Positions 1 through 64,000 of a stretch of DNA of 64,000 bases are shown one piece after another; position 1 is the first letter of the stretch; each line of letters opens with the position of its first letter. A program made the translations under genes and the position numbers. The DNA comes from Rhizophagus irregularis (lineage: Eukaryota; Glomeromycota; Glomeromycetes; Glomerales; Glomeraceae): positions 2,170,001 through 2,234,000 of the forward strand of contig NC_089430.1 in NCBI RefSeq assembly GCF_026210795.1, read 5' to 3'. Under the pieces are notes generated by a model. That model saw only the letters and a list, made by a program, of their open reading frames with translations, made no database searches and had not been told where the DNA came from.

Positions 1-3000
1 ATTTTATGGAATAACTTGGGATTCAGAAATAAAAAATTATATGATGGTTTTGAATAATAAATGTAAAGAGTGTAATAAAATGTGTAATTCAATATACTTT
101 CGACAAAATTTTGAAAATTGGACTAGTAGTAATGATAATATCGATAAATCTATTCAAAATACACAGTTATTAGCTCATAAAGATGTAAGAATAGCATTAG
201 AATGGATACCTTATGATAGATTGTATAATATTAAATATATTTCAAAAGATGAGTTTGGTAAAATATATAGAGCAAATTGGACTGATGGATATATAAGATA
301 TGATAAAAGTTATGAAAGTTGGAATAATAATAATCAAAATTGGATAAGAGAAGGATGCAATATGTTTGTGAATTTGAAGAGTTTAAATACTCCAAATATT
401 CTTACATTAGAATTTATAAATAAGGTATAAGTTAATTACATAACAAAATTATAAATATTTTATTTTCTAATATATTATTACATTTGTAGATTAAAATTGA
501 ACATGAATTTTATGGTATAACTTGGGATTCAGAAATAAAAAATTATATGATGGTTTTGAATAATAAATGTAAAGAGTGTAATAAAATATGTAATTCAATG
601 TACTTTCAACAAAATTTTGAAAATTGGACTAGTGGTAATGATAATATCGATAAATCTATTCAAAATACACAGTTATTAGCTCATAAGGATGTAAGATTAG
701 CATTAGAATGGATACCTTATAATAAATTGTATAATATAAAATATATTTCAAAAGATGAGTTTGGTAAAATATATAGAGCAAATTGGACTGATGGATATAT
801 TTGGTATTGGGTTAATAAAAATCCAAATTGGATAAGAGAAGGATGCAATATGTTTGTGAATTTGAAGAGTCTAAATACTCAAAATATTCTTACATTGGAA
901 TTTATAAATAAGGTATAAGTTTAAGTTAATTTGTACATAACAAAATTATAAATATTTTATTTTTTTAATATATTATTACATTTGTAGATTAAAATTGAAC
1001 ATGAATTTTATGGAATAACTTGGGATTCAGAAATAAAAAATTATATGATGGTTTTGAATAATAAATGTAAAGAGTGTAATAAAATGTGTAATTCAATATA
1101 CTTTCAACAAAATTTTGAAAATTGGACTAGTGGTAATGATAATATCGATAAATCTATTCAAAATACACAGCTATTAGCTCATAAAGATGTAAGAGTAACA
1201 TTAGAATGGATACCTTATGATAGATTGTATAATATTAAATATATTTCAAAAGATGAGTTTGGTAAAATATATAGAGCAAATTGGACTGATGGATATATAA
1301 GATATTATGAAAGTTATGGAAGTTATCAAAGTTGGAATAATAAAAATCAAAATTGGATAAGAGAAGGATGCAATATGTTTGTGAATTTGAAGAGTTTAAA
1401 TACTCCAAATATTCTTACATTGGAATTTATAAATAAGGTATAAGTTAATTACATAACAAAATTATAAATATTTTATTTTCTAATATATTATTACATTTGT
1501 AGATTAAAATTGAACATGAATTTTATGGAATAACTTGGGATTCAGAAATAAAAAATTATATGATGGTTTTGAATAATAAATGTAAAGAGTGTAATAAAAT
1601 GTGTAATTCAATGTACTTTCAACAAAATTTTGAAAATTGGACTAGTGGTAATGATAATATCGATAAATCTATTCAAAATACACAGTTATTAGCTCATGAA
1701 GAGGTAAGTGTAGCATTAGAATGGATACCTTATAATAGATTGTATAATATTAAATATATTTCAAAAGATGAGTTTGGTAAAATATATAGAGCAAATTGGA
1801 CTGATGGATATATAATATATGATAAAAGTTATGAAAGTTGGAATAATAAAAATCAAAATTGGATAAGAGAAGGATGCAATATGTTTGTGAAATTGAAGAG
1901 TTTAAATACTCCAAATATTCTTACATTGGAATTTATAAATAAGGTATGAGTTTAAGTTAATTACATAACAAAATTATAAATATTTTATTTTTCTAATATA
2001 TTATTACATTTGTAGATTAAAATTGAACATGAATTTTATGGAATAACTTGGGATTCAGAAGCAAAAAATTATATGATGGTGTTGAATAATAAATGTAAAG
2101 AGTGCAATAAAATATGTAATTCAATTCGCTTTCAACATAGATTTATAGACTGGACTAGTGGAAATGATAATATTGATGAATTTATTAAAGATACTCAGAT
2201 ATCAGCTCATAAAGATGTAAAGGAAGCATCAGAATGGATACCTTATGATAGATTATATAATATTGAATATATTGCAAAAGATGAAGTATATAGGGCAAAT
2301 TGGATTGATGGAAATATAAATTATTTTAATTATAGTGGAAGTTGGAATAATGAAAATCAAAATTTGGTAAAAAAGGATAAAAATATATATGTATTACTGA
2401 AAGTTATAGATTATTCAAAAAGTATTACATCTGTACTTATGAAAGAGGTATTATAAATTTTTTATTTGATAATATAATTATAAAATTTTAAATGTTTTAT
2501 TAATAAAATATTTATTTATAGATTAATAAACTTTTTGGAATTACTTGGGATCCAGAAACAAAAAATTATATGATGGTTTTAAATAATAAATGTAAAAAGT
2601 GCAATAAAATATGTAATTCAATTTTCTTTCAACAGAAATTCATAGATTGGACTAGTGAAAATGATGATATTGATAAATTTATTCAAAATACTCAGTTATC
2701 AGCTCATGAGAATGTAAGGGAAGCATTAGAATGGATACCTTATAATACATTTCATGATATTAAATATATTGCAAAAGATGAATTTGGTAAAATTTATAGA
2801 GCAAATCGGACTGATGGATATATTTGGTATTGGGATAATAAAAATCAAAATTGGATAAGAGAAGGATGCAATATGTTTGTGAATTTGAAGAGTTTAAATA
2901 CTCCAAATATTCTTACATTAGAATTTATAAATAAGGTATAATTTTCAGTTAATTACATAACAAAATTATAAATATTTTACTTTTTAAATATATTATTACA

Positions 3001-4424
3001 TTTGTAGATTAAAATTGAACATGAATTTTATGGAATTACTTGGGATCCAGAAACAAAAAATTATATGATGGTTTTAAATAATAAATGTAAAAAGTGCAAT
3101 AAAATATGTAATTCAATTTTCTTTCAAAAGAAATTCAAAGATTGGACTAGTGAAAATGATGATATTGATAAATTTATTCAAAATACTCAGTTATCAGCTC
3201 ATGAGGATGTAAGGGAAGCATTAGAATGGATACCTTATAATAGATTTCATGATATTAAATATATTGCAAAAGATGAATTTGGTAAAATTTATAGAGCAAA
3301 TCGGACTGATGGATATATTTGGTATTGGGATAATAAAAATCAAAATTGGATAAGAGAAGGATGCAATATGTTTGTGAATTTGAAGAGTTTAAATACTCCA
3401 AATATTCTTACATTAGAATTTATAAATAAGGTATAATTTTCAGTTAATTACATAACAAAATTATAAATATTTTACTTTTTAAATATATTATTACATTTGT
3501 AGATTAAAATTGAACATGAATTTTATGGAATTACTTGGGATCCAGAAACAAAAAATTATATGATGGTTTTAAATAATAGATGTAAAAAGTGCAATAAAAT
3601 ATGTAATTCAATTCGCTTTCAACAGAAATTCATAGATTGGACTAGTGGAAATGATGATATTGATAAATTTATTCAAAATACTCAGTTATCAGCTCATGAA
3701 GATGTAAGGGAAGCATTAGAATGGATACCTTATAATAGATTTCATGATATTAAATATATTGCAAAAGATGAATTTGGTAAAATTTATAGAGCAAATCGGA
3801 CTGATGGATATATTTTATATTGGGATAATAAAAATCAAAATTGGATAAGAGAAGGATGCAATATGTTTGTAAATTTGAAGAGTTTAAATACTCCAAATAT
3901 TCTTACATTAGAATTTATAAATAAGGTATAATTTTCAGTTAATTAGTACATAACAAAATTATAAATATTTTACTTTTTTTAATATATTATTACATTTGTA
4001 GATTAAAATTGAACATGAACTTTATGGAATAACTTGGGGTTCAGAAACAAAAAATTATATGATTGTTTTGAATAATAAATGTAAAGAGTGCAATAAAATA
4101 TGTAATTCAATTCGCTTTCAACAGAAATTCCTAGATTGGACTAGTGGAAATGATGATATTGATAAATTTATTCAAAATACTCAGTTATCAGCTCATAAAG
4201 ATGTAAAGGAAGCATTGGAATGGATACCTTATGATAGATTTTATGATATTGAATATATTGCAAAAGGTGGGTTTGGCAAGGTATACAGAGCATATTTAAA
4301 TGATGGATTTATAACTGATTGGGATGATTTAAATAAAAACTGGAAAAGAATTAGCAATGATATATTGGTAGCTCTGAAAAGTTTGGATAATTCAAAAAAT
4401 ATTGCATCAGAATTTATTAATGAG
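1..4424 (+). repeat. Tandem array of nine kinase N-lobe exons, period about 0.5 kb
   Basis: Each unit is an exon of 414-450 nt plus a near-identical short intron. The exon begins with the kinase beta4-beta5/hinge segment (FYGITWDxETKNYMMVL), runs straight into a C-x2-C-x3-C motif, then WTSGNDxIDxFIQ, EWIPY, the glycine-loop region, the beta3 lysine region and alpha-C (EFINK), and ends at a phase-0 donor AAG|GTATAA. Copies 1-4 form one subgroup (LLAHKDV, ISKDEFGK, NWTDGY), copies 6-8 another (LSAHExVREAL, FHDIKYIAKDEFGK, NRTDGY). Copy 5 is divergent and lacks three codons at the glycine loop (AKDEVYRA). Copy 9 is the only one with a canonical loop. Most length differences lie in an Asn/Tyr-rich stretch after TDGYI. 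Confidence 0.9.
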
Positions 4425-6148
4425 GTATTACCTGATTAATTTAATTTATTATTTATGGTCATAAAATTTAAATTATTAGTTTTACTAAAATATTTATAAT
4501 ATTACATACACATAGATTATATTACATAATAAGGTAGGAATGGAAAATTTTGCGATTGTTGGATTTTATGGGATAACACAAGATCCAAAAACGAAAAATT
4601 ATATAATGGTTTTAGATTATGCAGAAGATGGAAGTTTACGAAATTATTTAGATAAAGAATATAAAAAGCTTACTTGGAATAAAAAGTTCGATTATTTACG
4701 ACATATTACAAATGGACTTGAATGTATTCATGAAAAGGAATTAATTCATCGAGATTTGCATATTGGAAATATATTAAAGTTTAAATATAAAACTGCTATA
4801 ACTGATATGGGACTATGTAAACCTGCAAATTATAATGCATTAGAAAACGTAAAAAACAACATATATGGTGTTTTGCCTTATATAGCCCCTGAAATTTTAA
4901 GAGGAAAAAATTATACCAAAGCTGCTGATATTTATAGTTTTGGTATAATAATGTATGAAGTGATTTCTGGATTACCTCCATATTATGATTTAGGCCATGA
5001 TAAAAATTTGGCAATAAAAATTTGCCAAGGTCTAAGACCGAGATTTAATATTAAAGTACCACAGTTAATTGTACATTTAATTAAAAGGTGCTTAGATGCC
5101 AATCCATCAGAACGGCCAATAACAAAAGAAATAAATAATATTTTACGAAGATGGCAAAATGGATCAAATGAAGAGTTACAAACACAAATTAAGGAAGCAG
5201 ATGAAATAAATGAAAATTCATTAAATAGCATTATACCTTCATCTGATTTAGGGATATCATATAATACGCATTCAGAAGCTATTTATACAAGTAGGTTACT
5301 CGATTTTAATAATCTACCTAAACCAAAAAATTCCGATGATTATTATGAACAAAATGATAACATAATAAGCAAGGAATATTCAGGTATTAATTAAGTATTT
5401 GTTAACTGTTACTTTTTAAATATAATTAGAAGTATGATTACAATAATAATAATCTTCAATTTATTAAATAGAATCTTTACAACTTAACTTTTCTCAATTG
5501 AATATTAATACGAGCGGTAAATAACTTACTTATGTAATGACTTTAATATACAAAATACTAACAATAAAGATCAATTCATTAAATAGAATCTTTGCAAATC
5601 AACATTTCTCAATTAAATATTAATGAAAATGGTAAATATTCCACTTATAACATCAAAAATATTTATAAAATACTAATAACAAAGTTTCAATTTATTAAAT
5701 AGAATCTTGTCAAATCAATATTTCTCAATTGAATATTAACGATAATGGTAAATATTACACTTATACTGTAACTTTAAAAATATTAGTTTATAATACTAAC
5801 AATAAAGTTTCAATAGAATCTTGTCAAATCAATATTTCTCAGTTGAATATTAATGAGAATGGTAAATATTACACTTATAACTTTAAAAATATTAGTTTAT
5901 AAATACTAAAAATAAGTCTTAATTTATTAAATAGAACCTTCATAAATCAATATTTATCGATTGTACGATAATGAAGATAGTAAATATTAATTTCTGCATA
6001 ATAACTTCATGTTTTTTTCGTTCGTAATTAATATAATCTTTTTTTTTTCTTAGGTCAAAATAGCGAATCAGGAAGCAAAAGAAAAAATTATTTCTTAAGT
6101 CAAAATAACGAATCTGAGAGTGAAAGAAAAAAAACTAAAATAGAATAA
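1..6148 (+). CDS. Tandem N-lobe protein kinase gene, 5' end outside window
   Basis: Predicted exons: <1-424, 490-912, 988-1437, 1503-1943, 2016-2447, 2522-2935, 3008-3430, 3503-3925, 4002-4424 (nine N-lobe repeats, phase 0/0), 4516-5383 (C-lobe, ends phase 1), micro-exons 5472-5516, 5587-5631, 5703-5747 and 5817-5861, terminal exon 6054-6148. All join in frame to at least 1664 residues. Introns between repeats are 65-91 nt, GT...TTTGTAG. The C-lobe exon has HRDLHIGN (catalytic Asp and Asn), DMG in place of DFG, APE and DIYSFG, so a Ser/Thr or TKL-type kinase fold is clear. Copy nine (4002-4424) has GGFGKVYRA and VALK, the intact nucleotide-binding loop and lysine; the other copies have DEFGKIYRA or worse. 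The tail is hydrophilic, with a repeated SQNxES motif. Whether all repeats enter one mRNA is inference; alternatives are exon choice, or a short functional gene (copy nine onward) behind an exon graveyard. Confidence 0.75.
5460..5979 (+). repeat. Tandem array of five 45-nt micro-exons
   Basis: Five units of about 115 nt. Each holds a 45-nt segment bounded by AG and GT: 5472-5516, 5587-5631, 5703-5747, 5817-5861 and 5935-5979. Read in phase 1/1, the first four encode ESLQ/CxINxSQLNINxN-like peptides with no stop and can be joined in any number. They link the phase-1 donor CAG|GTATTA at 5383 to the terminal exon at 6054. The fifth copy carries an in-frame TAA at 5943-5945 and is presumably dead or skipped. 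The flanking intron pieces are also repeated, so the whole exon-plus-intron unit was duplicated. Confidence 0.75.
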
Positions 6149-7378
6149 AATTATAATTATATATATCCTTTTTAGTTTTTTTGCTGCCGTTGCCGAGTTT
6201 AATTATAAAATTATTATTATTTTTTTTTAAAAAAAAAATTTGCCATTATGATTTAAAATTCTGCATAACATCGGCTTTCTTAAAATCCAGGGAGATAGAT
6301 AATCAACTAATTTTTTTTTTTTGCTTTTTTATAATTATTTGAATTGCAAAATTTTTTTTTATAAAAATTATGTTAGGTAGAATTTTAAATCATAATGACT
6401 TCATATTTAATTATATATAGATTTGTATTCATTGATTAAATAAATAACAATTTAAATTTTGAAAATATAAAGAATAAAATTATTTGGAATGAATATAATT
6501 CGGATTTTAATGCAAAAAAAGATTTATTATTGTAAATTTAAAAATTAACTTGCTGATATTTTACAATTGGAATATTTATTAACATTTGGTGCCTATTAAC
6601 TTACATGCTTGTAGACTTAATACTATTACATTGGTTTGAAAGTTCTTTAGAAACTGCTGCTCTTAAAATAATATATAATGTGAAATGATGACATTAATTG
6701 ATTAAATTTGAAGATAAACCAGCATATGTTTAAATGATAACAGATAAAATTGGTATAATTACAGCGATTAATGTAAGTTTTGTATACCATAATTAATGAA
6801 TATATAGAAAGTAAGTAATGGAAATTGACAAAGTAAGTAACGTAAAGTCACATGATCTATTACGTTACTTCTCTTATATAAGGTACGGAAGGACGGAAGG
6901 TAAATTTTGGCGGATGATAGGTTATATGTTGAACATTCTTTCTTTGTATCGAACTATGTTCTTTTGATGATCTTGCCAACTTCACATAAAATAAAATAAA
7001 ATAAAATAAACGGAAGGTAAATTTTTTTGGTAAATATTTTACGTTACTCCTTATATTTGCCACATGATCACATCATGTTTATTTATTTATCGAATCTCAT
7101 TTTCAGTATAGATTCATTTCCTTGGTTCCTTCCAGTTTTGCAATTAAGGTTCAGTTGTTTTAGTTGTTTTTCACTTTACGTTTCATTTCTTACTCATTTT
7201 TTTATTTTGTTTATTTTGTTTCTGTTTCATATTTCGTTTTTCACTAATTTTATTTCATTTTTTTTTAGATATTTTAGTTCTTTCAGTTCTAAAGGTATGT
7301 TTTTTTTTATTTTTTATTTAATTTTTTTTATTTCGTTTTTATCTTATATTTCGTTTCTTACTTTATGGTTTATTTTTT
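6149..7378. other. Non-coding AT-rich stretch
   Basis: No supported gene. It contains an inverted pair near 6240-6270 and 6370-6405 (ATTATGATTTAAAATTCTGC and its complement) flanking poly-T tracts, which looks like a small fold-back element. The palindromic TTACGTTACT/TTATATAAGG motifs (listed separately) are at about 6830-6895 and 7036-7060. The T-rich ORF at 7027-7389 reflects base composition. Confidence 0.5.
6862..6894. repeat. TTACGTTACT-TTATATAAGG inverted motif, left copy
   Basis: Contains TTACGTTACT then CTTATATAAGGTACGGA. The reverse complement recurs at about 9569-9601 (GTACCTTATATAAGG then AGTAACGTAA), with one further direct copy at about 9619-9645. Together they flank the minisatellite region as inverted copies about 2.7 kb apart. 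The core TTATATAA is self-complementary. This could be the terminal repeat of an AT-rich element family; no target duplication was established. Confidence 0.45.
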
Positions 7379-7386
7379 ACTTGGTT

Positions 7387-7763
7387 TAGTGCTTCTAACG
7401 GAATGGGTCAACCTGGGTCATGTGACCTGATCTGACTTCAGATTTAATAATTTTTATGACCCGGTGACCCACATGACCTGACCCGATTGACCCGAGTTAT
7501 TGAACAAATACTAATTAATTATAATAAATGAATGATAACAAAGCTTCATAATATTACAAATCTATTAAATCTATTATAATTTCATTAAGGTTTCATTATA
7601 ATGCCAAAAATATGGTGTCGCTCATTTTTTTTTCCTTTGAAAATTCGGGTTTAGATCCAGGATATCCGGTTGAACGGTTGGGTTTAGAATCAAGACTTTT
7701 TCACTTTGGTCGGGTTGGGTATATCTTCAAAACCTGACCCGACTTGATCCGTTAGGAGCACTA
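7387..7763. mobile_element. hAT-like MITE with 8-bp target duplication
   Basis: Ends TAGTGCTTCTAACGGA on the left; the right end is TCCGTTAGGAGCACTA, so the terminal inverted repeats differ at one position over 16 bp. The direct repeat ACTTGGTT lies at both junctions (7379-7386 and 7764-7771). An 8-bp duplication with TAGNG termini is the hAT superfamily pattern. The 377-bp interior has subterminal GGGTCA/GACCCG motifs (7406-7500 and 7680-7745) and no transposase, so it is non-autonomous. Confidence 0.75.
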
Positions 7764-7929
7764 ACTTGGTTTCCTATCATTATCCAACTTCCTATCATGA
7801 TCATTTTTTTTATTTTTTGTCTCATTATTTTTCATCTCATATTACTTCTCATTATTCGTCTCCCATTATTTCTATTACATTTTTTCATTTTCCATTATTT
7901 TTTTTTTCTCTCCTGTTTACTTCCCATCA

Positions 7930-9075
7930 TTTTTTTTGTCTCTCATCACTTCCTTTCGTTTCCCATCACTCCTTTTTGTCTCCCATCACTTCGTTTTGTC
8001 TCTCATCACTCCTTTTTGTTTCTCAACATTTCTTTTTGTCTCTCATCACTTCCTTTCGTCTCCCATCACTCCTCTTTGTCTCTCATCACACCTTTTCGTC
8101 TCCCATCACTCCTCTTTGTCTCTCATCACACCTTTTTGTCTCTCATCATTTCTTTTTGTCTCTCATCATTTCTTTTTGTCTCTCATCATTTCTTTTTGTC
8201 TCTCATCATTTCTTTTTGTCTCTCATCATTTCTTTTTGTCTCTCATCATTTCTTTTTGTCTCTCATCATTTCTTTTTGTCTCTCATCATTTCTTTTTGTC
8301 TCTCATCATTTCTTTTTGTCTCTCATCATTTCTTTTTGTCTCTCATCATTTCTTTTTGTCTCTCATCATTTCTTTTTGTCTCTCATCATTTCTTTTTGTC
8401 TCTCATCATTTCTTTTTGTCTCTCATCATTTCTTTTTGTCTCTCATCATTTCTTTTTGTCTCTCATCATTTCTTTTTGTCTCTCATCATTTCTTTTTGTC
8501 TCTCATCATTTCTTTTTGTCTCTCATCATTTCTTTTTGTCTCTCATCATTTCTTTTTGTCTCTCATCATTTCTTTTTGTCTCTCATCATTTCTTTTTGTC
8601 TCTCATCATTTCTTTTTGTCTCTCATCATTTCTTTTTGTCTCTCATCATTTCTTTTTGTCTCTCATCATTTCTTTTTGTCTCTCATCATTTCTTTTTGTC
8701 TCTCATCATTTCTTTTTGTCTCTCATCATTTCTTTTTGTCTCTCATCATTTCTTTTTGTCTCTCATCATTTCTTTTTGTCTCTCATCATTTCTTTTTGTC
8801 TCTCATCATTTCTTTTTGTCTCTCATCATTTCTTTTTGTCTCTCATCATTTCTTTTCGTCTCTCATCACTCTCCTCTGTCTCCCATCACTTCTTTTCGTC
8901 TCCCATCACTCCTCTTCGTCTCCTATCACTTCTTTTTGTCTCTCATCATTTCTTTTTGTCTCTCATCACTTCCTTTCGTCTCTCATCACTCTCCTCTGTC
9001 TCCCATCACTTCTTTTCGTCTCCCATCACTCCTCTTCGTCTCCTATCACTTCTTTTTGTCTCCCATCATGTCCTA
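7930..9075. repeat. 20-bp minisatellite, 35 perfect copies in the core
   Basis: The unit TCTCATCATTTCTTTTTGTC is perfect from 8141 to 8840 (35 copies). Flanks at about 7930-8140 and 8841-9075 hold diverged units (CCCATCACT, CTTTCGTC). In the 3' flank an 80-bp block (8861-8940) recurs at 8981-9060. Because 20 is not a multiple of three and the unit has no stop on this strand, all three frames stay open and repeat the same 20-residue peptide every 60 nt. The long ORFs here (7766-9259 and two overlapping ones) are therefore composition artefacts. Confidence 0.95.
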
Positions 9076-10750
9076 TTTCTCCTTTTTGTTTCCTATTACT
9101 TCTAATTGCTCTTTTTTACTCCCTTTCATCTTCTATTACTTTTCATTATTCCATTGTTATTTCATTTTTTTATTAGCATCTTTCTCCTTGATCATTATAA
9201 TTTACTTATCTTTTTTATTTATTGTTATTGTTTTTTTTAATTGTATCACTTCATGGTGATTTTTTCTTTAAAATCGAAAATGTGTGAATTAAATTTTAAT
9301 ATTTGCAAATAAAATTTCATTAATAAGATTATTTTGAATTAAATATATTTGCAAAAATTTTTTTTTTAAAAAATATCTTTGCAATAAAATTTTAAGTTTA
9401 ACAGATCAAAAATTAGCTAAGTTAAAACAATCAGCCATCAGCCGATTAATAAATTTACTCTATATATTGTGCATCATGTGACAATTGTGACATACTTGAA
9501 AAACCCAGGTGATGATTGCCCGGGTGACGTTTAGCAATCCCCTTATATCATTTTCTGTACCTTATATAAGGGGAGTAACGTAAAGTAAATATAATTGACT
9601 TTACGTTCCGTGCCTTATATAAGGGAAGTAACGTAAATTGTATCGTATGTACACGCTGTAAAATAGTAATAACCTTTCTTTTTCCCATTTTTAATAAGAA
9701 AATATTGAAAAAATGAAAAGATTTAATGTGAAACTATTGTACAAAAGCTATTTTTGTAGTGCATAATGGACATTTACTACTATCAATCGATCTAATTACT
9801 GTAAATCACTGACCCTTTTTTACTCTTTATTAAAAAGAAAGATACTGCAATTCTAAGTGATAAATAATATAAAAGTATCTTGTAGTAAATTTTTATATTA
9901 AAACTAATTCAACCAAGACAGTAAAATCCTCAGTTTTCTCTATATTTTAGCAGTAATAAAGGATGTAATATATATCACTCACTCTGTTATGCATTAAAAA
10001 TAAATTAGATTTCATTATTTGCTTCAAGATATTTTAACCTTTTAATCATCATCACCTTGTCGAATAGGCAAAATAATCATGTAAATCTTACTTTTTTTGG
10101 ACAATTTTGATAATGTTGGCCAGAATTTTATTTCCTGTTTTAATAACTGACTGACACTATAATAATTCTTGCCTTGAAAAAATGTGTACAGCCAATAATA
10201 AATCTTTTTTTGGTTGGACTTTACTTATTTTAATATTTTTCGGAAGACCCAATATATCTCCATTTATTTTAATTTTAGTTTCATTTTTGTCTATTTTAAT
10301 ATTTTTATTTGTACTTGGTTTGCCTAATCACTTTTAATTACTATACCCAAAATATTTTTGAGCTTGATAAGATTAAATGATTCAGTTCATTTTGATGGAA
10401 ATGGAATTATGCTTTCTTTTACTCTTACCATAAGTTTTCTGTGAACAACAAGATAATAAAATATAGTTAGTATAAAATCTTCAGGTATTTATTAAGATAA
10501 AAGCATTTGAATTAATAGTATAAAAACTAATAATAAGACTTGATCTAATAAATAGCATCTTTATCTTTACAAATAAAAATTAATTATGTAAATTTAACTT
10601 AATTATAATAATCCTGCTTTTTATACATGATTGATGGATTTTGTTTTTATTTATTCATTTATTTTTATTTATTTTATTTTTAAATAGATAACAAATCTAA
10701 AAGTAAAATCTAGAATAAAATCATATTTAACATTAGGCAATTTCTATTTG
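9076..10750. other. Non-coding stretch with palindromic motifs
   Basis: No gene recognised. At 9569-9645 there are two direct copies of CCTTATATAAGGGxAGTAACGTAAA separated by an inverted ACTTTACGTTCCG, the same motif family as at 6862-6894. The remainder is AT-rich with stops in all frames. Confidence 0.5.
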
Positions 10751-10751
10751 A

Positions 10752-11122
10752 ACACGGGTGTTTGAACCCGGGTCATGTAATTATTGACATTTTGACTAAT
10801 AGTATAAACTTCAAAATTAGTATATAAATGGATTTTTGCCTGCTCTACAAGTTTACCTAAGGTATCAAAGGTGCTTTTAAATGTCAGTTTTGACTTTACC
10901 TATGAATAATTGATTTTGCCGATCGTTCTTAAAAAAAATTTAGGAAATGATTGGCAAAGACAGTTTTTCATATATAAGTCAAAAACGGCATTCAAAATCC
11001 CCTTTGATGCCTTAAGTAAACTTGCAGAGCAGTCAAAAATACATATATATTACATAGAAAAAGTAAAAGGATGTGACATTGGTGTCATTATTTCACATAA
11101 CCCATGTTCAAACACCCCGCGT
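10752..11122. mobile_element. Putative MITE with GGGTGTTTGAAC inverted ends
   Basis: The left end has CGGGTGTTTGAAC then CCGGGTCATGT; the right end is the reverse complement of CGGGGTGTTTGAAC then ATGGGTTATGT, giving about 26 bp of imperfect terminal inverted repeat. A 73-codon frame inside (10910-11131) overlaps the right repeat and has no recognised product. No clean target duplication seen. Confidence 0.5.
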
Positions 11123-11139
11123 AAACTTTGAAATTTTCT

Positions 11140-12490
11140 TAACATCATTAGTCAGGTATATTTATCAAATTTTTTATTAAAATTTTTTTTTGGACCATTA
11201 TAGTTTAAAATTCTGTTTAACGATAATTTTTGCTGGTAGGGTTTAAAACTTTAAATTATTTAACACCTCATTTGATTTAAAATGAGTTTTTTTTTGCCTA
11301 TGATAATTAGTTGAATTTCTTTTTAATAAGACTTTATTAATCAAAAATGGAAGTGCAAAAGAGGGAGAATAGGAATAATATTAATAAATAGAATTGTAAT
11401 TTGTAATTATCTCTTTTATTTAATTTGTATTCATTTTCCATTTATTAATAATTATTTAATTATTAATTAAATAAAGATTTAAACCTAATTTTTGGAGCAT
11501 AATAAAATTAATAATAAGAGAGAATTAATGATTGTATAATTGAAAAAATGTTCATAATTATATTCTGGCAACCCTATAAAGACAGTTTGTACACAAATAA
11601 TATTGAATACATTCAGAAAATGTACAAAGGAGTCATTATTTGTCTGTAAAATAAACAAATTTTTGCGATTGTATATTATTGGTTATAAAAATTGTATGAT
11701 AATTGATCATTTATATGTACAATAAGTGAACAATAACAAATATTGTGCAAACTTTGTACAAAATAAAAACCATTCTGTCTACAAATTATATAATAGCTGA
11801 CATTTTTTCACATTTGTACAATAATTAATAATACAACTATTTCAATTATTCACTATATGGTTACTATTGGAGACAACAAAAAAAACCACCTGAAATAATA
11901 ATAATAAATAATAGTGAAATTATAAAAAAAGCTTAGGATGGAATCTGGAGGACTCGTATCTGTATATTAAATTTCATAAAATATTTTCATGAACTGAATG
12001 GTCATGCACAATTAAGATAATAAATTATTTAACCTTAAAAGTTCTTAGCTATCAGTGCCTATTTTTTTGATTACCATATAATAATCCTGTAATGTATATT
12101 TTGTAATAATTGACAATATAATTGCTATTATAATTTAATATATATTAAAATACCATATTACAATAAAATGTAAAAAAATAATAATTTTGTAATATATGAC
12201 AATTATCCTTTTATATTAATTACAATAATAATATTAAATATCATACTTGTTAATAGACTTATTAATATATATGTTATTAAATATGATATTTACATGACAT
12301 GTCAAAAATTCCTATTAATATTATTTAAAAAGCATTATAAAATACTACCAAAAAAATCACCACTGATAGCAAAGTTGGTTCCTTTTAAGGTTCATCATTG
12401 TGAAATAATGTTTGATTTATTCACAATATCTGCTGGATACAACTAATACAACTAATTTTCCCATCTTTACTTTTTCTGAACTTGATATAA
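11140..12490. other. Non-coding AT-rich stretch with a dispersed repeat
   Basis: No gene seen. A segment at about 11520-11575 (ATTAATGATTGTAT, then AAAAAATGTTCATAATTATATTCTG) recurs at about 29320-29380, so it belongs to a dispersed repeat. The region also has many short TGTACAAA-like words and runs of TAATA/AATAT. Confidence 0.45.
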
Positions 12491-12499
12491 ATGTTTCAT

Positions 12500-13040
12500 A
12501 CCTTAACACATTAATAGTTTGCGCACTGGTAATGATTTTACTATTCCAAGTTTAGTTGGAATTTTTAAGTCAATTGTGTATTTATCCCATTTATTAATAA
12601 TAGCTTTAGTGTCTTCATTATTGTTTTGAGCGATAAGGATATTTTTGACAGCTTGATGAATAAGTGCACCAATTGTATCATCTTTTCTTAACTTTACTAA
12701 ATTAGTTGCTTACTTGCTTTTAAATGCAAATGAAGTGCTTGTTGCCATGCATCATCAATAATAAATTCTGTTAATTCATCATATGGTTCTTCTGCCCTAT
12801 TTTGTTAATATTTATTAATAATTATTAGATGATGAGCCTATAAAAAATAGCAATTACTTATTAATATATTGAATATGAACCTTTCATATACTGTTTGAAC
12901 TCGTTCACAAGCTTTATAACAGACAAATGGAATTTGTATTGGTAAGTGTTGAACCATCCAGCAATATCTTTAGCTAAACTTTCCAATCTTGTGCTGATTT
13001 TGTATACTCAAACAATAGTGTTTTTTATTGTATTTTATTG
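12500..13040 (-). pseudogene. Decayed hypothetical gene
   Basis: On the minus strand three peptide stretches are separated by stops and shifts. The first has RLESLAKDIAGWFNTYQ and continues to NEFKQYMKG (about 12890-13000). The second has EEPYDELTEFIIDDAWQQAL (about 12720-12805). The third has DDTIGALIHQAVKNILIAQ then KIPTKLGIVKSLPVRKL (about 12515-12690). A frameshift lies near 12705-12720. The balanced composition of these peptides argues for an old coding sequence. I do not recognise the family. Confidence 0.5.
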
Positions 13041-13049
13041 CTTGAAGAA

Positions 13050-13845
13050 TCTAAAAAAACAATATGAGTAAAATAATAGAACTGGTTAAAATTTTAATAT
13101 TTTTTGCAGAACCAAATATTAATGAATTTATGTAACATATTTTTAGTTGATAATTCTTTTGGAAAAACCATAAAAACATGTTAAAAAAATATTTTATGAT
13201 TTTTTTTACTTACTAAATTTTCGCTTAGGACATCTTTATTACTATTTTATAAAAATTTGATATTAACATAAATATAAATGAAATAAAAAGCTTATACAAA
13301 AAAATAAATAAATAAAATAAATAAAATAAAAAATAAAAAATTGTCAGCCAAAATAATTAAAATTTCTTTTAAAAAAGACTTACATCATTCAATCATCTCC
13401 CCAATTGTTAATATTTCCTAATATAGGGATCAAAGATTTTATTTTAATCTGTTTATATATACTGATGCAATTGCAATATCAATATTAATAAATAAAGTTA
13501 GTTTTTTTATTTAATACTGGCATGGTCTGTCAATAGTCAAATTAGACTAATATACTAATATTTGACTTTGCCGAATATTTGCTGAAACTGCCTGATCAGC
13601 GAAAGATAGTCAAAAAAGTTAATATTTAAATCTTCTTAGAATCTTTTTGACTTTGATTCCTCTTGGATAAAGGTAAATAAATATATAATTTTATTATTTT
13701 CAAAAAAAAAATTTTCACGAATGGCATTTTATTTGTTTCAACTTCAGTCTGTAAGTACATAGATAAGCTCCTCTGACTTCATTTCAGCTTTGGAAGGCGA
13801 GAGCTTTTTTCAAAATTAAATTTGTAGAAACGTTTTACTAACATT
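13050..13845. other. Non-coding AT-rich stretch
   Basis: No gene or clear element seen. It contains low-complexity AAATAAATAA runs near 13300 and a possible exon-like segment just before the micro-exon-like array (13780-13805). Confidence 0.4.
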
Positions 13846-14240
13846 TCTTTTTTTTTTTTTGTAGGAATTACCAGCAATAAGACTTTAAGATGAGAAAAGG
13901 TTGGAACTTTTTTTTATCTTTTCTTTTTTTAATTTAAGAATCATTTTAACATTTCTTTTCATTAATTTTTTTTGTAGGGTTTCGGCTTGAATGAACTAGA
14001 CTTTAAGGTAAGAAATGGAAAAGAGGGAAGGAGTAATTTTATTTTAAATCTAAGAAACAAACTAACGTTTCTTTTTTATTGCTTTTTTTTATAGGATGCT
14101 GGCTTGGACACAAACTGGACTTTAAGGTAAAAAATAGGGAAAGGGGGAAGGAGGAAGAGGATTTTTTTATTTAAATATAGGAATGAACTAACGTTTCTTT
14201 TTGTATTTTTTTGTAGAACACCAGCTTGGACTATAAGGAG
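13846..14240 (+). repeat. Four-copy micro-exon-like tandem repeat
   Basis: Four units of about 115-130 bp. Each has a T-rich tract ending in AG, a 21-32 nt core containing AGCTTGGACT or GACTTTAAG, and a downstream purine-rich stretch. Cores end AAG|GTAAGA and AAG|GTAAAA in units two and three (about 13979-14008 and 14096-14127), like donors. Unit one has AAGATGAG and unit four AAGGAGAT, so those donors are broken. Core lengths differ (about 25, 30, 32 and 21 nt), so they do not keep one frame. They may be repeated non-coding exons or a minisatellite that mimics splice sites. Confidence 0.5.
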
Positions 14241-14249
14241 ATAATCAGA

Positions 14250-15060
14250 ATTTTCTTTTTATCAATCCAATATATAAATTACCGAAATATGATTAAGATC
14301 GAACCATACTTCACTGAATCCTTATAATTTGAATCCATACGAATGCTAATATTTTATTTAGGTATAATTTTTTTATATGGTAGAAGGAAATAGGAATGAA
14401 TTTTTATATCATGTCAATTCCCCTCATTTACATTATTTGTAATAATAAAGATGTTTTGTCAAACATCAACTTTATTAAACTTTCCCATGTCAATTTAAAA
14501 TCATCACCTCTAATAAGAAATTCTCATGAAATTTGGAATTAACAAAATTAATCAAAATTTTAGGATTTCATACAAACATTTTTTAAACAAAGAGATCAAA
14601 GAATTCCGATAATTATTATTTTAAGAATTTTTCATTAAAATTCGTTTTTTTTTTTGATTTAAATCAAAGATAATTTTTGAGTATGTACGGAAATATCGTA
14701 TGTTTAATTTGCTAAAATTATTTTACCATTTTTTTTCATCAAGAAAAACTTGTACAGTAAAATATTAAATTGAATGTGCATTATATCGCACAAATGATTA
14801 CGTCAGTATAATAATTTAATGAAAGCTAAAATTCATGGTTTTTACTTTAGAAATATTTTAAGGCCCATTTTTCATTTTTCACTTTTAAAGTAAAATTTAA
14901 ATGGTGATCTTATTACGATTCGATAAATTACATCTATTGTAGAGTGTAGAGTTATTTAATAAAATAACAACAAAGACCATCGAGATTAGGTTCCGGCATA
15001 CTTTACAGACAACACGTGGCGTGATGCCTTAGGCCAGAGTTATGTCGTAATGTGGGCCAG
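14250..15060. other. Non-coding AT-rich stretch
   Basis: Stops in all frames; no recognisable coding or structural feature. Confidence 0.4.
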
Positions 15061-15142
15061 GTGATTAATTGTCACGTACTGTGTTGTCGGTGAAAATTTT
15101 TGTTGGTCAAATGTCTTTCAATGAAATGGGGAGCTGCTCAAA

Positions 15143-15735
15143 ATCCCAACGATCAGAATCCCGTTATAACACAAGCTCGACGCTCACAAATCATAATCTC
15201 GAAAGTTCAAATCCTGACACTCATTATACCGACACTTATTATCTTCTTTTTTTAATTTTTACATTTTTTTTTTAGACGTAATATTTTTTGTAATACTTTG
15301 TGGCGATTATTAATATTACTTATTTTGGAGAGTTGGAAATAATATACCGAAGGAAAAAAACCCCTAATATTTTCCCGGTCATTCATAAGCTCAGCTAATC
15401 ACTCCGCAATTTTTAAAACACTTAGTGCGACAGGGGATTATTTCTATTCAATTATTTAATAATTTTAAAAATACAATAATATAATTTTTTTAAAAATATT
15501 TCGATGTTTTTATTTTAAAAAATTATATTTTTATTAATATTTAATAATTTTAATAATCAAACTTCGCTTATTAATAAAATAAAAATGTAATGTTTGTATA
15601 TAAAGATATAATTTTTTTTTTTAATAACGGGATTATTAAGTGTCGGGATAATTGAGTGTCTGGATTTTGAAATTTGATTTGTCAGAATTGTGAGCTCATA
15701 ACGGGATTCTGATCGTCGAGATTTCCTCATTTTTC
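15143..15735. repeat. Inverted repeat pair of about 100 bp (transposon remnant)
   Basis: The segment at about 15143-15240 (CGATCAGAATCCCGTTAT, then GCTC, CAAATC, CCTGACACTC, CCGACACTTA) is repeated in reverse complement at about 15630-15735 (AAGTGTCGGGATAAT, GAGTGTC, ATAACGGGATTCTGATCG). The short ORFs on either arm (15069-15275 and the minus-strand 15557-15775) share residues QRSESRY / RRSESRY because of this inversion. Probably the two ends of a decayed DNA element. Confidence 0.6.
15374..15440. repeat. Dispersed repeat CCCGGTCATT family, copy 1
   Basis: CCCGGTCATTCATAAGCTCA, then GCTAATCACTC and GGGGATTA. A second copy lies at 27643-27712 (CCCGGTCATTTATAAACTCA, GCTAATCACTC, AGAGGATTA). 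Both sit between unrelated flanks, so this is an interspersed repeat. Confidence 0.55.
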
Positions 15736-15789
15736 GTCCGAAAAAGGATTTCTCCGTAGTTAAGATAATTTTCACAATTTAAGACCTTC

Positions 15790-16750
15790 CCCATAGTTAA
15801 TATAAAATCCCCCTACTAACATATGATTATGTAATTTTTTTTTAAATTGAAAATTTCGCATTATTGCCATTTTAATTATTGATTTTAAATTTTTTCATAT
15901 TATTTTTTTTTTAAAAAAAACATTCAATATATTACAAATAATTGATAATTATCGATTTTAATTGAATATTTGGTTTATGATCGAAAAAGTTAATCTATCA
16001 ATATGCTTTAAAATAAATATTCAATAAAAGACTAGACTAATTATTAATATATTTTGTTTTGAAAAATTTAATACGTAACTTATTTGTAAAGTAAATATAA
16101 ATTCTAGTTGTTTGATTACGACATTGGCTATATATATAATTATGATAACATAAGTATAGGAACATAATTAGAGTATTAAAAATTAAATTTGGTATATACA
16201 TAGTAGTAATTTTAACATGTGCTAAAATTATACGTGTTGAGATAAAATCAAAATGGTGGAAAAACTGGAAATATGATTTTTAATGTAACTCAGGAGATTA
16301 AGACCGAGCTATTGATAATTACGTTTTAACGAAACATTAACAATATTCATATCTATTCATAGTATAAAAAAATAAATTATAAATTAGTTCATTATGGTTA
16401 AACATGACATTTTATAATAATTATTTTTTAACCATAATTGAGGTTCGATCATGTCGGCAAATTGGCTTGTCGGCAAATCAAGTTTTTTTATAAGGAAACA
16501 CGTAAATGAAAATTGCAGAAATTTTCAGTCAATTAGTTTTTTATTACATAACAAGCAGGATAATATATGAGGTAAAAATAGGATTAATCCATATTTTATC
16601 GACCAGGACGGTAAAATTATAATATAGATAATGATAAATATATATATATATATTGTATTAGAAATTAAAAATAACATTAATAAAACTATCAAAGTTAATT
16701 AAATAAAAGGTCTTCTTAAAGAATATAAAGCAAATAAAGCTAACTAAATA
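15790..16750. other. Non-coding AT-rich stretch downstream of the 16.8 kb gene
   Basis: No gene seen. A short direct repeat GTCGGCAAAT lies at 16452-16480 and a TA-dinucleotide run near 16640-16655. The part adjoining 16759 would be the 3' untranslated region of the minus-strand gene. Confidence 0.4.
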
Positions 16751-16759
16751 CAAATAATT

Positions 16760-17134
16760 TTAACTAGGGTTCTGGCAATATGACATGTCTTGTTGATTAA
16801 AATGCCAAGTAGCAACAGTTCCGGTAAATTTAAAACAGGTATCTGAGTTAAATGGTCCTCTATTTTTTGTTTCTCTCTTGCTGCCCATAACCTTTGCGTG
16901 AAGGTAATATGGATTAGCTTGTATGTCTCGAGAATGAAAAGTTACACTTGGATCTCCATTTTCGCAATTCAACCATCCGGTAGTCATTACAGTATTACCA
17001 TAATTATCTGTAGCCCAAACTTTACATTGCGAAAAAAACACAAATATACCGAAAGTAGAATTAAATGCTTCAATTTGTTCAATTGCTATAATACAAATTA
17101 TGGCAACAACGGTTAAAGGAATGGAAATTTTCAT
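16760..17134 (-). CDS. Small secreted cysteine-containing protein
   Basis: Single-exon 124-aa protein. Residues 1-23 form a classic signal peptide (MKISIPLTVVAIICIIAI core, likely cleavage after EQIEA). The mature part of about 100 residues has four cysteines (in SQC, LNC, DTC and SYC), enough for two disulfides, with no obvious membrane segment. The start is the only ATG that gives the signal peptide; an AT-rich TATATATAAT-like element lies about 70 nt upstream (17202-17211). The family is not recognised; the length resembles secreted beta-sandwich or candidate effector proteins. It is transcribed away from the secreted gene at 19260. Confidence 0.75.
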   Translation of the reverse strand: MKISIPLTVVAIICIIAIEQIEAFNSTFGIFVFFSQCKVWATDNYGNTVMTTGWLNCENGDPSVTFHSRDIQANPYYLHAKVMGSKRETKNRGPFNSDTCFKFTGTVATWHFNQQDMSYCQNPS

Positions 17135-17139
17135 ATTGT

Positions 17140-17590
17140 ATTTTATGAAATTTGCTTAGGATTTTTTTTTTTAATAAAAAATTTTCTTGCGTTATTGTCA
17201 GATTATATATATTTTTTGGTATCTAAGTATGTAATCAAAAAAGTCTCCTTTTTCATATGTTATTTATCATATTTCATCCCTATAAAAATGAAATGTGTTA
17301 AATTCATTTTATTTTGTTTATGTGTAAAAAACGACTATTTTGTCTGATTTATGTCTTATTACAAAAAAAAACCGAAAAAGGAATGTTTGAAAAAAAAAGA
17401 AAGAAAAAATCGGAAAAAAACTGAAAAAAATTTGAAAAAGGAAATAAACATCAAAAGAATTTTTTTTAATTATATACTAGATGATCAGTCCAAAAAACAA
17501 AAAGACTGGAAAAGAAAAATTAATAATAAAAAAAGGGGAAAAAGATTTTAAAAAAAATATTCGGTCTTAAAGAAGGACCGAGGGAAAATA
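17140..17590. other. Upstream region and A-rich tract
   Basis: Holds the promoter side of the minus-strand secreted gene, then an A-rich stretch. The 66-codon Lys-rich ORF at 17351-17551 is explained by poly-A composition. Confidence 0.5.
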
Positions 17591-17593
17591 ACT

Positions 17594-17894
17594 TACAGCT
17601 GATTTCACAATGTACGGGACATTTAGCAAATTTTAAAGAACTCGGAATTATTCGGTAAAGTTCAAAATAAAGATAAAATTATACCACCATTCTCGGAATA
17701 GTACGATACTCCAAAATTAGCGTATAATTTTTATTTTATATAAAGCTTACCGAATATTTCCGAGTTCTTTAAAATTTGCTAAGTGTCCCGTACCCTACGA
17801 AACGGGAACCGTGATTTCATTGGGTAACGATCACGTGGCGGTCAAAGTAATTCACGTGATCGGTTTTTTGTCGCTATGAAATCAGCTGTAAAAC
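17594..17894. mobile_element. MITE with nested inverted repeats
   Basis: Terminal inverted repeats TTACAGCTGATTTCA (left) and TGAAATCAGCTGTAA (right). Inside, GTACGGGACATTTAGCAAAT continuing to AAGAACTCGG (about 17612-17646) is mirrored by CCGAGTTCTTTAAAATTTGC continuing to GTGTCCCGTAC (about 17758-17793). About 300 bp, non-coding, expected to fold into a long hairpin. AAC flanks both ends and may be a 3-bp target duplication. Confidence 0.65.
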
Positions 17895-17899
17895 AAAAA

Positions 17900-19210
17900 A
17901 TTGATTGGCAGACCGAAAAAAAATCAATTCGAGTTTTCGCGTGCGTTACACTACAGAAGAGTAAAGAATTTTTTAATTATATAAATATATATATATATAT
18001 TTTTATTACCATTCATTATTTTTTTTCTTTCTCGCACTTATCCAGATGTTAAAAAGAAAATGTTAAATAAAATTGATAAAAGTAATTTTATATAAATAAT
18101 ACATTTACCGTATTTAGTTAATATTAGCTAATGCGTTTATTTATTCATTTCTTAATATTTTATAATTTATTTTGATTCATAATACTTTTATTAAAATTTA
18201 CTCAAGAACAAATTAATTAGAAATCATATAACATGCAGTTACATAATAAATGACTAATTTATAATAATCACTTGATGATTAGGTAACAAAACACTGAATT
18301 CCGGTAAAGAATTTTTTATGATAATGCGTCCAATTACTAAAAGTGATGTTAAGAATAATTTAAAGTATTGTGAGTGGTTGTAAAAAGGGCAGTTAGTGAC
18401 ATTTCATCAAAAAATAAAAATTTTTTTTTTTTGTTTAAAAGTATCAATTCAAAATTACTGAGGGAGTCCAATCAAACCCAGAACCTAAAAAAAATATTAG
18501 TGAGAAGTTCTGCATGATAACCTTCCATTATTCCCATTCCTATACCAGAAAGAAATAATCATGGCAATAATACATAAAATATGCAAATTAAAAGCTCTTT
18601 AATAAAACTTTTTTCACAAAATAAAACGTAGTTGATTGGATAATATACGTTATGCTATACGAAATTATTGAATACAATCCACTTTCCGATCCAGTGATCA
18701 ATGCCTATTTCATTGATTAACATTTATTATTAATAACATAAACTTTTGTTTACTGCTTTTTTAATCATGTAATTTGACCGAATTAGTGGTACTGTAGTAT
18801 CAGCTGTAGTATCATTCATAAGAAATGTAAAATAAAATTCGACTTTTTTTTTAAAAAAAAATACATTAATAAATTTTTCTAATATATCATTTCGTTACAC
18901 AAAAAGTTCCAGATCCTGCTCCCTTCCAAAATATTTGAATGATAAATCAAATTTAAAGTTCCGTATGTATACGCCAAAATACTTTTTTAGGATGTTTGCA
19001 TAAGATAGGGATGGTCGCGGTCGCACATATTATTTTCTTATCTAAAATTCACGTGACTTCGATAAGTCTGATTTTTCAACATTATTGTTAAAAAGGATGA
19101 AATAAATAATAGTAATGCACTCATTTTAATCATATTACAATATGCATTGGCTCTAACAGCTTATGTTTCACTAAAAAGAACTCGGGCGTATTTTTTTTTG
19201 ACTCTTTTTT
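17900..19210. other. Non-coding AT-rich stretch
   Basis: No gene seen. A TA run is at about 17980-18000 and poly-T tracts near 18420 and 18845. The 3' end is the upstream region of the gene at 19260. Confidence 0.4.
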
Positions 19211-19216
19211 TTTGTT

Positions 19217-19224
19217 TATAAAAG
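19217..19224 (+). promoter_or_regulatory. TATA box of the 19260 gene
   Basis: TATAAAAG, 36 nt before the start codon, in an otherwise T-rich context. Similar spacing is seen for the tandem-exon gene on the minus strand. Confidence 0.55.
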
Positions 19225-19259
19225 ACAATGTCTCATACCAATATTTTATCTAGAAAAAA

Positions 19260-19718
19260 ATGAAAACAGATATTATAAAACATCTCATTTTTTTAATAAT
19301 TTTAGCTTCGCTTTTAACGGCAAACGCTTTACAATTTTCACAATGCAGCGGATATTATCCAAATCCGGCTAACGTATCACTTTTACCTGATCCCCCCATT
19401 TTTGGGCAGTCTGCAGAAATTTTTATTTCTACAATAGCATATACTACAATCGAAGTTAGTGCATATGTTAATATTCTAATGAGTAATCCTAATTGGGACT
19501 TCCCGCTTATTTATAAACAAAAAATTTGTATGGATAAATTTATTCATCAAACTTGTTCTAAATCAGATATATATTATAGTTTTGATTACAAATTTACTTA
19601 TAACCTCGGTAATCAAACTTCAGCGTTAAAAATTGATATTGTAGCTAAGCTTGTGAATCCAGATAATAATATTTTAAGCTGTATCAATGGTACTGTTACT
19701 ATACAAGCACCATATTGA
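19260..19718 (+). CDS. Secreted ML-domain-like (MD-2-related lipid recognition) protein
   Basis: Single exon, 152 aa. Signal peptide at residues 1-23 (LIFLIILASLLTANA). The mature protein starts LQFSQCSGYYPNP and continues LLPDPPIFGQSAEIFIS, the beta-strand opening typical of NPC2/MD-2-like proteins. Cysteines in FSQC, KICMDK, QTCSK and ILSC suit the disulfide pattern of that fold, and the length of about 130 mature residues is usual. Such proteins bind sterols or other lipids in a beta-sandwich pocket; which lipid cannot be told. A TATA box lies 36 nt upstream. The family call rests on motif resemblance. Confidence 0.7.
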   Translation: MKTDIIKHLIFLIILASLLTANALQFSQCSGYYPNPANVSLLPDPPIFGQSAEIFISTIAYTTIEVSAYVNILMSNPNWDFPLIYKQKICMDKFIHQTCSKSDIYYSFDYKFTYNLGNQTSALKIDIVAKLVNPDNNILSCINGTVTIQAPY

Positions 19719-19825
19719 TAAAAATAAAAATTTATACTAAGCTAAACTATAAATTTATATGAACAACTAAAACAATAATTTTAGTTTTCACATTTGTAAT
19801 TATTTTCATTTCTTGGAGTTATTAA

Positions 19826-21358
19826 TTATGGCTCAGACATTGTATCCCTTGGCGGTTTCATTCCCTTCATTCTTCTTGCCTTATTGTACCTATAAACAAC
19901 AAATACAATAAATCCAAGAGTAGTTACCAGAATAATAATAGGAATAACTATAGTTCTTATAACAGTTGTGTCGGTTAAATAAATTTTATTATATTGCTCC
20001 ACTTCGGTAAAATTTGCATAATCTCCAATTTTATAAATATGAATGTCATTACTAGCTTGTTTGGTAGTTCCTTGACCTAATAAAAGGAATTAAAATGTTG
20101 TTATAGAGAAATGTTTTATATTTATGGCCTAAAAATAATATATATTAACAATATGTACCAAAAGCTATAAACATATGATCATCATGAAATGTCGCAGTAT
20201 GACCTCTATAAGGAGCTCCAATTATAGTTCCATTTCCATGATACCATTCTCGTGTTTTTAAATCTAAGACCACATAATAATTTTCTACTGGTAATTTCGA
20301 AGCTTTAACTCCCCCGAATACAATAATTCTATTATCATTTGCTTTATTAAAATAAGAGTATTTAATCAGGATCCGAGTATCTTAAAAAAAATCATTTAAA
20401 TACTTACTTAAAATAGCTGTATGATAATATCTTTGTTCTGGTGGATTTTTGGTTTCCTATTTTAATATATTATAAGAAATTTGACAAATTATAATTTTAA
20501 CAGTAATAGCAAGTAATCACGTACCCATTTATTCCAATTACAACTTTTAGTATTATAGACATCTAACTTATATTAGTTAAAAGAAAATGTGTTAATCATA
20601 ATACATATAATACCTGTAATAAATAAATAAATAGTTTACAGTTTACGTACGTTGGCCATATTCATTAATCCATTATCACTATTTCCACCAATATAAACTA
20701 TTTCACCAGTATCAGATAAAAAAGTGGCAGTATGTCCCTCCCTCTTAATTATTGTATTATCAATTGTGCCATAAGTCCAATTACTTGTAGTACTATTGAA
20801 AATATTCATGGTGTCATAACGTATATATAAATTATCACCTAACTTTCCTCCTCCTCCACCACCAAAGAAATATATTGTATTATTTTTATTATTATTATCT
20901 GCAACTGCGCTCAAAAATCTTCTCCTTTCAATCTCATTGTTTGGTACATTCATATTTTTCCATGCTAATGGTAATTGTGTCGTATTAAGAATATATACTA
21001 AACTTTCTGTATTTTGAAGAGTACCCATATCTCCCCCAAAAAAGAAAATCGATTCTTTAAATTTACCAAAGACTACAGTTGTTGCTCCATAATGTTCTGG
21101 TACTGAATCGCCCAAAGTTACATTTACAAATGGCAATGAACCTTCGGTATTATTAAATGATTTTGAAATATCAAGATAGAAGAAATCATTTGTTAAAAGG
21201 CTTTCATTATTTTGACCGCCAAGATAATATATTTTCGTTCCAATTAATGCTGCTGTATGAAAAATTCTTCCTTTTGGAACAACATATTGTTGGCAATTTA
21301 TATTAGCAAAGATTTGAAAAAAAGTTATATATAGAATCAAGTGTTTTAGATTTTTCAT
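19826..21358 (-). CDS. Kelch-repeat / galactose-oxidase-like membrane-anchored protein
   Basis: Five predicted exons on the minus strand: 20651-21358, 20525-20566, 20408-20456, 20159-20341 and 19826-20076. They join in frame to 410 aa. Residues 1-22 are a signal peptide (HLILYITFFQIFANINC). Kelch blades follow, with double glycines in YYLGGQ, FFFGGD, YFFGGG, VYIGGN and VFGGV, each with downstream Trp/Tyr strands (WKNM, NWTYG, NWNKW, EWYHG). The last exon gives one transmembrane helix (IVIPIIILVTTLGFIVFVV) followed by a basic RYNKARR stop-transfer and a short cytosolic tail. The topology is an extracellular beta-propeller on a single anchor. Many NxS/T sites fit secretion. A TATATAAT-like element is about 36-43 nt upstream. 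The role is probably surface binding; no catalytic residues are identifiable. Confidence 0.85.
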
Positions 21359-21364
21359 TTTTTG

Positions 21365-22145
21365 AATTTTTTTTTTCTTTTGAAATTAAAGAAATTATAT
21401 ACATAAATTAAATATTATATCAGCTGACAATAAACCAATTGAACCAATTAAACCATGCAACTATGCAACTGCGCTTAAATAATGATCGAATTTGTATTTA
21501 CGTTACATAGATATAAGAGATTGTATTTTTTTTATACTTTTTTATATTCAGGGAAGATTGCATTTAAAATACTAAAAAGGGAACTGATCAATGATCATGG
21601 TTATCAACAATCACATGATTTGCACGAACTTTAATATTTTCGGTTGTTTTGTACTACCGATACTAAATATAGTTTATTTATTCTTATTACTAACTATTTA
21701 TTTATTATTTATTTATTTATATTTATTTATTTATTTTTTATTATAATTATTTTTGTTTTAAAATAAAATTTAAATAACTTTACGAAACTTAAGATGAGAA
21801 TGTAAATAAAAGTGAATAATTTTTGAAGAAACATGTTTATTTAACTTGACTTTAAATATTTCTCGCGACTTTATTAAATATATGTTTCTTTATATTTCCT
21901 TTATCAATTTATTCGATAGTACAAAGTCACGCTACCGAAATAATTAATGGGTGTTTTTTTAATGGTTACGTTGAAGCGTTTAAGAGTTGATTCATTTAGT
22001 TAATATTATTAAGGCATTAATTAATTTAATTAATTCTAAAAATAATCATAAGAAAACAAAAATAATTCCTATAAACGAATTGAACTTATTTCAATTGCTT
22101 TTGTTATTTATATTATACATCAGTTATATTGTATTTACGGTTCGA
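21365..22145. other. Non-coding stretch between kelch gene and kelch relic
   Basis: Promoter side of the kelch gene, then TTTATTTATT low-complexity sequence (21676-21740). No gene seen. Confidence 0.45.
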
Positions 22146-22148
22146 TCA

Positions 22149-22740
22149 TTAAATCACTGGTGATCGTTTCCCTACTGAGTATTTAATAAAATTTCTACGA
22201 ATTTTGATTCCAATAATAATAACCAATGCAATACTTGTTATGGTTCCACCTAAGACAATAGCATATTCTTTTGGGCAGGTCTGGTGGATCTTCGGTCGTA
22301 GACACTTCAGTGATCTCCAATTTTTATAGATAAAAATATCATTAATTGGTTTTTCTATTGAATAGATGCTGCTAAAAAAGAAGGAAAACTATTTGTTAAA
22401 TACCTACGTTCTTTATTGTATTTTCTTTTTAAAAAAAATACTTACCAAAAGCAATGAATAAAAATCATCAATTAAAGTTGCAATATGACCTATACAAGAA
22501 ACTTTATTCAATGAATTCACTATTCCATAATACCATTCTAATGTATTCATATCAGGGCTTATTGGTATTGGTAATATTGGTAACGTAATTTTTATTTTCC
22601 CAGCTCCGCAAATTGGCCTAATTTTACCAATAAACCAATTATTTAAAATAGTATCAAAAACATTTATCAATAAATTCGCCTCTAAAATGATCTTTTTTAT
22701 TATTATTATAAGCTGTTTCGCACAAATAACTTCTTCTTTC
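22149..22740 (-). pseudogene. Decayed kelch protein paralogue
   Basis: Minus-strand pieces match the last blades and tail of the neighbouring kelch gene. One reads NVFDTILNNWFIGKI through LEWYYGIVNSLNK and HIATLIDDF (about 22450-22680). A 3' piece encodes a transmembrane helix (ITSIALVIIIGIKI) with a basic tail, ending at a stop at 22149-22151. The N-terminal propeller and signal peptide are missing, and the exon order shows frame breaks between the two pieces. Same orientation as the intact gene about 0.8 kb away, suggesting an old tandem duplication. Confidence 0.6.
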
Positions 22741-22744
22741 AGGC

Positions 22745-24190
22745 AAAATTGTAAAATTGTATATATTTTTTCATTCTAATTTATTCAAGATATAAAAAAA
22801 ATTGTTAAAACTTTTTTCCGTTTATCGCCGCTTTACCATCAAAATTTTTTTTATCAATCAATATTATTGTGAGAAAACTTCATTCCACTTACTTTTAAAA
22901 TAATCGAAAAAATATTATATAATAGATGATTGTATTTTTCATATTGGTCATTTTTTTTTCCTTTTTTTTAAAGAAAAAAAAAATTGATACTTTCGTTATA
23001 TTACTATACTAGGAAACGGGAACCGTGCCGTTTCTGATTCCTGGAGTACTATATATATAGAAATGTATAAATAGCGTAACTTTTGTAAAATATGCAGGAC
23101 AAACAGATATCGTATATGACATATGAATGCATAAGTTGATAATAATGCATTAATAACATAGCTATGCGTCACCTTTCGTTATAATATAGTCCTTCGTTAC
23201 ACTTCGGAGTTCGGACTAATAATATAATCAAACTACGTTAATCGGCTTAAATTTTGTGTAACAAATCTACTTATCTGCATATATATACCGTAGCATGTGA
23301 TAGTCATAAATCTAATTATATATCCGAAATGAACGACCAAAATAAGTTCAATTGAATGAAATATGATGATAATGATTTAAATTTTAGAATTATAAGGAAT
23401 TTTCTCTATAAACATACAGTAAATGAAATTATCAATTGTAGATAACATTCATCATCTAATCAAAATCACACGGGATAAAAAGATAGATAAACTTTATCTT
23501 AAAAGATAACATTAATATCTACGAAATATACGGATTTATTTTCCATATCTGGTAGAATGGAAAGACCAATGTTTCTATTATTCGAAACATTGTCACAATC
23601 CGTTTTTTATATTCCATCTTTTTTCCGTAAAAGGCTCATATCTCCGGAATTAATAACCCTATATTACGGAATTTATCAAATTATTTACATTTTCCATGAA
23701 TGGATCCGTGAAAGGCTCATTTTTACGGAGTTTTTACAGAAATAACGGATAAAATTTTTTATAGGGTTAAAATATGAGTATACAGTAATTATTTGTTTGT
23801 TACTCATCACTTTGGCAGTATTTCATTCAAAGTTGGATCGTTCTGTCCCAAAAGACCGGTCTCTTAGCCAACCGGTTCGGTATTTTAGGCCAGTCTTAAA
23901 GTTTTCAAATTTATTTTATTTATTTTATTTAAAACGGTGGTATAGTTGGGTTGATCATTAATCAGCAAAAACAATGAAATAAAAGTCGCACTAAATTAGT
24001 TTATATTAGCAATGTATAAAATTATCTGAGAGTTTTTTCGTCCAAATTGGGAATTATAGTTAGATTCACCACTATAAAATATTAAAAATGCCGCTTTATT
24101 CTTCAATTCAAAAAATGATTAGTCAAAATTTAATGCATTTCAGGATATTCAGTATAAAAATTCCTCTTGATAGTTTGTTGTTTTAATTGG
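22745..24190. other. Non-coding stretch with short palindromes
   Basis: No gene supported. AAACGGGAACCGTGCCGTTTC near 23010-23035 is partly palindromic and AAACGGGAACCGTG also occurs at 17799-17812. An inverted AGTCCTTCG...GGACTA hairpin is at 23190-23220. The 62-codon ORF at 23557-23745 has no coding character. Confidence 0.4.
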
Positions 24191-24196
24191 TTATAG

Positions 24197-24642
24197 TACA
24201 TTTCGTCGAAGTCCATTTCACTGAAACCCATTTTGACGAAGCTATTTCACCAAAGAGAAGCTTTGTAAAATGGACATTTCATCGAATCCTTCGCCCAAAT
24301 CATCCATTTTGTTGAAGAACATTTCACCGAAAATGTTAGTGATTAACATATTTCCTTAATCATTAACAATTTGATACAAAGAAAATAAAAGTGCTCAAAG
24401 AACAAAAATTTTCTTTAAAATATTGTTTCGAAAAGTTTGTGAATATGATGATTTTGTTATCTTTTTTTTATGTATAATAATTCGTTTTTCTTCCCAAAAA
24501 AAGAAAAATTAAAAAAATCCATATTTTCGGCAAAAATGACTTACATCTGTATTCGGGGAAATGGCATTTCGGCAAAATGACATTTCGGTAAAATATCCCA
24601 TTTGTGAAATTGCTTCTGTGAAATGGACTTCTGAGAAATGTC
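24197..24642. mobile_element. MITE made of repeated CATTTCGxCGAA words
   Basis: Terminal inverted repeats: left ACATTTCGTCGAAGTCCATT followed by TCAC; right is the complement of ACATTTCTCAGAAGTCCATT followed by TCAC. The interior repeats CATTTCACCGAA, CATTTTGACGAAG, CATTTTGTTGAAG and, on the other half, GGCATTTCGGCAAAATGAC in mirrored order. Non-coding. Confidence 0.6.
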
Positions 24643-25011
24643 TGAATACCACTTTAATTTAAGGATGTCAATCTACCAATTTAAGTATAGGACAGAATTT
24701 ATTGTATTAAAAAATGTGGTCAAAGAATATTAAACCGAGTAAACGACTAAAAAGATATTTTCATGTATATAACAAAGAATATTATTATAATAATCATAAT
24801 AATCTTTAATAATGCGAAGTATATACTTACTTGGGATTTTCTTTATGATGAAATAGATTCTAAAATAAATAAATAAATTTACAAAATATACTTACATATT
24901 AATTTTTTAAAATTTACCTTGATATGATAAATTGTTTTCTTGTGGAGATTTTTAGATTATATTCATTTTTTCTGTTTTTCAATTTACTCTCTTTAATTTT
25001 TTTCACATTCT

Positions 25012-25170
25012 TTTATTTAAGAATATTAAATTTTCGCTATCTTCTTCGTTAAGTTCATCGAAATATGTTCCTAATATTTGAAATAATTCTTTAGCAGTAG
25101 GTGTTTACATTTAATAATCAAATTTGCAATTAATTTAATGGTGTATCTTCAGAAATTTTCGGTCTAAGAC
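25012..25170 (-). pseudogene. Relic of a kinase C-lobe
   Basis: Minus-strand fragments read LRPKISEDTPL, then after a shift ANLIIKC, then after another shift PTAKELFQILGTYFDELNEE. These match, in order, the end of the C-lobe of this kinase family (compare GLRPRFNI..LIKRCLDANPSERPI in the gene at 4516-5383). The rest of the domain is gone. Confidence 0.6.
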
Positions 25171-25199
25171 TGTAGAGCCTTCGTAAACAATTAATTTTC

Positions 25200-26950
25200 A
25201 CAGAATTAAATCCTTTAATATTCGATGCAGGTTTTATCTTAAAATCCATTTTTCATTCCAGTCCTCCAAAAAAAAAAAAATTCCTAGATCTCCTGTTCAA
25301 TAACAGATAATCTTTTAATTTTTTTTCAAGAGAAAGAACTTTCCGAGTCCGTAATATATTTTGATATGAAAACAGTAAAAAAATAAGAAAAATTATTCTT
25401 GGCTATTAGTAGTTAACTAGATAATTCTATTGTAAGTAAATATATACATTTGATCATTCACATGTAACCAATCTCGAACCCCTTTCAGTACAGTCTGTGA
25501 TAAACTTGCTTTTTTTGCCAGTCAAAATTTGTCACAAATTAAGCATTAAGAAAATTTGTAAATATGAATTTGTCTTTATTGGATAATATTTGTCATCAAT
25601 TTTTACTAGTATTTTATGAAGAAAGCAATGTGTGATTAGAATGAAAATTTTTTTTTTTCATTTGAAAGTTTGAACTATTTAAACCAAAAATAATACTTCT
25701 GAATCTATTTTGTCTTAGCAAAAAATATATTCTCTTGACCAACTAGACTATTTATTAAAGAATCAGAAATATACAATGGAATTTTTGTTTCAATATCTTT
25801 GATTGTATTAATAGGAGTAATTTTCCATTTTAGAAACAACATTACATATCAACTTTATGAGTTAAAAGCTCACTGAGAAATATTTAAGAAAACGTTGAAG
25901 ATTCTAGAGAGCTCATTAACAATTGAGATTGAATCCAAACAGATGATAAACATGTAAACTCAGCTGATGATTCATTCTTTTGGCAGAAAAATTTTTAGAA
26001 ATATTTTCAATTACAGATGTTATATATGGTTTCTTCAAGAATTCTTGCAAAGACCACTTTGAATGTCAGGACACTAAAACCTGTATTTTGCTGCCCAAGT
26101 AATCTTTAAAACATTTCCTAAAAATAAAAGAAAAAATGTTAGAGATCAGATATCATTATTTAGTTATTAGCCTTTTCTAAGCAAATTGTGAAATAAAAGT
26201 GTTTGGTATCCAAATGTCACAAGTGTTTTTAAATAAAAAGAAAAATTGATAATTATAATTCTTTTCGTTGCATGAGTAAAATCTGCGAAAAAAGGAATTT
26301 GTAAATAGATAAAGGTTCTTGAACCAAAACAAACCTAATTCAGATAATCAAGAATGTGTCCAGGTGCTTTGAATATTGAGAAGAAATTGCCATTTGTATT
26401 TCAGGAAAAAGTTATAATTTGCAGGAATATTCTTAGAAAAGCCTAAGAATTACTTAGTATGAAATATCATGTAATTCAGATACTGCTGGAGTGGCAATTC
26501 AGAAATAAGGACATTTACAATATGAGTAAAAAATTTGCTCCACTAAAAAAAATAAAACTTAAAGAAAAAATAAAACAATTAATTAGCTTAACTGAAATTC
26601 AAAATCAAGATTTGTTCTAATTTTTAGCATTTCAAAACTTACTTTATTTTTTTAAAAATAATTTTACAGGATTCTTAATTTTTTAAGAAAAAGGAACGTA
26701 AAAAAGAGATTACCATTTATATTTCTCATATGATATTACTAAATTTTTGCATTCAATTATCAAATTTTTGTACATTGATGATTATAAATTTTTTTTTAAT
26801 TTTTATTATGTAAAAGTTAATACAAAAAAACGTGATTTTGAATTATCTAACTTTTACGATTAAAATTGTGGTAGTTAATAAAATGGTCAGCATTTACAAT
26901 AAAATTTACTGATCAAATATAATTAAATGGTAATTCACAACCTTATTTTT
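25200..26950. other. Non-coding stretch
   Basis: No gene or element recognised. Short open stretches are broken by stops in every frame. Confidence 0.35.
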
Positions 26951-26960
26951 GAAGGTTTTT

Positions 26961-27204
26961 ATTAGGACATTCCAGTTATTAACATCCTCCCCCAATTTTT
27001 GAAATTTCAAAAGGTAATTTAAATACATATGTTCACATATGTTTAAGGTACCTCTCTTTTCTAAAATAAAGTGGTACTGAATATTTTCGATTTACCAAAA
27101 ATTTTCGTTAAATTTTCATGTTTGTTTAAATTATTCTCTCTCCCTCCCCTCAAATTTTTGAGCCAGAAAGGACGTTAAACTAATATTTAGTTTGGAATGG
27201 CCTT
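26961..27204. mobile_element. Possible MITE with GGACATTCCA / TGGAATGGCC ends
   Basis: The left end TAGGACATTCCAG is followed by GTTATTAACATCC and a C-run. The right end, in reverse complement, is AAGGCCATTCCAAACT with TTTAACGTCC. The inverted repeat is imperfect; no target duplication seen. Confidence 0.35.
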
Positions 27205-27960
27205 ATTATTCATTTTTATTATTTATTAAAAAAAGTAAAAAAGACGGTGGGTGAAGAGTAGGTTTTGGTGTTAGGTTTAAGAAACAAACAAAATGTTAAC
27301 GTTAACGTTTATAATAAAATTTGTTTTCCTTCGTTTAGTCATACTTAATACATTTTTTCATTGTTTTAAAATTGACTTTTCCTACTTTAATGCATTGTAC
27401 CCCTTTAACTACCAACTAATCTTTTTAGTGTTTTCAATTACTGTAATAATCAATATTTTAATTTTATCAAAAATTTCCTTTATAAAAAGATTAGTATTAT
27501 TTATTTTATGGGAGTTGGTAATAATAGGGGTTCTTTTCCCTTCTCCCCTGGAGCGTGTCACTCATTAGATATTAACTATTTCAAAAACTATTCTAGCAAT
27601 TTCCGGCTATCTATATGAGGCCGGGAAATAAACGAAGATTCCCGGTCATTTATAAACTCAGCTAATCACTCGCAGTTTGTATGAAGGTGATCATGAGTGA
27701 CACTAGAGGATTACTTTATTTATTCTTTTAGTTAAGTAAATTTCTCTGGAGATCTGGTTAATTAATAAAGATCTGATTAAATCCCGGGTTGACTCTTTTT
27801 GTAGAAATAAATGTGTATTGACAAAATAATTGTCACAGTGAGTCATAATTAGTAATTGAATTTATACGTTAAATTCCGAGATTTTTTTTTTATTTAATAC
27901 AAACTTTGCTTAAGTACTTTTTTTTGTTTTTTTTAAAAAAAAAATAATGTCTTATAAGAG
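27205..27960. other. Region with a hydrophobic ORF and a dispersed repeat copy
   Basis: A 91-codon hydrophobic frame (27293-27568, preceded by ACAAAATG) could be a small membrane protein, but its Phe/Ile/Leu content follows from T-richness and it has no recognised domain. The second copy of the CCCGGTCATT dispersed repeat lies at 27643-27712. Confidence 0.35.
27643..27712. repeat. Dispersed repeat CCCGGTCATT family, copy 2
   Basis: Matches 15374-15440 over the CCCGGTCATT, CTCAGCTAATCACTC and AGGGGATTA / AGAGGATTA words. It lies just downstream of the hydrophobic ORF. Confidence 0.55.
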
Positions 27961-28032
27961 TAAGGGTCACAGAGTCATTAGTCTTCTACTAAAATGTGTT
28001 CTATTAACTAACTTTTAACTTTTTATTTAAAG

Positions 28033-28127
28033 CTACTACGTGCTCATCTTTAAATTGTGGCTATTCAAAATCATGCAAAAGATGTAAAACATGCGAAAGA
28101 CATTGTACTTGTGGTCAATGTAAGTAA
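28033..28127 (+). CDS. Cysteine-rich exon or minigene, eight Cys in about 30 residues
   Basis: After an acceptor-like TTATTTAAAG, the frame reads TTCSSLNCGYSKSC, then KRCKTCERHC, then TCGQCK and a TAA at 28125-28127. A donor-like GTAAGT overlaps the last Cys codon at 28120. The spacing is C-x4-C-x5-C-x2-C-x2-C-x3-C-x1-C-x2-C, dense enough to bind metal, as in metallothioneins or zinc ribbons. No ATG is in frame within the exon, so it would be an internal or terminal exon. It lies between 14-bp inverted repeats (GTCACAGAGTCATT at 27966-27979 and its complement at 28154-28167). It could instead be an exon fragment carried by a small element. Confidence 0.4.
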
Positions 28128-28169
28128 AAGTTTTTTTATTCTCATAATGACTCAATGACTCTGTGACTC

Positions 28170-28424
28170 TGTGACAAAAAATAAGCGTAATACAAATTTT
28201 ACCAAGTAAGTTAATACTCTATATTTTATTATTATAAACACTATACCTATATATACAATAAACATGCTTTATATTCATAACGATAAAATTATAAAATTTA
28301 AAACATATAATGCAAACTATAATGCGTTATTAGAAAAATCTCATTCTCTTGTAAAATGTTCGTATAGCCCAGTACCCTTCTTTGCTAAGTAAAAGTTGGT
28401 CTATGACTTATAGAAAAGAAATAG
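28170..28424. other. Short non-coding stretch
   Basis: Nothing recognised. Confidence 0.35.
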
Positions 28425-28680
28425 AATTAGATACCGATTAGCATTGATAATGATAATAACAGCAGTACTAGAATGGCTGTCACAACACTCAGACCCAGGA
28501 CCGCATATTTAAATGGCGTTATGAAGTATATAGAAGTTAGGAAATAGTTGATTCCTCTGGGTACTTAGATACTTCTCCATTGCAATATCCACTCAGCTTC
28601 AGTTCTATCAACTTCTGATATTCAGGGGTTATCTTAGTTTTCAATTTGCTGAACATATTGCTTTGTACACCAACTTAAAT
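28425..28680 (-). pseudogene. Fragment of a membrane protein C-terminus
   Basis: The minus strand reads ITPEYQKLIELKLSGYCNGE then SKYPEES. After a one-base shift it reads FLTSIYFITPFKYAVLGLSV and VTAILVLLLLSLSMLIGI, then a stop. The second part is a strong transmembrane helix. GC content is higher than in the neighbourhood. No start codon or upstream exon found; family not recognised. Confidence 0.4.
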
Positions 28681-28689
28681 TTAAAAATT

Positions 28690-29830
28690 AATTCAAAGCA
28701 TTTTAGGATGACATCAAACATTATGATTACATGATGTTCAACAACCACAATGAAGTTATAGAAAATTTAATAAACACACTACTTTAATTTTACACTTTAT
28801 TAAAATTTCTTTGAAAAAAAAAAAACGAATAAGTAAAAATATTAATAAAGTTATAAAGAATAACACTACAATAACAGTCATCAGTTATAAATTAGCTTCT
28901 TATTCGATTTTAACTAAACAAGTACGCTCCGGACAATGATGTCATGTGACATGATCACGTGATAAATAAGGTGATTCACTGATTCCCGCATGTGACATCC
29001 TAATCATAACACCCTTAATCATCTATTATCGCTCCCCTGTTGACTGCGCGTTTTTTTTAATAATAAATTTTTAATTAGTTATGTAAATTATTTTCTTAAT
29101 ATTATTAGTATATTATAAGTTATAAAATTTAAAAATATGCTAAAAAAATTATTTTTTAATAAAAGTATTTGTAAAAAAAAATTATTTTTTGTTAAAACAT
29201 AATAATTTAATAGTAATTTCATATAGGGTTTAAATTTTATACGCAGGTGCGTTGTAACGCACCCTTTATAATATATCATATATAAAGTTATAAAGTTTTA
29301 ATCCTAATTTAAGAGAGAAGATGAAAACATTAATGATTGTATTTAAACATGAAAAAATGTTCATAATTATATTCTGACAATAGCGATGTCACGAAAATGA
29401 TGGAATTGCAATAAATATCAAGAATTTATAGTTTTTCCTACAGTACAACTGTACAAGTGAATGATTTTAAACTCAATAAACTCCTACATTACAGAGAACA
29501 ATTATTATACAGTCAAGCCAAAGAACCTATTGTCCATAGTCAACGTCTAGTTGTGTCACAATACGAAAATATAAATATAAATGGAATGATGTGGCATCAT
29601 ACCATTAACAAGTAAAATCATGAAAATCATATGATAGCCTTATAATAATCAAGTTTAAACATATTGTATATACATACATAAAAGCATGTTCCATAAAAGT
29701 CTGTTTCACAAAAAATAATTTAATATATATATTACTAATTCTTATAAATAATGACCGTATATCAGTATTTTTCTTTTATTCTTCTTTTATTTTGAAATTA
29801 TATTATTTTTGAGAATATTAATTAAACTTT
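28690..29830. other. Non-coding AT-rich stretch
   Basis: Contains the second copy (about 29320-29380) of the dispersed repeat seen at 11520-11575. No gene seen. Confidence 0.4.
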
Positions 29831-29834
29831 ACGA

Positions 29835-30479
29835 ATGGGAACAAGCGGTCTTACAATTGTTCGTGAACGTAAAGCTAAAAGAGGAAATAAAACAAGTGCT
29901 TTAGGTGGTCCGTCTGAAAGTCAATACTTTTATGAATATTATGTTTGTATTTATCAATGGTATGATGGTTAAGTTGAAAAGTTTGGTTTAGGTACATGGT
30001 TGGTTGATTTTCTATGCAAGTTCAAAGACAACTTAAAAAATAATCCGGCATCATATCTTAATACTGGTTCTCTTGGAGCTAAATTAATTAAAGAATTTAT
30101 GGCAAGTATACCTATTGCACGCATCATTCCTATCGTGTCTTTAAAGGAATTATTCACAATGGCACCTAATTATACAAATATAATTACCACTACATTAGAT
30201 TCAAAATTTGATAATTCCATCATGTTGAGCGTGTTATATTACGATAAAATTATTCTAACAGCAAAACCAGAAAAATTTTTGGGAAAGTATGAGTACTATT
30301 ATAGACAAATTGATAACTTAGATAAGAAATCACTTACGGAGATTGATTATGGAGATGAGGTGGTGAACGAAGGGTATTTTTCAGAGGATCAACTTTTTAA
30401 CAAATTTTTGAATGATATACCTCTTACTATTATGATAAATGGAAAGACCATTACCGGGAGTAAATCAAGTCTAAGTTAG
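29835..30479 (+). pseudogene. MGT.GLT-family protein with one in-frame stop
   Basis: One continuous 215-codon frame starting MGTSGLTIVRERKAKRGNK, interrupted by a single TAA at 29970-29972 in the context QWYDG*VEKFGLGTWLVDFL. After the stop the frame continues 169 codons with normal composition to a TAG at 30477-30479. There are no frameshifts. The N-terminus resembles small fungal proteins that begin M-G-T-R-G-L and have a YDG-Y-V-x-G-[FL]-G block, where the stop sits at the aromatic position (a TAT or TAC to TAA change). Function unknown. Recent pseudogene, allelic variant or readthrough are all possible; a second in-frame start is not evident nearby. Confidence 0.65.
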
Positions 30480-32285
30480 TTGGTCAAAAATTCTGGTAGC
30501 ACTTAAGATACATCCGGGATAGTACTTTGGATTTTGACAAATTATTCAGCAATCATTGATAACTAATATAAATGGAAGTGAATGTATATCTTAGTTATTT
30601 TTATAAATATCTCTTTTACGGAGCTAGTACAATTCTTAATGTTTATTTCTAACATATTTGAAAATAGTTACAAATTTTTCATCTTAAAGCTCTATATTAA
30701 ATTTCAGTAATGATTCTTTTACTAATAAAAAAGATATTTTTTTGTGAATGATTTATAACAATTTCCAATACTTTTAACTACATCAATAATTACTCAATAT
30801 AAATGTAAATACACTAACGGCTTTTAATCAGACTTATATAAATACTTTGGTATTTGTCAATGGTCCATCGATTATACATTACATTGATCAATGATTCTTA
30901 AAATTTTCAATTTTATTCTCAAATATTTCATTCAAATTATCCTTGATATTAATATTTATTGTCAAATCAAAGTATGCTCCTTTAGATAATACTACTGTGT
31001 TATAACTGGTATTAATGATAAGTTTAAATTGCTTCTGAAAAATCATCAATTTTTCTTAATGTAAAATTCAAAAGCTATTATTATAAATATATGTTTATTA
31101 TTCATAATATTGGTCGTAAGAACTCTTAAATATTGATAGCCATTGATTATTGATTATCTAAATCCATTATATTTAATAATTTATACATTATCTATGGTAT
31201 GTATATGATGAAATGTCGGTGATATATTATATCTAATAGTGACGTAATTTATACATAAAAATATTCCCAAAATGAATTTGTATAAAATACTTTACGGATC
31301 ATAACTGTCGATCACTTTATAATTTAATATCCTATTTGTTTTGCCAAATATGGGGTAATCGTAGTGGTCATATGAGTTTTATTGTCAGTGACATCTTTTC
31401 AATTGTAAATATTATTTTATCCTTTATTGAGAATCTAGAATAAAATTAATAAAAAATACAACCGCTAATGTTTTTTATTATGATTTTCACACCTTATTTT
31501 TACATTTCATTATTATTTCACGAAAAATCTTTTGTTAATTGCAAAACTTTTAATAGTTTTACCTTTTGTATATATTAAAACATGATGAATCATGAGACTA
31601 GGTGCCGCTGTAACTGCAGTGAAGCTTCTATGTTACACTCACTTTGTTGACACTAACTCTAATTACTTTTTTTCAAAAAAAGGTAAAGACGGATTTTCAC
31701 GGAATTTTTGGTTTACACCACAATGCTTATGGGATACTAATTTCGGCCCAGGTTCCCATTGGATCTGACGTGAAATTACATATAATGACTGCAGAAGACA
31801 TGGTCCGGATGATTATAAATCAAAAAAATTCCAGATGTTAATCAATCGGACCCAGTTCACCAATGGAAGTATACATGGTTACCACATGTGAATTAAAATT
31901 TCAAATATGATTCAAAATTTACAAATTGATGATCTTTTGATGAAAAGAAGTTCTAAAAGAAAAAAGAAAATTAATTAAATTAAGTCTTTGGAAATTAGTA
32001 TAAATATAATGATATAAAAAATTTCCAAAGAATTCGTTAAGAATTTATTTTCTTTAAATATAGATTTTACAAAATATCTATCATCTTTTATTTATTTTAA
32101 AAAATTAATTACTTATATAAATTATTTCTTAATGTTTTGATATAGACTACTACATAGATTTTATTCTAACAACTATTTTTAGCTATTGATAGACATATAA
32201 CAGATTAATAATATCACAATTCAGACCTTATATTTCTCATAGATTTTTAAAGAATATTTAACCTTCCTTATATATTAATAAATAA
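30480..32285. other. Non-coding stretch with a possible coding fragment
   Basis: A short fragment at 31683-31838 (FHGIFGLHHNAYGILISA, then VPIGSDVKLHIMTAEDMV) has coding-like composition but no start, splice or family assignment. The remainder is AT-rich with stops. Confidence 0.4.
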
Positions 32286-32289
32286 ATGA

Positions 32290-32710
32290 CAACCTTATGT
32301 TTTAACACTATCCCACGACTCACAAAACCATACTATCTTGGTCTATAAATTCATTAAAAATTTCTGCGTATTCTTCATCATTGACATCACCACCATCATC
32401 ATATTCCTATTTGAGACAATTTGTCTCGTTGCTAATCTTTCCATTACCATACCAGCCATTAATGATTTTGGTTCGATAATAATTGTGAATTGAACGTTGA
32501 CTTTATCGAATCAAAATTCGACTTATTAAGTAATGTCATATCTCTTTCAATCATACTCATTAATTTTTTTTCATTGTGTAATTTAAATCATGGAATTTTT
32601 TCTTCATCCTTCATTTTGGCCCATACTCGTGATGCTAATTCCATTGCTAGGGTGCGTACGATTCTTTTTGTTTCACAATGAACATCATAATATGCCTCTG
32701 AAAAACACAA
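32290..32710 (-). pseudogene. Decayed hypothetical gene
   Basis: After an acceptor-like TTTTTCAG the minus strand reads [20 protein letters not shown] then [16 protein letters not shown], stop, FKLHNEKKLMSMIERDMTLL. Further pieces are in shifted frames down to about 32300. Several stops and shifts are present. The charged helical composition indicates former coding. Family not recognised. Confidence 0.45.
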
Positions 32711-32714
32711 AAAA

Positions 32715-33635
32715 GCATTTTGTGACATTCTTCTAACAGTCATTTTTAATCTCTTTAAAATAATGCTGCGTCAAAAAAAATAATGTTTAATTATTAATCC
32801 TGTAGTTCTTGTAGTTAATTTTTTTTTTAATAAAAATTTCTGAATGATTATCGTTCGAAACTTACTTGCTTTTATAATTCATTTCTCCAAGTACTCTCAT
32901 TTAAAATATTTCCAAAAGAACATAAAAAAATAAAAATTATTCTCTCCTTGAAACGCATTAGAACTGAAAAGATTCTTTCTTTTCTTCTTTTCGAAAAGCA
33001 CTAAGAACCGCAAAAAGGATCATTTTTTTTAATTTTGAAACACATTCAATGCCATAAATTCTTTCAAAAAAAAACACGGAGTTTAAGATACTTGCATGCT
33101 TACATCAAATGACGTTAAATAAATTAATTATCGGAATTTTATCTAGTAAATGACAGATAAGAAGAACAAAATAACTTTTGTAAGCGTTTTTTATTTGCAC
33201 GTGAATCATTTTTATTGTTCATTTGTTTAGCTAAAAAAGATAGATTAATACATTCTTTTTATCTTACAACGATAATTATTTACTTATTCATTTTTTTTTA
33301 TTTTATTTGTTATTGTTATTATTTGATTTCATGACATCTGTAATAATTGGAAGAATTTATATAAATTTGACTTGCCCATCATTGCCTTATCTAAAATTAT
33401 CTGTGGCGGATGTGGCTTGCTTACTTCTATACATAAGTTACTCGGATCTTGGGTGTGGCTGGAATATAAACCGATTCAATATTTTAATCCGGACACTCGG
33501 ATTAAAGCCGCACTTTTCATATGGAATTTATGCAAGTAATCATTATCTTAGATTATCTGATATGTACATTAAGTCAATGAGTCATGACTACTCATATTAC
33601 ATAAATATACTCCCAAAAAACTATACAAGTACCTT
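32715..33635. other. Non-coding stretch
   Basis: A 157-codon frame begins at 33307. Its first about 110 codons (GC-richer, including SVADVACLLLYISYSDLGC) have no recognised domain, and its end runs into the AT satellite, so I do not call it a gene. Confidence 0.35.
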
Positions 33636-33639
33636 ACCT

Positions 33640-34215
33640 CCTGCAATATTTTTTTTACAATATTTATTTTACGCAATATTTTTTACTTTTTTTTCGCAAT
33701 ATTCTTTCTACATTATTTTTGCTTTTTTTCGCAATATTTTTTTACAATATTTATTTTGCGCGACATTTTACTTTTTTTAAAATATTTTTTTACAATAATT
33801 TTTTTTTTACTTTTTTTTACTTTTTTTGCAATATTTTACGCGATATTTTTTCTTTTTTTTACTTTTTTTTCGCAATATTTTTTCTACATTATTTTTACTT
33901 TTTTTCGCAATATTTTTTTACAATATTTATTTTGCGCGATATTTTACTTTTTTTACAATATTTTTTTACAATAATTTTTTTTTTACTTTTTTTACTTTTT
34001 TTTGCAATATTTTACGCGATATTTTTTCTTTTTTTTTTACACTTTTTTTGCAATATTTTACACGATATTTTTACTTTTTTTATTTTTTTTGCAATATTTT
34101 ACGCGATATTTTTACTTCTTTTACAATATTTTTTTACTTTTTTTTTTGCTTTTTTTGCAATATTTTACAATATTTTCGCAATTTATTTTTTTACAATATT
34201 TCACTTTGTTTTTAT
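33640..34215. repeat. AT satellite with TTTTTTGCAATATTTTACGCGATATT units
   Basis: Irregular tandem units of T-tracts, (G/A)CAATATTT and ACGCGATATTT. Two long blocks (about 33720-33850 and 33900-34020) are near-duplicates of each other. Several overlapping Phe-rich ORFs here follow from lack of stops in T-rich sequence. Confidence 0.75.
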
Positions 34216-34229
34216 AGGTTTTATATATT

Positions 34230-34815
34230 ATTTACTTTACAACAAAAAAAAGAGAGAAATACTTTCAAGCTGCAGATGCCATTGATGATTTATCATTGAT
34301 ATGTTGTGAGGGTTCGAAAGGCAATATTCAAGTGCTTCTTTTCGGGGCTTAGCTGTACTTGACTAGATGGTGAATTTTAAAATCCCTTTTCAAAATATTT
34401 GGGTTTCAAATTTCAATATTAAAGGTATGTCGAACTGTTTTCGTAAAGCTAAAGAGAGTGGGCTTTGCCTGCGTTACCCTCGTTTCTGGTGATATATATA
34501 TATATATGGTGAACAAGTGGATGCAATGATCAAGGAAGTTACGGCAACCTTGTGAGCTGGCAGATCTATCTATGATAACTCTGTTAACTGACGGACCTGG
34601 CTGAGATACGAATAAGATCTTCTCAGTGTCTAGGAGAGATGTCAGTGAAAGGATGCAATAACCTAAAGCTGTGTTTTTGTAAGTTCTTTCAAACAGATAC
34701 TTGTAGCTTACTGCTACTTGATACTTTAGAAGGATACTGCCTCACGTCACCTACCAGATGGCGGGACGAAATTCTTAAGTAGAGTACTTAGCGAAAGCTA
34801 ACCATCCCTTTAATT
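34230..34815. other. GC-richer non-coding island, possible retroelement UTR
   Basis: Base composition is clearly less AT-rich than the surroundings (for example CTGACGGACCTGGCTGAGAT and TACCAGATGGCGGGACGAAA) with no long frame. A TA microsatellite is at 34493-34508. Such islands are often untranslated parts of transposons, but I cannot assign a family. Confidence 0.35.
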
Positions 34816-36055
34816 TATAGATGTCATGCAAGAAATTTGTAAGAACAACATTTAGTTATAACGAAGAGTCGGATACCAAGCCAACCCAATCATTCATATT
34901 TTTTGGTTCAATAGTACAGTACCTTTCTTTATTTAGATCAACTGCATATTTTGCGGAGTCTATGAACATCTACTCCGATGTAGGATTTATTTATAAAACA
35001 TTTCTTTTTTCAGATTATAATAAGAGGTATTTTTATGACTTAATTTTAAATAAAATGACGTATTTACTGTGTCAAATTTGAAATAATCAATTAGAAACAT
35101 AAAAATATGGTTATTATTTACCTCGTGAAAGAAGTGAAATAATAAGTTGAAGTTAATGTTGAATTCTTATTTATTTTCTTCTCTAACAAATTATGTAACG
35201 CAATAAGTTGTTGATTTTTTTTTATCTCAAACATATTTTATGGCAAATTTACAAAAAAAAATTTTGAATGTTGAATTCCAAATCTCATCTCAGGAGAACC
35301 TGCAATAATAGCTGAAAAGTTATGAATTTTAATATCGGTTTATTTAAAAAACTAATTCATAAAATATTACAAAATGAAAAGATCCGATAAAATTGAAAAT
35401 GCAACAATTCTAAGTAATCAACGCATTTTATTATTAATAACAATAAAATACTTAGAGGTATCAAAAAATTCCAATAACCCTATAACTAACCATACCAGTC
35501 TATCAAAAAAAGCATAACTAAGCAATAAAACTTGAATTCTACAGTAATTGTAAATTCTGAATTATTGTTCATCCAGTTACTAATCTTAAACTAACTATTT
35601 ATCGTTATATTATTATAATTTCTTTGATTTTTAATATTTTCATCTGTGTTTGTATTTTAACTATTTCTAAACAACGTAAAGACAATACAAAATAAAATTC
35701 TCTTAGAATTAAAACAATTAAACTATCAAAATACATTGTGAATATTAAAAAGTAATACATTGAAAAAATAAAGTCCAATTAATTTCCGTCTAACGGAACG
35801 TATTCGAATACTAGCCAAAAGTTCTTCACTTGACTAAATTGATGACCTTACTTTCAATTTTGTTTACTCAATTGAACTTTTATTTGCTATCAGAGTCGTC
35901 CCTTCTTCCCTGAATTGTCACTACGTGCTTTTTGTTTTTGTTCAATTTTCACTTTCAGAATCCACAACTTTTTCTTTTGCCTTATCTTTATTATTTTTCC
36001 ACTAATTACACTAATTACTAAATTCAGAGTTTAATTGATTATATTTTTAAATCAC
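34816..36055. other. Non-coding AT-rich stretch
   Basis: An 86-codon frame at 34821-35081 (MSCKKFVRTTFSYNEES start) directly follows an ATAG; no domain recognised and no support as a gene. The rest has stops in all frames. Confidence 0.35.
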
Positions 36056-36059
36056 TTCT

Positions 36060-36763
36060 TTACTTCTTGGAATCGTTGAAACAGCAGGACTCGTTATTCA
36101 TTAACGCTTCTACGAATCGTTCATCCTCCGATGAAGGATGTGCGTTGTTGTTGTGTGCTGTGTCTTTCGGTATCTCATCTTCTTGAAACTTCCATTTTTT
36201 TTTATAAGTTCGTTTTGGTCTTTTATCTGCAGCCAATTATCTAAAACTTCGTTCATTGTTGAATCATAAGTGATCTTGAATAATTCTTGTTCATTATTAT
36301 TAAATACATTAAAATATATTTCATTTTGTTAATTTTAATGATTTTAGCGAAGTGGCCTCCGTATTTTCTTATGTAGTCTTTAATAATTGTATATTCTTCT
36401 TTTGTTTTCTTGATCGTTCAGCTTCGTAACCGCTTGATAACTATACTATCTTTTCTTTATGTCACTTGAAGAAATCTTTGCGTCAAACATCCTAAAAAAA
36501 TATAAACGTTCATTTCTCGAAATTGTTATATTGGATCCACCTTTTATGAAAATTACTTCCATATCACTTGTTAGACGGATTCTGGTCTGAACAGTCTTAT
36601 ATTTGTAATTGCGTTTGACTGTTAGATGTTCTGCGTAACCCACTTGTTTTTCATAGATTTCGTCATCTTTCCAATATGCCGGAAAATCATAGAATCTTAA
36701 GTCACGTGAAATATCGGCAAAATTTTTTTCCAAATAGTTAACATCGGTAGATTGGTATTTCAC
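36060..36763 (-). pseudogene. Broken transposon-like ORF
   Basis: The minus strand starts with an intact 105-codon piece (36446-36763), including STDVNYLEKNFADISRDLRF, YWKDDEIYEKQVGYAE and GGSNITISRNERLYFFRMFD. After a stop the protein continues in other frames: IKDYIRKYGGHFAKIIKIN, NEIYFNVFNNNEQELFKITY and MNEVLDNWLQIKDQ, then EDEIPKDTAHNNNAHPSSED with ERFVEALMNNE. At least three frame breaks. The order and acidic linker resemble the N-terminal part of a retroelement protein, but this is a weak guess. Confidence 0.45.
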
Positions 36764-36769
36764 ACGAAA

Positions 36770-38560
36770 TAATCTTACACTACTTTTTCATTTGATCTGT
36801 TCTCTTTTATGCTCTTCTTTTTCACATAAATTATTTTTCTTTTTTTTTATATTAAATATTTTTTAATACCATTAATTTCATAATAATGTATATGAGAACA
36901 ATAAAAAAAAACTTTATCAAAAATATTTAACACTTGTAATAGGTAAGTTTATTCTGGTTTCTTTGAGTTTTAAATTAAATCTATTATATATTGTTTGAGA
37001 TTTCTTTCAACTAAAGTTTATGATTTTACTAACATGTACATATTTTTTTGATTAAATTGGTTTTGATTGGTAAGTTGAAAAATAAATTGCTTGAATATTC
37101 AATTTATATTAATAAAATTTCAATGAAAATTTTGTGAATCTCTTTTCGAAAGAATAAATGTAAATATAATAAATAATTCTTTAACCAGTTGTTAAATACT
37201 TGATAAATATTTCTAATAGCTTGGTTTAATTTATTTTTTACATCATTTTTTTTTGTCATAAAAATTCCAAAATAAATGTTTCATACTTTATATTTCATTG
37301 TGAAATGTATATACAATAAAAAAATTAATTTAAGAATTAATATAGATGTTACGCGATAAAAATGTTATGTGCGTGGTGTGAAAGATCTTGAAAATTTTTA
37401 AGATAAATGTTACATGTGAATATGGAATATCGTGAATAATTTTCAGTGGCTGATTAAACCAATCATATTTATTAAGAAGGTCTAGGATAAGAAGCCTGGA
37501 CTCCGAGGACCGAGGGTCTAGAATAAGAGTCCTGAACCAGGGGTCTAGGATAAGGACGCACTTTTTTTAAACTGGAATTATGAGCATCATTTCTACTATA
37601 TACGATTAATCCGGATTTATCTGTGACGGATGATGCATCCAGAAAATTATCCAAATTATTAGTTATCTAGGTTCGATTCGGATACAAGAATTATCAGGAT
37701 GGACGGATTTTCGAATCGCATTATAAGGAAAGTTATTTATATGAAAAGAAAATGAATAATTATGTTATAGACAAATGTTAAGAAGACTAAAGAAAAGTTA
37801 ATTAAAGCTTAAAAACGCTTGTTTTTCCGGAGTTACTATTATTGGAACCTCCGAAAAATATCACTCATTAATGATATATCCTATAAAAAAATGCTGATCC
37901 GTGTTTTATCGTTTCATGTTTTTTCCGTGAATGTATCATGGAATTTTTACGATATATTCGAATAAAATTTTTTTGCCTAAATCATTTTTTTTTTCCACAA
38001 AATAACGATATACCGTATTAAAATATCAATTTACCGAAAAACTTATATATTATAATCGGTCAAAAGTCAAAAGTCAAATATGCGTATATGAGGGTTGTAC
38101 ACGTATAAATATTTGATTTATTATTATTATTAATATTATTATTGCAACGAATCGAGGCTTATTTTTATACTAAATATAGAGAACTCCGCGTACAGCACTT
38201 AAACTTTAAATCATCAAAATCGTTAGAATAAGGTTCGTGATCCTGAAAATTACAGACAGGTTAAACTATATTTTGATTTGGAATTAAAATATAATATAAT
38301 AAATAATTACTATGCCACTCTTTTTAATAAATAATTAGGTAGATATTGTATCTATCGTATCGCATTCGAATAATTTCTCTTTTTTTTGAATTCTGTTCAA
38401 TTTATTACAATGTTTTTTTTTTGTGAATATATCATGGATATAAAATATTAGGGATGACACAATAATTATGTAATTATGTAATAAGGCACGTAATTTCATT
38501 TGATCGACTATTTAAATATATTATGTACCAATCAACTTTACAAATTTACCTTTTCCTCTT
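36770..38560. other. Non-coding AT-rich stretch
   Basis: No gene seen apart from the short GGTCTAGGATAAG repeat listed separately. Poly-T tracts and TATTA/TTATT runs near 38115-38145. Confidence 0.4.
37479..37556. repeat. Short GGTCTAGGATAAG repeat
   Basis: Three spaced copies of GGTCTAG(G/A)ATAAG at about 37479, 37514 and 37546, separated by CCTGGACT / CCTGAACC words. The 60-codon minus-strand ORF over it gives repeated YPRPS/YSRPS residues and is not convincing as a gene. Confidence 0.45.
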
Positions 38561-38562
38561 TA

Positions 38563-38833
38563 CTTAATGAAATATTAACAAAAATTAAATAAAGATATCC
38601 TTTATTTGATATTTGAACAATTACAAAATGATAAAAATACACTTTATTTATGCCTAACAGCTAATAAAATTTGGTGTGAAATTATTGTTCTAATTCTATG
38701 GAAAAATCCTTGGAAATATTTAAACGATGGAAAAGAAAATCGGTATAATACAGTAAAACGCAAAATTTCATTTAATCAAATCTTGAAAATTTTTTTATTA
38801 CTGAACAAAATGTATTCAGTTTTGAGTTTTTGA
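38563..38833 (+). pseudogene. Truncated F-box-like protein
   Basis: The frame reads LNKDILYLIFEQLQNDKNTL, YLCLTANKIWCEIIVLILWK and NPWKYL, a clear match in pattern to the F-box motif of the expanded glomeromycete F-box family (LPxDxLxxIFExL..CLLVNRxWCE). A stop lies directly before the motif, so there is no start codon. The protein ends after about 80 residues in low-complexity sequence, where family members normally run several hundred residues of leucine-rich repeat. Broken at both ends. Confidence 0.7.
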
Positions 38834-39135
38834 TTTTTACACACTCGCGCAAAATGCAAGGTGTATTTTTTTTACAATATGGTAATTTGAGTGAAATTTT
38901 ATTCGTGAGAGTTATCGTTATTTATTTTGTTTCGTAAAATGAAAAATTCGAAAGCTAATTTACTTTTGTAGCATACTATTTATACAGTTAAAGTTTTATT
39001 CTTATTTGCGGAATCTTGATCCGACATTCATATGAACGTTAGCTAAAAAAAATATTTTTTTCTATGTGATGCTTATCTTTCAAGTATCTTTTTTAAAAAA
39101 GATTATTATGATAATTTATAATTTAATTTTATTTA

Positions 39136-40078
39136 TTATACAGCATAGTTAATCCTAGTTATTAACTGGTCTAATGTTAAGTAATTTTCTTCTACACATC
39201 TAGAACTAATTCTTTCCATCCATTTTTCCTTCTCCAAACCATGTAAAAAGCTTATCATATTATCACTGCTATCAAGTTCATGTAAACACTTATTCATTAA
39301 ATTTTCATAAGCTTTACTCAGATCTTTATTTATTTTAATTTCCTTATTGATGAAATTGAAGATGACATCCGATCCCAGATTCTATCACATGCTAAGACTA
39401 AGAAATCAGTATCTGTATCAACTTTATGGGACATAAACATCAGGGTAAGCAATAAAGACTTGTTCTTTTGGTCCTTTACCAGGATTATTCTTACACGCTT
39501 TAAAGTCACCAAAAGCACGGGATACATTATAATCTTCGTATCTTCTATCTTTCTTTGAGATTCTCTATCAAGGTTAGGTTTATGATCAACAGATAAGGGT
39601 ATTGCTAAACCGCCAACGCTCATAACAGCACGTGAATCTCTAGCATTTCCAACATAGACAAATTTTATTTGAAGTTATCACAGTTGCTACTGCAGTACTA
39701 CCATCATCGTACTTGAAAGGGTCATTTTTATCAGGCACAAATTTGAACTCTCATCTTTCCAAACATTATCTGTTTGCATAAAAGCATCCTTTATAGCTTC
39801 TTCAATATTTTCTTCACCAATTTCGTTAATTTTTTTGAAAATATTAAGATGCAAGTTTTTACTGATATATTCAGAAGTATATTTTCCTTGATGTCCATCA
39901 TAAAGTCCAAAAAACTATAATTAGGAAATTCAGGAATATTACACTCAACAGTATGCATATCTTTCATATTTTTTCGCCAACTTTACATTGTTGAAGTAAC
40001 ATATATTAAGCCATGTTATTGACAGATACCTTCAGTAGTGTTTTTATCTTCAATTGGCTCTGAAAGAAATTCACCCAT
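39136..40078 (-). pseudogene. Decayed PP2C protein phosphatase (PTC2-like)
   Basis: The minus strand begins MGEFLSEPIEDKNTTEG, the N-terminal pattern of fungal Ptc2/Ptc3. It continues in shifted frames with FFGLYDGHQGKYTSEYI (metal-binding DGHxG motif), FMQTDNVWKDE, FVYVGNARDSRAVMSVGG, IPLSVDHKPNLDRESQRKI and a remnant ILACDRIWD (normally ACDGxWD). The C-terminal helices are FINKEIKINKDLSKAYENL and the following SSDNM, ending at 39136-39138. The motif order is complete, but at least five shifts or stops break it. It would have been a Mn/Mg-dependent Ser/Thr phosphatase. Confidence 0.8.
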
Positions 40079-40084
40079 GGTTTT

Positions 40085-41015
40085 TTTTACAATAATTTCT
40101 CGTGAAAGAAATGTAGAAAAAAATGATTTATATTTATAAATTTTTTTTTTGTTTGTCATGTTTATAATGAATCAATCGTACGAGTTGTTTAATTTAAATC
40201 AATGAATAAATATTTACGTAATTAATGCCATAGCAATTTACGATAAAACCGGTTTAAAACCGATTATCGTTTAAAACCAAATATTTGATTTAACCTCAAT
40301 GTGTTTCAAAAATAATGGGTTATAACTATTAATGTCAAGAGGCTAAAATTTTATTTTTATAATATTAATAAATTTTAAACAAAACATTAATTTTAATTTT
40401 ATAATGTGTACAGGGTAAATCAACACGATAAAATTTCTGGTTTAATAAAATTAGTTATTACGTAATATTAATTATCAGTTATTGGGATTTCCCATGATAA
40501 AGTTTGACAGATTTTTTTGATCTGCATATGGTTTCATCCGATAAAATTAAAATATAAGCAAATAATTGCATTAAAATATATTTCTTGTAATAAAAAAGTT
40601 TTTTATATCAGTTATTATTATTAAAAAATATTGATTTTATTTTTAGAGCAAATGCCCAATAGCGATACATCGCCTCTTGGGAAAAATTTCGTAATGCTGG
40701 ACAAAATTATGTGACATTGACCTTTTAAAACAAAGAAAATTTCTAAAAAGGGGTGTGACACAGGTGGCAAAAGGGTAGCACATGCGATGAATAAATTATT
40801 TCTTAATAAAGCTCATTCAAAATTTTTATTATAAAAAATCAATAAATAAATACATTTCTTAATAAAAATTACATATACTGATAATAACTAAAAGGTATAA
40901 TGTACATGTTTTCATTATTAAACTTGCAACCATACATAAAGATTAACTTAATTTTCGTCAAGAAGAAAAGTTTTTTTCATAAATACCGTTAACAAAAAAA
41001 AACCAAGGAACAATA
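40085..41015. other. Non-coding stretch
   Basis: No gene seen; AT-rich with poly-T tracts. 40660-40760 is slightly GC-richer but has no open frame. Confidence 0.35.
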
Positions 41016-41019
41016 CGAA

Positions 41020-41640
41020 ATTGACCGATCCGTGAACGGATAAAAACCGCGGTATCCGGATATCCGAAAAAAAAAAATAATTATCCGGATAGAAAATATC
41101 CGGTTTGACCCGTTATCCAGATAAAAAAATTTTATTACCCATCTTGCTAAAATTACTATGATATTAGAAATATTCAATGATCGGCAGTAATTTGGGCCGT
41201 CTGTAATGCTGGCCTTAATTTTGCGAAATTGATAAAAATTTTTTTTTTTTAAAAGATTGAATTGATTAATTTTAAGTTACAAAATTGTATATTATAAATA
41301 TAACAAAACTAATTAGTTTTATCATATTCTTAATGTGTTTTATATTTATAGTAATGTACTTTTTGTCAAATTTACGTTTCTCAAATTTTCAAAAAATTGG
41401 CATAAATTCATAGCGCTGGCCGAAATTAAATTTTATTTAATTTAAAATTAATAAAATATCACTAATTTAATTACAAATATTATGTAAAAATTTAATTAAG
41501 TCAATACTACTCTAAGGTCAATCGACAAAAAATTTTTTATATATAATCTTATCCGGATTTATATCTGAACCGGTTAATCCGGATACTGGATAATTTTTTT
41601 AATTTATCCGGATAACAATTTCTATCCGAATCGAGACACT
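41020..41640. mobile_element. Decayed element with ATCCGGAT subterminal repeats
   Basis: Clusters of TATCCGGAT, ATATCCGG and ACCCGTTATCC lie at 41045-41125. The inverted counterparts CTTATCCGGAT, AACCGGTTAATCCGGAT and TTATCCGGATAACAA lie at 41548-41615, followed by CCGAATCGAGACACTA. The arrangement resembles hAT-type MITEs, but the left terminus is not clear. Non-coding interior. Confidence 0.45.
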
Positions 41641-41826
41641 AAATTGACTATAAATCACAAATTTACTGAAAAAATATTAATGAATGTACCAATTTGATTC
41701 CACCCTAATTGTAAAATAAAAAACTTACAACTAAGCATAATATTGGATGTAAATATTATATATCTCATTGCAAATTTCCTATAAAGTAATCATAATATTT
41801 AAAATATCAAATCAAGTAATTAATTC

Positions 41827-44800
41827 TTAGATTGCACAATCTAAACATTCAGAATAATTGTGGTCTTTTGTAACATCAGTAAGTATTTTAGATGAATATT
41901 CAGAATTGAGGTCTTTTGTAAGATCAGAAAGTAATTGATATTTATAAATATCTACTTTTCTACCTTTCTTTAAGTGCGAAATTCTATAATTTTCTGCTAT
42001 TTCTACTTCATATGAATACTTAGTAGTTGAAATTAACAAAAGTGATTCAAATAATCCAGTTACATTAGGTCTGTTATTTGGATTTGGATTCCAACATCTT
42101 TTCATTAAGTCTATATAACTTTTTGGTGCTTCTTGTTCATTTATATCAGGTCTAACTCCGTCACAGATATCTAGTGTTAAAAGTTCATCATGCGCACAAT
42201 TGGAAAAAGGTTGTTTGCCAGTTGCTACAAAATACATAATCATACCCATACTATAAATATCTGCTGCTTGAGTATATGGATTTCCTCTTAGTACTTCAGG
42301 AGCCATATAAGGCAAAACTCCATAAATATTTGTTTTTTCTTCATTATCAACTTTTTTACATAATCCCATATCTGAAATATAAACATCTGCTCCAATAGAA
42401 GGATTAGTAAATAGTATGTTTCCCGTATGAAAATCATGATGAACCATCTGATTGTCATGAATTTCTTTAAGACCCTTGGTAATACTGCACACCTTTTGTA
42501 GTTTCTTTTTCCAATCAAAACATTCATAATTTTTATTAAAACTTAACCATTTGCCAAAATTTCCACCTCCTGCATATTGAAGAACAATAATATAACGATC
42601 TGTATTAATATCTTTGGATATTCCATATACTGTTAGAATATTACTATAATTTAATTTAGTTGAATATGCATCAACCTATAAAAAATTCATTATTTTTTAG
42701 TAATACAAATTTTTTACTAAATTAAAATCGTTTAATAAAAATTCAAAGAAATATATACCTCATTTAGAAATTCAGTAATAAGATTTTGTGAGTTGTTTAA
42801 ACATTTTAAAGCAACTGATTTAACTGGCTCTCTTATATAATATCCATTTTGAACTTTATTATATAATGGACCATCCATCCATATTGCTGAATATACTTCA
42901 GCAAAACCACCACTTCCAACTTCATTAATGTCACAAAATTGACCGTATGGTATCCATTCAAATACTATGTCATTATGATTATTTGCTTTTAATTGCATTT
43001 TATGAACAAAATCATCAATTTTATCGTCTTTACTTGCAAAATCTGTGAATATTAAAGAATCATTTTGAACTAAAATATAATCATTTGTATCTGGTTTTTG
43101 AGATATTCCATACAATACAAGAAATGATCTTATCTCTGTTGAATATTTTTTAGCCTAAATATAAACAAAAAAAGATAAATATGTATGTTAAAAGATAGAA
43201 TTGCTTGCAATATTTGTAAATGTTTTATACCTCATTTATTACAAATTCTACGGAATTTTGTGAATTATGTAAGCATTTTAAGAGAACACTTTTATTTGAA
43301 TCTCTTGTATAATTTTCCTCCCGTATACCATTCTTGTAGTGTAATGGACCACCTCTCCATATTGCTGAATATAATGTTATAGAGCCATTTTTGTTCATTT
43401 CATTAATTTCATTAAATTGACTGTATGGTATCCATTCTAATACTATATTATCATGTTCAGTTTTTAATTGCATTTCTTGAATGAAATCATCAATTTTTTC
43501 ATTTCCACTTGTCCAAATCAAATAATTTCGAACCAAAATGTAATCGTTTGTATCTGGATTTTGAGATATTCCATAAAACTTATGAACCCTTTTACCAAAT
43601 ATTATACTTGAATTTGAATATCTTTTGACCTAAGGTACAACAAAAGAGATGAGTATATTTCATTAAAGAAGTATTATATTAATTAAATTTTATACCTCAT
43701 TTATTACAAATTCAATAAGAACTTGCAAGTTATGTAAACATTTTAAAGTAACTTTTTTATTTGAATCTCTTGTATAATTTTTACTCAATGGACCATTTCT
43801 CCATATTGCTGAATATATTGTTATAGAACCATTTTTGTTCATTTCTTTAATTTCATTAAACTGACTGTATGGTATCCATTCAAATATTGTATCATAAGAA
43901 TTATGGAGCATTTCTTGAATAAAATCATCAATTTCCTTATTTCCACTTATCCAATTTACGAATGTTGAAGAGTTATTTTGAACTAAAATATAATCATCTG
44001 TATGTGGATTTTGAGATATCCCATAAATCTTAATAAGACAACTTTTTCCAAATATTTTGTTTGAATATTTTTTAACCTAAGGCATAATAAAAGAGATGAG
44101 TCAGTATACCTCATTAAAAAGTACTACTTACTAATTAAATTTTATACCTCATTTATTACAAATTCAATAGAATAATGCAAGTTATGTAAACATTTTAAAG
44201 CAACTTTTTTATTATAATCTTTCTTGTATAATGGACCATCTTTCCATATTGCTGAGTATATTTCTATAGAGCCATTTTTGCTCATTTCTTTAATTTCATC
44301 AAATTGATTATATGGTATCCATTCAAATAATGTTTCATAAGAATTATAGAGTATATCGTGTACATAGTTATCAAATTCTTTATTTCCACTTATCCAATTT
44401 GTGAAATTTAAAAAATTAGCCTGAACTAAAATGTAATCATTTGTATCTGTATTTTGAGATATTCCATACAATACAGGAAATGACCCTTGTTTTGTTAAAT
44501 ATTTTTTAGCCTAAATAGAAACATGTGTTACAATATTAAAAGAAATTAAAAAATAACAGTAGAAATAATATACCTTATTTATTAAGAAGTCAATTGTATT
44601 TTGTGAGTTATGTAAACATTTTAAAGCAACTACATTATTTGAAATTCTCATATGAATTTTACTCCGTTTATTCTTATATAATGGACCATCTCTCCATATT
44701 GCTGAATATAATGTTATAGAACCACTTTTGCTAATTTCTTTAATTTCATTAAACTGATTGTATGGTATCCATTCAAATATTATATCATTATATTTAGTTT

Positions 44801-47800
44801 TTAATTGCATTTCTTGAATGAAATTATCAATTTTTTTATTTCTACTTGTCCAGATAAAACTATTTTGAACCAAAATGTAATCATATGTATCTGGATTTTG
44901 AGATATCCCATAAATCTTAAGACACCTTTTATCAAACATTTTGCTTGGATATTTTTCGACCTAAGATACAATAAAAGAGATTAGTATATTTTATTGAAAA
45001 GCTCTTATTAATTAAATTCTATACCTCATTTATTATAAATTCAATAGGATCTTGCAAATTATGTAAACATTTCAAAGTAACTTTTTTATTTGAATCTCTT
45101 GTATAATTTGCACTCCACTTGTCATTCTCCTTGTGTAATGGACCATCTCTCCATATTGCTGAATATATTGTTATAGATCCACTTTTGCCCATTTCTTTAA
45201 GTTCATTAAACTGAATGTATGGTATCCATTCAAATACTACATCATTATTGGTTTCAACTTTTAATTGCCTTTTCTCAATAAAATCATCAATTTTTTTATT
45301 TCCACTTATTTGATTTGTGAGACTTAAAAAATTATTTTGAACCAAAATATAATCATTTGTATTTGGATGTTGGGATATTCCATACAAAACAAGAACTTCG
45401 TTGTTATTATCTAGATATTTTTCAGCCTAAACATAAGCAAAAGGGATTAAAGTTATTATATTAAAAAAAAATTAAAAATAACTGCGGAAATATTGTACCT
45501 TATTTACGAGGAATTCAATGGGATTCTGTGAATTATGTAAACATTCTAAAACAACTACTTTATTTGAAATTCTTGTACAATTTTTACTCTGTTTATCCTC
45601 TATGTATAACGGACCATCCCTCCATATCGCTGAATATGCTGTTGTAGAATCACCTCTACTCATTTCTTTAATTTCGCTAAACTGACTGTATGGTATCCAT
45701 TCAAATAGTATACTATCATTATATTTAGTTTTTAATTGCATACTTCGAATGAAGTCATCAATTTTTTCATTTCCACTTGCCCATGTAAAATAATTTTGAA
45801 CCAAAATGTAATCATTTGTATCTAGATTTAGAGATATCCCATAAATCATAAGACCCCTTTCTCCAAATATTGTGCTTGAATATATTTTGACCTAAGTAAG
45901 GTATAATAAAATAAATGAATATATTTCATTAAAAAGCACTATATTAATAATTAAAATCTATACCTCATTCATTAAAAATTCAATAGGATCTTGCAGGTTG
46001 TGTAAACATTTTAAAGCAACTTTTTTATTTGAATCTCTTGTATAATTTTCCTTCATACTATTCTTGTAGTGTAATGGACCATCTCTCCATATTGCTGAGT
46101 ATATTGCTATAGAATCATCTTTGCCCATCTCTTTAATTTCATGTAATTGACTGTATGGTATCCATTCAAATAATATATCATTATATAATTTCCTTTTTTT
46201 AATGAAATTATCAAGTTTTTCATTACCGCTTGTCCAGTTAATAACTAAAATGTAATCATTTGTGTCTGGATGTTGAGATATTCCATATAATACAAGAAAT
46301 TCTTCATTTTTCGTCAAATATTTTTTAGCCTAATATAAAAAAAAGATATAAATATATTGTATTAAAAAAAAAATAGAATAACTGTAAATATATTATACCT
46401 CATTTATTAAAAATTCAATAGAACCTTGTAAGTTATGTAAACATTTTAAAACAACTTTTTTATTTGAATCTCTTGTATAATTTGCACTCCACTTATCATT
46501 CTCCTTGTGTAATGGACCATCTCTCCATATTGCTGAGTATATTGTTATAGAATCATCTTTGCCCATTTCCTTAATTTCATTAAATTGATTATATGGTATC
46601 CATTCAAATAATATATTATTATATTTAGTTTTTAATCGCATTCTTTGAATGAAATCATCAATTTTTTCATTTCCACTTGTCCAGATAAACCAATTTTGAA
46701 CCAAAATGTAATCATTTGTATTTAGATTTTGAGATATCCCATAAATTCTGAGACCTAATTCTCTAAATATTGTACATGAGTATTTTTTGACCTAAGGTAA
46801 AATAAAAGAAATAAGTATATTTCATTAAAAAGCTCTTATTAATTAAATTTTATACCTCATTTATCAAAAATTCAATAGGATCTTGTAAGTTATGTAAACA
46901 TTTTAGAGCAACTTTTTTATTTGTATCTCTTGTATTATTTTCGCTCCACTTAATATCCTTGTATAATGGACCATCCTTCCATATTGCTGAATACATTGTC
47001 ATAGAACCATTTTTGCTCATTTCCTTAATTTCATTAAACTGACTGTATGGTATACATTCAATTATTGTATTACAAGAACTATGGAATATTTCTTGAATAA
47101 AATCATCAAGTTTTTCATTTCCACTTATATTTATAGATTTATTTTGGACCAAAATATAATCACTTGTATCTGGATTTTGAGATATCCCATAAATTCTGAG
47201 ACCTAATTCTCTAAATATTGTACATGAGTATTTTTTGACCTAAGGTAAAATAAAAGAAATAAGTATATTTCATTAAAAAGCTCTTATTAATTAAATTTTA
47301 TACCTCATTTATCAAAAATTCAATAGGATCTTGTAAGTTATGTAAACATTTTAGAGCAACTTTTTTATTTGTATCTCTTGTATTATTTTCGCTCCACTTA
47401 ATATCCTTGTATAATGGACCATCCTTCCATATTGCTGAATACATTGTCATAGAACCATTTTTGCTCATTTCCTTAATTTCATTAAACTGACTGTATGGTA
47501 TACATTCAATTATTGTATTACAAGAACTATGGAATATTTCTTGAATAAAATCATCAAGTTTTTCATTTCCACTTATATTTATAGATTTATTTTGGACCAA
47601 AATATAATCACTTGTATCTGGATTTTGAGATATACCATACAAAACAAAAACTTCATTATTATTAGCTAGATATTTTTCAGCCTAAACATAAGAAAAAGAG
47701 ATAAGTGTATTATATTAAAAATGAAATTAAAAATATTTGCATAAATATTTTACCTTATTTATTAGGAAGTCAATGGGATTTTGTGAGTTATGTAAACATT

Positions 47801-49509
47801 TTAAAGCAACTACTTTACTTGAAATTCTTTTATAATTTTTACTCTTTTTAGACTCCTTATAGAATGGACCATTCCTCCATATTGCTGAATATGTTGTTAT
47901 AGAATCACCTCTGCTCATTTCTTTAATTTCGCTAAATTGACTGCATGGTATCCATTCAAATAGTATACTATCATTATATTCAGTTTTTAATTGCATACTT
48001 TGAATAAAATCATCAATTTTTTCATTTCCACTTGTCCATGTAAAATAATTTTGAACCAAAATATAATCATTTGTATCTAGATTTTGAGATATCCCATAAA
48101 TTATATGACCCCTTTCTCCAAATATTGTACTTGAATATTTTTTGACCTAAGGTACAATAAAAGAAATGAGTATATTTAATTTAAAGCGCTATATTAATTA
48201 AAATTTATACCTCATTCATCAAAAATTCAATAGGATCTTGCAAGTTACTATGTAAACATTTCAAAGTAACATTTTTATTTGAATCTCTAGTATAATTTTC
48301 CTTCATAATATTCTTGTAGTGTAATGGACCATCTTTCCATATTGCTGAGTATATTGTTATAGAATCATCTTTGCCCATTTCTTTAATTTCATTAAACTGA
48401 CTGTATGGTATCCATTCAAATAATGTTTTATTATATTTAGTTCTTGATTGCATTCCTTTAATGAAATCATCAATTTTTTCATTTCCACTTGTCCGGATAA
48501 ACCAATTTTGAACCAAAATGTAATCATTTGTATCTGGATTTTGAGATATACCATACAATACATAAATTGATGCATATTCTGTTGAATATTTTTTAGCCTA
48601 ATTATAAACAAATGAGTTAAATGTATTATATTAAAAATGAAATTAAAAATAATTGCAGAAATAAAATTTTACCTTATTTATTAGGAAGTCAATGGGATTT
48701 TGTGAGTTATGCAAACATTTTAAAGCAACTGCTTTATTTGAAATTCTTTTATAATTTTTATTTTTTTTATACTCCTTACTATATAATGGTCCATTCCTCC
48801 ATATTGCTGAATATGTTGTTATAGAATCAATTTTGCTTGTTTCTTTGATTTCATTAAACTGAGTGTATGGTATCCATTCAAATACTACATCATTACGGGT
48901 GTTTCCTTTAAATTGCCTTTCTTTAATGAAATCATCAATTTTTTCATTTCCACTTATCCAATTTACGAGGGTTAAAGAATTATTTTGAACCAAAATATAA
49001 TCATTTGTATCTGGATTTTGAGATATACCATACAATTTAAGAAATGGCCCAAATTTTGTTGAATATTTATATTTTTTAGACTAAACATAAACAAAAAAGA
49101 TAAATGTATTATATATATTAAAAAAAATTAGAAATAATTGCAAAATATATTGTACCTTATTTATTAGGGAGTCGATAGGATTTTGTGAATTATGTAAACA
49201 TTCTAAAGCAACTTTTTTATTTGAAATTCTAGTATAATGTTTATCCCGTTTACTCTTGTGTAATGGACCATCTCCCCATATTGCTGAATATACTGTCATA
49301 GAACTACTTTTGCTGATTTCTTTAATTTCACTAAACTGACTGTATGGTATCCATTCAAATACTATGAAATCATGGTCTACAACTTTTAATTGCCTTTCTC
49401 GAATAAAATTATCAATTTTTTCATTTCCGCTGGTCCAATTTTTTAATTTATTTTTTAAATGTTTTAAATAATATTTTGAATATTCGATGCCTATATTTTG
49501 CGAAGACAT
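41827..49509 (-). CDS. Complete tandem N-lobe protein kinase gene, 16 exons
   Basis: Predicted exons (5' to 3'): 49156-49509, 48673-49080, 48211-48597, 47754-48146, 47304-47681, 46856-47239, 46399-46791, 45964-46329, 45499-45891, 45025-45426, 44574-44960, 44148-44510, 43696-44076, 43231-43629, 42759-43154, 41827-42675. All boundaries are phase 0 with GT/AG; I saw no internal stop, giving 2210 aa if all are used. The first exon starts MSSQNIGIEYSK and lacks the hinge segment. The internal exons repeat YGISQNPDTNDYILVQ, WTSGNEKIDDFI, FEWIPYSQF, a glycine-loop region, VALKCLHN and EFLINE. Only the last N-lobe (42759-43154) has a canonical loop, GSGGFAEVYSA. The C-lobe exon has HHDFHTGN (Arg of HRD is His), DMG for DFG, APE and DIYSMG. 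A TATAAATA lies 37 nt before the ATG. Use of all exons in one mRNA is untested. Confidence 0.75.
42759..49509 (-). repeat. Array of fifteen kinase N-lobe exons, period about 0.45 kb
   Basis: One 5' exon plus fourteen internal exons of 363-408 nt separated by about 55-80 nt introns. Two exon types largely alternate by their first residues: type A begins A(K/E)KY and runs into VLYGIS; type V begins V(K/E)(K/I/R)Y, has a longer FGxxxxx stretch and runs into IYG or FYG. The order after exon 2 (SKKY, A-like) is A,V,A,V,V,A,V,A,V,A,V,V,A. The glycine loop is replaced by K(N/S/D)(G/D)SITIYSAIW in most copies, while the beta3 Lys (VALK, VTLK, VLLK) survives except in exon 1 (VALE) and exon 9 (VVLE). 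Confidence 0.9.
46741..47636. repeat. Perfect 448-bp tandem duplication inside the exon array
   Basis: 46741-47188 and 47189-47636 read identically by eye over one exon, its intron and the start of the next exon. The sequences diverge at 46740/47188 (ATCCC) versus 47636 (ATACC). This makes two consecutive type-V exon starts and two near-identical N-lobes (INISGNEKLDDF, TIIECIPYSQF). Confidence 0.9.
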
Positions 49510-49545
49510 TATTTGAATGCTCAAAAAATTCTTGAATAAAAACCC

Positions 49546-49553
49546 TATTTATA
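49546..49553 (-). promoter_or_regulatory. TATA box of the 16-exon kinase gene
   Basis: TATAAATA on the minus strand, 37 nt before the ATG at 49509, followed by GGG and an AT-rich leader. The spacing matches the 36 nt of the secreted gene at 19260 and supports 49509 as the true gene start. Confidence 0.55.
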
Positions 49554-49559
49554 ACAAAC

Positions 49560-51905
49560 TATAGTGACCATTATGAGCAATTTATACGTAGCAATGCATG
49601 ATAATGTGAATATAACGTCATGCCTTCAAATTATGTGCAAGATTACAGGTTTCACACATAAACAATACGAATATGTTGACAATTTTTCAACAAATTCTTT
49701 TAATTAGGACGCTCCTCGCAAATGTCACATGGCTAAACTTACAATAGGTCTCATTAGAATATTGCCAAGTGCGCGTGATACCGTGAAAGGCTAATAAAAT
49801 GCATTTATTTTTTTTATGGGTTAGCGGCCATTGTAATAATATATTTTAAACAAATGCACTAGCTTATTTTTGTTTATTATTATTAAGCCTGTTTGTTATT
49901 TGGGAACTTGGAGTAATGTAATTAAAACAAATCATAAAGTCATAATAATATTATATATGTATATATATATATATATAGAGTTGAAAATCCAAAAAAACAA
50001 TTAAATCAAATTAAAATGAATAGCAATAAAATTTTATAATTGACAATTTATTATAATATTTTCTTTGCTTCAATTATTTAAGTTAAAATCAATTTTTTAT
50101 TATCTAAACACTATTGTTTCTCGTCAAAATGAAGCCATTTATCGTTTCTTGTTCTTAAAAAATGAAATCAAGAGGTTAATTAAATAAAAAACAAATATAA
50201 CAAAGCTACCAACACGACAAGGAATTCGGGAACTAAATTTGTTTCTTTTTTTCTAAATAAAATAGAAAATAGTTCATTTTAATCTAAATAAACTTCATTA
50301 AGAGATATTTTTGTATATCAGCGATTAGCCGAAATCCATACTATAACAAATCCGGAATATTTTTATTTATGTAACACTGGTGTAGCAAAAATAATTACAT
50401 GGTTAAAAAAAAATTTATTTGATTATACTTTAAAGCGGGATTCACATTAAATTAGTAAATTAACAAAAAATATTCCAAACTTATATTAAACAGTCACATG
50501 AGATTTAAATTTTATCGTTTGACAAAAGATAGAAAATAAAAAAATAAGTATTGTTTACGTTAGCCCATGCAGATTTTCATAGACTGATATTTTTACTAAT
50601 CATCACAATAACACAATTAACACATGAGAGCTATACCAGAAAGGTCAGGTCTTGGTTATTTGCTAGAATGAGCCAAAAATCATGTAGATCACCTCCATTT
50701 GTGGATAATGCTGACCAGCATTACATAGTGTCGGCCCTGAAGAAATGCGTAGAGCTAATACGATAGTAAATGTGTGCCGATTTCCCCGGTCCTCACAATA
50801 AAAAAAGAATAAAAAATATAGCAGATAACACGTGGGGACAGGACCCTTCATTATGGCAATTATGGCCAATGCGTAGTCCATTTTTATCCACTTTTGGCCT
50901 TGTGACTCCAATTAGTACAATTTTGTCGAAACATTTTTTTTTTATAGTATTTTTATAAATTATAAGAATATAATACACCTTAATTTCCATGTATGGATGA
51001 ATTAAATTTTTTTTTGTGATCATATCAGTAAAAGGTTTAGAACGAATTTTCGTTTCACAATCGGACTCACAAATAAGACTAATATGTGGCGCAGAAGTTC
51101 TGAAATCATATCATGTGAAAATAAATTTATCACCAAAATTGGCAAGACCGTTTACTTATGCAGAAGTTGGACGCAGTACTAGATGCAAACGCACATGACA
51201 CAGAGATTAAAATGTTACTGTATTGTCATGAAGTATATAAGCATTATGATTATCATTATAATTTTTGATCTTAATCAATTAATTTTTTAGATATTCGCTG
51301 TAATTATGTATGAATCAAGTGATTTATTTTATTTTCGTATTATATTTTATTCAAAATAATGTATAATATAAATTATTACTATAAAGATATTTCTGTTAAC
51401 TCCTTGCCGAAGAGATTTTGATTTTGCTGCTCGTCACGTGCGGCCAATTATGAGCATTGTTAATCTTGTATTAATTGAGGTCATCGGCCGTCATCCACGC
51501 TGTTTAGGTCTTTCAGATGATATTTTTTATTTTGTAACGAGTCTAAAAAGACCCTTTTTTCGTTCATAATTTTTTTTTCTTTTCTTTTTTTATTGTCAAA
51601 ACTGAAAACAATTTAAATAGCCACCTATTACAGTATTTACAGGTGGCTACCATTGTGTAGAAAAAAAAATACGGGTCTTCTATTGATTAGAGATTGTTTT
51701 TCTTTTAAATTCGTAGCGTAGTTTTACTTTTCGAATATTTAGTTACCGAACGGGATGAATAACATTTAGGTAGTTTATGTTTGTTTGTTTTTTGTATTCA
51801 AAATACATAAGCTCTGATAACCACTCTTTAGAAATAAAATAAAATAAATCTTCCACGCTGGACTCAACAACAGTTTCCCAAACTGTACCCTAATTTTATT
51901 TAATT
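49560..51905. other. Non-coding stretch
   Basis: Promoter side of the minus-strand kinase, then AT-rich sequence with a TA microsatellite (49953-49975). 50630-50900 and 51410-51520 are GC-richer islands without credible frames; the short overlapping ORFs there run on both strands and have no domain. Confidence 0.4.
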
Positions 51906-51910
51906 AATAA

Positions 51911-53432
51911 TAGATCCTGTTCCGAAAGGGTTGGTCAGACCCGGGTTATTTGACCCGACTCGTGTTTAAATTCTGGGTTTGATCCAACCCGTCAGGTCAG
52001 GGTCATTCCTTTGCTCGGTTTTAATTTCTAACTTTAATTGTATTATAAAAATGAATGAAGCTCTCCTGGAAAGTAAAATTTTTTAAGAAGCAAACTTTTT
52101 ATTAGAGAACTTTTTGAAGAAAGGAATTTCCATCACATATAAAAGTGTAAAAACTCATTAAAAGTTTATGGTTTTAAGGCTGGTTTGATCATGGAAGCAG
52201 TGGACGTTTATGTTCTGAACATCGGTTGTGTTCCCAAAAAAGATAGTGTTTGAAAGATTCAATCTCAAAAGCAATACAATCCGAACATGTACAGTATGTG
52301 TTTGAAATCTTGATTGGTGGGTGTTAGGATATGAAAAGAAGGATCTAATGAGAGTTATAAATTTAGAATTTTAAATTTTATATTAAATATGATTATGATA
52401 ATTATTGAAGTAGACTATTCTTATCATTCATTGAACCACTTTGATCCATAACGAGTACAACTAATATGAAAAGCTAGGCCATGTTAGGTTGCTTAGGCGG
52501 AGTCCATGGTCTTAAAAATTCGACGGGTGGACGAGGTGACAAACCATGTGTTGACGGCTCATGCAGAGGTTGTTAGGGGGGTGTGAGATGTTTCGGTCTT
52601 CGGTGGTCGCAGCAATTCGCCAAGTCACGTGGATTACAAGAAGAAGAAATGATTGAAAACACTCGGACGAAGAAAAGAATTAATTTACCTTTGGACGAAG
52701 CTTTACATTTCGAGTCAAGGCCATGCAGAAAAAGGGTTTGTTTTTTTTGTTTTTTAATTTTAGACTAGTCTTCGTGCATGTGGCATTTCTTCCTTGTCGT
52801 AGATAGTAAAATTTTATTTTTACCAAAATTGTAATGTACCACGACGTTAAATTATAGCAGACATAGCCATTACTTTTTATTTAATTTTGGAGGGGTTAGA
52901 AAGTTATAACATAAAGGTGATGGTTATAGTTGTTCAAGTGAAAAGGATTAAATAATGGTCGAGTACCTTCTGCCTGGAGATGGAGAAGAACGGCATTAGC
53001 GGGTATAACAGGAGATGCATTTCTGATGTAATTGAATGTTGTATCGTTTTTTGAATTTGTATAAGTTCTCTTCCTTTATTCAATAAAATTGCGATCTTTT
53101 ACCTTAAAAAAAAAAAAAAAAAAAAAAAATATGAAAAAGCTAGATATTCATAACTTTAACATGTGCTGTAAGTATACGCCAAAATTATTAATAATATAAA
53201 ATATTGAAAATTTATCAAATTTTATTTGTGCGACCTATTGTCTTGCTGATAAACGAACTTGTTTTGAAATTTTACTGACTCGGGTTATTCGGAAGTTAAA
53301 TTATGTCGAGTCGGGTCAAGGGTCGAATTACATAAATGTAAGTCCAAAAATTTATCGAGTTTTGTTTTTATACTCGGGTCGAGTTCAAGTACATTCTCAA
53401 ACCCGATCTGACTCGACCCTTTCGGAACACTA
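51911..53432. mobile_element. hAT-like element with TGTTCCGAAAGGGT ends
   Basis: The left end has TAGATCCTGTTCCGAAAGGG. The right end, as its complement, is TAGTGTTCCGAAAGGGTCGA. Both are followed by GGGTCAGACCCGGG / GACTCGACCC-type subterminal repeats, as in the MITE at 7387-7763. No transposase frame and no convincing 8-bp duplication were found, so it is non-autonomous or decayed. About 650 bp of its length is the nested retrocopy at 52478-53129. Confidence 0.55.
52478..53129 (+). mobile_element. Poly(A)-tailed retrocopy nested in the hAT-like element
   Basis: Begins GCCATGTTAGGTTGCTTAGG and ends in 24 A residues (53106-53129), with AATAAA 18 nt before the tail (53082-53087). It is flanked by AATATGAAAAGCTAG (52463-52477) and AATATGAAAAAGCTAG (53128-53143), a target duplication of about 15 bp differing by one A. 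These are hallmarks of LINE-mediated retroposition of a polyadenylated RNA. A 61-codon frame inside (52583-52768, with QQFAKSRGLQEEEMIENTRT) may be a trace of the parent transcript. It is GC-richer than its host element. Confidence 0.75.
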
Positions 53433-53439
53433 TTAGGCA

Positions 53440-54660
53440 AGATAAAATTATATTGAATGAAGAGCGTTAAATTTATGCGAAAGTTTTTACGTTTTCATTT
53501 ATTTATTTATACTATGGTTTTATATATTAATGGGAAAATTGAATAAATTCGTAGACCCGAATTTATCATAAGTTCTGGCCAACATATTTTGTTTCAAATT
53601 TGGGCCGATCGTATGAAAACCATGCAATTTCAATGCTTATATTACATGGATCTTCTTTTAAAAATCTGACTGGTAATTTGATAGAGCTTATCTCAAGGAA
53701 CAAAGTTACCAGTTTATTTTTTCTAAATTGTATTTTTTTTAAGGAGTTGAAAGATTTTTAAGTGTTACATTTTATTATATCTAATAATTATTGGGAGAAT
53801 TAATGCTAAAAAATGTTATATCAGATATACAAATGTTATAAATAATAATAGAATGTAGGCTTTTGATACGTTAATAAGGAATTATTTGAGATTTTAGTAA
53901 TTCTATTAGTTGTTTTATTAGTACATCTAAATTTTCACATTTTTAATTTGTTTGACCAAATTAATTATCAGAATTAGATATTATTTATTTAGTTAAAAAC
54001 CTAATATTGGAATATATTAGCATAAATTCAGTTTTGATAGCCAAAATTAATTATAATTTTTGGTAGATTTTTTCTACCAGAATTAATGATAATTTATTAT
54101 TATCCTTTTTGATTAAAAACCTAATATGGAATATAATAGCACAACACTACAAAACAAAATAAAATAATAGTTGAATTAAAGAATCATATATATTATGCAA
54201 TTAACAGAAGTATTTATAAAGTTTGAAATAAATGTAATTACGTTTACAGTAATAAATATCCTGCTTTCTCTCACGATTCTCTTAAGTGATTTTTCTAAAA
54301 AAAAATCTTTATCTCGTTCCAAAATTACTATCTCTGTAATATACAACAATAATGAATTACGGAATTAATATGTAAATAAATTCTAAATAAAATTCATCTG
54401 CTATTTGTCACACAAATGCATAATAATGGGCGAACATTATAGCTGTAGGTGCAAAAAGTTTATATAATCAAGTGACGTCTAAAATTGTAAATGATCACGT
54501 GCTGATTATTGGTGATGGCGATAAATGATTTTATTAATTGAAATATCTTAATATACAAAATTTTCTATATTTTTAATATTTTTAATAATCCCTTCACAAG
54601 TTATAATTATCAACAATTTCAACAGAATCGAATTTAATCAACTTTAGATGCAGCATGACA
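53440..54660. other. Non-coding AT-rich stretch
   Basis: No gene seen. A repeated phrase, AAAAACCTAATAT(T)GGAATAT followed by TAGCA, occurs at about 53996-54020 and 54115-54142. Confidence 0.4.
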
Positions 54661-54664
54661 AATT

Positions 54665-55105
54665 TTAATCACTCAGGTCACTAATTAAATTGTTGATTAA
54701 ACTCACAACTTTATTATCAAAAAATCCTTTAACTTGCGCTTTTTCATCATCATCAATATCACAATAATCCAATAGTATACCTTATAATTTTGAGTATTCT
54801 TCAAAACATAATTCTTTAAATAATTCAGAAGCTTCGTCACGATCTTTATAAACACCTTCTCCTCTTTATACAAAATGGCAAGATTATTCTAGCCATCTTA
54901 TGTCCTTGATCTGCAGATTGTTGATATAATTCTTCCGTTTAAACATTCTTTAGAAGATTCTTTAAATAATTCAAAAGCTTTTCTATACCTGATACATTTG
55001 TGCGAGATTATATTAAGCTACACTATGTCCTAATACAGCTGGTTTTTTATATAACTTAAAAGCTTTTTCCTTATCAATATCGGTTCCAACTTCATTGTGG
55101 TAAAA
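54665..55105 (-). pseudogene. Decayed Sel1-like repeat protein
   Basis: Minus-strand pieces in several frames read NEVGTDIDKEKAFKLYKKPA, VLGHSVA*YNLAQMYQ, LFKESSKECL, EELYQQSADQGHKMARI, CIKRGEGVYKDRDEASELFK and finally KGFFDNKVVSLINNLISDLS with stop at 54665-54667. The KAFxLYxxxAxxGHxxAxYNLA and YxxGxGVxxDxxxAxxLF patterns are Sel1 repeats. Several stops and shifts. Sel1 repeats often sit C-terminal to kinase domains in this lineage, but no kinase remnant adjoins. Confidence 0.7.
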
Positions 55106-55129
55106 GTTCAGCTGAAGAAGAATACTTAA

Positions 55130-56490
55130 ACGCAATAAATATGTTAGGAGAGTGTTAAGTAAGTTAAAACTTTCTCATTACCTCGACATATACTTTTAAA
55201 ATTTAAAATTCATATATGTTAATTCAATCACGATTAGATTTTACTTACTGAATTTTAATATCATTATTATAAAGCCAAAAATGAAAATGTTTTTAAAAGT
55301 TATTGTATGAAACTATAATAAATTTATATTCTCTTGCAACCATTTATTAAGTATTGTAAATAAACACAAATTTATGAAATTAAGACATTTTTTGAATCTA
55401 GGCCGTTATTATTTAAAGGACATCATTTATCAATATTCGCTTGAATCAAAATATTATAAAGGATCAGTAGAATTTTTCTAAAGTTAAACTTAATTCGAAC
55501 AAAATAAATCTTCTGAGTAGAAGAACCTCAGTAATCTTAAAAGTTATACTCCTAGACTCCTAGTTTCTTTAAATATCAAAAAATCTAAGCCATTTTAGGA
55601 AAATTAAATAATCAAGGAATTCTACTATTCCCCGCCCTTTATTTACTAAAAATTTCACATAAGGATGAACCTCCTTCTCTATTTACAACATCTACAATTT
55701 ATAATGTAATTTTAATGCCTAAAAATATTACTTGTCGATAATTATATTCTCAATAAATATTTTACTATAGAAGTTAATAAATTATTAAGATTTGAACTGA
55801 ATTATAAACTAAACTTAATAAGTTAATATCAGAACAGCAAATAATGAAATTCTATTATATCATCTAAAATCTAACATTAACTGCAAATTAATATAGATTA
55901 TTACAAAACTGTAAATAGTATTGCATTACTCTTACAAACTATTATTTATTTAATCAATTGTATACTTTGCATTACATAATCTACAATACTCTAATGCTTT
56001 ATATCTAATTAAAATATCCTTTGGACAAAATATTCGTATGGTAAATAAAACAATATGCATTTGACGTTACAGTATTTGGTAATTTTCGTGTAATTTAAGA
56101 TTTGGACATTAGTTAACTAAATATCAGTATATTCATTATATTGGTATATACAGTAATTGGTTTTGATCAATATTATAATAAAAATCAAATTAATTTCAAT
56201 AGTATAGCAATATTATAAACTTGTTCAAATTATAAATTTATTGATATTCTATATATTGTATACAAGTTTATAAATAAATAAAATGAATTACATAAATTAC
56301 AAAATAATCCTAAATAAAATAATAAATAAATAGTAATCTAATTTAATAAATAGTTAAGATCCATCTTACTCGTAGCATAATTTCTTTGCGTATATTGGTA
56401 TCCAATTTCATGATATTGTATTTCTAAAATTTAATATTAATTACATTAATAATGATAAAAATAAAATATGAAAATTTCAGTAATAATTAC
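55130..56490. other. Non-coding AT-rich stretch
   Basis: No gene seen; the part next to 56499 is the 3' flank of the kinase gene. Very AT-rich (55700-56350) with stops in all frames. Confidence 0.45.
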
Positions 56491-56498
56491 CTTCATTA

Positions 56499-58444
56499 TT
56501 ATTTGAATTGACTTTTTTTATTAGAGTTAGAAGCTAAATCTTTTTCATCATCTGTTTTATTATTATAATAAATAAGAAATTTGATTATATGATTTACGGT
56601 ATTGTAATGATAAATTATTTAAAAGCGATTTATTACCATCAAAATAATTTCTTTTATTAGATTTCTCTTCTATTTTATTTAAAAATAAATGAATATAAAT
56701 TAGAATTATAAATCGAAATTTTTTTAAAAAATATATTAATTGCTAATCTTACCAATAATCAAACCATCTTGTAAATCAAAATCAAATTGTATACTATGAT
56801 AAGCTATAAAAATAAAGTTAACATGGTAAAAAATAACAATATTAAGTTAAGCACATTTTAATAATTACCATCTTGTTCTTCTAAATAAATAAAGTAAATA
56901 ATTAATATTATATTGTATAAAGTAAATTGTATAATAAAAAATTCTTACCTTTTGTTGCATTTTTTGGTTCAGGTAAATTTTCAAAATTATAAACTCTACT
57001 ACTAATATCCCAATTACTAGAATTTACACTAAAATTCCCAAGAAAGGAACTATTAGTAGAGCTAGAATTTACATTAAATCTTGTATTTGATTGAGAGTTA
57101 TTAATACTCATGATTTTACTATGTTCATTTTCATTTTGAGAATATGATCTATTAAGATCTCTAAATTTATAAGAAAGAGTACTAATATCAGGTCTTTTCG
57201 TAGGATTAGCATCCCAACATTGTTCCATTAATTCTTTATATTCTAAAGGAGTACCCGGTATTATTTTTGGTCTCATCCCATTTATTATTTTTATTGCAAG
57301 ATCATAATCATGTTTATTAATAAAAGGCGGTTGTCCAGATGAGATTTCCCACATAAGCATGCCAATACTATAAATATCAGCTGCAAAAGTATATTTCTTT
57401 TTAACAATAACTTCAGGTGCTATATATGAAAGATTTCCATATATGCAATCTAATGGTTTATTAGCTGGTCCACAAAATCCAAGATCACTGACGAAAAAGC
57501 TTTGATTTAGTTGACTAAATAATATATTTCCAGAATGTAAATCTCTGTGAATTGCATTTTCATTATGAATAAACCAAACTGTATCAACAATAGTATAAAT
57601 AATTTGAATTCTTTCTTTCCATGTAAGTTCATTATGATTTTGTTGCAAATATTCTCTTAGATTAAAATTCATAAGATTCATTACAATCATATAATTTCCA
57701 TTAAATGGATTTTGAGTTAAACCACAACATTGCACTATAAGGGAAGTTTTGCTACTTAAGTATAGATGAGATATACCCTATAAAAATTAAAAACAATTGC
57801 AATTAAATTTTTTTAAAAAAAAATTCAAAATACTTTTAATTACTTGTATATACCTCCTCAAACCAACTTTTATTGGCACTTTCAACATTTTCTAATTTTT
57901 TGAGCACCATATTTTTACTTCCACCTCTTATTAATTGTTTTTCTTTTAAATCCCATTCTTCATAACGTCCATCAATCCAAACTGCAGTATAAATTTCAGA
58001 ACATCCACCTTTAGTTAAGTATTTAATATATTGTAAATTATTATAAGGAATCCATTCTACTATCAAATCTGGTCTAAGTGCTTTTATTTGACATTGTTGT
58101 ATTAAATTATCAATATCATTATTTCCAGATGTCCAGTTTGAAAAATTTTCTTTTAAATAATTTCGAATACAATGTTCACAATATAATGTAGCTAAACATT
58201 CATCATGACAATTTTCACAAATTCTTTTTGTTCCTTGATTATTAATAATTTTATGATAATCAAATTCTTTATTTAATATTTTTACTGCATATGATTTTTC
58301 ATCCTTTGTAAGAGATTTGTCAGCAAGAACTGTTTGTATTCTAAATACATGTCGTTTTTCTAAATTATTTTGAATATTAAAGTCTACTAATGCATATGCT
58401 CTATTGATTGCAGCTCTCGTTATTTCTTCTCGAATAGTAGCCAT
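56499..58444 (-). CDS. TKL-like protein kinase with N-terminal cysteine motif, six exons
   Basis: Predicted exons: 57854-58444, 56949-57777, 56869-56880 (12 nt), 56753-56803, 56637-56669, 56499-56551, joining to 522 aa. The start MATIREEITRAAINRAY is preferred over the ATG 27 nt upstream (58471), which would add a short hydrophobic extension. Order: helical N-terminus (1-85); C-x2-C-x3-C-x5-C-x2-C motif (CENCHDECLATLYCEHC, about 91-107); WTSGN; EWIPYNNL; glycine loop altered to TKGGCSEIYTA; Lys in VLKKL; hinge YMIVMNL; HRDLHSGN; DLG in place of DFG; APE; DIYSIGMLMWE; NPTKRPDI. Catalytic Asp and Asn are present, so activity is likely. The tail of phase-1 micro-exons is Asn/Ser-rich then acidic and basic, ending KKSQFK. 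Exon 1/exon 2 split after alpha-C is the same position used in both tandem arrays. Confidence 0.85.
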
Positions 58445-58519
58445 AATACTGTAATAAAATTTAAAATACAATTTTAAACATGAAAGGATGAACGGAAAAA
58501 GGTCTATTAAATTCCGGAG

Positions 58520-59690
58520 TGAGTTTCACAAAATTTACGTAAACAGCAGTCTGAATTCTTAATCACGTGAATTAAAATGGAGTAAAGGGAAAATAATTTT
58601 CAATTTTTAAAGTATAACTTAATTTATGAAAAAATTTTTTATGAATAAACAAAAAAAACATCAATAGATGTATATAATAAATTTTGTTTATTTTCTAATT
58701 CGTTCTTGTTCGTTCTTGTATAGTTTTATACTCGTTGTATTTCTCGATTTTGTTACAAGTCACTAATTTTGTTTATTATTATTTATCAAAAAAATAAAGA
58801 AAAATATTGTTTATGGGTAGTATTCGAGGCCAACTAAATTTTTATGTCGTTTTTTTTTCCGATAATTCCGTTGGATATCCGTTGGCGTAGGTTTGCATAA
58901 ATTTAACAATATACTTTATTCAATCATTATATAAAATAATTTCTATCAACTTCTTTTTAAAGAATTGTATATAATGAAAAAAAAAAATTTCACATCCAAA
59001 AGAGTAATTTTTATTTTGTGCGGGTCTCGGGGTCTGCTGTTTGCATAAAATAATAAATATGTAAATAAAATAATGAAAATTATTTGGCTGAAATTTTTAA
59101 GTCGTACGGAAGATTAATTAGTTTCACAAAATTTACGTAAACAGTCGATCCATATAAATCCTTAATCACGTGAGTTAAAATTGAGTAACTGAAAAATTAA
59201 GGGAAAAATAAATATTTACAAGAATTTTTTTTTTAAAGTATAACTTATTTTATGAAAAATTTTTTATGCGTAAAACAAAAAAAAAACATTAATAGATGTA
59301 CTGTATATAATAAATTGAAACGTTACTTTCTTACTAATTCGTTCTTGTTCGTTCTTTTATAATCGTATTTCTCGATTTTGGTACAAGTCACACTAATTTT
59401 TGCTTCTTAATATTTGTCTTAAAAAGAAAAATGTTGTTTATGGGTACCGTCCATTGGATATCCGTTAATGTAGATTTTTTAAATGATTCACATGAAAGAA
59501 AAATATTTTATGTTAAAGTATATTGTTAAATTTAACTTTTTTTCTGACCGAATTTTTAGTTTGTTTAAATTTAAAAAATTGAATATAATTAGCTAATTTC
59601 TGTACGACTTAAAAATTTCAGCCTAATGATCTTATTTACGTATTTATTATTTTATGAATCCCGCAGACACGCACAAAATCATACACTCTA
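58520..59690. repeat. Compound direct and inverted duplication upstream of the kinase gene
   Basis: A block of about 280 bp at 58520-58800 (AGTTTCACAAAATTTACGTA, AATCACGTGA, TTCGTTCTTGTTCGTTCTT, TTTCTCGATTTTG) recurs directly at about 59120-59410. In addition about 95 bp at 59010-59118 (TTTTGTGCGGGTCT through GCTGAAATTTTTAAGTCGTA) is inverted at about 59592-59690. AATTTAACAATATACTTTA (58897-58920) is mirrored by TAAAGTATATTGTTAAATT (59514-59533). The first block lies within 60-350 nt of the kinase start, so a promoter segment may have been copied. Confidence 0.65.
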
Positions 59691-59699
59691 GTTGCGATA

Positions 59700-60480
59700 A
59701 CGAACAAATGTGTATTTTTTTTAGTACATCACGGTTACACTACATTAACTTATAAATTTCATTCAAATCGTTATTATAGCATAAAAAAAACATATTAATA
59801 TCTACTCAGTTTTTTTCGAAATTAGGTCAAATCTTATTGAATAGGTGGTCCACAATCTCTGAGTATTGTATGAATTTCACATTCAAATTGCCCTGATAAA
59901 GCATCTCGTACCTAATAGTATTTACGTACAACACTTTCGGATAAAAGAAAAATATGGATAGAATTAATTTTTTTGTTTTGTTACGAATTTTTATTTTCTT
60001 TTGCTTCCTTGTTTTTATTAACCCCTTCGTATGAGTTGTCTTAGCGGCGTAGTTTCTCCAATGATAACTATTTCTTTTTCTTCTTTTTTCTTTTTTTAAG
60101 GGTGAACTCCTTATGGAGTACGCGCTCATTAACTTACTTTAGTTAGCCTTCTTTATTACCTCCAGATAGCATTCTACACAAAGTTAGTACGGGTCTTATC
60201 CTTTTAGAATAAAATAAATAAATAGATAATGATTTATTATTGACATATGAAAGTCTAATCTTTTTTTTTTTTTACTCCTTTTCCGAACTGAGAGAACCAA
60301 AAAAAAGCCTCTTGGTATAACAAAAATAACGCTAATATCAAACATGCAAAAAGTATCGAACGTTTTAATATTTAATACGGATCATGTTATCTGACATAGA
60401 AAAATATGTCATACAAGGACGATACTTAATCATGATTATCCTAACAATAGCATATTTAAAAAAGACTAATATAATGCAGT
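59700..60480. other. Non-coding stretch
   Basis: No gene supported. The Lys-rich minus-strand ORF at 59827-60129 has no domain and a composition matching poly-T context. Confidence 0.35.
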
Positions 60481-60484
60481 ATAT

Positions 60485-61300
60485 CAGTTTCGTCTCAAAA
60501 ACAACCCTGGTGATTCAGATGCATCTCAAATGCTCCAAATGCTGTTAAATTGGAAAGACTTGGATCTGTTATGGATTTTTAAACCATGTTTAGAACTTTC
60601 TTCAAGAAAGTTAAATCATTTATTGTGGATGTCACCATCACAGCGAAACTTTTATGAGCGGTTTCATGGTATAGTAATTTTAGATACCACATCAAACACA
60701 AATCACGGCTTCTGCAATTATAGAAGATGAAACATTAGATACCTTTCGATGGATTTTAATGACATTATTTGAATGGGTATCTATCCTGGAGTTATATTTA
60801 CTGATTCAGGAATTAGTGCAATCAAAGAAATCTATCCCAATACGAACCACTTGTTATGTATCTTCCATATCGATTTAAATCTTTGTAAAAAAACTTAAGA
60901 GAAAATTAGGAGCTAGCTTTGAGTAATTTCATCATAAATTTTACGCTTGTAGAAATTCTTTATGTAAGGAATTATTTGAATCTCAATGGATGCAACTAGT
61001 CAATCAAATATCCTGAATCAGTTAAATATATGACAGAAACTCTTTATGTTAGTAAAGAGTCATGGCTATCTCATGGATATGTAATCAATTTACAGGTGGC
61101 GTGCAAAGCACGCAAAGAATCAAATCTATTAATAAGCAAATACACAATAAAGTTAATCAGTCTACTTTATGTGATTTGATGGTTAATATTAATGGTTGTG
61201 TTAAAGAAGAAGAACTATTTGAAATTGAACCAACCATTGGATGCCAATGTTGTGTAACAGATTATTTGGATAGATGGACGATATAATTAAGCAATATTTA
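60485..61300 (+). pseudogene. MULE-type transposase pseudogene
   Basis: Peptides in order: LLWIFKPCLELSSRKLNHLL, WMSPSQRNFYERFHGIVILD and TTSNTN (first catalytic Asp region); after a shift PGVIFTDSGISAIKEIYPNT then HLLCIFHIDLNL (second Asp, then the C/H motif of MULE DDE domains); after more breaks GGVQSTQRIKSINKQIHNKV and NQSTLCDLMVNINGCV. This order is that of MULE/FAR1-like transposases of these fungi. Multiple shifts and stops make it inactive. Terminal inverted repeats were not located. Confidence 0.75.
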
Positions 61301-61495
61301 ACACCAATTATGTTAGGATAGAGATGAACCAATCAGTATATTAATGAATAATTAGACTACCGATAAAGTTCATTTTATTAATAATATACAGTATAATATA
61401 CATAACTATAGGTAACAATAACTATGGGAACAACGTTATGTATCTCAGGTTCATAAAAATATAATATTTGAAAATAAAAATTAAAACTTATATGA

Positions 61496-62234
61496 TCAAA
61501 GAAAAAAATACGCTTTATAGAAATGACGTGAAGCAGTATTAGTTGAAGTTGAGATTGATGTTTGAGTTGATTTTAATGACCAAGGCATTTGTTTTTCAGA
61601 AGATGTATTAATACGAATAAAACTAGAATTTTGTAATTCTAAATAAAGTTTGTCCTCTATCAAAGACAATGCCCCGGAAAAAAATATTGAAGAATTTCGT
61701 TGGATGGTCATTGTTTGATTTGTGAACCGACTTCCAGAGGGATGGAATAGGACAACGGGTATTTCAACTGCTTTTTCTTTTGATATGTAGTTGGAAATTG
61801 TGCATTCGACTTGAACTCCAAGTTCACTGATTATAGCAGTATTTGAAGCAGACGCAATCCCTACTGCTGTTATTTGGTACGTTGGTAAGTCTTCGGGTGC
61901 GATATTTAGTACCGACACTGATGTTAAAATTAGCTAGAACATAAATAAAATAAATAAGTAAATAAAAAATTTTAGTAAAATACTTTAAGTAAAGTTAACT
62001 CACATCAAGTTCACCATTGTTTCCTTTACAAATTTTTGAATTCAAAATCGATAATATTTGTCCTTCTTTTGGTTTGACAAATAGCATGGTTTTGAGCTAT
62101 CAATAGGGTAAAATGACTTGATCACCATCTTCCTAGAGTCTAGTGTAACCAATAGTGCTTCCAACCAAATATCCACTAGACGTTTTCTCTTTATATTCAG
62201 ATATGTACAATATGGTTGAGATCTTGACGGGCAT
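61496..62234 (-). pseudogene. Broken hypothetical gene, repeat-associated
   Basis: The 5' part reads MPVKISTILYISEYKEKTSS then GYLVGSTIGYTRL, an in-frame TAG, EDGDQVILPY, two more stops, then LKTMLFVKPKEGQILSILNS and KICKGNNGELD with a good GTGAGT donor near 62005. The 3' exon is an open 140-codon piece (61496-61918) containing VLNIAPEDLPTYQITAVGIA, VVLFHPSGSRFTNQTMTIQR and a Ser/Thr-rich end. The beta-rich composition is coherent across the pieces, so they were one gene. The family is not recognised; closeness to the MULE relic may mean it was part of a transposon. Confidence 0.45.
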
Positions 62235-62239
62235 TTTTG

Positions 62240-63830
62240 TTATAAATTTATTTGTATTTTCATTTGAAAATTTTCGTTTGAAAAATTATTAGAAAAAAAT
62301 TTTCGTTTCAAAAAGTTAATTTCGTGAGAGAAAATTTTTTTTTTTTAAAAAAAAAAGGTTTTTTTTTTAATCAAACAAGATCTTTTTTTTTGGGAGTAAA
62401 CTTACATATCTTACATGAGATAATCTTAAAATTTATGCAAGCCAAATCTCATTTGACTATTATCAAACCTTTTTTTTGAGTTTACATTACATCCAAAATT
62501 GCTGACGCAAGGATTAAGAGCATTCTTGTAACGATAAACTGCAGATAATACAAAATCGAATGTTTGAAGTAATAACAAAGAAATTTTTTATGTTTTGAGC
62601 CTTACTACTTAATTTATAACATAATAACCTTTTATCTGTATAATTAATTATGACTCTAAAACGGGTTGCACTTTGCACTTCAATAAAATTATAAAGCTTA
62701 ACGCAGATTTTGATTATTTTAACGAGTATCTATTAATAATTCAACAATCAAGAATAATTTTTTTTTTTATTTATGAAATTTATGATAAAAGACTAATCGA
62801 GTATAATTATTAAAATAATTAATTTAAAACATGTAGCTTTAGCTTGAAATGTCATTTTTGATAAACTAATTAAAAATAATCAACAGAATGATATATTATT
62901 TTTTTCAAGTTAGTTTGTCTTTATTCGCGTTAATCTTTTTTTTTTAAAAAAATACTGTGACAAAAACATGACAAGATTTAATAATAATAAAATATATTGG
63001 GAATGATAATTAAACTTTATAATTGAAATAAAAATTTTGAATTAAAAATGTTATAAATTCTATTGTTATTAAAATACTTCTAAAAAAAATAGATTTTACC
63101 CAACAATCTGTGTCCGAAGTCATGCGTAAATCCGACGGCTGTGACGCTAGGGAATTTCGAAACTATAATTTTTAATAATTCTATTTTCGTATCCCTTAAA
63201 ACCACAAACTTTATCAAATATTCGAAGTCAACTCACTTTTATCATGCGCAGAATCATGTATTTTAAATATTCGTTACTTTTATTACAGAAACGCTTATTT
63301 GTCCAAAATATAATGAACTTCAGATTATATTTCTATACATAAACATGGTATTATTACATATGTATGACTAAATATACAATATTTCTTACATCAAGAATTA
63401 CTCTTTTGCGTTTTGATTAATTATTAAAACCGACCAATATCTAATTGCCATATTGCTATTTTTTTAATAATTTCTCATATTTTCAAGTTATTAATTTATA
63501 GTGGCACAGCTTGTCCCAATTTTGGGCGGTGCAAAAAAACGTGGCAAGCAAACTTTTGTGCTTCTACACTTCACTTTCAATTATAATTGAAACCAGCCCC
63601 AAAAAACTTAACAGTTTTTCCAACTAATATCCGGACATTTAACTTGATCATAACGAGCTAAACTTTAACTGGTTCAAACAAATATTTAACCAGTAATTGG
63701 TTAACAACTTTAACTAGCTCTAACTTTTAATTAATAATTAATGGCTTTCAAATAATGTAACCCGTAAATAAAAAAATGATTCAAAATTTGATAGTACGTG
63801 TTATCGAAAAATATATTTTTTTTAAAAAAA
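62240..63830. other. Non-coding AT-rich stretch
   Basis: No gene seen. T/A homopolymer blocks at 62335-62395. Repeated TTAACTGGTT / TAACCAGTAATTGGTTAAC words at about 63664-63712 form a short hairpin-like cluster. Confidence 0.4.
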
Positions 63831-63838
63831 AATCTCTT

Positions 63839-63845
63839 ATATAAA
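63839..63845 (+). promoter_or_regulatory. TATA-like element of the gene at the window end
   Basis: TATAAAT about 70 nt upstream of the ATG at 63915, in a position compatible with a fungal core promoter. Confidence 0.4.
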
Positions 63846-63914
63846 TGACCAGAGGAAAAGAGAATATTTTTTGAACAAATTCACAAACAACGAAAAAAAT
63901 AATTTTTTTGAATA

Positions 63915-64000
63915 ATGCATTTGAAATATTTGTTATTGGTCATTGTCTTTTTTATCTTTACTTTTGAAACAGATGGTAATAAATATACAGTTTTTTACTT
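63915..64000 (+). CDS. 5' end of a likely secreted protein, cut by window end
   Basis: The frame starts MHLKYLLLVIVFFIFTFETD, a textbook signal peptide: a basic residue then a long hydrophobic core, with cleavage likely near residues 18-22. It continues GNKYTVFY to the last base. A GTAATA directly after ACAGATG (63975) could be a donor, so the first exon may end there. A TATA-like element lies about 70 nt upstream. Too short to name. Confidence 0.5.
   Translation, partial: MHLKYLLLVIVFFIFTFETDGNKYTVFY

Follow-up and report, generated by a model that had tools for sequence, protein, structure and literature searches.

A Rhizophagus irregularis gene predicted to encode fourteen orphan kinase N-lobes ahead of one complete kinase

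Kinase N-lobes are usually regarded as inseparable from C-lobes, and the question raised by this locus is whether a gene of Rhizophagus irregularis encodes a row of N-lobes that ends in a single C-lobe. Within the window (the whole stretch of 64,000 nucleotides analysed here), the gene lies on the minus strand and runs from an ATG start codon at 49509 to a stop codon ending at 41827. The 16 GT-AG exons, all in phase 0 and without internal stops, give a product of 2210 aa, which bears out the exon number, phase, span and approximate length proposed in the initial annotation. The 15 introns are 63-83 nt long, each reads GTA...TAG, and every one is placed between codons. The annotated TATA box before the first ATG is present as TATAAA, but it stands 44 to 39 nt upstream rather than 37 nt. 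Each internal exon runs from an alpha-C end through beta4-beta5, a helix-like segment and beta1-beta3 to the next alpha-C start. The features of the gene are as follows.

49548..49553, minus strand: TATAAA box, read from sequence, at a position common to most arrays examined
49156..49509, minus strand: exon 1, with start, helix-like segment, beta1-beta3 and alpha-C start of N-lobe 1
48673..49080, minus strand: exon 2, repeat unit
48211..48597, minus strand: exon 3, repeat unit
47754..48146, minus strand: exon 4, repeat unit
47304..47681, minus strand: exon 5, repeat unit, recent copy with exon 6
46856..47239, minus strand: exon 6, repeat unit
46399..46791, minus strand: exon 7, repeat unit
45964..46329, minus strand: exon 8, repeat unit
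45499..45891, minus strand: exon 9, repeat unit
45025..45426, minus strand: exon 10, repeat unit
44574..44960, minus strand: exon 11, repeat unit
44148..44510, minus strand: exon 12, repeat unit
43696..44076, minus strand: exon 13, repeat unit
43231..43629, minus strand: exon 14, repeat unit
42759..43154, minus strand: exon 15, which completes orphan N-lobe 14 and opens the complete kinase with beta1-beta3 and the first part of alpha-C (glycine loop GSGGFAEV)
41827..42675, minus strand: exon 16, with the remainder of N-lobe 15, hinge, kinase C-lobe (HHDFHTGN, SDMG, APE) and stop

Exon 1 carries only a second half, and exon 16 has a first half and the C-lobe; the 16 exons therefore add up to exactly 15 N-lobes without leftover. 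No C-lobe segment was found in the sequences of exons 2-15. Pfam returned a single kinase stretch (1873-2139) among nine matches at E up to 0.01, showing one ordinary kinase in a 2210-aa product, so that domain annotation hides such proteins. This terminal domain matched PF07714 (PK_Tyr_Ser-Thr, E 8.5e-43) over profile positions 5-257 of 258; it has the catalytic motifs HHDFHTGN, SDMG and APE, with HHD in place of HRD, and solved chains similar to it include EGFR, RIPK1, MAP3K9 and B-Raf. By its full-length match and its catalytic motifs the domain belongs to PF07714; any phosphotransfer activity is inferred from motifs alone.

The 15 N-lobes, correctly counted in the initial annotation, are nevertheless not equivalent. 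We compared 199 unit exons, 185 internal and 14 terminal, that had two identified splice sites and lacked stops (16/247 junctions had failed); since only such exons were kept, their lengths are multiples of three by construction. The second loop Gly was kept in 14/14 terminal units but in only 3 of the 185 units scored as internal (182/185 lost). Four further terminal units (L011, L013, L014 and L018), missed by the script extraction and read separately, also have GKGGF, which brings the glycine loop to 18/18 terminal N-lobes read. A few orphan units do retain loop glycines; one unit of L013, outside the alignment, reads GKGHF. Elsewhere the internal units are well conserved, with the beta3 Lys in 177/185, the alpha-C Glu in 163/185, one Trp in 185/185 and the EWIPY core in 175-182 of 185 per residue. 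Such a loop signature, consistent in the aligned orphans and absent from terminal lobes, is not random decay. As the glycine loop is kept only in the last N-lobe, the gene reads as one active-looking kinase with non-catalytic N-lobes ahead of it, and these number 14 because N-lobe 15 is part of the complete kinase. The product is thus 14 orphan N-lobes followed by one complete kinase, with the full-length mRNA and protein inferred in the absence of RNA data.

The gene is not the single odd gene it had appeared to be, but one of many arrays belonging to at least two subfamilies. In the chromosome-scale assembly, unit exons occur in at least 62 clusters on at least 15 contigs, and at least 44 clusters have two or more listed units. 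Twenty-one arrays were read, the 20 other than the window array being chosen from hit lists and not randomly. A kinase C-lobe is present beyond the last unit in 17/21 (frame-broken in one of the 17) and absent from the stretches read for L004 and L005. Unit number differs widely, L020 having 21 N-lobes versus 15 in the window gene, and several arrays (L001, L008, L011 and L014) have frame breaks. TATAAA stands 44-50 nt before the exon-1 ATG in 11/14 arrays examined (for L018, one of the three without it there, only 19 nt of upstream sequence were read), and 12/14 arrays with a readable exon-1 ATG start with M[SFL]SQ[ND]. This common start exon and TATA position, together with the paralogous arrays and the selection described below, support the proposal of a real coding gene of unusual arrangement.

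Units turn over within arrays. The nearest relative of 144/185 internal units lies in their own array (mean 10, maximum 20 in 500 label shuffles), while 12/14 terminal units are nearest to a terminal unit of a different array. Exons 5 and 6 of the window gene are a recent copy, being adjacent 448-bp repeats with 90% exon identity; the other neighbouring units are 52-72% identical. Exon starts in this array fall into two largely alternating classes, so growth by two-exon steps may also be possible.

The coding constraint on the units was then estimated. Omega was 0.28-0.66 over 20 arrays (0.31-0.58 in an earlier fit of the same arrays with a different column filter; L007, the 21st, had too few units), and the LRT against omega=1 exceeded 3.84 in 19/20. 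The window array gave omega 0.45 (LRT 46.9), while omega=1 was not rejected for L008 (LRT 1.8). For 13 internal units of the window array, neutrality predicts about 39 changes that create a stop, and 0 were observed; some of the 11 arrays counted in this way may have lost stop-bearing exons in filtering, but the window array lost none. Judging from these ratios, in which unit exchange violates the single-tree assumption, the units evolve under purifying selection of moderate strength.

At the left edge of the window lies a second array gene, which belongs to a different kinase subfamily. Its exon 1 and two more units are upstream of the window, and another unit crosses the edge, ending near 424.

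1..5394, plus strand: second array gene
490-912, 988-1437, 1503-1943, 2016-2447, 2522-2935, 3008-3430, 3503-3925, plus strand: units
4002-4424, plus strand: terminal unit
4516-5394, plus strand: C-lobe exon

In this subfamily the loop GG is present in 7/7 terminal versus 3/54 orphan units, and alpha-C has Glu in 7/7 terminal units and Lys in 30/49 orphans counted. The loop loss of the second gene differs from that of the window gene, which suggests, but does not prove, that the design has more than one origin. In a quick tree of 92 half-unit rows (drawn at random from 239 cut, with 22 rows dropped as not cuttable by the text rule; loop columns excluded), type-1 orphans grouped with type-1 terminals with support 96, on only 87 columns and with long branches flagged by the program. 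The log-likelihood falls by 37.6 units when all orphan lobes are held to a single origin, a constraint that the AU test nevertheless did not reject (p 0.22). Two origins of the orphan lobes are therefore favoured, not proven.

How, then, might such a gene work? From the frame, splice sites, selection, orphan loop loss, terminal loop retention, many paralogous arrays and unit turnover within them, all of which are read in the sequence, we lean towards the explanation that all 16 exons are constitutively spliced into a 2210-aa poly-N-lobe kinase whose dead lobes form a binding array controlling the single C-terminal kinase; that the gene is expressed, spliced in full and functional in this way is inferred. 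The orphan lobes would not bind ATP but would be kept as folded beta-sheet and alpha-C modules, forming a repeat-protein array for partners, none of which is known; candidates may be other kinases, contacted at the N-lobe and alpha-C surface used in dimers, and client ligands. Partner binding would then recruit, block or activate the lone kinase. Because every unit exon starts and ends between codons, unequal exchange could add or remove units and shift array length with the frame intact. The design may have originated from a tandem fusion of kinase genes in which the C-lobe between the hinge of one copy and the beginning of the next was deleted; the symmetrical exon left behind would then have multiplied. 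Introns of 63-83 nt fit intron-by-intron removal rather than choice among exons. L017, in which two units lie in a single 259-aa open frame with no intron separating them, fits unit-to-unit translation, but it cannot be taken as exact intron loss and a natural cDNA record, since the junction is open but shortened and plain deletion is equally likely. AlphaFold of exon 11 alone, with an alignment of 14 window exons, was poor (mean pLDDT 54; only the beta1-beta3 part reached ~65-78), so that it does not demonstrate folding of a lobe on its own, and a permuted module, with the exon as folding unit, is neither supported nor excluded; the canonical register is favoured because 16 exons assemble into 15 whole lobes and leave no half over.

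A narrower version of the binding-array explanation, which we regard as possible but doubtful, takes the arrays as recognition devices: the number of units and their loop residues would diversify to recognise self or a partner, and the kinase would be the output, in parallel with the WD/ANK/TPR arrays known from fungal NLR-like receptors. Turnover within arrays and the many array lengths would agree with this, as would the loop-tip column 129, which had the strongest nonsynonymous excess (p 0.00027 uncorrected, ~0.03 corrected for 128 columns). However, it alone survived correction among the 10/128 columns with p<0.05 for such excess (50 lean the opposite way at p<0.05), and recombination can mimic the signal. 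As far as the available part of PMC4986451 goes, those proteins likewise fuse a variable-number repeat array, with units turning over, to one output domain, but their repeats are highly conserved, whereas the window-gene repeat is half an enzyme domain with internal identity mostly <85%. Adjacent units are at least 85% identical over 100 aa in only 26/157 pairs from 21 arrays (1/12 in the window array), so the repeat-identity criterion of the highly conserved-repeat NLRs is not satisfied, and no NOD (NACHT/NB-ARC) domain was among the nine Pfam matches of the product at E up to 0.01.

A main rival, though an improbable one, is a reservoir for alternative splicing, from which the cell would select a subset of symmetrical exons to make kinases with different or fewer upstream lobes. 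Since all unit exons are phase 0-0, any subset would stay in frame, and the tandem copying of an in-frame exon between constant ends recalls mutually exclusive exon clusters, of which exactly one exon enters each transcript according to the part of PMC9013439 available. But an internal exon of the window gene covers halves of two lobes, and choosing one such exon can only add lobes and cannot swap complete ones; moreover, nearly all orphan units lack the loop required of a stand-in catalytic lobe, and the short introns leave little room for selector structures, which were not tested for. It is also rather unlikely that the array is a selfish or neutral expansion, in which symmetrical exons multiply by unequal exchange and the lobes are tolerated passengers, in frame only for the downstream kinase. 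The frame breaks and the greatly varying unit number would suit such passengers, as would the introns, which in the window array are conserved as much as third codon positions (36 unit pairs: same-class introns 0.80 alike; codon positions 1, 2 and 3, 0.80, 0.84 and 0.79). Passengers, however, need only an open frame, yet omega is below 1, the Trp, beta3 Lys and EWIPY core are near invariant in internal units, and the orphan-only loop signature is unlike random decay. Finally, an assembly artefact or collapsed tandem kinases can hardly explain the locus, although tandem repeats misassemble easily, because window-array neighbours apart from exons 5/6 are too different, at least 44 multi-unit clusters exist, and the accessible part of PMC10234402 presents the assembly as near-gapless and based on long reads.

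No description of a tandem N-lobe repeat-protein design was found in the literature searched. Tentatively, and by analogy only, the N-lobe alone may have become a recognition repeat at least twice in a single fungal lineage. The result would be a large family of receptors that differ in length and are coupled to a kinase, perhaps to other outputs as well; their logic would be like that of LRR/WD40 receptor arrays, although the pieces come from dead kinases. If true, an N-lobe could act as an independent binding repeat, which would define a new repeat-protein class and provide a concrete handle on the thousands of kinase genes of this arbuscular mycorrhizal root symbiont.

Among known systems, the nearest in layout are tandem kinase and pseudokinase proteins (JAKs, plant tandem kinase proteins, obscurin/SPEG), in which the repeated element is the whole two-lobed domain, usually in two copies. 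Their architecture resembles that of the window gene in placing a dead kinase-derived module ahead of an active kinase in the same chain, and the window gene shares with them the loss of catalytic features in some copies but not in another, given the second loop Gly; it does not share complete two-lobed repeats, as it repeats N-lobes only, with no C-lobe between and one kinase stretch in Pfam. Within the same fungus, a PF07714 expansion (PMC6123716) and 2,533 kinase genes (PMC10234402) have been reported, and no mention of N-lobe arrays was found in the portions of these two papers available. The terminal domain of the window gene belongs to the same Pfam family, whereas ordinary members have one N-lobe. 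In an ordinary kinase gene of the same window, a donor site lies at the matching place in alpha-C.

Reading of the minus strand gave, for the gene bounded by the two positions below, a model of 16 exons and 15 introns (63-83 nt) that encodes a 2210-aa product without internal stops, with all splice points lying between codons.

49509, minus strand: start codon (ATG) of the window array
41827, minus strand: stop codon and end of the window array

This reading bears out the initial annotation, which had described sixteen stop-free, phase-0 exons with GT/AG borders and a product of about 2210 aa. Exon 1 opens with the start codon and runs through a helix-like segment and beta1-beta3 into the first part of alpha-C; each of exons 2-15 carries the end of alpha-C and beta4-beta5 of one N-lobe, followed by the helix-like segment, beta1-beta3 and alpha-C beginning of the next; and exon 16 completes the last N-lobe and adds the hinge and the C-lobe. 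These structural labels were taken from homology to exon 15, which shows 55% and 50% identity to exons 2 and 11, respectively. Taken together, exons 15 and 16 match a Pfam kinase family in full (residues 1873-2139, E 8.5e-43). Pfam found no kinase stretch in the residues ahead of it, so such proteins would carry a plain-kinase annotation. Array exons within window 42675-49080 fall into two classes that begin with GC... or GT... and mostly take turns, a pattern suggestive of array growth partly by two-exon steps.

The repeats lack what defines tandem (pseudo)kinases, and the window array is therefore not classed with them. Large kinase expansions in R. irregularis have been described (PMC6123716, PMC8647823, PMC10234402, PMC3886924), and the available passages of these papers do not contain the N-lobe array arrangement. 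A search of open-licence full text, at the level of titles and abstract openings, found no such array either, and a pseudokinase survey cited in PMC10234402 could mention it. To our knowledge, the architecture is without precedent.

We searched the genome (146.7 Mb in 32 contigs, with the window at C2:2170001-2234000) for further arrays. A 32-base unit motif, with at most 3 mismatches allowed, had 537 matches (reversed control, 0), and with an internal exon as the protein query the best 150 of 4655 first-look candidates were scored. Among the matches listed (100 of the 537 motif places and the best 150 protein-query matches), 62 clusters were found on 15 contigs, 44 of them with at least two listed units; contig C16 holds 41 of these 62 clusters of type 1 (the subfamily of the window array), nearly all within 2.4-4.7 Mb. 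Twenty arrays chosen from the match lists (L numbers denote such stretches elsewhere in the genome) were read together with the window array. In 17 of the 21, the last unit is succeeded by a kinase C-lobe, including L011, where a frame break falls inside the C-lobe; in L014 the C-lobe is in pieces, in L008 it lies several kilobases off with other open frames intervening, and none was found in the stretches read for L004 and L005. Of 247 junctions, 231 gave phase-0 GT-AG joins; the remaining 16 are spread over seven arrays. The chain from start codon to C-lobe is unbroken in 8 of the 21 arrays (products of 912 to 2983 aa), and several of the incomplete chains belong to arrays cut by the ends of the stretch read. 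Exon 1 begins M[SFL]SQ[ND] in 12 of the 14 arrays with a readable start, and TATAAA stands 44-50 nt upstream of the start in 11 of the 14; this common start and box partly reflect inheritance, because the arrays are paralogs. Judged from the genome alone, without RNA evidence, the initial observation of a gene with a string of N-lobes is right and more general than could be seen from the window: the gene model holds, and the arrangement extends beyond a single gene to many arrays genome-wide.

When 185 internal and 14 terminal unit exons were aligned, all 14 terminal units but only 3 internal ones proved to keep the second glycine of the kinase glycine loop; Asn occupies the place in 169 internal units. 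Two of these three belong to the window array and read SRGDS; the third (L011, GKGGFSTV) is actually the last unit before the frame-broken C-lobe, i.e., terminal. Counting L011 together with L013, L014 and L018, whose terminal units lie outside the alignment and read GKGGF, all 18 terminal units read retain the glycine. A GKGHF loop occurs in one L013 orphan unit, likewise outside the alignment. The beta3 Lys and alpha-C Glu are present in 177 and 163 of the 185 internal units, respectively. The nearest relative lies in the same array for 144 of the 185 internal units (label shuffles: mean 10, maximum 20), whereas for 12 of the 14 terminal units it is the terminal unit of another array, that of the window array being among the two exceptions. 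Since both loop loss and nearest-relative pattern differ between internal and terminal units, there are two unit populations, namely repeats that have lost the loop and turn over, and a catalytic end module seldom mixing with them.

Within-array codon models gave unit omega values of 0.28-0.66, and in all but one of the 20 arrays the likelihood ratio statistic against omega=1 exceeded 3.84; the window array reached 46.9, and the exception, L008, 1.8. The omega values are approximate, since the fits kept kappa at its freely estimated value and took no account of unit exchange; a parsimony count over the 20 arrays points to milder selection overall (dN/dS 0.63). Neutrality predicts about 39 stop-making changes in the window array, and 0 were observed. 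However, among 36 unit pairs of this array, same-class introns (identity 0.80) are about as alike as the three codon positions (0.80, 0.84 and 0.79), which counts against strong constraint. Thus, the lobes are maintained, but loosely.

A second array type, from a different kinase subfamily, is represented at one end of the window.

1-5394, plus strand: second array; its first 1.5 kb or so precede the window and lie in L028

This array has 12 N-lobes and one C-lobe, a 495-bp tandem repeat (window 319-4266) is part of it, and phase-0 GT-AG splicing is possible at every one of the eight joins tested, from 490 on. The genome search for this type scored the best 150 of 4382 candidates, and most of the matches listed fall on C2 at 4.8-5.9 Mb. 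In this array and six further ones, a zinc-ribbon-like CxxC...C segment occurs in 51 of 54 orphan units. The loop GG is present in 7 of 7 terminal versus 3 of 54 orphan units, whose loops often read DEFG or similar (no count), and alpha-C has Glu in all 7 terminal units and Lys in 30 of the 49 orphans counted. In a tree without the loop columns, type-1 orphans group with type-1 terminals (support 96). Because of this grouping and the differing loop loss, we favour separate origins for the two types, although the AU test leaves the alternative standing (p 0.22). The last two units of L013 (2525-3439), an otherwise type-1 array, bear cysteine-rich zinc-ribbon-like segments, making it a possible mixed array.

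Beyond the architecture, selection, position rule and unit turnover established here, the proposed mechanism is inferred: all 16 exons would be spliced full-length, the orphan lobes would fold into non-catalytic binding modules, and the partners they bind would control the one kinase. By sequence, the terminal kinase resembles proteins with solved structures such as EGFR, RIPK1, MAP3K9 and B-Raf. Several kinases akin to these are regulated via N-lobe dimer faces, and for this reason kinase-to-kinase contacts, with other kinases as the partners, are the favoured first candidate by analogy, with no binding data. As for origin, the unit exon may have been born from fused neighbouring kinases through loss of the intervening C-lobe. 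Such an origin fits the donor site of another gene in the window and an array on contig C10 (L019 and L023), where a kinase C-lobe runs into an array unit within one open frame; from that one frame, L019/L023 is read as a putative kinase-array-kinase gene.

58471-56908, minus strand: ordinary kinase gene, single N-lobe, whose alpha-C carries a donor site where the array units have theirs; acceptor not pinned down

Some arrays end or are built differently. In L004 with L024 (C9, minus strand), the last unit exon heads toward a large open frame with a GDSGC motif, to which no Pfam family was assigned at E 0.01; this array is possibly fused to a different output domain. In the array of L005 (C16:3734500-3742000) and L025, the final unit is truncated and carries a stop, with no C-lobe in the sequence read; this array may be a string of N-lobes without a kinase, or else a gene that has decayed. 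In L017 (3000-3777), two units share one 259-aa open frame, the intron between them being absent. Elsewhere in the window are a minisatellite with about 57 copies of a 20-bp unit and several frames open (7925-9069), a T-rich tandem repeat of 176 bp in about 3 copies (33679-34176), and a minus-strand Kelch-repeat protein with a signal-like start (20636-21358).
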